From Nitrospinales bacterium (GTDB lineage: Bacteria; Nitrospinota_A; UBA7883; JACRGQ01), in NCBI GenBank assembly GCA_023248535.1, contig JAHFEJ010000013.1, positions 1 to 47,952 of the forward strand: a stretch of 47,952 bases of DNA, written 5' to 3'. The stretch's first letter is position 1. Each line of letters begins with the position of its first letter. The position numbers were made by a program, and so were the translations under genes. Of this stretch, positions 1 to 47,952 are shown in pieces. The notes under the pieces were generated by a model. That model was not told the DNA's origin. It made no database searches and saw nothing but the letters and a program-made list of their open reading frames with translations.

Positions 1-1193
1 CAACGCCCGCTCCGGCCAAAGTAACTCCGCCGGTTGAAAAAGCACAAGCTCCAGTTGCACCGGCTCCCGCACCGAAACCGGCACCAACGCCCGCTCCTGC
101 ACCGGTCAAAGCAGCGCCGCCAGTCGAAAAAGCTGCGGCTCCCGCAGCCCCCACCGCGGTAGAAGCTGCCAGCGGCCCCGGCATCAGCGTAACGAGCCTT
201 ATGGGAGGAACAATTCAAAAACCGCTTGCAGTAACCGGCACCGTATCCACTGTCGTGGGAGCGGCAGGGGCGGCAGGGGCCGCTGACGGCCCTATGGCCT
301 CCGCACGGTTCAATTACCTGCACGGCATCACTTCTGATGGCGGCAATCTCTACATAACCGACCAAAGCAATGGCACCATACGGAAAGTCGTCATCGCCAC
401 CGGCGCGGTATCCACCATTGCCGGAACCGCCGGAGCTTCCGGCTCGGCCGATGGCACCGGAGCGGCCGCGCGGTTCTATCTGCCCGAAGGGATAACCACC
501 GACGGCACGAATCTCTATGTTGCCGATCGCAATAACTGCACTATCCGCAAGATCGTGATCGCCACCGGAGCGGTATCAACGCTTGCGGGAAATCCGGCGA
601 TACCCGGCGCGGCCGACGGCGCCGGAACCGTTGCCCGGTTCAATGATCCGAACGGCATCACCACGGATGGGAAGTACCTCTACGTGACCGACAAAAAGAG
701 CAACACCATCCGGAAGGTCGCCATTTCCACCGGTACGGTTACCACCCTCGCCGGAAAGGCCGGCGAGAGCGGCTCGGCCGATGGCGCCGGAGCCGCCGCC
801 CGGTTTACCGGTCCCGCCGGCATCACCACTGATGGCAAAAACCTGTATGTGGCCGACCAATACAGCTATTCCATCCGGAAGATCGTTATCGCCACCGGAG
901 CGGTTACCACCCTCGCCGGAAAAAATGGGGTGTCGGGTAAAGCCGATGGCACTGGAGCCGCCGCGCAGTTTAGCGGCCCGGCAGGCATCACCACCGACGG
1001 GGCGAACCTCTATGTGACGGAATCGCTGAAGAACACCGTCCGCAAAGTGGTTATCGCCACCGGCGCGGTCACAACGCTTTCCGGCAGCGAAGGAGCCGCG
1101 GCGGCGTTCAAGACCCCCAAAGGGATCACATCGGATGGAACGTATCTCTACGTCGCCGATTACGGCAACCAAACCGTGAAGAAGATCAAGTAA
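1..1193 (+). CDS. NHL-repeat beta-propeller protein, 5' end outside window
   Basis: The reading frame is open from base 3 to the stop at 1193, so the start lies upstream; the first in-window ATG at 201 is internal. The visible N-terminal part is a Pro/Ala/Lys-rich linker with two near-copies of a TPAPA...PPVEKA unit. From about base 220 there are six NHL-type repeats, each with a GITTDG-NLYVAD-NTIRKI pattern followed by ATGAVTTLAG, which should fold as a six-bladed propeller. The middle repeats keep an exact 165-base (55-codon) period: equivalent bases fall at 451, 616, 781 and 946. NHL propellers usually bind proteins or ligands outside the cytoplasm. The Pro/Ala linker suggests the propeller is tethered to an upstream domain that is not visible. 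The specific function is unknown. Confidence 0.85.
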   Translation, partial: TPAPAKVTPPVEKAQAPVAPAPAPKPAPTPAPAPVKAAPPVEKAAAPAAPTAVEAASGPGISVTSLMGGTIQKPLAVTGTVSTVVGAAGAAGAADGPMASARFNYLHGITSDGGNLYITDQSNGTIRKVVIATGAVSTIAGTAGASGSADGTGAAARFYLPEGITTDGTNLYVADRNNCTIRKIVIATGAVSTLAGNPAIPGAADGAGTVARFNDPNGITTDGKYLYVTDKKSNTIRKVAISTGTVTTLAGKAGESGSADGAGAAARFTGPAGITTDGKNLYVADQYSYSIRKIVIATGAVTTLAGKNGVSGKADGTGAAAQFSGPAGITTDGANLYVTESLKNTVRKVVIATGAVTTLSGSEGAAAAFKTPKGITSDGTYLYVADYGNQTVKKIK

Positions 1194-1239
1194 GGGGTAA
1201 AGTGTTTTTCCCGATTGCTGATTGAAGCCGCGCTAAAGC

Positions 1240-1271
1240 GGGGGGATGGGCAACCATCCCCCCTTTTTTTT
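1240..1271 (+). terminator. Rho-independent terminator after NHL protein
   Basis: A perfect 10-bp stem (1240-1249 with 1254-1263) closed by a GCAA loop is followed by eight T residues. It lies 47 bases after the stop codon of the propeller gene. Confidence 0.9.
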
Positions 1272-1294
1272 CAGAAATTTGAACAAAGAATAAA

Positions 1295-1385
1295 AACCAC
1301 AGTGACACGGAGGCACAGAGCTATAAAACAAATCTTTTAATGCCTTTCTTTTAATCTTCTCGGTGTCTCCGTGCCTTTGTGTTCA
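1295..1385. repeat. ACAGAG-type intergenic inverted repeat, copy 1
   Basis: The left arm contains tandem CACAGAG-like octamers starting with ACCACAG; an AT-rich centre follows; the right arm is the approximate reverse complement (CTCGGTGTCTCCGTGCC). It is one of eight related copies in the first 26 kb. It lies between the propeller terminator and the amidase gene. Confidence 0.85.
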
Positions 1386-1558
1386 TTAGCCCTAATCGAA
1401 ATCAGCCTGAGATAAAAACAATAACTTGCGCTTCATCCGTTAGTTATGATATATAATCTACATTGTACTTAACGTTAACGGCATCTCGTGAAACGCTAAG
1501 ATTTTGGGGGTAATTTCAATTGCTGGCACAAATATTGCCTCTTCTTCCACCAAGAAGC

Positions 1559-3505
1559 ATGAAAACAGCTCAATTAATTGCCGCCATTATAACAGCCGTT
1601 ATTTTTTCAACCGGTTATGCCTTCGCTTCATCCGATCCTTCGGTGGCCGCCTATAAAAAAGCGGCGGATTACTATCACAAGCTGGAGGGATCAAACAAAA
1701 ATGTGAGCCGCCGGGAGCTGGAAAGAAGCCTGGAGTTGTTCAAGGCGATCTATAAAAAATATCCCCGCGCCGCCAAAACCCCCGAAGCCATTTTCATGTC
1801 GGGCCAGTTGCATGGCGACCTCTATAACCGCTACCACCGTAAAGTGGACAAGCAAAGCGCCCTGACGGTCTACCGGGTGCTGGTGCGCACGTACCCCAAT
1901 CATTCCCTGGCCGACGATGCGCTGTACAATTCCGCCGAGCTCCGCCTCAAGGACGGCGACAAAGCGGAAGCCATCTCCGATTTCCGCGGCCTTCTGCGGT
2001 GGTTCCCGAAAGGGGACAAGGCCTCCATGGCAAAAACGATGATCGAAAAGCTGCAAGGGGAAATCCGCCACGCCAAGAACTCCCTCCCTAAAATAAAGGC
2101 CGAAAATGCAAAGGCGGAGCCGCCCGCCGAGCCGGATTTCAAACGGGTACGCTACTGGGCCAACGATACTTACGCCCGCGTGGTCTTCGACGTGAGCAAG
2201 CGGATACATTACAAGATCGAGCGGGACGAAACGGAAAGCCGGATCACCGTCGATATCCTGGGCGCGCAAGGGGCCGGTTCGGCCGATCAATCGATCGTCC
2301 CCCCCAGCGGCATGGTGCAATCGATTGATATCAGCTCGCCCAGCCACGAAATCAGCCGGGTGGTCCTGAACCTGAAGGTGAGGGGAAGCTACAGCACCAT
2401 GGAGCTTTCCAACCCTGATAGGATCGTGATCGACATCAACGTTGATAAAGAACCGGCCACAGCCGGAGCGCCAATTACGCGAGAGGCCCCGCAAAATAGC
2501 CCCCCCCCGCCCGCCGCAGCCGTGGTCAAGCCACTAGAAGAAAAGCCTGCTGTTGTGGCGGATGGCTTAACCGCCCCCAAAGTGGCAGTGAACCTGAACG
2601 CGCCGGTCATCAATCCGCTTCCGCCAGCCGCCGCCGTTGTTGAAGCCGGTCTCGGCGCCGGTATCGCCGCTGGAAGCGCCGTGGCCGAAGCCGCCGCTAA
2701 TAGCGCGGCCTTGGCCGAAGCCGGGCTTATCCCGGATGCCGCGCCCGCCGCCCCTCATCACTCCAAAGACGTTCAAAAAGCAAGCTTTACGCCGCTGCCG
2801 GAATATAAAATCAAAACTATTGTTATAGACCCCGGCCACGGCGGCAAAGACCCGGGGGCCATTGGACGGGGAGGGTTGCGGGAAAAAGATGTCGCCCTCG
2901 ACATCGCGTTGCGGCTGGAAAAACTGATGAAGGCGAACTGCAACTGCCGCGTTCTGCTAACCCGCAGCGCCGATGTGTTCATCCCGCTGGAAGAACGGAC
3001 CGCCTTTGCCAACACCAATGACGCCGATCTCTTTATCTCGATCCACGCCAACAGCAATAAAAAACGGAATGTCAGCGGGGTGGAAACTTATTTCCTCAGC
3101 CCCGCCCGCAGCAAGGAAGAAGGATATGTGGCGGCCCAGGAAAACATGATGAACCAGGAAAGCGACGATGAAGACACGAACGACCTCGCTTTCATCCTTT
3201 ACGATATGCAAAGCACCGATAAGATCAACGAATCGAGCCGGATGGCGGCAATGGTGCAACAGGCGCTGGTTAAAGGGCTGAAACCGCGCCATCGGCCGCA
3301 TGACCACGGCGTGAAACAGGCGATGTTTTATGTGCTGCACGGCGCGCGGATGCCATCGGTTCTCGTTGAAACTTCGTTCATCAGCAACGCCAACGAGGAA
3401 AAACTGTTACGCAGCGCGACATACCGGCAGGAAATCGCCGAAGGGATCGCCGACGGGGTGGCGGATTACCGGCGCGAGACGCAGATGGCGTTTCTTGCCC
3501 CCTGA
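1559..3505 (+). CDS. N-acetylmuramoyl-L-alanine amidase with TPR and AMIN domains (AmiC type)
   Basis: This is a periplasmic zinc amidase that cleaves the bond between N-acetylmuramic acid and the stem peptide. The ATG at 1559 is chosen because it starts directly with a signal peptide (MKTAQLIAAIITAVIF, then AFA-S); an upstream in-frame TTG at 1520 would add 13 residues. The order of domains in the 648 aa protein is: TPR-like helices at about 27-180, an AMIN domain at about 196-300, an Ala/Pro-rich linker, and the amidase_3 domain at about 415-640. The zinc and catalytic residues are visible: His427 in DPGHGG, the Glu in REKD, the His in SIHAN, and Glu604 in VETSF. TPR-AMIN-amidase architecture is common in deltaproteobacteria. 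The role is probably septal peptidoglycan splitting. Confidence 0.93.
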   Translation: MKTAQLIAAIITAVIFSTGYAFASSDPSVAAYKKAADYYHKLEGSNKNVSRRELERSLELFKAIYKKYPRAAKTPEAIFMSGQLHGDLYNRYHRKVDKQSALTVYRVLVRTYPNHSLADDALYNSAELRLKDGDKAEAISDFRGLLRWFPKGDKASMAKTMIEKLQGEIRHAKNSLPKIKAENAKAEPPAEPDFKRVRYWANDTYARVVFDVSKRIHYKIERDETESRITVDILGAQGAGSADQSIVPPSGMVQSIDISSPSHEISRVVLNLKVRGSYSTMELSNPDRIVIDINVDKEPATAGAPITREAPQNSPPPPAAAVVKPLEEKPAVVADGLTAPKVAVNLNAPVINPLPPAAAVVEAGLGAGIAAGSAVAEAAANSAALAEAGLIPDAAPAAPHHSKDVQKASFTPLPEYKIKTIVIDPGHGGKDPGAIGRGGLREKDVALDIALRLEKLMKANCNCRVLLTRSADVFIPLEERTAFANTNDADLFISIHANSNKKRNVSGVETYFLSPARSKEEGYVAAQENMMNQESDDEDTNDLAFILYDMQSTDKINESSRMAAMVQQALVKGLKPRHRPHDHGVKQAMFYVLHGARMPSVLVETSFISNANEEKLLRSATYRQEIAEGIADGVADYRRETQMAFLAP

Positions 3506-3519
3506 ACTTATGGGAAATG

Positions 3520-3641
3520 AACCACTGAGACACCGAGCCACAGAGAAGATTGCTTCTCATAGCAATAAAAATGACCAAGAAGATTAAGGGATGGCATAAA
3601 AAAAACTTTTTGTAACTCTGTGTCTCGTGGCTCTCTGGTTT
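3520..3641. repeat. ACAGAG-type intergenic inverted repeat, copy 2
   Basis: The left arm starts at ACCACTGAGACACCGAG and the right arm ends GTGTCTCGTGGCTCTCTGG. The centre is longer than in other copies and itself contains a small inverted repeat, TTGCTTCTCATAGCAA. With copy 1 it brackets the amidase gene. Confidence 0.85.
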
Positions 3642-3704
3642 ATTCTCATTCGCCGCCAACTTGCTTAACAAATTTCCGTTTTCGGCCTAACCCTCATATA
3701 AAAA

Positions 3705-3738
3705 CTATCCACAGATTTTGTTGGCAACATGTGGATAA
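3705..3738. promoter_or_regulatory. Pair of inverted DnaA-box-like sites
   Basis: CTATCCACA (3705-3713; 8 of 9 to TTATCCACA) faces TGTGGATAA (3730-3738; a perfect box on the opposite strand). The spacing resembles the pair near dnaA at 40577-40604. It sits in an AT-rich gap and could titrate DnaA; the likely origin is at dnaA. Confidence 0.5.
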
Positions 3739-4108
3739 CTATTTTATTCGATAGCCTAATGCCGCAAAAATGGCCTGTTTTTACTGTTTGACTACAAATT
3801 ATACAGGTCGCTACCTCAACAAATACAATGCGATATACGGAACAACCACAATCTAAAGGGGTTATGATTTTGGGTCTTTCTTCGTGGAATGAGTTATCAA
3901 CATTGTCAAGTGGTAACTTGAAAATAGCGGAATATTTGGCATTTATTTTTAGGCGCTATTACATCTCCGCAAAGGGTAAAAGAGGCAAATTTATAACGCA
4001 CGGCAAATGCATCGGTTACGAAACCGGTAAAAAATGTTTTTCACCGTCATCTATGGGTACGTTCGCTACGCCCGGCATAAACTCCACGAAGAATCCCCTT
4101 CCAGGTAG
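3739..4108. other. AT-rich gap without a supported gene
   Basis: This stretch is clearly more AT-rich than its surroundings. A 111-codon frame beginning at 3828 runs through it, but it ends inside the hairpin-repeat block, has no Shine-Dalgarno sequence and has no recognisable similarity. There is a TACAAT at 3824-3829 without a good -35. Nothing here is supported as a gene. Confidence 0.5.
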
Positions 4109-4259
4109 CGGCGACATTCTGTCGCCGATTGTTCCCTTGAAGGGGATACCCGCCCCGGGTTGAAAATTCATTCCGGGGATCCCTTGCGCGATAGCGCCAA
4201 GAGACGGTCGGCCCTTTGACCCAATGACGGACGGGTAGGGGCGGGTTTAAAACCCGCCC
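4109..4259. repeat. Train of short intergenic hairpins (block E)
   Basis: Perfect short palindromes stand in a row: CGGCGACA-ttc-TGTCGCCG (4109-4127), CCCTT-g-AAGGG at about 4135, and GGGCGGGTTT with AAACCCGCCC (4239-4259). Related blocks occur at 9311-9520, 15734-15914 and 23755-23994. Confidence 0.7.
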
Positions 4260-4352
4260 GTACAAATCCATCCCACCAAGAGAGGCCGATGTATACGCTG
4301 AGAACATATACCCACCCAAGATATTATTGACGCCCCCATTGTGGGGAAGTGG

Positions 4353-4381
4353 TTGACAATGCGCCATTCATCATTCAAAAT
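4353..4381 (+). promoter_or_regulatory. Possible promoter of ffh
   Basis: TTGACA (4353-4358), a 17-base spacer, then CAAAAT (4376-4381; 4 of 6 to the -10 consensus). The ATG of ffh follows 12 bases later without a Shine-Dalgarno sequence. The -35 is convincing and the -10 is weak. Confidence 0.4.
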
Positions 4382-4393
4382 ACCCGCTTCATT

Positions 4394-5722
<1,329 letters not shown>

Positions 5723-5766
5723 TTAACCAGACGGATTTTCCGTTTTTTCAAAAGGAGTAAGGAACC

Positions 5767-6023
5767 ATGGCAGTTATTATCAGGCTCTCCCGGCACGGGG
5801 CGAAAAGCAGACCCTTTTACCGCATCGTGGCGGCGGACAAGCGGTACAGCCGCGACGGACGTTTCCTCGAGATCATCGGCACCTACGATCCCCGCAGCCG
5901 CAAAACCGTCATGGTGAAAGAAGCCGCTGAAAAGTGGATCAACACCGGCGCGCAGCTTTCCGACACCGTGAAAAAGATTTTCGCGAAAGAAGGGGTCAGC
6001 CCCGACGCCGCGGCCGCCAAATA

Positions 6024-6024
<1 letters not shown>
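5767..6024 (+). CDS. rpsP: 30S ribosomal protein S16
   Basis: S16 is a small ribosomal subunit assembly protein. The 85 aa sequence has the family signature [25 protein letters not shown] strong AGGAG Shine-Dalgarno sequence lies nine bases before the ATG. The stop TAA shares its last A with the ATG of khpA, so the two are translationally coupled. Confidence 0.98.
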
Positions 6025-6254
<230 letters not shown>

Positions 6255-6255
6255 C

Positions 6256-6777
6256 TTGCCCACCGACAAAGTTGCCGGCGGACGCTTCCTCAAGCCGTTC
6301 GGCATCGGCGGCGAGCTTAAGTTCGAGTCGTATCTGCCCGACGATTACTCCCCCGATGCATTCACCGTCGGCCACCTGGCCTCGGCGGGGGCAAAGCCGG
6401 AACGCGAAATCTACATCGCCGGTGCCCGCCATCTGCGCGGCGTCACTTGGGCCGTGCAACCGGACGGCTGCAACTCCCCCGAAGAAGCCGCCGAATATGT
6501 TAACCGCGAATTCCTCATACGGCGCGATCTGCTGCCGCCGCTGAAGCAGGGGGAATACCTGTATCAGGACATCATTGGATGCGCGGTCTATAAGGAAGAC
6601 GGCGAACGGCTGGGAGAGATCACCGGCATCATGGAAACCGGCGCCAACGACGTATGGGTCATCACCGCCGACGGACACCGCGAGCTGCTCATCCCCGTCA
6701 TCCACGACGTGGTGCGCCAGATAGACGTTCCCGGCAGAAAGATAACGATCCACGTTCTGGAAGGGCTGTTCGACTGA
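6256..6777 (+). CDS. rimM: Ribosome maturation factor RimM
   Basis: RimM assists 30S head assembly by binding S19. The reading frame has no suitable ATG: the TTG at 6256, one base after khpA, gives [21 protein letters not shown], where KPFGIGGE matches the conserved KPHGIKGE region. The protein is 173 aa with an N-terminal RimM barrel and a C-terminal PRC-barrel ending [16 protein letters not shown]. The stop TGA overlaps the ATG of trmD by one base. Confidence 0.93.
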
Positions 6778-8042
6778 TGCGGTTCGACCTGTTGACCATC
6801 TTCCCCGGCATCTTCGATTCCTTCCTGGGGGAAAGCCTCCTTAAAAAAGCGCGCGACAAGGGGCTGGTCGACGTGCGGGTGCACGACCTGCGCCCCTTCA
6901 CCGAAAGCAAGCATGGCAAGACCGACGACGCCCCCTTCGGCGGCGGCGCCGGCATGGTGATGACGCCGCAGCCGCTGGCCGACGCCCTCGATGTGCTGAA
7001 AAAAGAAGGCCCGGCAAAAACCATACTTCTCTCGCCGCGCGGCAATCCGTTCACGCAGGAAAAGGCGCGCGAACTGGCGCGTGAAAAGCGGCTCATTCTC
7101 GTCTGCGGCCGGTACGAAGGGGTGGATGAGCGGATCGTGGAACACTGGATAGACGAAGAGATTTCGCTGGGCGATTACGTGCTCAACGGCGGCGAGGTGG
7201 CGGCGATGGCGGTGGTGGAAGCGGTCTTCCGCCTGATCCCCGGCGCGGTCGGCAGCCCGGAATCGCTCAGCGGCGAAAGCCACGAGGCGGGGCTGCTGGA
7301 ATATCCGCAGTACACCCGCCCTGAAGAATTCCGCGGCCACAAAGTGCCCGACATCCTTCTCTCCGGCCATCACGAAAACATACGCAAGTGGCGGCATGAA
7401 CAGGCGTTGAAAAAAACCGCCGAGGTGCGCCCCGACCTGTTGGAACGCCTCGGTGAGGATGCGCCGATACCGCGCTTTTCCATCGCGCTGGTGCATCACC
7501 CGGTAGCGGGAAAAAACGGCAACGAAATCGCCAGTTCCATCACCACGCTGGACGTGCATGACATGGCGCGCTACGGCAAAACCTTTGGCGCGGAGCGCAT
7601 CTACATCATCACCCCCGTGGCGGACCAGAAAGTGCTGGTGGAGCGGATGAAAAGCCACTGGACCGACGAAGAATATTTGAAAAAACAGAACGTGCGGCGC
7701 GAAGGGACGGTGGAGCTGCTCGTCACCCTCCCTTCCGTTGAAGACGCGGTGGCCCACGCCCGCAAGCGCTCCAAGCGGGTGAAACTGCTGGCCACCACCG
7801 CGCGGCGCGAGCCGGGCGCGGTGAGCGCCGATCAATGGCGCGCGCTGGCGGCGGAAGAGGCCGACGAGTGGATCATCCTCTTCGGCACCGCCTACGGGCT
7901 GGGAAAATCGCTGATGGAACGGGCCGACCGGACGCTGCTCCCCATCGACGGGGCGGGCGCATTTAACCATTTGCCTGTGAGGGGCGCTTCTGCTATTATT
8001 TTGGATCGTCTGATAAGTAGAAAGAGGAAGGAACCAAAATGA
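6777..8042 (+). CDS. trmD: tRNA (guanine-37-N1)-methyltransferase TrmD fused to a second SPOUT-like RNA methyltransferase domain
   Basis: TrmD methylates G37 of tRNAs with a G next to the anticodon. Residues 1 to about 235 are a complete Trm[22 protein letters not shown], the deep-knot segment [11 protein letters not shown], and [11 protein letters not shown]. The 421 aa length is far above the usual 230-260 aa. Residues about 243-421 ([22 protein letters not shown] onwards) resemble the SAM-dependent RNA methyltransferase family Methyltrn_RNA_4, which I recall being adjacent or fused to TrmD in deltaproteobacteria and relatives. The target of the second domain is not known. The gene overlaps rimM (TGATG) and rplS (ATGA). 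Confidence 0.94.
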
Positions 8043-8431
8043 ACATTATTAACAAGATCGAAAAAAGCTATTTGCGCACCGACTTGCCGGAATTCCGCGT
8101 GGGAGACACCGTGCGGGTCTACGTCAAAATCGTCGAGGGCGAAAAAGAGCGCATCCAGATGATCGAAGGCCTCGTCATCCGCAAGCGGGGCGATGGCACC
8201 CGCGCCACCTTCACCGTGCGCAAGGTGTCGTTCAACATCGGCGTCGAGCGGCTCTTCCCGCTTCACGCGCCGACCATCGACAAGATCGACGTGGTGCGCC
8301 GCAACCGCGTGCGCCGCGCGCGCCTCTATTATCTGCGCGACCTGCGGGGCAAGGCCGCACGCCTTACCGAAGTCAAGGGCGCGTTCGCCAAGAAGAAGGC
8401 CAAGGTCGCCGTTCCCGAATCCGCCGAATAA
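8039..8431 (+). CDS. rplS: 50S ribosomal protein L19
   Basis: L19 sits at the interface of the ribosomal subunits. The 130 aa protein shows the family segments [31 protein letters not shown] and [25 protein letters not shown] precedes the ATG, and the start overlaps the trmD stop in an ATGA junction. It is the last gene of the operon: a terminator follows within 13 bases. Confidence 0.98.
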
Positions 8432-8443
8432 CGTTTTTCACCG

Positions 8444-8481
8444 GGCGGCACAGGGCATCCCCCTGATGCCGCCTTTTTTTT
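8444..8481 (+). terminator. Rho-independent terminator after rplS
   Basis: Stem GGCGGCA (8444-8450) pairs with TGCCGCC (8467-8473), followed by eight T residues. It closes the ffh-rplS gene series. Confidence 0.85.
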
Positions 8482-8512
8482 CGCCCTGCCGTCCTCTGTT
8501 ATGCCGAACAAT

Positions 8513-8604
8513 TACCACTGAGTCACAGAGACACAGAAAAGTCTTCCTGTTATCGAATCCAAGTAAATCACTCTTTCCTCTGTGCCTCTGAGTCTCTGTG
8601 GTTG
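8513..8604. repeat. ACAGAG-type intergenic inverted repeat, copy 3
   Basis: Left arm TACCACTGAGTCACAGAGAC, AT-rich centre, right arm CTCTGTGCCTCTGAGTCTC ending TGTGGTTG. It lies between the rplS terminator and the lexA promoter. Confidence 0.85.
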
Positions 8605-8653
8605 TGGCTTATTCCTGCTAAAACTTTCGCCTGAACGTTTGCCAAATTGCCGC

Positions 8654-8682
8654 TTGACATTCGCATTAATTTCGTATATGTT
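8654..8682 (+). promoter_or_regulatory. lexA promoter, leaderless arrangement
   Basis: TTGACA (8654-8659), a 17-base spacer and TATGTT (8677-8682). The ATG of lexA begins seven bases after the -10, close to the expected +1, and no Shine-Dalgarno sequence is present. No recognisable SOS box was found. Confidence 0.6.
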
Positions 8683-8688
8683 TCGCTT

Positions 8689-9294
8689 ATGATTATCACG
8701 AAGCGCCAAAAAGAGATTTTGGATTTCGTCAACGCATTCGTCGCCGCCAAGGGGTACGCCCCCAGCATCGGCGAGATCAAGGCCCAGTTCGGCATCAATT
8801 CCCCCGCCACCGTCCACCAGCACCTGAAAAACCTGCAGGAAAAGGGGCTGATAAACCGCGTGCCGAACCGGCATCGGAGCATCGAGGTCATCCCCTCATA
8901 CGGCGCGCGCCCCAGCGGGCTGGCCGTGCCGATACTCGGCGCCATTGCGGCGGGCTATCCCATCGAAAGCTACCCGGATTCCGACACGATGACCCTGCCG
9001 GAAGAGATGGGGGCGGACGAAAACTGCTACCTCCTCCGCGTGCGCGGCGATTCGATGATAGACGACCACATCTGCGACGGCGATATGGTGCTGGTGCGCA
9101 AGGCGGAGTTCGCAAAGCCGGGCCAGACCGTTGTCGCGCTGGTGGATGGCCGCGAAGCGACGCTGAAACGCTATTATCCCGAACGGGGAAAGATCCGCCT
9201 TCAGCCGGCCAACCCCGTGATGGAACCGATGGTCTTGGAGCCGCAGCGCGTCCGGGTGCAGGGAACCGTCGTCGGCATCATCCGCAAGTTCTGA
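8689..9294 (+). CDS. lexA: LexA repressor
   Basis: LexA represses SOS genes and cleaves itself when RecA is activated. The ATG at 8689 gives MIITKRQKEILDFVNAFVAAKGYAPS, the standard winged-helix start, and 201 aa. The DNA-binding domain covers residues 1 to about 65. The cleavage site is Ala88-Gly89 in GAIAAGYPI; Ser122 (GDSMID) and Lys160 (ATLKRYY) form the catalytic dyad. It is transcribed alone from what appears to be a leaderless promoter. uvrA, a likely target, lies 14 kb away. Confidence 0.96.
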   Translation: MIITKRQKEILDFVNAFVAAKGYAPSIGEIKAQFGINSPATVHQHLKNLQEKGLINRVPNRHRSIEVIPSYGARPSGLAVPILGAIAAGYPIESYPDSDTMTLPEEMGADENCYLLRVRGDSMIDDHICDGDMVLVRKAEFAKPGQTVVALVDGREATLKRYYPERGKIRLQPANPVMEPMVLEPQRVRVQGTVVGIIRKF

Positions 9295-9310
9295 CCTTCG
9301 CCGCGCCATC

Positions 9311-9520
9311 ATTCATGTCATTCCCGCGTACGCGGGGATCCAGACATATTTTCAAAACTCTTTTCCCCAAGTGGGTACCCATTTTAATGGGTACATCGGC
9401 CCAAAGGGCCGACCTTTCTTGGCGCTGCGCGCCAATGTACACAATAAATTGTGTACCCACCGATATGAAGAGAGTATTGATAATATTTCTGGATGCCGGA
9501 TCAAGTCCGGCATGACAATG
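9311..9520. repeat. Composite hairpin-train repeat (block A)
   Basis: The outer flanks are GTCATTCCCGCG...GGGGATCCAGACA and TCTGGATGCCGGATCAAGTC...GGCATGACA, an inverted pair. Between them stand four hairpins: GTACCCAT-TTTA-ATGGGTAC (9375-9394), CGGCCC-aaa-GGGCCG (9397-9411), TTGGCGC-tgc-GCGCCAA (9419-9435), and GTACACAAT-aa-ATTGTGTAC (9437-9456). The block carries no gene. Confidence 0.8.
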
Positions 9521-9528
9521 CGCGGGTA

Positions 9529-9557
9529 TTGTCCATATTCCGCACCGGCTATATACT
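9529..9557 (+). promoter_or_regulatory. Promoter for the [2Fe-2S] protein and dgt
   Basis: TTGTCC (9529-9534), a 17-base spacer and TATACT (9552-9557). It would give a leader of about 36 bases containing the ACAGGAG Shine-Dalgarno sequence of the next gene, unlike the leaderless genes nearby. Confidence 0.6.
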
Positions 9558-9599
9558 GTCCGCACGTAAACAACAAAACATCCTTACAGGAGATTTTCC

Positions 9600-9926
9600 A
9601 TGCCGAAGCCTAAAACGCACTTCTTCGTCTGCATCAACGAACGTCCCACCGGCCATCCGCGCGGCAGCTGCACCGCCAAAAACGCGATGGGGGCGCTGCA
9701 GGCTTTGGGACAAAAACTCCAGGCTTCGCAAAAATTCGACACCGTCATGCTCTCCGCCGTCCGTAGCTGCCTCGGCCCCTGCGGCACCGGCCCCATCATG
9801 GTGGTCTACCCCGATAACGTGTGGTACGGCAACGTCACTCCGCAGGCCGCCGAAGAGATCTTCGACAGCCACGTCAACACCGGCAAGCCGGTTGAGAAGT
9901 ACATGCTCAAGGAAGGGACCTTCTGA
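9600..9926 (+). CDS. Thioredoxin-fold [2Fe-2S] ferredoxin-like protein
   Basis: The 108 aa protein belongs to the thioredoxin-like [2Fe-2S] ferredoxin group related to the NuoE subunit. The four cluster cysteines are Cys11, Cys24, Cys57 and Cys61 (CINERPTGHPRGSC and SCLGPCGTGP), spaced as in that family. The sequence ends with the usual HVNTGKPVEKYML segment. An AGGAG ribosome-binding site precedes the ATG. It is two bases upstream of dgt in the same operon. The electron partner cannot be told from the sequence. Confidence 0.93.
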   Translation: MPKPKTHFFVCINERPTGHPRGSCTAKNAMGALQALGQKLQASQKFDTVMLSAVRSCLGPCGTGPIMVVYPDNVWYGNVTPQAAEEIFDSHVNTGKPVEKYMLKEGTF

Positions 9927-9928
9927 CG

Positions 9929-11086
9929 TTGCATTCGTTCGCCGAATACGAACAGCGGCTGGCCCCCTATGCCGCCCGCAGCGCCCAAAGCCGCGGGCGG
10001 GCCTGCCCCGAACCGGAACATCCCTACCGCTCGCCGTTCCAGCGCGACCGCGACCGCATTATCCACTCTTCCGCCTTCCGCCGCCTTGAAAGCAAAACGC
10101 AGGTATACACCCACCTCTACCAGGAGGGCGATCAGTTCCGCAAACGGCTCACCCACACGCTGGAAGTGGCGCAGATCGCCCGCTCGGTCTCGCGCGCGCT
10201 GGGGCTGAACGAAGACCTCACCGAGGCGATCGCGCTGGTGCACGACATCGGCCATGCCCCCTTCGGCCACAAGGGGCAGGACATCCTCAACGAGTTGATG
10301 AAGAACTCCGGCGGGTTCGAGCACAACACGCAGGCGCTGCGCATCGTTTGCAGCATCGAGAACCGTTACCCCGATTTCAAGGGGCTGAATCTCACCTACG
10401 AGCTGCGCGAGGCCATCGCAAAAAAGGGGCACGGCATGGCCGAGCCGGCGAAGGCCGAATTCGACGCGCACCCTCACTGCTCGCTCGAAGGACAGGTGGT
10501 CGACCTCTGCGACCCGATCACCTACACCACGCACGACCTCGACGACGGCATCGTGAACGGCGCCATCACGCCGGAGATGCTGCGCGAGTGCGAACTCTGG
10601 AACGAAGGGGTGGCCTGGACAAAAGCGAAATATCCCGCCATCCGCGAAAAACTGCTCCGCCACCAGGTGGTGCGCTACATCATCAACGAGCAGGCGACCG
10701 ACCTCATCAACCAAACGCAAAAGAACATCGAAGAGGCGGGGGTGAAAACCATCGATGAAGTCCGTGTTTATTCACAGAAGATCGCTGGGTTCAGCCCCGC
10801 CATGCGCGACAAGCACAAGGGGCTGAAACAGTTTTTGCAAAAGAACATGTACGACCACTACCGCGTGAAACGGATGGAATCGCACGCGCGGAAGATCATC
10901 ACCGAGCTGTTCAATATTTTCCTGGATCAGCCGGAGCTGTTTCCGCCCGGTGTGCGGGGCCATTTCGACGAAGAGAAAAAAAAAGGGAACGAAAAACGGA
11001 TCGTCTGCGATTACATCGCCGGCATGACCGATTCCTTCGCGCAGGACGAATACGAAAAGCTGTTCGGCCACTCCCCCAAGATCTGA
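9929..11086 (+). CDS. dgt: Deoxyguanosinetriphosphate triphosphohydrolase-like protein
   Basis: This HD-domain dNTPase hydrolyses dNTPs to the nucleoside and triphosphate. The start is the TTG at 9929, two bases after the ferredoxin stop, with GGAAGG upstream. The 385 aa fit the dgt type 2 family. Visible motifs: SAFRRLESKTQV at about 48-59, the metal ligands His76 (RLTHTLEV) and His105-Asp106 (HDIGHAPFGH), and the aspartate in THDLDD at about 208-213. It is co-transcribed with the upstream [2Fe-2S] protein. Confidence 0.95.
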   Translation: MHSFAEYEQRLAPYAARSAQSRGRACPEPEHPYRSPFQRDRDRIIHSSAFRRLESKTQVYTHLYQEGDQFRKRLTHTLEVAQIARSVSRALGLNEDLTEAIALVHDIGHAPFGHKGQDILNELMKNSGGFEHNTQALRIVCSIENRYPDFKGLNLTYELREAIAKKGHGMAEPAKAEFDAHPHCSLEGQVVDLCDPITYTTHDLDDGIVNGAITPEMLRECELWNEGVAWTKAKYPAIREKLLRHQVVRYIINEQATDLINQTQKNIEEAGVKTIDEVRVYSQKIAGFSPAMRDKHKGLKQFLQKNMYDHYRVKRMESHARKIITELFNIFLDQPELFPPGVRGHFDEEKKKGNEKRIVCDYIAGMTDSFAQDEYEKLFGHSPKI

Positions 11087-11142
11087 CCGTTGACTCCTTT
11101 GTCGTCCCCGCGCAGGCGGGCACGGAAATAACGCTCAGCATC

Positions 11143-11246
11143 TACCACAGAGTCTCAGAGGCACAGAGCTGGTAAAGTCTTTTTCTATGCATTATTTTCC
11201 CCTTACTTTTAATTGTCTTCTCTGCGTCTCCATGCCTCTGTGGTTA
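11143..11246. repeat. ACAGAG-type intergenic inverted repeat, copy 4
   Basis: Left arm TACCACAGAGTCTCAGAGGC, AT-rich centre, right arm CTGCGTCTCCATGCCTCTG followed by TGGTTA. It lies in the 604-base gap after dgt. Confidence 0.88.
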
Positions 11247-11339
11247 TGTCAGACATTCTGAAAAAAATCCGGGGGAGGGCAGCCCCGTACCGGCATTAGT
11301 CAGGCACGAACATTAAACAGGCTGCTTTGTTTAACGCTT

Positions 11340-11462
11340 TTAGCCGGTAAAGACCACCGCCGCGCTCTTTGGCCTTGCAGCCGCAAAGCAGGGTGATGGC
11401 GGCCATCCAAGCCTGCTGCCATTCCCGCCAGATACCTTTATTTTCTGATTACTTTCTTTCAC
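11340..11462 (-). CDS. Possible 40-residue small ORF (or structured RNA)
   Basis: On the minus strand a GTG at 11460-11462, preceded by AAGGGACAAGGG, opens a 40-codon frame containing SGGNGSRLGWPPSPCFAAAR and ending VVFTG. A second minus-strand frame is also open across the same bases. Both frames being open in a GC-rich patch within an otherwise AT-rich gap suggests a conserved element, perhaps a repeat or a structured RNA rather than a protein. I have only a vague memory of similar strings in other genomes and cannot verify it. The rest of the gap (11247-11339, 11463-11690) holds no gene I can support. Confidence 0.25.
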   Translation of the reverse strand: MKESNQKIKVSGGNGSRLGWPPSPCFAAARPKSAAVVFTG

Positions 11463-11690
11463 CCTTGTCCCTTTTTTGCACCCGCCCTTTCACATAATAC
11501 CTTAGTAAATTGCACGGAATATGCCGTCTTGCCAATCATCTGAAATGTTTATCTATCATTAAGAAAATCATCGAAAATAGCTCCAATAAACCGCATTAAA
11601 AACGTATCACTCATATAATTATGAGCCATCATTTTCACCGCATAGTCCCACACAAAAACAGCCAATCGGGTAACTGAGGTACCGTTTTCC

Positions 11691-11719
11691 TTGTATTACG
11701 CTCTCGGTGTCTGTACCCT
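11691..11719 (+). promoter_or_regulatory. Promoter of the RlmI-like gene, leaderless arrangement
   Basis: TTGTAT (11691-11696), a 17-base spacer and TACCCT (11714-11719). The ATG at 11727 follows after seven bases with no Shine-Dalgarno sequence. Confidence 0.5.
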
Positions 11720-11726
11720 CTTGTAC

Positions 11727-12866
11727 ATGGAATTTTCACCGCGCCGCTATCAGGCATCGAAGCTTATCGCCGGGGTCGTCCGAAAAGGGCACCCCTGGAT
11801 ACACCGGAAAGCGCTCTCATCCGCCATCGACGCCATCCCCCCCGGCAGCCTTGTCCGCATCGTCGACGGGCAAAATCAGTTCTGCGCCAACGCCATTTAC
11901 GAGCCGCACGGCAGCATCGCGCTCCGCATCCTCCCCGGCGGCGACCCGCTCACGCCCGATACCTTCTTCGAACCGCTACAGAAGCTGTGCAAAACAAAAA
12001 AAGAGTTTGGCGAAGGCTTTCGCCTCGTCAACGGCGAGGGGGATTTTTTCCCCGGCCTCACCTGCGACATATACGGAAAAGTTGCGGTGTGGCAACCCTA
12101 TCTATCATTTTGGGATCCGCTGTTGCCTCTGTTCTCGGTAGAGGTGACAAGGCAGCTTGGCACGGCAACGCATCTGTTAAAACCCCCCACCCAGCGCGGC
12201 GGCCCCACAACGCTGCTGGCCGGCGAACCGGTGGAAGAGCCAATCAAATTTTCCGAAAACGGACTTACGTTCCTTTCATTCCCTTTCACCGGACAGAAAA
12301 CAGGCTTTTACCTCGACTTGCGGGGGGTGCGCACCCACCTGCCGAAGATGGCGCTGGGCCGCCGCACGCTCAACTGTTTTTCAAACAACGGCGCGTTCAC
12401 CCTGATAGCGCGGCGGCACGGCGCGACGGAGCTGCTCTCCGTCGACAGCGATCCGCAGGCCCGCGCGCAGGCGGCGCGGCTGATGGAAGCCAACGGTTTC
12501 ACGCTCCCCGATGAAGAGTGGATCACCGGCGATGTGTTCGATGTTCTGGAAAAACTGGCGGGGGAGGGGCGGCAATTCGATCTCGTCATCATCGACCCGC
12601 CGAACATGTGCACCAACAAGTCATCGCTGGTACCGGCGCTGAAAGGGTGGGAAAAGCTGCTGCGGCTGGGCGCGGCCCTGCTGTCGGAAACGGGAGTGCT
12701 GCTCGCCATCAACTGCTCGTCGTTCATGCCGAAGAGCCTCTGCGAAGAGGCGATGAAAGAGCTGAAACTGATCGCGCGCAAAAACGGCGGCATGCCGCTC
12801 GATCACACCATCCGCCCCGCGTTCCCCGAAGGCAACTACCTCAAGTGGTGGGTGTACACCCGATAG
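11727..12866 (+). CDS. Class I SAM-dependent rRNA cytosine methyltransferase, RlmI/YccW family
   Basis: The likely role is 5-methylcytosine formation in 23S rRNA. The ATG at 11727 is chosen because MEFSPRRYQASKLIAGVVRKGHPW begins the PUA-type domain; an upstream in-frame ATT/ATG region would sit inside the promoter. The 379 aa protein has a PUA domain (about 1-75), a central segment with NGEGDFFPGLTCDIYG, and a Rossmann methyltransferase with TGFYLDLRGVR, LNCFSNNGAFTL and IIDPPNM. These are RlmI-family motifs, but the exact target base is not proven. It is transcribed alone and lies between repeat copies 4 and 5. Confidence 0.85.
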   Translation: MEFSPRRYQASKLIAGVVRKGHPWIHRKALSSAIDAIPPGSLVRIVDGQNQFCANAIYEPHGSIALRILPGGDPLTPDTFFEPLQKLCKTKKEFGEGFRLVNGEGDFFPGLTCDIYGKVAVWQPYLSFWDPLLPLFSVEVTRQLGTATHLLKPPTQRGGPTTLLAGEPVEEPIKFSENGLTFLSFPFTGQKTGFYLDLRGVRTHLPKMALGRRTLNCFSNNGAFTLIARRHGATELLSVDSDPQARAQAARLMEANGFTLPDEEWITGDVFDVLEKLAGEGRQFDLVIIDPPNMCTNKSSLVPALKGWEKLLRLGAALLSETGVLLAINCSSFMPKSLCEEAMKELKLIARKNGGMPLDHTIRPAFPEGNYLKWWVYTR

Positions 12867-12902
12867 CCGCGCTGCTGTTGTTTAAGAAAGAGAAGAGGAA
12901 AT

Positions 12903-12971
12903 AACCACTGAGACCCAGAGGCACAGAATAGAAAAGTCTTTTTCTCTGTGGCTCCGTGTCTCGTGTGGTTA
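12903..12971. repeat. ACAGAG-type intergenic inverted repeat, copy 5
   Basis: This is the shortest copy: AACCACTGAGACCCAGAGGC, a short centre, then CTCTGTGGCTCCGTGTCTCG and TGTGGTT. It sits between the convergent RlmI-like gene and the rhodanese terminator. Confidence 0.85.
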
Positions 12972-13038
12972 TATTCAACTTCCTGTGAATCATGCCACCC
13001 GCCTCCGCTTGCGAAGGGGAGGAAGGGAAAAGGAGCGC

Positions 13039-13072
13039 AAAAAAATGCCGCGCCGTCGTTACACGGCGCGGC
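13039..13072 (-). terminator. Rho-independent terminator of the rhodanese gene
   Basis: On the minus strand a 10-bp stem GCCGCGCCGT/ACGGCGCGGC (13047-13056 with 13063-13072) is followed by seven T residues (A run at 13039-13045). It lies 30 bases after the rhodanese stop. Confidence 0.9.
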
Positions 13073-13102
13073 GGGGACCTCCGGGTAGGGGGGAGGGGAG
13101 GG

Positions 13103-13528
13103 TCAGCGATCTATCGGCGCGCCCGGCACCTGGTTCATGCCGGCCATGCCGGGGGCGATGTTGTACACATGCTCGAAACCGTTGTTCACCAGCGCGGACG
13201 AGGCGCGGCGGCTCCGCACGCCGGAGCGGCAGACCACCAGCACCTTCTTTTTCTTATACGCGGCGATCTCGCTGAAGCGGCTGCTCAATTCATCCACCGG
13301 GATCAGCTTGGCCCCTTTCAGGTGGCCCAGTTCGCCGGTGAATTCCCCTTGCGTCCGGACATCGAGGACGAGGATGTCTTTTTCGTTCTTCATCATCTCC
13401 ACGGTATCGGTACCGGAAAGATCGGTAACACCAGCCACGTCGGCCGCGAACACGTTGAAACCGCTACGGACAAAATCCAAACCAAACATGGCTAATAAAA
13501 CTCCCGCTATAAGGATGGTTTTTTTCAT
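13103..13528 (-). CDS. Exported rhodanese-like protein
   Basis: This 141 aa single-domain rhodanese carries an N-terminal signal peptide (MKKTILIAGVLLAMFGLDF... with a probable cleavage site after AFA or AAD near residue 29), so it likely acts in the periplasm. The start at 13528 is preferred over an ATG three codons upstream because AGAGGTG is well spaced for it. The active-site loop is Cys100-RSGVRS, with LVLDVRTQGEF and HLKGAKLIPVDEL as family landmarks. Rhodaneses move sulfane sulfur; the substrate and acceptor are unknown. It is monocistronic, with its own terminator. Confidence 0.92.
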   Translation of the reverse strand: MKKTILIAGVLLAMFGLDFVRSGFNVFAADVAGVTDLSGTDTVEMMKNEKDILVLDVRTQGEFTGELGHLKGAKLIPVDELSSRFSEIAAYKKKKVLVVCRSGVRSRRASSALVNNGFEHVYNIAPGMAGMNQVPGAPIDR

Positions 13529-13769
13529 TTCTGGCACCTCTCTACAATCTGCTGTTGCTGGTGATATAGAACCGAACCATCAAAAATGGATTCGGACAAA
13601 CCCTTACCGCTCCTTTTTAGGATACCCCAAAAAATGGCGGAAAATAATGGCCGCCGTCAAAAATTAAGGGAAATTTTTACCCCAAAAGGCATCTAAACGA
13701 CCTCGCAAACGGCATAAATATACCAAAAACGCAAAGAAAAACATATACATACATAGACCCATCGAAACA

Positions 13770-13785
13770 TGGCACGGTGCTTGCT
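13770..13785 (+). promoter_or_regulatory. Sigma-54 (RpoN) promoter
   Basis: TGGCACGGTGCTTGCT matches the -24/-12 consensus: GG at 13771-13772 and GC at 13783-13784, exactly 12 bases apart. The expected start of transcription is near 13796, just before the GGAG ribosome-binding site of the zinc-ribbon gene. Confidence 0.85.
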
Positions 13786-13823
13786 TTATCTTCCATCAAG
13801 GAATAAGGAGCGAGGAGAGATAT

Positions 13824-14015
13824 ATGAAGACATTGCTGGAAGTTGAAGTTAAGGACGTGTCGAAGCGGAAGATCGCGGTCCGGGTTTGCAACCATTGCGG
13901 CGGGCACCTGCGGTTTTACCAAGGCTCCTTTACGTGCCTGATGTGCGGGCGTGATGTCGATCACTCGTGCAAGGATTGTTTAGCCTCCCATGACCTGCTT
14001 GTGGAAACGACATAA
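13824..14015 (+). CDS. Zinc-ribbon-like microprotein under sigma-54 control
   Basis: I do not recognise this 63 aa protein as a named family. It has three CxxC pairs: Cys22/25 (CNHC), Cys38/41 (CLMC) and Cys49/52 (CKDC), which could hold one or two zinc ions, as in small adaptor or RNA-binding zinc ribbons. Residues 1-20 are Lys- and Val-rich. AAGGAGCGAGGAG precedes the ATG. It stands alone between a perfect sigma-54 promoter and a terminator, so it is a real and conditionally expressed gene. Iron-sulfur binding is the other possibility. Confidence 0.85.
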   Translation: MKTLLEVEVKDVSKRKIAVRVCNHCGGHLRFYQGSFTCLMCGRDVDHSCKDCLASHDLLVETT

Positions 14016-14052
14016 GCAAGGTCTTTTACCCCACTTTTATCCTACGTTGAAC

Positions 14053-14094
14053 GGGCACCTAGAAGTTACCCCCTTTTAGGTGTCCAATTTTTTT
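14053..14094 (+). terminator. Rho-independent terminator after the zinc-ribbon gene
   Basis: Stem GGGCACCTA (14053-14061) pairs with TAGGTGTCC (14077-14085) with one G-T wobble; AA and seven T residues follow. Confidence 0.85.
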
Positions 14095-14121
14095 CGTACC
14101 CAAATATTCCCCCATAAATTT

Positions 14122-14224
14122 AACCACTGAGACTCAGAGACACAGAGCTGAAAAGTATTTTTTCGTCGCTTATTCTGCTTTTACACTAAACATTCTTCTC
14201 CGTGTCTCCGTGCCTCTGTGGTTA
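14122..14224. repeat. ACAGAG-type intergenic inverted repeat, copy 6
   Basis: Left arm AACCACTGAGACTCAGAGAC, AT-rich centre, right arm CTCCGTGTCTCCGTGCCTC and TGTGGTTA. It lies between the zinc-ribbon terminator and the PHP gene. Confidence 0.88.
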
Positions 14225-14305
14225 TTCGCGCATGGCAATCCCCGCCCTCGGCGAACAGACAACTTGCGCTTTACAGCCGCCCCCCGCATACCGTACCCTA
14301 GTGCG

Positions 14306-14947
14306 ATGATAGATTTGCATATGCACACGGTTTTCAGCGACGGCGAACTTATCCCCGCCGAGATGGCCCGCCGCGCCGAAGCAATAGGGCACAAGGTCAT
14401 CGCCATCACCGACCATGTCGATCAATCCAACGTGGAGCATGTGGCGGCGGGCATCGTCCGCTTCTGCGCCGAAGACCGCCACGTCATAAAGGTGTTGCCG
14501 GGGGTGGAGATCACGCATGTGACCCCCGGAAAAATCGCCGATGTGGCAAAGCGCGCCCGCGCCGCTGGGATCAAGGTCATCGTGGTGCACGGCGAGACCA
14601 TCGTCGAGCCGGTGGAGCCGGGAACCAACGAGGCCGCCATCGACGCGGGCATCACCATTCTGGCGCATCCCGGACTCATCACCGCCGCCGCCGCCAAAAA
14701 GGCGGCCGCCGCCGGGGTTTTCCTCGAGATCAGCGGCAGGGGAGGGCACAGCTTTTCCAACGGCCATGTGGCCCGCACCGCGCTGGAGGCGGGGGCCAAA
14801 ATGGTATTCGACACCGACAGTCATTCGCCGCGCGACCTGATGGATCGCGCCATGGCGATGAAAGTAATGTTATCCGCCGGGCTTACCAACGCCCAGGCGG
14901 AGGAGATATTCATCAATTCACAACGCCTGGTGGAGGGTTTGAAATAA
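14306..14947 (+). CDS. PHP-domain phosphoesterase
   Basis: This 213 aa PHP-family metal-dependent phosphoesterase resembles the histidinol-phosphatase-like and YcdX-like group. Metal ligands are visible: His5 and His7 (DLHMHTVFSD), the DH of AITDHVDQ, the His in VVHGE, the His in ILAHPG, and the DTDSH near residue 172. The ATG at 14306 starts directly with MIDLHMHT, as is normal. An upstream frame extension would run into repeat copy 6. TACCCT at 14294-14299 could be a leaderless -10. It overlaps the next gene by one base. The substrate is not predictable. Confidence 0.9.
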   Translation: MIDLHMHTVFSDGELIPAEMARRAEAIGHKVIAITDHVDQSNVEHVAAGIVRFCAEDRHVIKVLPGVEITHVTPGKIADVAKRARAAGIKVIVVHGETIVEPVEPGTNEAAIDAGITILAHPGLITAAAAKKAAAAGVFLEISGRGGHSFSNGHVARTALEAGAKMVFDTDSHSPRDLMDRAMAMKVMLSAGLTNAQAEEIFINSQRLVEGLK

Positions 14948-15615
14948 TGGCTACGTACAAACGGATCACAAAAAAACTGGATATCAAAACGCCGGATGAA
15001 TTCCTGACGTTTTGGGATCACGCCTTTCATTATATTTCCGACAACCGCGAAAAGCTGGCGTTGCCGGTGATCGGCCTGCTGGTGGCGGTGATGCTCGGCT
15101 TCGGCTTCTGGTATTACCAATCACAGAAACTGGCGAGGGCAAACGCGGAGCTGTACCATGTGCTGGCCGAACTCCCACGGCAGGGAAGCGGCGTCACCAC
15201 CCCCGGACAGGAGATCGTCGACAAGCTGAAGGCGTACGACGCGCAATTCGGAGCCACCGGATCGGGCCGGATAGGCCGCCTCTACCGCGCCAACATCCTT
15301 TACCAAAAAGGGAACTTCGACGATGCGCTCCCGCTTTATCAGGGGATCGGCGGAACCGACGCGATAGGACAGCTTGCCGCGATCAACCTCTCGGCAACGC
15401 TGACGCAACAGGGCAAATTCGCCGATGCCGCCGCCGCGCTGGAGAAGATCCGCGCCACCACCATTTTTGCGGAAGAGGCCGATTACCAGATCGCGCGCAA
15501 TCAGGAAGCCGCCGCGAACAAGGCGGCCGCCAAAACGGAATACGCGAAGTTTTTGGATAAACACCCCGGCGCTTTCCGCACCGCCGAAGTGCGCGAGCGC
15601 CTCGCCAGCCTGTAA
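14947..15615 (+). CDS. Membrane-anchored TPR protein, YfgM-like
   Basis: The 222 aa protein has a short cytoplasmic N-terminus, one transmembrane helix at about residues 38-57 (LALPVIGLLVAVMLGFGFWY), and periplasmic TPR-like helices (ANILYQKGNFDDALPLY, ATLTQQGKFADAAAAL, EYAKFLDKHPGAF). This is the layout of YfgM, an ancillary SecYEG/PpiD-associated factor, but the similarity is general. It begins in a TAATG overlap with the PHP gene, so they form a two-gene operon. Confidence 0.82.
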   Translation: MATYKRITKKLDIKTPDEFLTFWDHAFHYISDNREKLALPVIGLLVAVMLGFGFWYYQSQKLARANAELYHVLAELPRQGSGVTTPGQEIVDKLKAYDAQFGATGSGRIGRLYRANILYQKGNFDDALPLYQGIGGTDAIGQLAAINLSATLTQQGKFADAAAALEKIRATTIFAEEADYQIARNQEAAANKAAAKTEYAKFLDKHPGAFRTAEVRERLASL

Positions 15616-15733
15616 TCCCGCAAACCCGCTGTCATCCCGGCCTTGAGCTAGGAGCGGCGGAATAAATATGCGGCGGCGAAGCCTGCGAAGCCAGCCGCGT
15701 ACCATCCGCCGCGGAAGTGCCCTTCAAGGGTGC

Positions 15734-15914
15734 GGGATCCAGACACATTATCAAAGCTCTCTCCGCGCCCTGGTGGGTACCCAATTCATTGGGTACATCG
15801 GCCCGTAAGGGCCGTCCTCCCTCCCGGGTGGGTACATGCTCTCAGCATGTACATCGGCCTGGTAGGCCGACATCTTTTGGCGCTGCGCGCCAATGTACCC
15901 ATTAAAATGGGTAC
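15734..15914. repeat. Composite hairpin-train repeat (block B)
   Basis: After GGGATCCAGACACATTATCA (shared with block A) come six hairpins: GTACCCAAT-tc-ATTGGGTAC (15777-15796), CGGCCC-gtaa-GGGCCG (15799-15814), GTACATGCT-ctc-AGCATGTAC (15832-15852), TCGGCCT-ggt-AGGCCGA (15854-15870), TTGGCGC-tgc-GCGCCAA (15877-15893) and GTACCCAT-TAAA-ATGGGTAC (15895-15914). Upstream, 15616-15733 contains further short palindromes and no gene. Confidence 0.8.
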
Positions 15915-15925
15915 CTACCCGGAAA

Positions 15926-17398
15926 TCAAAGCCCGCTACGGGCGATGGCGACCGCTTTTTCCAGAGCTTTCCCTTTATTCAGGCACTCCTGATATTCCGA
16001 TGCCGGGTCGGAATCGGCCACGATGCCCGCGCCGGTTCCCAGGTAGGCTTTCTTCCCCTTCACCGCCAGCGTCCGTATCGCTATCGCGGTATCCATCGTG
16101 CCATCGAAGGCGATGTACCCCACCGCGCCGCCATACAGCCCGCGCCGGTGCGGCTCCAACTCTTCAATAATCTCCATCGCGCGTATCTTCGGCGCGCCGC
16201 TCAGCGTTCCCGCCGGGAAGGTCGCCCGTATCACGTCGAATGCGTCCGCCCCCTGCCGCAGTTCCCCTTCCACATTGCTCACAATGTGCATCACATGCGA
16301 ATACCGCTCGATCTCTTTGAGGCCGGTCACCCGCACGGTTCCCCCCTTGCTTATCCGCCCCACGTCGTTACGGCCCAGGTCCACCAGCATGATGTGCTCG
16401 GCCAGCTCCTTCTTATCCGCCAGCAGTTCGGCTTCCAGCGCCTTGTCCTCTTTGTCTGTTGCCCCCCGCTTGCGGGTGCCGGCGATGGGCCTCACGGTGA
16501 CCACTCCGTTTTGCAGGCGGCTCAGGATTTCGGGGGACGCCCCGACCACTTCCCAATCGTCCAGTTTGAGGTAGTACATATACGGCGAGGGATTGACCAC
16601 CCGCAACGCGCGGTAGACATCGAACGCGCTCACATCAAGATCGATGGTAAACCGCTGCGCCAGCACCACCTGGAAGATATCGCCTTCCTTGATGTAGTGT
16701 TTGCAGCGTTGCACCGCCTTTGCGTAGGCCGCTTCGGTGGTATTTGACTTGAATGTTTTCGCTCCCGCCCGCTTTTTCACCGCCGGGGGTTTCATCGGCC
16801 CTTCCAGTTTCCGCAGCAGCGCCTTTATTTTCGCCACCGCCTTGGCATAGGCTTTATCGGCGTTCCCCTCCACATGGGCGTTGACGATGATCTTTATCGT
16901 CTGCTTTACGTTATCGAACACCACCAGCGCATCGGTGACCATAAAAACGGTATCGGGGAAATCGGTATCCTTGTGCGCCTTCGTGGGGAGCTTTTCAAAA
17001 AACCGCACGCAATCGTAGCCGATGGTGCCGACCACGCCGCCGTTGAACGGGGGCAGCCCCTCCACCGTGACGGCCTTGAACCCGGCCATCACCTTCCTGA
17101 TCTCGTCCAGCGGATCGCCCGCCACGGCGAATTTCTGCTTCTTAGTTTTGGTGATGCGCAGCCCCTCTTTGCCGGAGGTCTTTATCACCAGCTCCGGATC
17201 GGCCCCCATGAAAGTGTAACGCGCCCACTTTTCGCCGCCCGAAACGCTCTCCAGCAGATAGGCGTATTTCGCCCCCTTGGATATTTTGCTGAACGCGCCG
17301 ACCGGCGTCTGGAAATCGCCAAACACGTCGCAATGAACGGGGACGATGTTCCCCTGCTTTGCCAGTTGAACGAACGCCGCCTTATCGGGTTTTATCAT
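15926..17398 (-). CDS. trpE: Anthranilate synthase component I
   Basis: TrpE makes anthranilate from chorismate with a glutamine amidotransferase partner, the first step of tryptophan synthesis. The 490 aa protein has the regulatory motif LLESVSGGEKWARYTFMG (tryptophan binding) at about 48-65 and the chorismate-binding domain with VVGASPEILSRL, RPIAGTRKRG, DLGRNDVGR, FPAGTLSGAPK and GTGAGIVADSDP. No trpG or other trp gene is adjacent, so this is a solitary copy. No leader-peptide attenuator was seen. PabB is the main alternative, but the LLES motif favours TrpE. Confidence 0.93.
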   Translation of the reverse strand: MIKPDKAAFVQLAKQGNIVPVHCDVFGDFQTPVGAFSKISKGAKYAYLLESVSGGEKWARYTFMGADPELVIKTSGKEGLRITKTKKQKFAVAGDPLDEIRKVMAGFKAVTVEGLPPFNGGVVGTIGYDCVRFFEKLPTKAHKDTDFPDTVFMVTDALVVFDNVKQTIKIIVNAHVEGNADKAYAKAVAKIKALLRKLEGPMKPPAVKKRAGAKTFKSNTTEAAYAKAVQRCKHYIKEGDIFQVVLAQRFTIDLDVSAFDVYRALRVVNPSPYMYYLKLDDWEVVGASPEILSRLQNGVVTVRPIAGTRKRGATDKEDKALEAELLADKKELAEHIMLVDLGRNDVGRISKGGTVRVTGLKEIERYSHVMHIVSNVEGELRQGADAFDVIRATFPAGTLSGAPKIRAMEIIEELEPHRRGLYGGAVGYIAFDGTMDTAIAIRTLAVKGKKAYLGTGAGIVADSDPASEYQECLNKGKALEKAVAIARSGL

Positions 17399-17444
17399 GA
17401 TGTTTGTATCGCTTTCATATGTGATTATTCTATAGCGAAAAAGG

Positions 17445-18428
17445 CTACAAATCGCACAACCAGCCGCATAGGGAAGATACTTGATCCGGATCGGTCAAGT
17501 TGGCGGCGTTGCTAATAATTCCATCTTCCAATTGATGCCAAATTTCTTCAGCCATATCTTTCTCTATTGCCGCGCCCACAAAAAAAGCGTGGGGTGAAAG
17601 TCTTTTCCTGGAAAACGCCTTGTTTATTCTGGTAAGGGATGTTCTTGCGGTTTTCCAATGTTCATCGGCCCCTGCCGGATCAATTCCGCCCTTTAGCTCC
17701 CCCAGCGCTATATAAAGGGAAGGGTTGTTAAAGGCGGTGGATAGTTCTGCCGGGTCACAGTTTAAAAGACATAAATCGACATTCTTATTAACAAAAGGAA
17801 CCTTACGGTTGTATACCATAGTGCGGCTTTTGCCCTTCCGGCGCCAGCTTAACGCAGAAATATAAAGCTCGATATCGGCATCTTCATCCTTTCCCGTTAT
17901 CCATTCTTTACTATCGCCGTGTAACCACTGATAAGGAGTTTTTGCTAAACTCAGATTGGCTAAGGTGGCGCGGGTCAACTTGCGTTCCGCCAAAACCCCT
18001 CCAACATTTCTCATTGAGCCTCCCAGAGTGTCTCCTCTGGTTAAGAGAAACCTGAAAACCAATTCCTCCACAAATACCGGCCCGGCCGGTTCAAGATATT
18101 TTGATATCAAGCCTTGAATTGCCTCAATTTTGTCTTGAGGCAATAAATATTTCATGGCTTTATCGGAAACTCCGGCCGCTGTCAGCAAGGCAGGCTGAAT
18201 ACTATCGATATTAAGCAAATCAGCGGGAGATTTCGCCTGGGATGCGGCGGCTTTTAGTGACCTGGCTTGTTCAATAAAAGGTGTGGCGCGCCGGTTCTTT
18301 TCAAGGGCCAGCGCTACAAAACCGGCCCTGGTTTCCTCATAGGTCGTTACCAAGCTGGAGCTGGCGGATAGATGCTTACGGTACGGCGCCTTCTTAGCCA
18401 CTATATTTTGCTCCAAACATAGACGCAC
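17445..18428 (-). CDS. Type II restriction endonuclease, AvaI/BsoBI family
   Basis: The 327 aa length fits AvaI and BsoBI (about 315-323 aa). The sequence shows [20 protein letters not shown], which holds Glu244 and Lys246, with Asp218 in NVDLCLL; this is the D...ExK catalytic triad of the family, spaced as in Bso[11 protein letters not shown] near the N-terminus and FFVGAAIE near the C-terminus also match what I recall of the family. AvaI and BsoBI recognise CYCGRG; the same site is likely here but not proven. The start overlaps the methyltransferase by 28 bases. Lower GC than the neighbours suggests acquisition by transfer. Confidence 0.88.
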
Positions 18429-19921
18429 TTTCTTAAGGCATCCCGGCCATGTTTTCCCATCTGTTGACTGCTATTTCCCTTGCCTTTTGGAAGCACAAGG
18501 ATATTTTCGATGCGGAAACCCAACTTTTCAGCGATGCTTGAAAGTATCAGGTCAACCGAAATACTTGCTCCCGCATAACGCACATTGTCATTGACCATAA
18601 ACAGAAGTGCGTTGGGTTTCATAACCCGGTTGCATTCGGCAATGATACAAGCCATTTCATAAAAATATCCCCTGACCATTCTCGGTATGCCGGGATTGTT
18701 TAATCTTCCCTGCGCCTTCTCAATCTCCAAATAGCACAAAATAGACTGTAGTAACTTTTGATCATCCGCGGCCATTATGGCATCTGACCATTTTGGATTT
18801 ATTTTAAGTAAATCTTTGGCCCGGTTTTCAACCGTACAGCTGAGCATTTCCTGCCGAAGCCGGGACAATTCCCCCTCTCCAATGCCAAGCAACGCCAGTT
18901 CCAGCGCATATGTTCTGGTGTAGTCATAACGGTTGCAGTAGGGCGGGGATGTCACAACGGCATCGTAAGAGTTATCCGGGAGCGTTGGCATCACATCCAA
19001 CGATGAACCGCTGAAAAGCTCTGTGTGACCCGGCTGGGTTAATCTTTCTGAAGGAAACAGCTCGCCAGATGCTTTGCCGCCTTCCAAATCGTGGCGAATC
19101 TCCATTAATTTGGCGTATATCGCTTTATCGAAATCAAGAATTTTGCCCTTATCAAAAGATTTAATCCCTTGGCGGCGGCCTGAACGATAATCCCAGCGGA
19201 GATATTGTCCATCTTTTCGCGTAAAGCTAACGGACTCCAATATGCACAGTAACGCAAATCGTAAAACTAGCTGAACGCCTTCATTTTCACGTTGACTGGC
19301 CCCTAAATAACGCTCGATAGATTCAAGGGTTTCCTTTGGGTAGGCGCCATTTGTGATACGCAAAGATTGATGAGTTACTTTCGTTTCTGATTGATGCCAC
19401 GGATGTTCTTCACTCCACTTTTTAATGGCAGCGAAATCATCTTTGGAAAATTCCTTCTCCAAACATTTTCTGGCAAGAAAGATTTGTTGGCCGATTGGAA
19501 GCAGCTCAATACCGTCCGCGTCTATTCCAGCCTCACTTGCCACAAATAATGCCGTACCGCTTCCAGCAAAAGGGTCTAGAACCTTACCTGAACTAATACC
19601 ATATTTTTTGAGCAGGTATTCAATTAGGGTGGCGGAAAAAGCTTCTTTATACTTGTACCAACGATAGGAGGCTCTCGGTTTATTCGCCTGAAAACTGACA
19701 AGCTGGCGAGTAAGCGTAGGCTGAACAACTATTATTTTATGGAAGTGCCGAAATAATTTGTGATCGAGCGTCTCTATTTCGCTTAGAGAGAGATGGTTTT
19801 TAAAGGGATCGTCAACCTGAGCGCCCCCTTCGCCAATATCCAGAAGGCTCTCAAGCGCATCGGCGGAAATAACCGATTTTCCCCCAGCCGGAAAAAGCGG
19901 CTCAATTACTGACGATGCCAT
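18401..19921 (-). CDS. DNA methyltransferase of the AvaI/BsoBI-type system
   Basis: This 506 aa SAM-dependent methyltransferase protects the site cut by the adjacent nuclease. Motif I is [13 protein letters not shown] at about residues 115-127 and motif IV is [13 protein letters not shown] at about 340-352; the TSPPY form is typical of N4-cytosine enzymes. FxGxG preceding SPPY gives the motif order of the alpha- or gamma-type amino-methyltransferases. AAGGA precedes the ATG. It is translated before the nuclease, in the usual protective order. No C-protein controller gene is present. Confidence 0.9.
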
Positions 19922-19939
19922 TGTTAATCCTTCGCATAT

Positions 19940-19955
19940 TCATAAATATTTATGA
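19940..19955. promoter_or_regulatory. Perfect 16-bp palindrome upstream of the R-M operon
   Basis: TCATAAATATTTATGA is a perfect palindrome 19 bases before the methyltransferase ATG, in the region where its promoter must lie. It could be an operator or overlap the -10; no regulator gene is linked to it. Confidence 0.35.
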
Positions 19956-19973
19956 TAACATCGAAAAAGCAAT

Positions 19974-20737
19974 TCAATATTCCACCTCTACCAGCGTGAG
20001 GCCCTGCGCGGGGGCGGTGGGGCCGGCCTTGCGGCGGTCTTTCGCCATCAATATTCTTTTCATCTCTTCCGGTTTCATCCTGCCCCGTCCTATTTCCGCC
20101 AGCGTGCCGACGATGTTGCGCACCATCTGGCGCAAAAAGCCGTTGGCGGTGATCTCTACCGTTATCGTATCGCCTTTACGCGCTACCTCCAGCGCGTAAA
20201 TATGCCGTACGGTGGATTTTACCTGAGAATTGGCCGCCATGAACGAGGCAAAATCGTGCTGCCCCACAAACGCCTCGGCCCCCTGGCGCATCTCGGCGCT
20301 GTTCAGTTTTTGTATCACATGCCAGCTGTAGCGGATGCCGAGGGGATTCCGCACCGGGCCGTTGTGGATGACATAGCGGTAGGTCTTTTGTTTCGCATCG
20401 CTGATGGCGTGAAACGAGTCATCCACCGTTTTTGCCGCTTTCACCGCGATATCGTCCGGCAGCAGCGAATTGAGAGCCTTCATCAGCCCCTCGTCGTTCA
20501 TCGGAAAATGCCCCTTGATGCTCACCGGCATCGCCAGAGCGTGCACCCCCGCGTCGGTGCGGCCCGATGCCACCGCCGGCACCCGCTTCCCCACGATCAC
20601 GGTCACCGCTTTTTCCAGCGTATCCTGAATGGTCTGCTCCCCCTTGTTCTGGCTCTGCCACCCGGCGTAGCGGGTGCCGTCGTACTCTAGGATCAACAGC
20701 ACCGTGCGGAACGGATGCTCTTTCCTCTCCTTTTTCA

Positions 20738-20738
<1 letters not shown>
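19974..20738 (-). CDS. truA: tRNA pseudouridine synthase A
   Basis: TruA converts U38-U40 of tRNA anticodon arms to pseudouridine. The 254 aa protein has the catalytic loop ASGRTDAGVHALAM (Asp near residue 62) and the LEYDGTRYAGWQSQ start segment. The ATG at 20738 overlaps the uvrA stop (TGATG), so it is coupled to uvrA; an in-frame ATG 42 bases upstream lies inside uvrA and is not needed. The C-terminus has NGFLRQMVRNIVGTL. Confidence 0.96.
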
Positions 20739-23566
<2,828 letters not shown>

Positions 23567-23569
23567 AGG

Positions 23570-23604
23570 GGTTCATTGTCGCAAAGAACCGCCTCTTTTG
23601 CCAA
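23570..23604 (-). promoter_or_regulatory. uvrA promoter with overlapping operator-like palindrome
   Basis: On the minus strand TTGGCA (23599-23604), an 18-base spacer and GACAAT (23575-23580) precede the ATG by eight bases. GGTTC (23570-23574) and GAACC (23586-23590), 11 bases apart, form an inverted repeat covering the -10. Its position suits a repressor such as LexA, but lexA itself lacks the same palindrome. Confidence 0.45.
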
Positions 23605-23634
23605 TGCCCCGATCATTTATCTGGGGGGGCAGCA

Positions 23635-23738
23635 AACCACAGAGCCACAAAGACACGGAGAAGCCTCTTTAGCAGACGCATAATAAATCATGGCAAGAGG
23701 TTTGTTTTGCAACTCTGTGTCTCTGAGCCTCTGTGGTC
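23635..23738. repeat. ACAGAG-type intergenic inverted repeat, copy 7
   Basis: Left arm AACCACAGAGCCACAAAGAC, centre AT-rich, right arm CTCTGTGTCTCTGAGCCTC and TGTGGTCA. It lies between the divergent uvrA and ispH promoters. Confidence 0.88.
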
Positions 23739-23754
23739 ATATCCATACACAGAA

Positions 23755-23994
23755 ATGCCGCAAGGCATGACCCCTCTTGGCGCTGGCGCGCCAACGTACC
23801 CAATAAATTGGGTACCCACCAAAGAATAGGCTCAGCACACCGCCGGCCCCCACGGAGCCGCCCACCTTGCAGGTATATGTATTAATACGGATAGATATAA
23901 TAGAAAACATCCCGGTCAATGTTAGATGGATCAGCCTTGGTAGGGGCGGCATTCTTGCCGCCCATTGGGCCAATCGGCGATAGGAGTATCGCCG
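23755..23994. repeat. Trains of short intergenic hairpins (blocks C and D)
   Basis: Block C: ATGCC-gcaa-GGCAT (23755-23768), TTGGCGC-tggc-GCGCCAA (23777-23794) and GTACCCAAT-aa-ATTGGGTAC (23796-23815), in the same order as block A. Block D: GGGCGGCA-ttct-TGCCGCCC (23944-23963), ATTGGGCCAAT, and CGGCGATA-ggag-TATCGCCG (23975-23994). Between them 23816-23940 shows no gene. Confidence 0.75.
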
Positions 23995-24038
23995 CTACCA
24001 GAGCCGGTGCACCCAATTAATTATCGGGCGATGCCAGT

Positions 24039-24066
24039 TGAAAGCGCCCCCCGCATCGGGCACAAT
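24039..24066 (+). promoter_or_regulatory. Promoter of the ispH fusion gene, leaderless arrangement
   Basis: TTGAAA (24039-24044), a 16-base spacer and CACAAT (24061-24066). The ATG at 24073 follows after six bases; there is no Shine-Dalgarno sequence. Confidence 0.5.
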
Positions 24067-24072
24067 AAAAAG

Positions 24073-25770
24073 ATGGCAGAGATCAAATTGGCAAAAACCG
24101 CCGGCTTTTGCTGGGGGGTAAAGCGGGCTATCGATATCACGCTGGAATCGGCGCGCGGCAAGGGAGAAGAGGTCTACACCTACGGCCCGCTTATTCACAA
24201 CCCGCAGCTGATAAAACTGCTTGAAAGCAAGAACATCCATGTGGAAACCAATCTGGACAATCTGAAACCGGGGAGCGAGGTCATCATCCGCACCCACGGG
24301 ATAACCCCGCAAAAGAGGGACGATCTGAAACGGCACGGCCTCGTTATCAGCGATGCAACCTGCCCCTTGGTCGCCAAAGTCCAGGGGATGATCCGCAAAT
24401 TCTCGCGCAAAGGCTATTCAATCGTGATCGTCGGCGATGACCATCACGCCGAGGTGGCGGGCCTGAAAGGGTTCGCGGAAACGCCGGTCTACGTTGTGGC
24501 ATCGCTCGAAGAGGCTAAAAAGCTGCCGGATATGGAAAAAGTGTTTGTCGCCGCCCAAACAACCTGCGACATCCAAAACTATGAAGCCATCAAAAAATAC
24601 TTCCGGGAAAAATGCCCCGATCTGGAAATAGGGGAGACCATCTGCGAAGCGACCGACGAACGGCAAAGCGAGGTGATCCGGCTTTCAAAAGAGGTCGATG
24701 CCATGGTCATCGTCGGCGGCAAAAATTCTGCCAATACCGCGCGGCTGGCCGGCATCGCAAAAGAGCAGGGGCTTGATACCTTCCATATAGAAACTGACGA
24801 TGAGCTTGACCTTACGCATATGGCCAAATATCAAAGTATCGGCGTTACCGCGGGGGCTTCTACGCCAAAATGGATCATTGATGCGGTTGTGGCAAAGCTC
24901 TCCAGCATTAAGGAGCAGCGCAAGCCGCTGCCGGTGGAGATATTGGGGATAATCGTAAAAAGCAACCTTTTCCTCGCGGCGGGGGGGGCAATACTCACCT
25001 ATACCAATGCGCTGATGCTGAAAGAAACGCCAAATCCGCTGATAGTGGGGGTGGCCTTCTGCGCCATCGCTGCCACCTATCTCACGAACCAGCTATTGCG
25101 GCCAAAAGAAATTCAAAAGAGCCAGATCAGAAAATACAACTATCACCTGAAATACAATTCCCTTTTCTGGGGGATCGCCATTGCGGCGGCGGTATCCGGG
25201 ATGGTTTTATCGTTTAACCTCGGATGGCCTTCCTTGGCGATCTATCTGGCGGTTGTCGGATTCGGCACCACCTACGGCTTGGATAGAGGCCGGTTCCGCC
25301 TTTTTGTCCGGTTAAAGGATATTCCCGCATCAAAGGATATTTTTGTAAGCCTGGCCTGGGTGATGATAACCGTGGTTTTGACGTACATAAACGAAAAAGG
25401 AACCGGGAATATTACCTTCCCGCTCTTAATTACCTTTGGAATCGCCTATACCCGTTCCATTCTGTTCGACATACGCGATATTTACGCCGACCAGGTTATC
25501 GGGAAGGAGGTTATGCCGATGCTTGTCGGAAAAGAACATGCGAAAAAGACCCTGTATGGGGTGCTTTTGGGCATTTCCATTATCTGCATAATGGATATTC
25601 TATTCGGGGGGAGGGGATCGCTTATGGCCGCCTATCTTTTGGGAATTGCCTACCTACTCGGTTTTGTTTACTACAATGAGAGCAAGATTTGGATTAATTC
25701 AGCAAAGTTTGACCTGTTCCTCGATACCCCATACTTTATCATTGGGGCGGTGGCATACCTGATCGCCTAA
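24073..25770 (+). CDS. ispH: 4-hydroxy-3-methylbut-2-enyl diphosphate reductase (IspH/LytB) fused to a UbiA-like prenyltransferase domain
   Basis: The N-terminal part (about residues 1-280) is IspH, the last MEP-pathway enzyme, which makes IPP and DMAPP. The [4Fe-4S] cysteines are in GFCWGVKRA (Cys12), DATCPLVAK and GETICEATDERQ; the catalytic Glu lies in HAEVAG and substrate contacts in SANTARL. Residues about 295-565 form eight or nine transmembrane helices like the UbiA superfamily. Its second Asp motif is recognisable (DIRDIYADQVIG), but the first motif, normally NDxxDxxxD, reads TNQLLRPKE. The 565 aa length is nearly twice that of IspH alone. The ATG at 24073 is chosen over an upstream frame start at 23965 inside hairpin repeats. 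The fusion may anchor IspH to the membrane or channel product. Confidence 0.9.
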   Translation: MAEIKLAKTAGFCWGVKRAIDITLESARGKGEEVYTYGPLIHNPQLIKLLESKNIHVETNLDNLKPGSEVIIRTHGITPQKRDDLKRHGLVISDATCPLVAKVQGMIRKFSRKGYSIVIVGDDHHAEVAGLKGFAETPVYVVASLEEAKKLPDMEKVFVAAQTTCDIQNYEAIKKYFREKCPDLEIGETICEATDERQSEVIRLSKEVDAMVIVGGKNSANTARLAGIAKEQGLDTFHIETDDELDLTHMAKYQSIGVTAGASTPKWIIDAVVAKLSSIKEQRKPLPVEILGIIVKSNLFLAAGGAILTYTNALMLKETPNPLIVGVAFCAIAATYLTNQLLRPKEIQKSQIRKYNYHLKYNSLFWGIAIAAAVSGMVLSFNLGWPSLAIYLAVVGFGTTYGLDRGRFRLFVRLKDIPASKDIFVSLAWVMITVVLTYINEKGTGNITFPLLITFGIAYTRSILFDIRDIYADQVIGKEVMPMLVGKEHAKKTLYGVLLGISIICIMDILFGGRGSLMAAYLLGIAYLLGFVYYNESKIWINSAKFDLFLDTPYFIIGAVAYLIA

Positions 25771-25777
25771 CTCCGAT

Positions 25778-25793
25778 TGTTCCACGTGGAACA
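25778..25793. promoter_or_regulatory. parS: parS centromere site 1
   Basis: TGTTCCACGTGGAACA is a perfect 16-bp palindrome matching bacterial parS, extended by flanking bases to 22 bp (25775-25796). It lies just after the ispH fusion stop and 219 bases before parA. Confidence 0.9.
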
Positions 25794-25815
25794 ATCCCTT
25801 TGAATCTAAGAAGAT

Positions 25816-25902
25816 AACCACAGAGACTCAGAGTCACAGAGCTAATATTTTCTCTGCAAAAGCATCCCTTACTCTCTCCGTGTCTCAGTGCCTCAGTGGT
25901 TC
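25816..25902. repeat. ACAGAG-type intergenic inverted repeat, copy 8
   Basis: Left arm AACCACAGAGACTCAGAGTC, centre AT-rich, right arm CTCCGTGTCTCAGTGCCTC and AGTGGTT. It sits exactly between the two parS sites. Confidence 0.88.
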
Positions 25903-25918
25903 ATGCCCCCAAAATCAA

Positions 25919-25934
25919 CGTTCCACGTGGAACA
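25919..25934. promoter_or_regulatory. parS: parS centromere site 2
   Basis: CGTTCCACGTGGAACA retains the 14-bp palindromic core GTTCCACGTGGAAC (25920-25933) and differs from site 1 only in the first base. Confidence 0.88.
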
Positions 25935-25974
25935 TCAACAACCTTTTCGGCCTCAACCTTAGAACAATTTCCCC

Positions 25975-26003
25975 TTGCCGCTCCAAGGTTCACCTGCTAC
26001 ACT
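25975..26003 (+). promoter_or_regulatory. parAB promoter, leaderless arrangement
   Basis: TTGCCG (25975-25980), a 17-base spacer and TACACT (25998-26003); the ATG at 26012 follows after eight bases with no Shine-Dalgarno sequence. parS site 2 lies 41 bases upstream, so ParB spreading could repress this promoter. Confidence 0.5.
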
Positions 26004-26011
26004 TTTCCCTA

Positions 26012-26818
26012 ATGCTCACCATCGCCATTTCCAATCAAAAAGGGGGGGTTGGGAAAACCACCACCGCCATCAACCTCGGTGCCTGCCTGGCTCTATCAGG
26101 AAAAAGAACCCTTATCATCGATATCGACCCTCAGGCGAATACCACTTCGGGCCTAGGACTCTCAACCGAATCCGAACACACAATTTACAACGCCCTGATT
26201 GATGAAAACGCCGATAACGGGCACATCAAGCCGACCATTGTGGAAAACCTTCACGTCCTTTCCTCCGATATCAATCTGGCCGCAGCGGAAATAGAACTTT
26301 CCAATTACGAAAACGCGCATTACCGCCTTAAAGGCATCCTTAATAAACTGCGCCACAAGTTCGATTTCATCCTCATCGACTGCCCCCCGGCACTCGGGTT
26401 TCTTACCATCAATGCACTGGTAGCCTCAGATTCGGTGCTCATACCGTTGCAAACCGAATACTTTGCGCTCGAAGGTTTGGGTAAATTGATGAATACTATC
26501 AATATGATACGCGACTCATACAACCCGTCGTTGGAGATTGAGGGACTTCTTTTTACCATGTATGACAAGCGGACCTCTCTTTCTAACCAGGTTGTTGAAG
26601 AGATTAAAAAGAACTTCACCAGCCACGTTTTTGAAACGGTCATCCCCCGGAATATACGGCTTTCAGAAGCTCCCAGCCACGGCCTTCCGATATCGCTTTA
26701 CGATACGAAATCAAAAGGGGCCGATGCCTACATCGATCTCGCGCGTGAAATAATATCCCGCAGAAAAAGTTATTTCGAGGCGCTGAAAAACGCCCCCGCC
26801 GCCGTGACGGAGCAGTAA
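26012..26818 (+). CDS. parA: Chromosome partitioning ATPase ParA (Soj)
   Basis: ParA is a Walker-type ATPase that moves ParB-parS complexes and segregates origins. The 268 aa protein starts MLTIAISNQKGGVGKTTTAINLG, with the deviant Walker A motif (KGGVGKTT), IDIDPQANTTSGLG and LIDCPPALG. There is no N-terminal helix-turn-helix extension, so it is the chromosomal Soj type. The ATG at 26012 is chosen because the frame upstream overlaps parS and the promoter. parB follows after three bases. Confidence 0.97.
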   Translation: MLTIAISNQKGGVGKTTTAINLGACLALSGKRTLIIDIDPQANTTSGLGLSTESEHTIYNALIDENADNGHIKPTIVENLHVLSSDINLAAAEIELSNYENAHYRLKGILNKLRHKFDFILIDCPPALGFLTINALVASDSVLIPLQTEYFALEGLGKLMNTINMIRDSYNPSLEIEGLLFTMYDKRTSLSNQVVEEIKKNFTSHVFETVIPRNIRLSEAPSHGLPISLYDTKSKGADAYIDLAREIISRRKSYFEALKNAPAAVTEQ

Positions 26819-26821
26819 GCG

Positions 26822-27664
26822 ATGATTCAAAGAAAAGCGCTCGGCAAAGGGCTGTCGGCGTTCCTCCCCGATCAGGGAAAGATGAACGCCCCGCGCGTGA
26901 GCGAGATCCCGCTCGCCGACATTGTCGCCAACCGCTATCAGCCGCGGCTTTCATTCAAAGACGAGGCCCTGAAAGAGCTGGCCGCGTCGATCAAGGAGAA
27001 CGGCCTCATCCAGCCCGTGATCGTACACAAGGTTGATAACGGGTACGAGCTGATAGCGGGGGAACGGAGGTTCCGCGCGGCTAAAATGCTCGGCATGGCC
27101 GCGATACCGGCCATCATCAAGTCGGTGCAAAACGCCGAGGCGTTGGAAATGGCGATCGTCGAGAACATCCAGCGGGAAGAGCTTAATCCGATAGAAGAGG
27201 CGAAAGCCTACAAAATGCTGATGCACGAGTTCAAGCTCACGCAGGAGATGGTGGCGAAAAAAGTGGGGAAGCAGCGCCCAACGGTGGCGAACACCTTGCG
27301 GCTGCTCAACCTGCCGTTCGAGATACAGGGGGACATCGAAACCGGCCGCCTGACGATGGGGCATGCCCGCGCCCTGCTGGCCTGCGAAACCGAATCCGCC
27401 ATGATGGAGATGCGTACGCAGATACTCCAGCTTGGCCTCAACGTGCGCGATACGGAATCAAAAACCACCAGGAAAAAAACTACCGCCGCCAAGGTCAAAG
27501 CCGAGCTTGATCCGAACGTCCGCGCGTTCATCGAATCGCTCCAAAAAAAACTTTCCACCAAGGTCACTTTGAAACCGAACAAAAAAGGGGGAGGCACCCT
27601 CACGTTTGAGTACTACACCCAGGACGATTTTGAGCGTCTTTTGGAGCATTTGGAGCGTTTGTAG
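26822..27664 (+). CDS. parB: Chromosome partitioning protein ParB (Spo0J)
   Basis: ParB is a CTP-dependent clamp that loads at parS and spreads along DNA. The 280 aa protein has the N-terminal RKALGKGLSAFLP ParA-stimulating segment, the CTP-binding motifs GERRFRAAKMLG and ENIQREELNPIEEA, a helix-turn-helix near 125-165 (LTQEMVAKKVGKQRPTVANT), and a C-terminal dimerisation region after a Lys-rich linker. Its binding sites are visible 0.9-1.0 kb upstream. Confidence 0.97.
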   Translation: MIQRKALGKGLSAFLPDQGKMNAPRVSEIPLADIVANRYQPRLSFKDEALKELAASIKENGLIQPVIVHKVDNGYELIAGERRFRAAKMLGMAAIPAIIKSVQNAEALEMAIVENIQREELNPIEEAKAYKMLMHEFKLTQEMVAKKVGKQRPTVANTLRLLNLPFEIQGDIETGRLTMGHARALLACETESAMMEMRTQILQLGLNVRDTESKTTRKKTTAAKVKAELDPNVRAFIESLQKKLSTKVTLKPNKKGGGTLTFEYYTQDDFERLLEHLERL

Positions 27665-27792
27665 TCTCTTGGTGCATTTGCAGGAATTGCACGAAATGAC
27701 GGGGCAAATTCAGCTATCGTATCTATTTGTTTTCTTTTTCTTTATTTGTGGCTTTCGTGCCCCATTTTTTGCAATTTGAGAGCCGCCAACCG

Positions 27793-28527
27793 ATGAAAGG
27801 TTATGTTTTAATCCTTGGGGCAAACTCCGATATCGCCCGGCCCCTCGCGCGGCTCTACGCCGCCGCCGGTTACAACCTTTACCTTGCCCATACCCGGCCC
27901 GAACTTTTAACCGAAGAATGCGAACGCCTGAAAGCGGAACATGGCATCGATGCCAGGCCGCTGCTGTTCGATCTTCTCTACTTCAACGGCCACGAAAAAT
28001 TCTTTCACCGGCTCGATCCGCGTCCTGCCGGCGTCATCTGTATCGGCGGCTATCTCGGCGATCATCAACTCGCCACGGCGGATATGGAAGAAGTGTCAAA
28101 GATCATCCAGATCAATTTCGCCGGGCCCGTCTCCATCCTCAACATCGCCGCCGACTGTTATGAAAAAGAAAAGGCGGGCTTCATCGTCGGCGTAAGCGCG
28201 GCGATGGGGGAGAGGGGATTTGGCAACCGCTACTTTTACGCCGCGGCCAAAGCGGCGTTTACCGCGTATCTTTCCGGCCTGCGCAACCGGCTGTCATCCA
28301 GCGGCGTGCGCGTGCTCACCGTGAAGCCGGGATTCGTGGCGACGAAAATGACGGCGGGAATATCTTTTCCGCGCCGCCTCACCGCGCGCCCCGAAGATGT
28401 GGCGCGCGATATTTTCCGCGCGCAGCAGAAGGGGAGGGATGTCCTCTACACGCCGGGTTATTGGAGATTCCTGATGTGGATTTTCATCCACCTCCCCGAA
28501 GGGCTGTTCAAGCGGATGAAGTTGTAG
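27793..28527 (+). CDS. Short-chain dehydrogenase/reductase family protein
   Basis: This 244 aa NAD(P)-dependent SDR has the nucleotide-binding segment LILGANSDIARPLARLYA at residues 6-23 and the catalytic YxxxK in YFYAAAKAAF near 155, with a Ser in VGVSAAMGERG. The ATG at 27793 begins MKGYVLILGA, the usual SDR start; the longer frame upstream is AT-rich and untypical. The C-terminus is hydrophobic (WRFLMWIFIHLPEGLF), which may bind the membrane. No linked pathway genes identify the substrate. It converges with the sulfur-relay operon. Confidence 0.85.
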   Translation: MKGYVLILGANSDIARPLARLYAAAGYNLYLAHTRPELLTEECERLKAEHGIDARPLLFDLLYFNGHEKFFHRLDPRPAGVICIGGYLGDHQLATADMEEVSKIIQINFAGPVSILNIAADCYEKEKAGFIVGVSAAMGERGFGNRYFYAAAKAAFTAYLSGLRNRLSSSGVRVLTVKPGFVATKMTAGISFPRRLTARPEDVARDIFRAQQKGRDVLYTPGYWRFLMWIFIHLPEGLFKRMKL

Positions 28528-28545
28528 CGGCGCGAAAAACGGAAA

Positions 28546-28779
28546 TCAGGATTTCTTTTGGAAGACCATCTTCCAGTCGGTGTCGTTGATCTGGGTGATC
28601 TCCAAAACCTTGTGCCCTTCCCCTTCAACGCTGCGCGGCACGTTCAGCGTCGCCGGTTTGTGGTCGGTGATCACTTCCAGCACTTGGCCGGGGGCCAGTT
28701 CTTCCAGCGCCAGCTTCGAGTGGACGAAGGTATAGGGGCATACTTCCCCTTTGATATCGAGGGTTACGTCGGCTTTCAT
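28546..28779 (-). CDS. tusA: TusA-like sulfurtransferase
   Basis: TusA-family proteins carry persulfide sulfur to acceptors such as TusBCD/DsrEF. The 77 aa protein has the conserved Cys14-Pro pair in GEVCPYTFVHSKLALEEL and the LEVITDHK segment. AAGGGAAAGAAG precedes the ATG. It is the last gene of the thrC-to-tusA operon, 13 bases after the TusB-like gene. The linkage to a MoaD-like carrier and a cysteine synthase suggests it feeds sulfur for cysteine or a similar product. Confidence 0.9.
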   Translation of the reverse strand: MKADVTLDIKGEVCPYTFVHSKLALEELAPGQVLEVITDHKPATLNVPRSVEGEGHKVLEITQINDTDWKMVFQKKS

Positions 28780-28792
28780 CTTCTTTCCCTTC

Positions 28793-29029
28793 TCAAATGC
28801 AGAGCGCTTTTTCGGCGCTGAATATTTCGTCGACGATGGCGGCGTAATCGATCGTCCGCGCTGCCGCTATGCCGCGCGCTTTCACGTCTTCGGCCAGGCA
28901 AAACCCTTTTGTCCGCAGCGCTTCGTCATACACCGCGTTCTGCATCAACACGATTTTCTGGTCCGGTCCCGCCAGATCGATGTATTTCAACGCCTCGCTC
29001 TTGGCGTTGCGGATGATCACCAGCCGCAT
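28793..29029 (-). CDS. DsrH/TusB-like sulfur relay protein
   Basis: The 78 aa protein resembles the small DsrE-superfamily members DsrH/TusB: VLMQNAVYDEAL is the LLQDAVY-type motif that in TusB/DsrH marks the fold. A cysteine is present near residue 44 (GFCLAEDVKARGI), where DsrH carries its possible sulfur-binding Cys. It lies four bases after the cysteine synthase gene. The family assignment is good; the exact partner is inferred from context. Confidence 0.75.
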   Translation of the reverse strand: MRLVIIRNAKSEALKYIDLAGPDQKIVLMQNAVYDEALRTKGFCLAEDVKARGIAAARTIDYAAIVDEIFSAEKALCI

Positions 29030-29032
29030 CGC

Positions 29033-29989
29033 TTAAAATTCCCCGTGGGCGATGACGCACTCTTCGCAGCTATCGGGGAAAATGACGACCAGAACCCCCT
29101 TATCGATCCGCGCCGCCAGCTTCATCGCCCCCGCCAAGGCCGCGCCGGATGAGGTGCCAACCAGCAATCCTTCTTCATCTTCGATGCGGCTGACCATGTG
29201 GTACGCCTCGTCGGTGGTCACCGATATTTTCTCGTCGTATACCGATGTATCGTAGATGCCCGGCACGATAGAGCTTTCCATGTGCTTCAATCCCTCGATG
29301 CCGTGCAGGCTTTCCGCCGGTTCCACCGCATACGATTTCAGGCCCGGATTGAGCGCCTTCAGCCCGCGGCTGGTTCCCATCAACGTTCCCGAAGTCCCTA
29401 TACCGGCGAGAAAATGCGTCACCCGTCCCTTGGTTTGTTCATGTATCTCCCGCGCGGTGGTGTCGCGGTGCGCCATCCAGTTCGAGGGGTTGTTGTACTG
29501 GTCCGGGAGAAAATACTTGTCCGGATTCTCATTATAAAGCTTCCGGCAAAGCTTGATGGCCCCGTCGGATTGCTCCATCGGATCCGAAAGGATGAGGTTC
29601 GCCTTGAACTGCTTCGCCATGATCCCTTTGCGCGCCTTGCAGACGTTGCCGGGCAGGACGAGGTTCACTTTGAAGCCGAGGATCCGCCCAATGAGCGCGT
29701 ACGCCACGCCGGTGTTGCCGCTGGTGGAGTCGATCAGTTCCATGCCGCGCTTGAAGGCGCCGCTGGCCAACCCGTCGCGCACCATCCGCAACGCCGGGCG
29801 CGCCTTCACGCTGCCGGCCGGGTTGACCCACTCGGCCTTTGCGTATATTTCTATATCCTTGTTGCCGAAATCCTTGACGATGTTCCGTATTTTGAGCAGG
29901 GGGGTGTTGCCAATGCGGTCAAGCACCGCCTCTTCGTAGTTGGTGATAACCGGCACCCGTAGTTCGGGGGGCAGCTGCGTTGCTTTCAT
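29033..29989 (-). CDS. PLP-dependent cysteine synthase (CysM/CysK family)
   Basis: The 318 aa enzyme belongs to the O-acetyl- or O-phosphoserine sulfhydrylases. The PLP lysine is in NPAGSVKARPA at about 57-67, the serine-binding loop is STSGNTGVAYA near 88-98, and the phosphate loop is GIGTSGTLMGT. Its operon encodes a MoaD/CysO-like carrier, an E1-like activator and DsrE proteins. This argues that it uses a protein thiocarboxylate as sulfur donor, as Mycobacterium CysM does with CysO, rather than free sulfide; that is inference. GAAGAG precedes the ATG. Confidence 0.9.
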   Translation of the reverse strand: MKATQLPPELRVPVITNYEEAVLDRIGNTPLLKIRNIVKDFGNKDIEIYAKAEWVNPAGSVKARPALRMVRDGLASGAFKRGMELIDSTSGNTGVAYALIGRILGFKVNLVLPGNVCKARKGIMAKQFKANLILSDPMEQSDGAIKLCRKLYNENPDKYFLPDQYNNPSNWMAHRDTTAREIHEQTKGRVTHFLAGIGTSGTLMGTSRGLKALNPGLKSYAVEPAESLHGIEGLKHMESSIVPGIYDTSVYDEKISVTTDEAYHMVSRIEDEEGLLVGTSSGAALAGAMKLAARIDKGVLVVIFPDSCEECVIAHGEF

Positions 29990-30004
29990 CTCTTCATTTC
30001 CTCT

Positions 30005-30346
30005 TCAGTGGATGAATGCATCGGCTTCGCTGATCAGCGCGCCGGCATCCGCCGCTTGTATTACTTTCATTTTCGCCGCCACATCGGGCAGGTAACCGAA
30101 ACCGTCCCCTGTTTCCACATGCATGCGCGCACCCAGCCGCGCCAGCATCGATACGTGCTTGTTCACCGGCTGCATATGCGCCGCGGACTCTTCCAGCTTT
30201 TCCAGCGCGCGCCGCCCGTTCCCCATGAACAGCAGGTGCACTTCGTTTTCGTCGTTCAATGTAAGGCCGAGGCTCATCCGCAGTTTTTCGGCGGTATTGT
30301 TCGTCCCCAGCGGGAACTCCGTGAAGAGAACCGCTATCTTTTTCAT
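30005..30346 (-). CDS. DsrE/TusC-type family protein
   Basis: The 113 aa protein is a DsrE-fold member: MKKIAVLFTEFPLGTNNTAEKLRMSLGL and EVHLLFMGNGRRAL are typical strand-helix segments. No cysteine is present, so it cannot itself hold persulfide and may be structural, as TusC is in the TusBCD complex. It starts in a four-base ATGA overlap with the preceding DsrE gene. Confidence 0.75.
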   Translation of the reverse strand: MKKIAVLFTEFPLGTNNTAEKLRMSLGLTLNDENEVHLLFMGNGRRALEKLEESAAHMQPVNKHVSMLARLGARMHVETGDGFGYLPDVAAKMKVIQAADAGALISEADAFIH

Positions 30347-30660
30347 GCGAACGCCAGATACCGGGTTGCGTCGTTGACGATGTTGGCATGGTCGAACTGG
30401 CTGCCGTAATTGAATTTTTCATTGCGGTGCGCCTTCAGCTCGCCGGCGTTGTGGGCGCAGACGGTGATGGCCGCCCCTTTATCCGCCAGCGCGTCAAGCG
30501 CCGGAACCGCGGCGTTCAACACTCCCCGGTGCATGAGGAATATTTCCACGCCAATCCCTTTCTCTATCGCCGCCCCGGCCAGGCCGATCACGTTGTGGAT
30601 GTCCTGGCTGTCGGGCCCGGTCATCACGAGAAAGCCGAGTTTTCTATCCTTCGTGTCCAA
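30343..30660 (-). CDS. DsrE/TusD-type family protein
   Basis: The 105 aa protein has DsrE-fold features: KLGFLVMTGPDSQDIHNVIGLA, then GVEIFLMHRGVL and ITVCAHNAGEL. The cysteine in the last segment (near residue 79) is at the place where TusD/DsrE carry their sulfur-accepting Cys. It overlaps the E1-like gene by 17 bases and the next DsrE gene by four. Together with the TusC- and TusB-like proteins it may form a TusBCD-like complex. Confidence 0.75.
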   Translation of the reverse strand: MDTKDRKLGFLVMTGPDSQDIHNVIGLAGAAIEKGIGVEIFLMHRGVLNAAVPALDALADKGAAITVCAHNAGELKAHRNEKFNYGSQFDHANIVNDATRYLAFA

Positions 30661-31459
30661 TCGGCACTCCGCAAAACTGCTCGTAGTCGATCAGCTTGGT
30701 GATCGTTTTGTGTTCGCCGCAGATCGGGCACTTCGGATCTTTGCGCACCTTCAGCTTCCGCGTTTCCGCTTTGAGGGCATCATAGAGAAGCAGCTTGCCA
30801 ACCAACGGTTCGCCGATGCCGAGTATCTGTTTGATGACCTCGACCGCCTGCAGGTTCCCAACCACTCCCGGCAGAACGCCAAGTACGCCGGCCTCTTGGC
30901 AGCTCGGCACCATTCCCGGCGGCGGCGGCTCCGGGTACATGCACCGGTAGCACGGCCCCTCGGGGGATTTGAAAACGGTCACCTGTCCTTCGAACCTGAA
31001 TATCGATCCGTGCACGTTCGTCTTGCCAAGCAACACGCAGGCATCGTTCACGAGATAGCGGGTGGGGAAGTTGTCGCAACCATCGGCGATGATGTCCCAC
31101 TCTTTAAAAATATCGAGCACGTTGGTGCTGTCGAGACGCGTGTTGTAGGTGGTCACCTTCACGTCGGGGTTCAGCCCGTTGATGCCGTCTCTGGCCGAAT
31201 CAACTTTCAAGCGGCCGATGTCCGCCGTCGAATGGATGATCTGCCGCTGCAAATTGGAATTATCAACCACGTCGAAATCAATAATGCCAAGGTTGCCAAT
31301 TCCCGCGGCGGCCAGATAAAGGGCAAGCGGGGAACCAAGCCCACCGGCTCCGAGCAGAAGAACCTTTGCGCCAAGCAGTTTTTCCTGCCCCTTCCCCCCA
31401 ACCTCCGGGAGAATGATATGTCTGGCATATCTTTTTACCTGTTCCGGGGTGAATTTCAT
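30644..31459 (-). CDS. MoeB/ThiF-type E1-like adenylyltransferase
   Basis: The 271 aa protein adenylates the C-terminal glycine of ubiquitin-like sulfur carriers. It has the nucleotide motif LLGAGGLGSPLALYLAAAG near 32-50, the FDVVDNSNLQRQ segment, the zinc cysteines CYRCMYPE and CPICG, and the loop CQEAGVLGVLPGVVG. There is no rhodanese domain, so thiolation must come from elsewhere, plausibly the DsrE/TusA proteins in the operon. The partner carrier is the gene immediately upstream (31504-31788). Confidence 0.93.
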   Translation of the reverse strand: MKFTPEQVKRYARHIILPEVGGKGQEKLLGAKVLLLGAGGLGSPLALYLAAAGIGNLGIIDFDVVDNSNLQRQIIHSTADIGRLKVDSARDGINGLNPDVKVTTYNTRLDSTNVLDIFKEWDIIADGCDNFPTRYLVNDACVLLGKTNVHGSIFRFEGQVTVFKSPEGPCYRCMYPEPPPPGMVPSCQEAGVLGVLPGVVGNLQAVEVIKQILGIGEPLVGKLLLYDALKAETRKLKVRKDPKCPICGEHKTITKLIDYEQFCGVPIGHEG

Positions 31460-31503
31460 AATCCTGCCTGCTCCGATCCTAATATCGTTTTTTCTATAAT
31501 GAC

Positions 31504-31788
31504 TTATTGAATAGACCCGCCGGCAATTGCCGGAATTATGGAAATAGTATCCCCATCCTTTACCGTCGAGTTATCAGAATCAATAAACCTGATGTCCTCT
31601 TCATTAATATATAGATTAATAAAGCGCCTAAGCTCTCCATCCTCCGAGTAAAGCTTCTCTTTGAAGCCAGGATAGTTACTTTCCAAGTGATCAATTACCT
31701 CTTTAATTGTTGTTCCACTGGCAGATACATCGCCTTTACCTCCAGTTAGCCTTTGCAATGGGGTTGGAATTCTAACATTAATAGCCAT
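31504..31788 (-). CDS. MoaD/ThiS/CysO-like sulfur carrier protein with C-terminal extension
   Basis: The 94 aa beta-grasp carrier starts MAINVRIPTPLQRLTGGKG after a strong AGGAGG; a longer frame from 31887 would overlap thrC. INLYINEEDIRFIDSDNSTV and VKDGDTISIIPAIAGGS match the MoaD/CysO family. The protein does not end in the activatable Gly-Gly: three residues, SIQ, follow. A protease, such as a JAMM-type enzyme like Mec or HcyD, would have to trim the tail. None is encoded in this window. Confidence 0.9.
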   Translation of the reverse strand: MAINVRIPTPLQRLTGGKGDVSASGTTIKEVIDHLESNYPGFKEKLYSEDGELRRFINLYINEEDIRFIDSDNSTVKDGDTISIIPAIAGGSIQ

Positions 31789-31819
31789 CACGCCTCCTAT
31801 AGCTTTTTTCTTATGATTT

Positions 31820-33043
31820 TTATTTATATATTCTCTGAAACTCTTCGAGCTTCGGGTGAATAGTCGGTGGCTCTTCAAGATTCCCATGAAGAACTTCCTG
31901 CGTCTTCAAGCCATTTCCCGTTATGCACATAACGGTTACCGCATTAGGATCGAGCCGTTTTTGATCCAAAAGTTTCTTGGTAACTGAAACCGTCACCCCG
32001 CCCGCCGTTTCGGTAAAAATGCCTTCATGCTCGGCGAGGATTTTTATGCCGTCCACCACTTCCTGATCGCTAACATCTTCCGCCCAACCGCCCGATTCGT
32101 TTATCGTCTTGATGCCGTAATATCCATCGGCAGGATTACCGATCGCGATGGAGCGGGCGATGGTATTGGGCTTTTGCGGCTTAAAGTTTTTCTTCCCCTC
32201 CTTCACCGCGGTGGTGACGGGGGAGCAACCGGTTGCCTGCGCGCCAAAAACCCGCGTCTTCACTTCGGGAATGAAACCAAGCATTTCAAATTCCTTGAAA
32301 GCCCGGTAAATCTTTGTAATGAGCGACGAGCCGGCAATAGGAACTATCACCTGATCCGGCGCCTTCCAGCCAAGCTGTTCGGCGATCTCGTGCCCGTAGC
32401 TCTTGCTGCCATCGCCGTAGTACACCCGTATGTTGATGTTCACAAACGCTATGTTGTATTTCGACGTGATCTCGGTGCAGAGCCGGTTCACATCGTCGTA
32501 GTTGCCAAATACCTTTATCAGTTTCGGCTTGTAAACCTGCGTACCGATTATTTTTCCCGCTTCAAGGTCGGAGGGAACCAGCACCACAGCCTTGAGCCCC
32601 GCGTGCGCCGCGATGGCAGAAACGGAGTTGGCCAAATTGCCGGTGCTGGCGCAGCCGACAGTGTCGTAGCCGAACTCGATCGCTTTTGAGATCGCGGTGG
32701 AGACCACGCGGTCCTTAAAGGAAAGGGTGGGGTGGTTTACCGCGTCATTTTTGATATAGAGGTTGGGCATCCCCCATGCCTTGCCGAGATTTTTGCAGTG
32801 CACAAGCGGCGTATATCCGACGGAGAGCTTTACCGCGGGTTCGCCTTCAATGGGGAGCAGTTCTTTGTAACGCCACATGTTCGGAGGGCGCGAAAGAATC
32901 TTTTCCTTGGTGATGGATTTTTTTATTTCACCGTAATTGTAATCAACCTCAAGCGGACCAAAGCACTCTTCGCAAACGTACTTCGGTTCAGCTTTGTACG
33001 GTTTACCGCATTCGCGGCATTTCAGGCCGTTAACAAGTCCCAT
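31820..33043 (-). CDS. thrC: Threonine synthase-like PLP enzyme
   Basis: Threonine synthase converts O-phosphohomoserine to threonine. The 407 aa protein has an N-terminal zinc-ribbon (CRECG...CEECFG), the PLP lysine in LSFKDRVVS, and the phosphate loop CASTGNLANS. The ATG at 33043 is preferred because the family usually begins just before the ribbon; an ATG at 33061 would add six residues. It is the first gene of an operon devoted to protein-bound sulfur transfer, 31 bases before the carrier gene. This raises the possibility that it, or its substrate phosphohomoserine, is used in homocysteine formation. That is speculation; threonine synthesis is the safe call. Confidence 0.88.
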   Translation of the reverse strand: MGLVNGLKCRECGKPYKAEPKYVCEECFGPLEVDYNYGEIKKSITKEKILSRPPNMWRYKELLPIEGEPAVKLSVGYTPLVHCKNLGKAWGMPNLYIKNDAVNHPTLSFKDRVVSTAISKAIEFGYDTVGCASTGNLANSVSAIAAHAGLKAVVLVPSDLEAGKIIGTQVYKPKLIKVFGNYDDVNRLCTEITSKYNIAFVNINIRVYYGDGSKSYGHEIAEQLGWKAPDQVIVPIAGSSLITKIYRAFKEFEMLGFIPEVKTRVFGAQATGCSPVTTAVKEGKKNFKPQKPNTIARSIAIGNPADGYYGIKTINESGGWAEDVSDQEVVDGIKILAEHEGIFTETAGGVTVSVTKKLLDQKRLDPNAVTVMCITGNGLKTQEVLHGNLEEPPTIHPKLEEFQRIYK

Positions 33044-33061
33044 GTGCCCCGAAATCCTCAT

Positions 33062-33472
33062 TCTTAGTTAAACGTCATTTTATATAAGATACCGCCAGCG
33101 GAGGAAAGGAGCGCCATCCTCCTTGGCAAATTAACTCAAGTAACGAATTCTAAAGTACCCTAGTATTTTTGTCAAGTTTTAATATGTCTTGCCATAGGGC
33201 TGCAAGTGAAAGGTTTATGCCTGATTTTTTGAGGTTGGTTGAAGTCATTGAGGGGGATAAGGTCGGCGGAACATTTAAAAGTAACCACAAACGCCTTATG
33301 GTCAAGGGAATGGCCTACTTTGAAATTCATTCGAATGCTTCACAAGAGGTGGCGAGACCGTCATATTGCTCAAAGCGACGTGTTACATCATTTTGTATTT
33401 TTGTTATTTAAAAACGCACATCCTAATTGTTTGTTGCGCTACTTCTTTTATTTTTTATATATGTAGTTTTGC
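33062..33472. other. AT-rich gap between divergent thrC and microcompartment operons
   Basis: Bases 33062-33110 probably hold the thrC promoter (a TATATAA-like stretch is visible). An 80-codon plus-strand frame at 33169-33411 lacks a ribosome-binding site and family resemblance; it may be a decayed gene. Nothing else is supported here. Confidence 0.5.
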
Positions 33473-33501
33473 TTGACTTAATCTTTCCACCGGCCTATAA
33501 T
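33473..33501 (+). promoter_or_regulatory. Promoter of the microcompartment operon, leaderless arrangement
   Basis: TTGACT (33473-33478), an exact 17-base spacer and a perfect TATAAT (33496-33501). The ATG of the RpiR gene follows after seven bases with no Shine-Dalgarno sequence. It is the best promoter in the window and probably drives the whole operon, because the following genes have gaps of at most 32 bases. Confidence 0.75.
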
Positions 33502-33508
33502 TTTTCCT

Positions 33509-34390
33509 ATGGCTGGTCTCGCGGTTTCGGAGCTATCTGATCACAAAGGGCTTCTCGTTCGTCTTCGCGGCATCCGCTCTTCGTTAAAAAACGCCGAGCG
33601 GCTTGTGGCCGATCTGTTTCTCAACCATCCGGCAAAGGTTCTTGGCTACACCGTCGCCGAAGCTGCCGCTCACGCGAAGGTGAGCGAAGCAACCGTCATC
33701 CGGTTTTGCCGCACACTCGGTTTTGAGGGATACCAGGATATTAAATTCCAGATCGCGCGCGAGCTGGTTGTTCCCACGCGCTCTTTCACCGGCGAAGAGG
33801 TGATCGAAGGGGATTCGCCCGGCGAAGTGATGCAGAAAGTTTTCGCGTTCAATGTGCAAACGTTGCAGGAAACGTTGGAGGTGCTGGACGCGCAGGCGCT
33901 GGAACGCGCCTCCGATATTTTGGACAAAGCGGCGAAAGTGATCGTCATCGGCGTCGGCACTTCCGGCGCGAACGTGCAAGACGCCTATAACAAGCTGTTC
34001 CGCCTCGGCCTCAATGTGGTGGCGCAAAGCGACTCCCACTTGCAGATGATGGAGGCCTCTCTCCTCGGCCCCGACGGCGCGGTGCTGGCGATAACCCATT
34101 CCGGCCGCACGCGAGATCCGGTGGAAACGCTGGCAGTGGCGAAGCGGGCGGGGGCCAAGACGGTGGTCATCACCAGCAACCCGCGCTCGCCGGTCGCGGC
34201 GCAGGCGGACGTGGTGCTGCTCACTTCTTCGCGCGAGACCGCGTTCCGCGGCGAAGCGATTGCGTCGCGCCTGGCGCAGATGAGCATCGTCGACGCGCTG
34301 TATACCCTCATTCGCATAAAAGGCCGCGGGCGCGCCATCGCCGCGGAAAAAAAGATAGAAGCGGTCATAGGACAGAAACAGATTTTGTAA
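33509..34390 (+). CDS. RpiR-family transcriptional regulator with SIS domain
   Basis: The 293 aa protein has an N-terminal helix-turn-helix of the RpiR type (AEAAAHAKVSEATVIRFCRTLGFEGYQDIKFQIAREL, about residues 50-88) and a C-terminal SIS sugar-phosphate-binding domain with VIVIGVGTSGANVQDAYNKL and LAITHSGRTRDPVETL. RpiR regulators respond to phosphosugars. It is six bases upstream of the first shell gene and the first cistron of the operon, so it is the likely local regulator, sensing the phosphorylated substrate of the aldolase. Whether it represses or activates is not visible. Confidence 0.93.
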   Translation: MAGLAVSELSDHKGLLVRLRGIRSSLKNAERLVADLFLNHPAKVLGYTVAEAAAHAKVSEATVIRFCRTLGFEGYQDIKFQIARELVVPTRSFTGEEVIEGDSPGEVMQKVFAFNVQTLQETLEVLDAQALERASDILDKAAKVIVIGVGTSGANVQDAYNKLFRLGLNVVAQSDSHLQMMEASLLGPDGAVLAITHSGRTRDPVETLAVAKRAGAKTVVITSNPRSPVAAQADVVLLTSSRETAFRGEAIASRLAQMSIVDALYTLIRIKGRGRAIAAEKKIEAVIGQKQIL

Positions 34391-34396
34391 GGAGCA

Positions 34397-35035
34397 ATGA
34401 TGATAACCCTGCGGACGTATGTATTTCTCGACAGCCTGCAGCCCCAGCTCGCCACATTTATCGGCAGCACGGCGAAAGGCTTCCCCCCCGTGCCGGGAAA
34501 CGCTTCCCTCTTTGTGGAAATCGCGCCGGGCCTTGCGATCAACCGCATCCTGGATGTCGCGTTGAAGGCGACCAAGGTGCAGCCCGCCGTGCAGATCGTC
34601 GAACGCGCCTACGGCCTGCTTGAAATCCACGAGCAGGACAAGGGGGAGGTCATGTCGGCCGGCAAGGCGATTCTGGACTACCTTGAAGTCAAGGAATCCG
34701 ACCGCATCAAGCCGCACCTCGCCAGCAACGAGATCATCCGCTCGGTGGAGCCGTATCAGTGCCAACTGATCAACCGCAACCGGAGCGGCAGCATGATCCT
34801 TCCCGGCGAGAGCCTCTTCATACTGGAAACCGAACCTGCGGGCTACGTGATCTACGCCGCGAACGAGGCGGAAAAGGCGGCCAACATAAAGCTTATCGAA
34901 GTGCGCCCGTTCGGCGCCCTCGGCCGGCTTTATCTCTCCGGACCGGAATCGGAAATTGATTCCGCGGCGGAAGCGGCCATCAAAGCGATGAACAGCCTTG
35001 AAGGCGTCCCCTTCAAGGGCGGTAAAAAAGAGTAA
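34397..35035 (+). CDS. CsoS1D-like tandem-domain shell protein (BMC-T)
   Basis: The 212 aa protein has two permuted BMC domains and closely resembles carboxysomal CsoS1[37 protein letters not shown] and [20 protein letters not shown]. CsoS1D trimers stack face to face and have a large gated pore; the gating Glu-Arg pair is present as Glu69-Arg70. It should form the route for bulky substrates or cofactors through the shell. GGAGCA precedes two adjacent ATGs. Its presence in a catabolic locus instead of a carboxysome is consistent with other metabolosomes that use this class. Confidence 0.92.
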
Positions 35036-35067
35036 ATAACCTTTAATTGTAAACAGGAGGATTTGGT

Positions 35068-35382
35068 ATGGCTGAAGCGCTTGGATTGATCGAAACAAAG
35101 GGATTCACCGGCATGGTTGAGGCGTCCGACGCGATGGTGAAAGCCGCGCGGGTGGAGCTGGTCGGCTATGAAAAAATCGGCGGTGGATTCGTTACCGCCA
35201 TCGTGCGTGGCGACGTTGCCGCCGTGAAGGCGGCCACCGAAGCTGGCGCGCGCGCCGCCGAAAAAGTGGGCGAGCTGGTCAGCGTTCACGTAATTCCGCG
35301 GCCGCACGCCAACATCGATCTCGTGCTGCCGCTTGGCCGCCTTGATGAGGCCCGCAAGGAAACCAAAGGGCAGAAAGGCTAA
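35068..35382 (+). CDS. Hexameric shell protein (BMC-H)
   Basis: The 104 aa protein is a canonical BMC-H (PduA/CcmK type): [48 protein letters not shown] and VHVIPRPH. It is the only BMC-H in the locus and so must form the bulk of the facets. CAGGAGG with a good spacer gives the strongest ribosome-binding site of the operon, fitting the need for many copies. Confidence 0.97.
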
Positions 35383-35385
35383 GCC

Positions 35386-35697
35386 ATGATGTTCGGCAGA
35401 ATAACCGGCACCGTGGTCGCCTCGCGCAAGGACGAGAAACTGGATGGATTGAAACTCCTTCTCGTCCAGCAGGTGGACGCCTACGGAAAAATCACGAACA
35501 ACTACGTCGTGGCCGCCGACAGCGTGGGGGCGGGCAAGGGAGAGGTTGTCCTCTTCGCCACCGGCTCGTCCGCGCGGCAGACCACAAAGACCGAAGGAAG
35601 GCCCGTCGACGCCGTCATCATGGCGATTGTCGATACCTGGGAAATCAACGGCGAGGTGATGTACGACAAGTACACCGCCGATGCCGGAATGAAATAA
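35386..35697 (+). CDS. Pentameric vertex protein (BMC-P, EutN/CcmL family), first copy
   Basis: The 103 aa protein starts MMFGRITGTVVASRKDEKLDGLKLLLVQ and has AADSVGAGKGEVVLFATGSSAR and AVIMAIVDT, all EutN/CcmL hallmarks. Pentamers close the vertices of the shell. It is three bases after the BMC-H gene. Confidence 0.96.
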   Translation: MMFGRITGTVVASRKDEKLDGLKLLLVQQVDAYGKITNNYVVAADSVGAGKGEVVLFATGSSARQTTKTEGRPVDAVIMAIVDTWEINGEVMYDKYTADAGMK

Positions 35698-35711
35698 GAA
35701 GGCGGTAAACC

Positions 35712-37154
35712 ATGCAATTCGGTGAAGAGCAGATAACCGCCGCCGTGGAGCGGGTGGCCAAGCGGCTTGCCGCGACCGGCGCGCTGAACGCCCCCGCGCG
35801 CGCGGCGGCCCCTTCGCAATCGGCCTCTATGGGGGTATTCGCCACCATAGCGGATGCGGTCTCGGCGGCCACCGCGGCCTTCCGCTCGCTTGACGCCACA
35901 CCTCTGGAAGCGCGCGTCCGCATTATCGAGGCTATGCGCCGCGCGGCGCTTGCCAACGTGGAGCAATTGGCCCGCATGGCGGTGGATGAAACCGGATTGG
36001 GACGCTACGAACACAAGCTGGTAAAAAACCGCCTCGCCATCGCCAAAACCCCCGGCATCGAGATACTCAAGACCGAAGCCTGGACGGGCGACGACGGCCT
36101 CACGTTGCTGGAGCGCGCCGCGTACGGCGTCATCGGCTCCATCACCCCCTGCACCAATCCCACGGAAACGATCATCAGTAACGCGATAGGCATGATAGCC
36201 GCCGGCAACGCGGTGGTCGTCAACGCCCATCCCACGGCGAAGAAAGTAACGCTCTTCACCATCGACCTGCTGAACCGGGCGATAGTTGAAGCGGGCGGCC
36301 CTCCGAACCTCATCGCAACCGTCGCGGTGCCCACCATTGCCAGCGCCAACGAGCTGATGAAACACCCCGGTATCGCGCTTCTGGTGGTCACCGGCGGCCC
36401 GGCGGTGGTGGGCGCGGCGATGGCAAGCGGCAAAAAGGTGATAGCCGCCGGACCGGGCAACCCCCCGGTGGTGGTGGATGAAACCGCCGACCTTGCCAGC
36501 GCGGCCCGCTGCATCGTTGAAGGGGCTTCGTTCGATAACAACATCGTCTGCATCGTGGAAAAAGAGATCATCGCGGTGGAGGCCATCGCCGATAAACTTC
36601 TGGCCGAGCTTAAAAAGGCGGGGGCGTATCTCCTCAATACGCAGCAGTTGCGCCGGCTTGAAAAGAAGATCATCAACCGCGCCCCTGTACGCAGCGGCGA
36701 CCATGGCGAAGTCAATAAAGATTGGGTCGGCAAAGACGCCCGCCTGATCCTGCAAGCCATCGACGTGGACGTTAAAGACGACATCCGCCTCATCGTGGCG
36801 GAGGCGGAAAAAGGCGATCCGATCGTGCAGATGGAATTGCTGATGCCGGTGGTCGGCTTAGTCCGCGCCCCCAACGTCAGCGCCGCCATCGACATCGCGG
36901 TGGAGGTGGAGCACGGCTTCCGCCACACCGCCGTGATGCACTCGAAGAACATCGACAACCTCAGCCGGATGGCGCGGGCGGTCAACACCTCCATCTTCGT
37001 GAAAAACGCGCCGTCGTTCGCGGGCCTCGGCGCGGGGGGCGAGGGGTACACCTCGTTCACCATCGCCAGCCCGACCGGCGAGGGCCTCACCACCGCGCGC
37101 CACTTTTCGCGCGAGCGCCGCTGCACGCTTAAGGATTCATTCAGGATCATATGA
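35712..37154 (+). CDS. CoA-acylating aldehyde dehydrogenase of a microcompartment (PduP/EutE type)
   Basis: This enzyme oxidises an aldehyde to acyl-CoA with NAD+ inside the shell. The 480 aa protein has ITPCTNPTETIISNAIGMIAAG, the catalytic Cys280 in SFDNNIVC, and PGNPPVVVDETADL. The first about 18 residues (MQFGEEQITAAVERVAKRLA) form an amphipathic helix followed by an Ala/Pro linker, the usual encapsulation peptide. Its stop overlaps the next gene by four bases. The aldehyde is probably the aldolase product. Confidence 0.95.
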   Translation: MQFGEEQITAAVERVAKRLAATGALNAPARAAAPSQSASMGVFATIADAVSAATAAFRSLDATPLEARVRIIEAMRRAALANVEQLARMAVDETGLGRYEHKLVKNRLAIAKTPGIEILKTEAWTGDDGLTLLERAAYGVIGSITPCTNPTETIISNAIGMIAAGNAVVVNAHPTAKKVTLFTIDLLNRAIVEAGGPPNLIATVAVPTIASANELMKHPGIALLVVTGGPAVVGAAMASGKKVIAAGPGNPPVVVDETADLASAARCIVEGASFDNNIVCIVEKEIIAVEAIADKLLAELKKAGAYLLNTQQLRRLEKKIINRAPVRSGDHGEVNKDWVGKDARLILQAIDVDVKDDIRLIVAEAEKGDPIVQMELLMPVVGLVRAPNVSAAIDIAVEVEHGFRHTAVMHSKNIDNLSRMARAVNTSIFVKNAPSFAGLGAGGEGYTSFTIASPTGEGLTTARHFSRERRCTLKDSFRII

Positions 37155-38467
37155 ACCTCATTGAACTGGTGCGGGAAGCGGGGGTTGTCGGCGCGGGCGG
37201 CGCGGGCTTCCCCACACACGTCAAGCTGGCCGCAAGGGTCGATACCGTGCTGGCCAACGGCGCGGAGTGCGAACCGCTGCTCTACTCCGACCAGTTCGTG
37301 ATGGAATCGCATGCCGGGGAAATTGTCGACGGGCTGCGCCATGTGATGCGCCAAACCGGCGCAACGCGCGGCCTTATCTGCGTAAAGGAAAAGTATCACG
37401 ATGCCGTGGCCCGCTTTGAAAAGCTGATCGCGGCGGAGAAAGGGATGGAGCTGTTCCTTCTGGGCAACTTCTATCCTTCCGGCGACGAGCAGGTGCTGGT
37501 GTATGAAACCACCGGGCGTATCGTGCCGGAAGCGGGTATCCCGCTGAACGTCGGCGTGGTGGTGCAGAATGTCGCCACGCTGGCCAACATCGCGCGGGCG
37601 GCGAAAGGGGAGGCGGTCACCGATAAGATCATCACCGTTGGCGGCGAGATAAAAAACCCCGGCGTCCACCGCGTTCCGCTCGGCGCATCGTTGGCCGGGA
37701 TCATCGCGGGGTGCGGCGGTCCGCTGGTTGATGATTTCGCCCTGCTGCTGAACGGCCCGATGATGGGCCGCCTGGCCGATCCCGAAAAAGAGGTGGTGAC
37801 CAAAACCACCGCCGGTTTTTTTATCCTCCCCAAAGCAAATCCCCATGTGGCGCGCTTAAGCCGCCCGCTGGCCGCCGACATCCGCCTTTCGCGCGGGGCG
37901 TGCGAGCAGTGCCGCTACTGCACCGATCTCTGCCCGCGCTCGCTCAACGGACACGCGCTGGAGCCGCACGCCATCATGCGGGTGATAAACGAGCAGCGCG
38001 AGCCGGAGGCGTCGACGGTGCTGAACGCGTTCCTCTGCTGCGAGTGCGGCGTCTGCGATCTGTTCGCCTGCCCCATCGCGCTTTCGCCGCGCCGGTTTTT
38101 CCGCGATTTCAAAAGGAGCCTTTCCGGGCGCGGCATCCGTTTCACGCCGGAAAATAAAGAACTCAAAGCCGATATCTACCGCGAGGTGCGCCGCGTGCCG
38201 AAAGACAAGCTGACGCGGCGGCTGGCGTTGTCGAAATACGAGATCAAGCCCGCCTATCACGGAACGCGGTGGGATATGCCCGCCGTAAACCTCCCGCTCT
38301 CGATGCACCTCGGCGCGCCCGCGCTGCCGTTGGTGGAGGCGGGGGACAAAGTGAAGCGGGGTCAAAAGATAGCATCCATCCCCGAAGGCAAATTGGGCGC
38401 GGCGGTGCATGCCTCCATTGATGGCACGGTGACGAAAGTGAACGGATACATAAGGATTGAAAAATGA
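37151..38467 (+). CDS. PduS/RnfC-like flavin and iron-sulfur electron transfer protein
   Basis: The 438 aa protein has the RnfC/NuoF-like flavin and NADH fold (VVGAGGAGFPTHVKL, ANGAECEPLLYSD), an SLBB segment (VGGEIKNPGVHRVPLG), and two [4Fe-4S] motifs: CEQCRYCTDLCPR from residue 251 and CCECGVCDLFACP near 297. A C-terminal biotinyl-like barrel follows. In Pdu compartments PduS reduces cobalamin, but no B12 enzyme is encoded here. The likely job is to reoxidise NADH from the aldehyde dehydrogenase and pass electrons to the PduT-like shell protein encoded directly after it. ATGA overlaps link it to both neighbours. Confidence 0.93.
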   Translation: MNLIELVREAGVVGAGGAGFPTHVKLAARVDTVLANGAECEPLLYSDQFVMESHAGEIVDGLRHVMRQTGATRGLICVKEKYHDAVARFEKLIAAEKGMELFLLGNFYPSGDEQVLVYETTGRIVPEAGIPLNVGVVVQNVATLANIARAAKGEAVTDKIITVGGEIKNPGVHRVPLGASLAGIIAGCGGPLVDDFALLLNGPMMGRLADPEKEVVTKTTAGFFILPKANPHVARLSRPLAADIRLSRGACEQCRYCTDLCPRSLNGHALEPHAIMRVINEQREPEASTVLNAFLCCECGVCDLFACPIALSPRRFFRDFKRSLSGRGIRFTPENKELKADIYREVRRVPKDKLTRRLALSKYEIKPAYHGTRWDMPAVNLPLSMHLGAPALPLVEAGDKVKRGQKIASIPEGKLGAAVHASIDGTVTKVNGYIRIEK

Positions 38468-39018
38468 TCAATGAACCGGCGTTGGCGCTTTTGGAACTCC
38501 GCTCCATCGCGCGCGGGATAAAAACCTGCGACGAGGTGATGAAAAAAGCCGACGTGCAGCTGCTCGATGCGCGGACGCTCTGCCCCGGCAAGTACATGGT
38601 GCTTTTCGCCGGGGCGGTCTCGCCGGTCGAAGAGAGCTTCCGCAAGGGGATCGCCATCGGCGACGACATGATGGTGGACGAGCTGTTCCTTCCGAACGCG
38701 CACCCGCAGCTCATCCCCGCGATGGAGGCCTGCGCCGTGGCCCCGGAGGTCGATGCGCTTGCCATATTTGAAACCTTCACCGTCGCCTCCTGCATCCTGG
38801 CCGCCGACGCCGCGGCGAAGGGGGCCAACATATTTTTAATCGAGATGCGCCTCGCCAATGGCTTGGGGGGAAAATCGTTTTTCACCATGACCGGCGAGAT
38901 AGCGGAGATAGAGGCCGCGGCGGATTTCGCCAAAAAGGCGATAGCCCATCTGGCGGCGATGGTGGCGGTGGAGATCATTCCCCGCCCGCACAAAGACCTT
39001 ATTTTAAAGGTGTCGTGA
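38464..39018 (+). CDS. PduT-like tandem shell protein with pore Fe-S cysteine (BMC-T)
   Basis: The 184 aa protein has two BMC domains: ALLELRSIARGIKTCDEVMKKA and ALAIFETFTVASCILAADAAAKG, ending EIIPRPHKD. Cys40 in DARTLCPGKYMVLFAG corresponds to the PduT cysteine that holds a [4Fe-4S] cluster at the trimer pore. Its coupling to the PduS-like gene, with an ATGA overlap, supports an electron path across the shell. Confidence 0.93.
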   Translation: MINEPALALLELRSIARGIKTCDEVMKKADVQLLDARTLCPGKYMVLFAGAVSPVEESFRKGIAIGDDMMVDELFLPNAHPQLIPAMEACAVAPEVDALAIFETFTVASCILAADAAAKGANIFLIEMRLANGLGGKSFFTMTGEIAEIEAAADFAKKAIAHLAAMVAVEIIPRPHKDLILKVS

Positions 39019-39019
39019 T

Positions 39020-39301
39020 ATGCATTTGGGAAAGGTTATCGGAACTGTCGTGGCGTCGCAAAAAACGGAAACCCTCAAAGCGGTAAAACTGTTGCTGGTT
39101 CAGCCGGTCAACGACCGGCTTGAGCCAAAAGGGGAGCCGCAGGTGATGGTGGATTCAAACATGCAGGCCGGGCCGGGAAGCATCGTTTCGTGGGTATCGG
39201 GGCGCGAAGCAATGCACACCTGCCCGCACAACGACGGGCCGGTCGACGCCGGCATCGTCGGCATCGTGGACGAACCGCTCAACCGGGAGACACGCGAATG
39301 A
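39020..39301 (+). CDS. Pentameric vertex protein (BMC-P), second copy
   Basis: The 93 aa EutN/CcmL-family protein starts MHLGKVIGTVVASQKTETLKAVKLLLVQPVN and has MQAGPGSIVSWVSGREA and GIVGIVDEP. It begins one base after the PduT-like stop and overlaps the third copy by four bases. Confidence 0.95.
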   Translation: MHLGKVIGTVVASQKTETLKAVKLLLVQPVNDRLEPKGEPQVMVDSNMQAGPGSIVSWVSGREAMHTCPHNDGPVDAGIVGIVDEPLNRETRE

Positions 39302-39570
39302 AATTCTGTAAAGTGGTCGGCAACATCACCACATCGCACCAGGAGCCTATTTACCGGGGCGCGAAGATAATGATCGTGCAGCCGCTGGACGCCGGGCTGA
39401 AACCGCAGGGGGAAACCTTTCTCTCATGCGATTTCGTGCAGGCCGGTCCCGGCGATATCGTGCTGGTGGAGACCGAGGGAAACGCGGCGCGCCAGCTTTT
39501 TATGAACCCGAACGGCGCGGTACATTCCGTGATCGTCGGCATTGTGGATGAGGTACACCGTGAAAACTGA
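39298..39570 (+). CDS. Pentameric vertex protein (BMC-P), third copy
   Basis: The 90 aa EutN/CcmL-family protein starts MKFCKVVGNITTSHQEPIYRGAKIMIVQPLD and has VQAGPGDIVLVETEGNAARQ and VIVGIVDEV. The three vertex copies differ clearly, so they are old duplicates. It overlaps the aldolase gene by 11 bases. Confidence 0.95.
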   Translation: MKFCKVVGNITTSHQEPIYRGAKIMIVQPLDAGLKPQGETFLSCDFVQAGPGDIVLVETEGNAARQLFMNPNGAVHSVIVGIVDEVHREN

Positions 39571-40468
39571 ATATCAGCACCGGTTGGATATGATAGAGGT
39601 CGGCCGCAGGGTTCACGCCCGCGGATGGATATCCAGCACCGACGGCAACTTCTCGGTGAAGCTGGACGCGAACCGGATATTGACCACGCCGACCGGCGTG
39701 CACAAAGGCTATCTCAATGTGGACGATTTCATCATCGTCGACATGGAAGGGAAGAAGCTCTCCGGCTCGCGCAATCCGTCCACCGAGCTTGCAATGCACC
39801 TCACCTGCTACCGGCAGCGCCCGGACATCGGCGCGGTGGTGCACGCGCATCCCACCATCTGCGTGGCATTCAGCGTCTCCGGCATCGCGCTGGCCCAGTG
39901 CCTGCTGCCGGAAGTGGTCTTCACGCTGGGCGGCATACCAACGGCGAACTACGCGCCCCCCTCCACCGACGAGGTGCCCCGCTCCATTGAAGGGCCTATC
40001 AAGGATTATGACGCCGTCATCCTGGAGCGCCACGGCAGCGTCACCGTGGGCAAAGACATCTTCGGCGCGTACAACACGCTGGAACGGATGGAACATGTGG
40101 CCGAGATAACCTTCCATGCAAGAATGCTGGGAAACGCCAAGCCGCTTTCAACCGCGCAGGTGAACGAGCTGGTGAAGATCGGCAAAAACCTCGGCCTGCC
40201 GGAACGGAAGATAACCTGCAACGATTGCAACGCCTGCGGCAAGCACAGCGGCGGCGCCTGCTCGTTAATGCCCGGTGGCGCTTCGCCCGCGGCCGAAAGT
40301 GTCTCTTCGAGGCAGCCAGCCGCGCAGATGGAAGGAAAAAACGTTTCCCCCCCCAGCGTGGAAAAAGTGGCGGCCAGCATCCTGCCCAATGTCTCCCCGG
40401 AGCTGTTGGCGGTGATCATCCGCGAGGTAAAAACCGAGCTAACAGCGATGGCTTCCCAAGGAAGATAA
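39560..40468 (+). CDS. Class II aldolase of a microcompartment, with cysteine-rich tail and C-terminal encapsulation helix
   Basis: The likely reaction is zinc-dependent cleavage of a ketose 1-phosphate, such as fuculose or rhamnulose 1-phosphate, to DHAP and an aldehyde. The GTG at 39560, with GAGG upstream, gives 302 aa starting MKTEYQHRLDMIEVGRRVHARGW; the longer frame would overlap the vertex gene more. The aldolase core has Glu76, His95 and His97 (VVHAHPT) and His158 (ERHGS). After residue 215 comes a tail with CNDCNACGKHSGGACS (Cys220, 223, 226, 234), a flexible linker, and an amphipathic end (SPELLAVIIREVKTEL) like an encapsulation peptide. Sugar-phosphate specificity is inferred from family and from the RpiR regulator. 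Confidence 0.92.
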   Translation: MKTEYQHRLDMIEVGRRVHARGWISSTDGNFSVKLDANRILTTPTGVHKGYLNVDDFIIVDMEGKKLSGSRNPSTELAMHLTCYRQRPDIGAVVHAHPTICVAFSVSGIALAQCLLPEVVFTLGGIPTANYAPPSTDEVPRSIEGPIKDYDAVILERHGSVTVGKDIFGAYNTLERMEHVAEITFHARMLGNAKPLSTAQVNELVKIGKNLGLPERKITCNDCNACGKHSGGACSLMPGGASPAAESVSSRQPAAQMEGKNVSPPSVEKVAASILPNVSPELLAVIIREVKTELTAMASQGR

Positions 40469-40576
40469 AACGTCAACGGGGAGTTTTGGCTCATCCGGGC
40501 TGACCCTATTTTATTGTTTTTTCATTACTTGAGGTAGGGCAAAGCCTTACTCGCTCCCTCTTATCGGAAATGGGAC

Positions 40577-40664
40577 TTATCCACAACCATTCAATTGTGG
40601 ATAATATATTTTATCTGTTTGTTTTTATTCTTGTTATCAGCATTAAATAAAACGGTTGAAATAG
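40577..40664. promoter_or_regulatory. Origin-like DnaA-box pair and AT-rich region
   Basis: Two perfect DnaA boxes in inverted orientation, TTATCCACA (40577-40585) and TGTGGATAA (40596-40604), are 10 bases apart. They are followed by about 50 very AT-rich bases that could serve as an unwinding element. The site lies immediately upstream of the rrf2-dnaA operon. It is part of oriC or an autoregulatory site for dnaA. Confidence 0.7.
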
Positions 40665-40683
40665 ATGGAAACATTGATAGAAT
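40656..40683 (+). promoter_or_regulatory. Promoter of the rrf2-dnaA operon
   Basis: TTGAAA (40656-40661), a 16-base spacer and TAGAAT (40678-40683). The ATG at 40695 lies 11 bases after the -10, so the leader would be only about five bases. The DnaA boxes are 50 to 80 bases upstream, a suitable place for DnaA autoregulation. Confidence 0.45.
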
Positions 40684-40694
40684 TTCCTGCATCC

Positions 40695-41156
40695 ATGAAA
40701 ATATCAACCAAAGGACATTATGCCGTTCAGGCGCTTGTCGACCTTGCCGTCCAGCCAACCGGATCGCCGGTTTCGCTAGCCAGCATTTCGGCCCGCCAGG
40801 ACATTTCCCTCAACTACCTTGAACAGCTTTTCCTTAAACTGCGCAAGGCGGAACTGGTGAAAAGCGTTCGCGGCCCCGGCGGCGGCTATCTGCTGGGCAA
40901 AGAGCCGTCGCAGATCAGCATCGGCGAAATTTTCGAAGCGGTCGACGAGAACATCATTCTTTCCGACTGTGTCGATGATTCAGCCCAGTCATCCTGCAGC
41001 AAGACGCAAAACTGTCTCACGCAGCTTCTCTGGAGCCGAATCACCTCTTCCCTTAAAAAAACGCTTTATTCCATTTCCCTGGCGGAAGTTTCCAGCGAGA
41101 CCCTTAACGCCACCGGTGTTTCCAATGACAAACCCAGCTTTATTTACCAGCTCTAA
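40695..41156 (+). CDS. Rrf2-family regulator with iron-sulfur type cysteines
   Basis: The 153 aa protein starts with the family signature MKISTKGHYAVQALVDLA; an ATG 10 codons upstream is less typical. The winged helix includes SISARQDISLNYLEQLFLKLRKAELVKSVRGPGGGYLLG. Cysteines at DCVDDSAQSSCSKTQNC correspond to the three [2Fe-2S]-binding cysteines of IscR and related sensors. Only four bases separate it from dnaA, so both are one operon. No isc or suf genes are nearby. It could link iron-sulfur or redox state to expression of dnaA; that is inference. Confidence 0.92.
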   Translation: MKISTKGHYAVQALVDLAVQPTGSPVSLASISARQDISLNYLEQLFLKLRKAELVKSVRGPGGGYLLGKEPSQISIGEIFEAVDENIILSDCVDDSAQSSCSKTQNCLTQLLWSRITSSLKKTLYSISLAEVSSETLNATGVSNDKPSFIYQL

Positions 41157-41160
41157 CGCG

Positions 41161-42475
41161 ATGCATCAATTCTGGGATACCTGCAAGAAAGAGCTTGAGC
41201 GGCAGATCGATCCGCACAACTTCATCTCCCATATCGAGCCGATCACCATCTCCGGCATCACCGACAGCGAGGTGACGCTGGTAGTCCCCTCCGCCTTTTC
41301 GCAGGGATGGATAGAGCGGAACCATTTGCGGGATATCGCCGAGGCGATCAGCCGCGGCGCGGGCGGTGAGCGGAAAATCAGCTTCGTTGTCGCCGCCCCC
41401 CGCGCGAAAGAGGCGCGCACGCCGCTGCCGGTCAAGACAAAACAGCGCAAAACGGCCGCCCCCATCCGCCTCAATCCCCTGTATACCTTCACCTCATTCG
41501 TCCGGGGCAAGAGCAACGAATTCGCCTATGCGTCAGCGCTGCAGGCCGCGGTAAACCCCGGCGCCAAGTACAACCCGCTGTATCTGTATGGCGGCGTCGG
41601 TTTGGGCAAAACCCATCTGCTGCAATCGATCAGCCAGCTCATCCTCGACAAACACCCCGGCTGGAGCGTACTGTACCTCTCCTCGGATCAGTTTGTGACC
41701 CAGATGATCTCCCGCATGCAGAAGGGGCAGATGGAGGAATTCCGGAACACCTTCCGCAATCTGGATGTGCTCTTGATCGACGACATACAGTTCATCGCCG
41801 GCAAGCCCGCCACCCAAGAGGAATTTTTCCACACCTTCAACGAACTGTTTCACGCCGGGAAGCAGATCGTTATCACCAGCGACCAGTTTCCCAAAGACAT
41901 CAAAAAGCTGGAAGACCGCCTCAGAAGCCGCTTCGCGTCCGGGCTGATCGCCGATATCCAACCCCCCGACCTGGAGACCAAGATCGCCATCATCCGCACC
42001 AAAGCGGAAACCAACGGCTACAAGCTGCCGGAGGACGTAATTCACTTTTTGGCGGAGACAGTTAAATCGAACATCCGGGAACTGGAAGGATGCATGGCGC
42101 GGGTGGTCGCTTTTTCATCGCTCAAAGGGGTGCCGATTGACTTGGTGCTTGCCCGCGAGGTGCTCCACGATGTTTACTCGAATGCCCAAAAACATATCGG
42201 CATCCCGCAAATACAAAAAACGATCACCGAATACTTCGGCCTGAAGCCAAACGACCTGAAATCAAAGAACCGCAGCCGAAATCTTGCGGTTCCACGGCAG
42301 ATTGCCATGTACCTCTGCCGCGAAATTACCGACGAATCTTTACCGCAAATTGGCAAGGTTTTCGGAGGGCGGGACCACAGTACAGTTATCCACGCCCACC
42401 AGAAAATAAAGAAAGAAATAGAGACTAACACCAAAATATACAGCGATATAACCGCTGTTAAAAAAATGCTGGAAT

Positions 42476-42480
<5 letters not shown>
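41161..42480 (+). CDS. dnaA: Chromosomal replication initiator protein DnaA
   Basis: DnaA binds DnaA boxes and melts the origin. The 439 aa protein starts MHQFWDTCKKELERQIDPHNF (domain I); a longer frame upstream lies inside the rrf2 gene. The AAA+ core has YGGVGLGKTHLLQ (Walker A) and VLLIDDIQFI (Walker B), and domain IV has the signature GRDHSTVIHAHQKI. gyrB follows after 182 bases without dnaN or recF between them, unlike the common dnaA-dnaN-recF-gyrB order. Confidence 0.98.
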
Positions 42481-45046
<2,566 letters not shown>

Positions 45047-45047
<1 letters not shown>

Positions 45048-45946
45048 TGAACTACCAGGAACTTTCCGACGACGAACTGTTAGAGTTTCTCGCCACCGAG
45101 GAAGATCGTTTGCCGCGCATTGCCGTGGACGAATTCATCAAACGCGGTGAACGGTTGGTTGGTCCCTTATCGGTTATCGTTTCGGAATCCGATATATGGG
45201 AAGCGGCTGACCCGTCTTGGTGGGCTACCGTTCATTCCGTATTTATTCTTGGGGCCATTGGCGGATCAAATGCCATTTTGCCGCTTTTAAAATCGATACG
45301 GTTTGCCGCCGCGAATCATTGCGATTGGGTAACCGAAAGACTGCCCGCAATTTTCGGAAATATCGGCGTTGGCGCGATTCCCGGTTTAACGCTGATAGCG
45401 AACGACAAAACATCCGATTGGTATGTAAGAACCGTTGCGCTAGAAGGCCTTGCCTCGATAACAGTTAAAAACCCGGAAATATCCGTCAACGTTTTTACCC
45501 ATATTTATTCGTTATTCATGGATGCTGAAGATGATAAGGATGTCAGGAGCCAAGCCGGGAATATCCTGCTCGATTTCAAAAGGACCGAACATAAGGAGGC
45601 GCTGCTATCATTTGCCCGGGAAGAGGAGGAATTGAAAAAAACCGACTTCTTCCATTATTACTCATTTGGGCCAAGCGACGTGGAAAGGGCGTTTAGGGAA
45701 GAACGATATACCGACCTATATATAAGGGACTGGCTGTCTTTTTATGATGACAAAGAAATCGAGGCGCGGCAAAAGCGGTGGAAAAAGGAAGACGAAAGGG
45801 AAAAAAACCGGGAAAAAAAAGAATTGAATGGCTCGGACTTTTACCATGGCCCAAGCCCCTATACAAGGGAAACTTCCAAGATTGGCAGAAACGACCCCTG
45901 TCCTTGCGGGAGCGGAAAAAAGTTCAAGAAATGCTGTGGAATTTGA
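45047..45946 (+). CDS. HEAT-like repeat protein with C-terminal SEC-C zinc motif
   Basis: I do not recognise a specific function. The 299 aa protein has helical repeats of HEAT or DUF1186-like character ([40 protein letters not shown]), a highly charged Lys/Glu stretch near 245-270, and a C-terminal SEC-C motif [18 protein letters not shown], which binds zinc and often mediates protein contacts. The ATG overlaps the gyrB stop in a TAATG junction. Its GC content is visibly lower than that of gyrB. It lies between two copies of the gyrB 3' end, so it may be an acquired cassette. Confidence 0.8.
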
Positions 45947-46086
45947 TTGGCAGGCAACGATTTGGGGGCACGACGGGAAATGAACCGCGGCCTCTACCTT
46001 ACCAATTTCACGTTAAGGCTCAATGATTGGTTGTTCCTACACCCGCTGGGCGCTGATACGGTTTCAAACACCCCGCAAGGGGCGTG

Positions 46087-46129
46087 TTAGGCAGTCAGCA
46101 GGCAGGCGTGGACGCTCATCCCCTCGCCG
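46087..46129 (-). pseudogene. Remnant of the 3' end of a type III polyketide synthase gene
   Basis: On the minus strand this encodes GEGMSVHACLLTA and a TAA stop, against GAGMSVHACLLTA and TGA at the real gene end (47751-47793). The last codons differ by synonymous changes, so it derives from a diverged allele rather than a fresh copy. It runs into the gyrB remnant at a shared CGCCG. Confidence 0.85.
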
Positions 46130-46178
46130 CGACTTCATCTACCGCCACGCGCTGGAGGTCCGCAACCTCGACGTGTAA
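46125..46178 (+). pseudogene. Remnant of the gyrB 3' end
   Basis: Bases 46125-46174 are identical to 44994-45043, and the following GTG TAA replaces GTA TAA. It encodes the last 17 gyrB residues and the stop. It stands 1131 bases after the original with the SEC-C gene in between. Confidence 0.92.
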
Positions 46179-46207
46179 CGGCCCATTGTTGCCTCCGGTT
46201 AAAATAG

Positions 46208-47584
46208 TCAGGTCAAATCCACAATGGCAAGGCCAATATCATCGTTCATTTGAATCGCTTTCAGCATCTCGTCCGGCGCGCTTTCGGGAACATCGGCTAT
46301 CCAGCATTTGACCGCGCGAACTATTACCGCATGGGATTGTTCAGGCGAAAGATCGCGGCTCCGCGTTATCAGGCCTTTTAGGCGTTCCCGTCCAAACGGT
46401 TTGCCCAAGGGGTTCAACGCTTCGGTGATGCCGTCCGTAAATGCGGCGATACGCGTTCCATTTTTAACCTTCCTATAATGGGGTTGCAGGTTTTCCAAAC
46501 CGTCGTCGAAAAGGCCCAAGGGAAAGGAAGCCTCGGGCCCCATTGTTTTGTTCCACTCCCAATCCCCGACCTCGCTTTCACCGGGACCAAGGGCAAGTAT
46601 CCCATGTTGCCCTATGTTGAATTCCTGAATATATTTAAACCCGTCCCCCGCGTTTTTTTCTTCCTCGCGCATAAGACGAAATATATTGCCTACGAGAAAC
46701 CGCCCCGTGCCGATTTTTTCGAGGGTACGGTTGACCGCTTTCAGGGCGGCCTCCATACTTGCTCCATTATCTATAAGGGTAAGCAAACCCCCGATGGCGA
46801 CTTCCTGGAATTTCGCCGCCCCTCTTCCATGTCCGGAGGCGTCGAATATGGCCAGCCAATCTTCACCCTTACCGTCTCCCGGAGGATTCCTTGCTATAAA
46901 TCCGGCGCGGTCCCCCCCTGCTTCCGAGCAAGGCTCGATCTTTATACATGCCTTCATCCGGCTGGTAAGAGGTTCCTTCTTAAGGAGGGTTTTTCCAATT
47001 TCCTCCGCCTCTTTGTGCTCGTTTTCCAGCTCGCCTTTTACCCTCCGGATTTCCGTCTCGATCGTTTTTCGCGTGGTAATATCCCGGATTATCGCCACGG
47101 CATGCCACCGGCCATTCAACTGGATCGGTGAGGAGTAGTAGGATATTTCCATGGGAAATTCCTCGCCATTCTTCCTCAATGCCGAAAGCTCAATCGTCCG
47201 GCCAAAGCTTTTTGCCTGGGTGGTCTTTTTAAATTTGGCTACACCCGCGTTATGGCGGCCGACATATTGGGGGGGAATGATAAATTCGGAAACCGGCTTG
47301 CCCAACACTTCACCCGCGGAGAAGCCAAACATCTTTTCCGCCGTCTGGTTCCAAAAATTTGTTATGCCGTCATCATCAATCATGATTATTGACTCGTTCG
47401 TCGATGATATAATCGCGGCAAACCTGGCTTGAAGATCTTTATATTCCTTCATGTGGAACGCCGTTCTTTTGGCGGCTTTTTCCAGGCGGGTTATCTTTTT
47501 TTCAAGAAGGGCGATCCGTTCAAGAAGCAAACCTTTAGACGGGCGGGATGCGTTACTTACCGGCTTTGATTTCCTGTTCTTCAT
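46208..47584 (-). CDS. PAS-domain sensor with SpoIIE/PP2C-type serine phosphatase
   Basis: The 458 aa protein has a Lys-rich coiled-coil N-terminus, a PAS domain at about 50-175 (IISSTNESIIMIDDDGITNFWNQTAEKMFGFSAGEVLGKPVSEFI, then the PAC segment with AVIIRDITTRK), a helical linker, and a PP2C domain at about 210-458. The metal-binding residues appear in IFDASGHGRGAAKF, AFTDGITEALN and NDDIGLAIVDL. SpoIIE-type phosphatases usually act on anti-sigma antagonists in partner switching; no such partner is nearby. It is convergent with gyrB and lies directly after the scar. Confidence 0.9.
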   Translation of the reverse strand: MKNRKSKPVSNASRPSKGLLLERIALLEKKITRLEKAAKRTAFHMKEYKDLQARFAAIISSTNESIIMIDDDGITNFWNQTAEKMFGFSAGEVLGKPVSEFIIPPQYVGRHNAGVAKFKKTTQAKSFGRTIELSALRKNGEEFPMEISYYSSPIQLNGRWHAVAIIRDITTRKTIETEIRRVKGELENEHKEAEEIGKTLLKKEPLTSRMKACIKIEPCSEAGGDRAGFIARNPPGDGKGEDWLAIFDASGHGRGAAKFQEVAIGGLLTLIDNGASMEAALKAVNRTLEKIGTGRFLVGNIFRLMREEEKNAGDGFKYIQEFNIGQHGILALGPGESEVGDWEWNKTMGPEASFPLGLFDDGLENLQPHYRKVKNGTRIAAFTDGITEALNPLGKPFGRERLKGLITRSRDLSPEQSHAVIVRAVKCWIADVPESAPDEMLKAIQMNDDIGLAIVDLT

Positions 47585-47750
47585 ATCTGTTCAGTATCCT
47601 TCATCCATGCAGTGTACGACCCTGGCGGCATCACTGTATTTCATTCACTGATCCGCACCGGCTGACTTAAATCATAATGGCGAAAGCGTGGGCGCGCTCA
47701 TTCAAGAAATCCGGAAAATTAAATTATAGCGATTGCACCCACCACCTTTT

Positions 47751-47952
47751 TCACGCGGTCAGCAGGCAGGCGTGGACGCTCATTCCCGCGCCGTAGACCA
47801 GGCAGAGGCACCGCTCACCCGGTGCGGCTTTGGGCAGCACATTTTCCAGGATGAACCAGACTGTTGCGGAAGAGAGGTTTCCTACATCCGCCAGCACCAT
47901 GCGGCTGGCCGTCATCGCTTTTTCATCCAGCTTCAGTTTATCGCGTACCGAG
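47751..47952 (-). CDS. Type III polyketide synthase (chalcone synthase-like), 3' end only
   Basis: Only the last 66 codons are inside the window. They read ADVGNLSSATVWFILENVLP, matching the GN(M/L)SSAT catalytic-Asn region of chalcone synthase-like and alkylresorcinol synthases, then YGAGMSVHACLLTA and TGA. KAS III is the alternative, but GNLSSATV...FILE fits type III PKS better. It is convergent with gyrB, and its diverged 3' end recurs at 46087-46129. Bases 47585-47750 hold the promoter region of the phosphatase and no gene. Confidence 0.85.
   Translation of the reverse strand, partial: SVRDKLKLDEKAMTASRMVLADVGNLSSATVWFILENVLPKAAPGERCLCLVYGAGMSVHACLLTA

Follow-up and report, generated by a model that had tools for sequence, protein, structure and literature searches.

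A gene in a contig of a Nitrospinales bacterium (JAHFEJ010000013.1) joins IspH to a UbiA-fold membrane domain, which raises the question of what such a domain does for IspH. The question dates from at least 2015, and it concerns many lineages, in which the domain is almost exclusively joined to IspH. We analysed the first 47,952 nucleotides of the contig (the window, meaning this whole stretch) and found that the first of the two Asp motifs of the domain has degenerated across the fused family and has vanished from one clade, in which the domain stays under strong selection. This moves the question from which acceptor is prenylated to what role a UbiA fold lacking motif 1 plays for IspH.

An IspH-UbiA fusion in one reading frame

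The fusion gene occupies positions 24073-25770 of the window (+ strand) as a single uninterrupted ORF of 565 codons plus stop, encoding IspH followed by the UbiA-fold domain. An in-frame TTG is present at 23965; nonetheless, orthologues in the same genus start at the Met of MAEIK, which corresponds to the ATG at 24073. These orthologues, from three genomes, are 564-565 aa long and 81-89% identical to the window protein, and further members in its family and class (41-55% identity) are without internal stops. A frameshift, assembly or annotation artefact was ruled out by the one open frame and the same-length fusions elsewhere. The first-pass annotation, made from the letters alone, had described IspH joined to a UbiA-like membrane domain and had allowed for a frameshift or annotation error joining two genes. 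The description is confirmed by the single ORF with both LYTB and UbiA Pfam matches, and the suspected error was not borne out.

Residues 4-276 (24082-24900, +) matched the LYTB/IspH family (Pfam PF02401, E 6.5e-92), and the protein scored 295.8 bits against TIGR00216 (cut-off 187.85), which places it in the curated IspH family. Residues C13, C97, C191, H42, H75, H125, E127, T163/T164, S219, N221 and S263 were invariant in 31 fusions, and the three cluster Cys and the active-site His, Glu, Thr, Ser and Asn of IspH are all present in the window protein. Foldseek of the structural model retrieved the IspH structure 3dnf (E 6.6e-20). The genome, which is 98% complete, contains no IspH copy besides the fusion, so the fusion is its sole IspH.

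A linker of residues 277-289 (24901-24939, +), marked by a dip in pLDDT (71), separates the IspH domain from the UbiA-fold domain, which spans residues 290-564 (start approximate; 24940-25764, +). Within the latter, residues 365-534 matched UbiA (Pfam PF01040, 41.7 bits, cut-off 34.2). An AlphaFold2 model built from 31 fusions (mean pLDDT 86, pTM 0.58) showed the IspH domain followed by nine long, transmembrane helices; at this pTM, how the two domains sit relative to each other is unsettled. Foldseek aligned the model with the archaeal UbiA structures 4tq4, 4tq3 and 4od4 at target TM-scores of 0.64-0.71, and when the UbiA half was the sole query, profile searching of the PDB gave a chance match and nothing else. 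The Pfam score over cut-off and the nine-helix fold assign the domain to the UbiA superfamily. Family knowledge suggests that the UbiA half crosses the inner membrane and that IspH is cytoplasmic.

The UbiA half was then used to search 388 genomes, and strong matches were obtained in frames of 558-637 aa beginning with IspH. The fusion was present in its own phylum, throughout its class, and beyond the phylum in 27 sampled genomes belonging to 21 families; by record name, these others include Planctomycetota, candidate division B38 and records filed under Nitrospirae and Pseudomonadota. The exceptions to the fused state were fragments at contig ends and standalone relatives in one family, f83 (genomes L139, L151 and L152). 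In two of these three genomes, the standalone proteins, which lack motif 1, adjoin succinate dehydrogenase genes (L151:5045-5986 and L152:4177-5169, both on the - strand). A new observation is that the domain rarely occurs apart from IspH and that its range reaches Nitrospinota and Planctomycetota. The architecture itself is not new, because Rao et al. 2015 (PMC4746011) already published it: they described 47 IspH-UbiA fusions, termed 'Rosetta stone' proteins, from sulfate reducers, assigned the UbiA part to the class PT_UbiA_5 with function unknown, stated that it carries two DXXXD repeats, and reported that an intact active fusion could not be expressed. With IspH at the N-terminus, the UbiA-like domain at the C-terminus and one ORF, the window protein belongs to this fusion family.

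The two Asp motifs of the UbiA-fold domain

The first-pass annotation had noticed that NQLLRPKE stands in place of a first Asp motif, given there as NDxxDxxxD. In an hhalign profile alignment against canonical UbiA proteins of the class, N339 occupied the position of the motif Asn, R343 that of the first metal-binding Asp and I347 that of the next Asp, which confirms the replacement. The remnant, N339-QLLRPKE-I347, lies at the end of TM2 (25087-25113, +). In terms of the archaeal enzyme AfUbiA, N68 is kept as N339, D72 is changed to R343 and D76 to I347. Residues 284-403 contain no Asp at all, so motif 1 is beyond rescue by any realignment; this and the hhalign register ruled out an intact motif 1 masked by misalignment, and the enzyme-type pattern N-x-x-x-D-x-x-x-D does not occur in the window protein. 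The consensus used in the annotation needs one correction. In the same class, canonical CyoE and UbiA/MqnP-type proteins carry NNxxDxxxD or NRxxDxxxD, so the letter following N is not diagnostic; the loss of the Asp residues is real, but the 'D' of 'ND' is not required.

We counted the motif positions across 63 fusions, with the alignment of motif 1 being less certain for the most divergent of them. The Asn was retained in 52/63, the first Asp position held D in 34/63 and E in 11/63, and the second Asp was present in 9/63. Both Asp residues occurred together in only two fusions (L021 and L095), both outside the phylum, and these few also keep the Asn. Within the window's own family (n=10), the position equivalent to D72 held R in six members, N in three, L in one and Asp in none, so the loss is conserved in 10/10. 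Traced along the IspH tree, this position shows at least seven changes of its acid. Motif 1 is thus degenerate across nearly the whole fused family and absent in the window's own family, which has not been described before.

The second motif had been called partly present. The stretch DIRDIYADQ is indeed there, but the motif is complete rather than partial: D466-IR-D469-IYA-D473 (25468-25491, +), at the end of TM6, contains the enzyme-type DxxxD as D469-I-Y-A-D473. D469 was Asp in 51/63 fusions and Glu in 5/63, D473 was Asp in 61/63, and both were kept in 10/10 members of the own family. Other sites were conserved as well. Y401 (25273-25275, +), a conserved pocket Tyr and the probable equivalent of AfUbiA Y139, was found in 57/63 fusions, and D551 in TM9 (25723-25725, +), a conserved acid of the fused family, in 61/63. 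The best-conserved stretch was the signature loop RLKDIPASKD (residues 413-422; 25309-25338, +), which we used as a search pattern for family members; its P418, S420 and K421 were conserved at 90-94%. W429, K421, S420, R461, G477, G486 and D551 were conserved at 92-98% of the 63 fusions, with the basic residues R461 and K421 each in 59/63. Y401, S420, K421, R461 and D551 were also kept in all ten members of the own family. In two fusions of the candidate division B38 type (L042 and L046), motif 2 is gone too, the sequences reading IWVIQSN and IWIIQSN, and the RLKDIPASKD loop is kept.

These patterns bear on whether the UbiA half works as a prenyl transferase or cyclase of an unusual kind that uses DMAPP/IPP made locally by IspH, in which Arg/Lys residues and motif 2 take over from the metal site of motif 1; a non-canonical chemistry of this sort could have Arg standing in for Mg2+. 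Rao et al. 2015 (PMC4746011) took such a view, and in the form adapted here to the motif loss we regard it as possible but doubtful. Motif 2 and Y401 are retained, as would be expected of an enzyme, R461 and K421 could supply the basic residues, L021 and L095 still have the N, D and D of motif 1, and the fusion of IspH with UbiA has a pathway logic (PMC4746011); the strong purifying selection described below also fits an enzyme. On the other hand, the Mg2+ bridging the diphosphate in AfUbiA is held by Asn68 and Asp72; neither the N68A nor the D72A mutant bound GPP, and effects were milder in motif 2, where D198A raised the KD 45-fold and D202A 21-fold (PMC4106721). The loss of the D72 equivalent therefore argues against a transferase, as do the repeated changes of that acid on the IspH tree and the lack of a conserved partner gene across phyla among the neighbours sampled.

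Selection, genomic context and the role of the membrane half

Between genus members, IspH had a dN/dS of 0.072-0.089 and the UbiA half one of 0.066-0.094, ratios that are rough because dS is high (0.75-2.3). The UbiA half is as constrained as IspH by this measure and is therefore not decaying, and recent pseudogenisation was ruled out. Identity to outgroup fusions showed a different pattern for the two halves: for IspH it was 47% in the own family and 49% in other Nitrospinia, and for the UbiA half 25% and 35%, respectively. The stem of the own family measured 1.35 changes per site on the UbiA tree versus 0.37 on the IspH tree. We then divided the UbiA half at residue 398 into the motif-1 half and the remainder. 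Among 29 sites conserved in other fusions, the own family keeps 0/6 before residue 398 and 16/23 after that point, 398 included (Fisher p = 0.004); with sites invariant in the smaller Nitrospinia set, the contrast was weaker (2/13 versus 19/51 kept, p = 0.19). These results show that the UbiA domain is under strong purifying selection and that the lost constraint is concentrated in the motif-1 half, indicating that the domain is not a canonical transferase, and not a relic in decay either.

A passive membrane anchor with a drifting pocket would account for the repeated loss of motif 1 and for the faster divergence of the UbiA half, with IspH diverging equally in both groups. We consider this improbable, since dN/dS is 0.07-0.09, the motif-2 Asp residues and the five other sites above are kept throughout the own family, and all nine helices are retained although one or two suffice for anchoring.

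Separate ubiA homologues, which the first-pass annotation had suggested looking for, were found elsewhere in the genome: the heme O synthase CyoE (TIGR01473, 261 versus cut-off 210.3) and a prenyltransferase of the UbiA/MqnP type, with masked N breaking its reading frame, both motif-intact. The relatives searched likewise carry motif-intact UbiA-family genes alongside the fusion. This ruled out that the fusion has taken over from the UbiA enzymes for menaquinone or heme, and because the separate enzymes exist, the fusion is not needed for the CyoE or UbiA/MqnP-type reactions. No conserved operon partner that could supply an acceptor was found across phyla among the neighbours sampled, which vary by lineage.

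Several features of the surrounding DNA were recorded. Four Nitrospinia genomes of families f3-f5 carry, as the next gene downstream of the fusion, one encoding 334-338 aa (L025:3918-4922, with equivalents in L027, L028 and L029); in one of them, L025, it matches O-methyltransferase families in Pfam, and the window's own family lacks it. Two perfect parS-like palindromes, GTTCCACGTGGAAC, lie at 25779-25792 and 25920-25933, between the fusion gene and parA/parB (25880-27664), with a chance expectation of 0.14 when up to two mismatches are allowed; such sites also follow the fusion gene in several other genomes of the own family. Imperfect repeats of the CACAGAGnCACAGAG type, direct and inverted and resembling a small dispersed repeat, flank the fusion gene at 23636-23660, 23713-23737, 25816-25841 and 25875-25901. 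After parB, 27727-28527 (+) encodes a short-chain dehydrogenase nearest to PRK07102 (265 versus cut-off 267 bits); it matches DprE2 (decaprenylphospho-pentose reductase) less strongly. Elsewhere in the window, a BsoBI-type restriction endonuclease (17445-19921, -; PF09194, E 2e-150) overlaps a DNA methylase gene as a restriction-modification pair among housekeeping genes, and one ORF at 6654-8042 (+) joins TrmD to a second RNA methyltransferase domain (PF01746 and PF09936).

The loss of the motif-1 metal site under strong selection implies that the membrane half probably does something other than ordinary prenyl transfer. We put at about even the chance that it is a membrane-anchoring, probably ligand-binding module and not a canonical Mg-dependent prenyltransferase. 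The IspH half, predicted to be the only HMBPP reductase of the cell, would make IPP and DMAPP, and the complete UbiA fold at its C-terminus would tie it to the inner membrane. In the own family, with the diphosphate-holding metal site of motif 1 lost, ordinary Mg2+-dependent prenyl transfer would be gone. The family retains motif 2 and the RLKDIPASKD loop, along with several residues that are charged or polar, and their conservation suggests that the remaining half-pocket most likely still binds an isoprenoid or a related lipid. The membrane platform may hand the IspH product to membrane isoprenoid synthesis, or it may tune IspH activity. The first-pass annotation had listed an unusual transferase, a phosphatase, a channel and an anchor and had singled out none of them; that caution stands, but a canonical Mg2+ transferase and an unconstrained neutral anchor are now disfavoured.

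Comparison with known systems

The fusions of Rao et al. 2015 share with the window protein the domain order, the size, the single ORF and the presence of separate UbiA/MenA-type enzymes. They differ in coming from sulfate reducers and in having two DXXXD motifs, whereas the window fusion comes from Nitrospinota and has motif 2 with motif 1 gone. The standalone proteins of family f83 have a similar motif layout, with an LKxxPxxK loop, a DIRD/DLRDxxxD motif 2 and ERNLT replacing motif 1, but they are unfused, and their three genomes carry an ordinary separate IspH. The IspH-RPS1 fusions of Clostridia and others likewise carry a large C-terminal extension on IspH, and the NCBIfam IspH-RPS1 model matched the window protein over the IspH half alone; their extension is ribosomal protein S1, whereas that of the window fusion is a membrane domain.

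Compared with AfUbiA (4tq3/4tq4) and ApUbiA (4od4/4od5), the window fusion has the same nine-helix fold, the DxxxD motif 2 ending TM6 and the pocket Tyr. The archaeal enzymes keep the motif-1 Asp residues that the window protein has lost, and the signature loop RLKDIPASKD sets the fused family apart from them. The fused UbiA domains also form a clade of their own, separate from the canonical UbiA sequences tested.

The UbiA half might instead be an isoprenoid sensor that controls IspH in the manner of UBIAD1, which we think unlikely. Human UBIAD1 is a UbiA-fold sensor that binds geranylgeranyl diphosphate and regulates HMG-CoA reductase, and its motif-1 mutant N102S still binds HMGCR (PMC9314443). 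The enzyme to which it binds is the rate-limiting one of isoprenoid synthesis, and in the fusion the UbiA fold is likewise tied, by a covalent link, to an isoprenoid-synthesis enzyme; loss of a catalytic motif with retention of the fold is also what a sensor would be expected to show. Against this, the reading draws on analogy, and the domain arrangement in the model is the unsettled one noted above. Taken furthest, the analogy would make the fused UbiA domain a covalent bacterial counterpart of the UBIAD1-HMGCR complex: with prenyl transfer abandoned mostly or entirely, it would sense membrane isoprenoids and regulate the last enzyme of the MEP pathway in many bacterial lineages, a proposal that we offer as speculative and rather unlikely. 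If the UbiA half regulates or channels isoprenoid precursors, it would provide a bacterial parallel to the control of HMG-CoA reductase by UBIAD1. In the UBIAD1-HMGCR complex (8djk), as in the fusion, a UbiA fold is physically bound to an isoprenoid-synthesis enzyme; the complex consists of two eukaryotic proteins of the mevalonate pathway with a known GGpp sensor, whereas the fusion is a single protein for which sensing is suggested by analogy.
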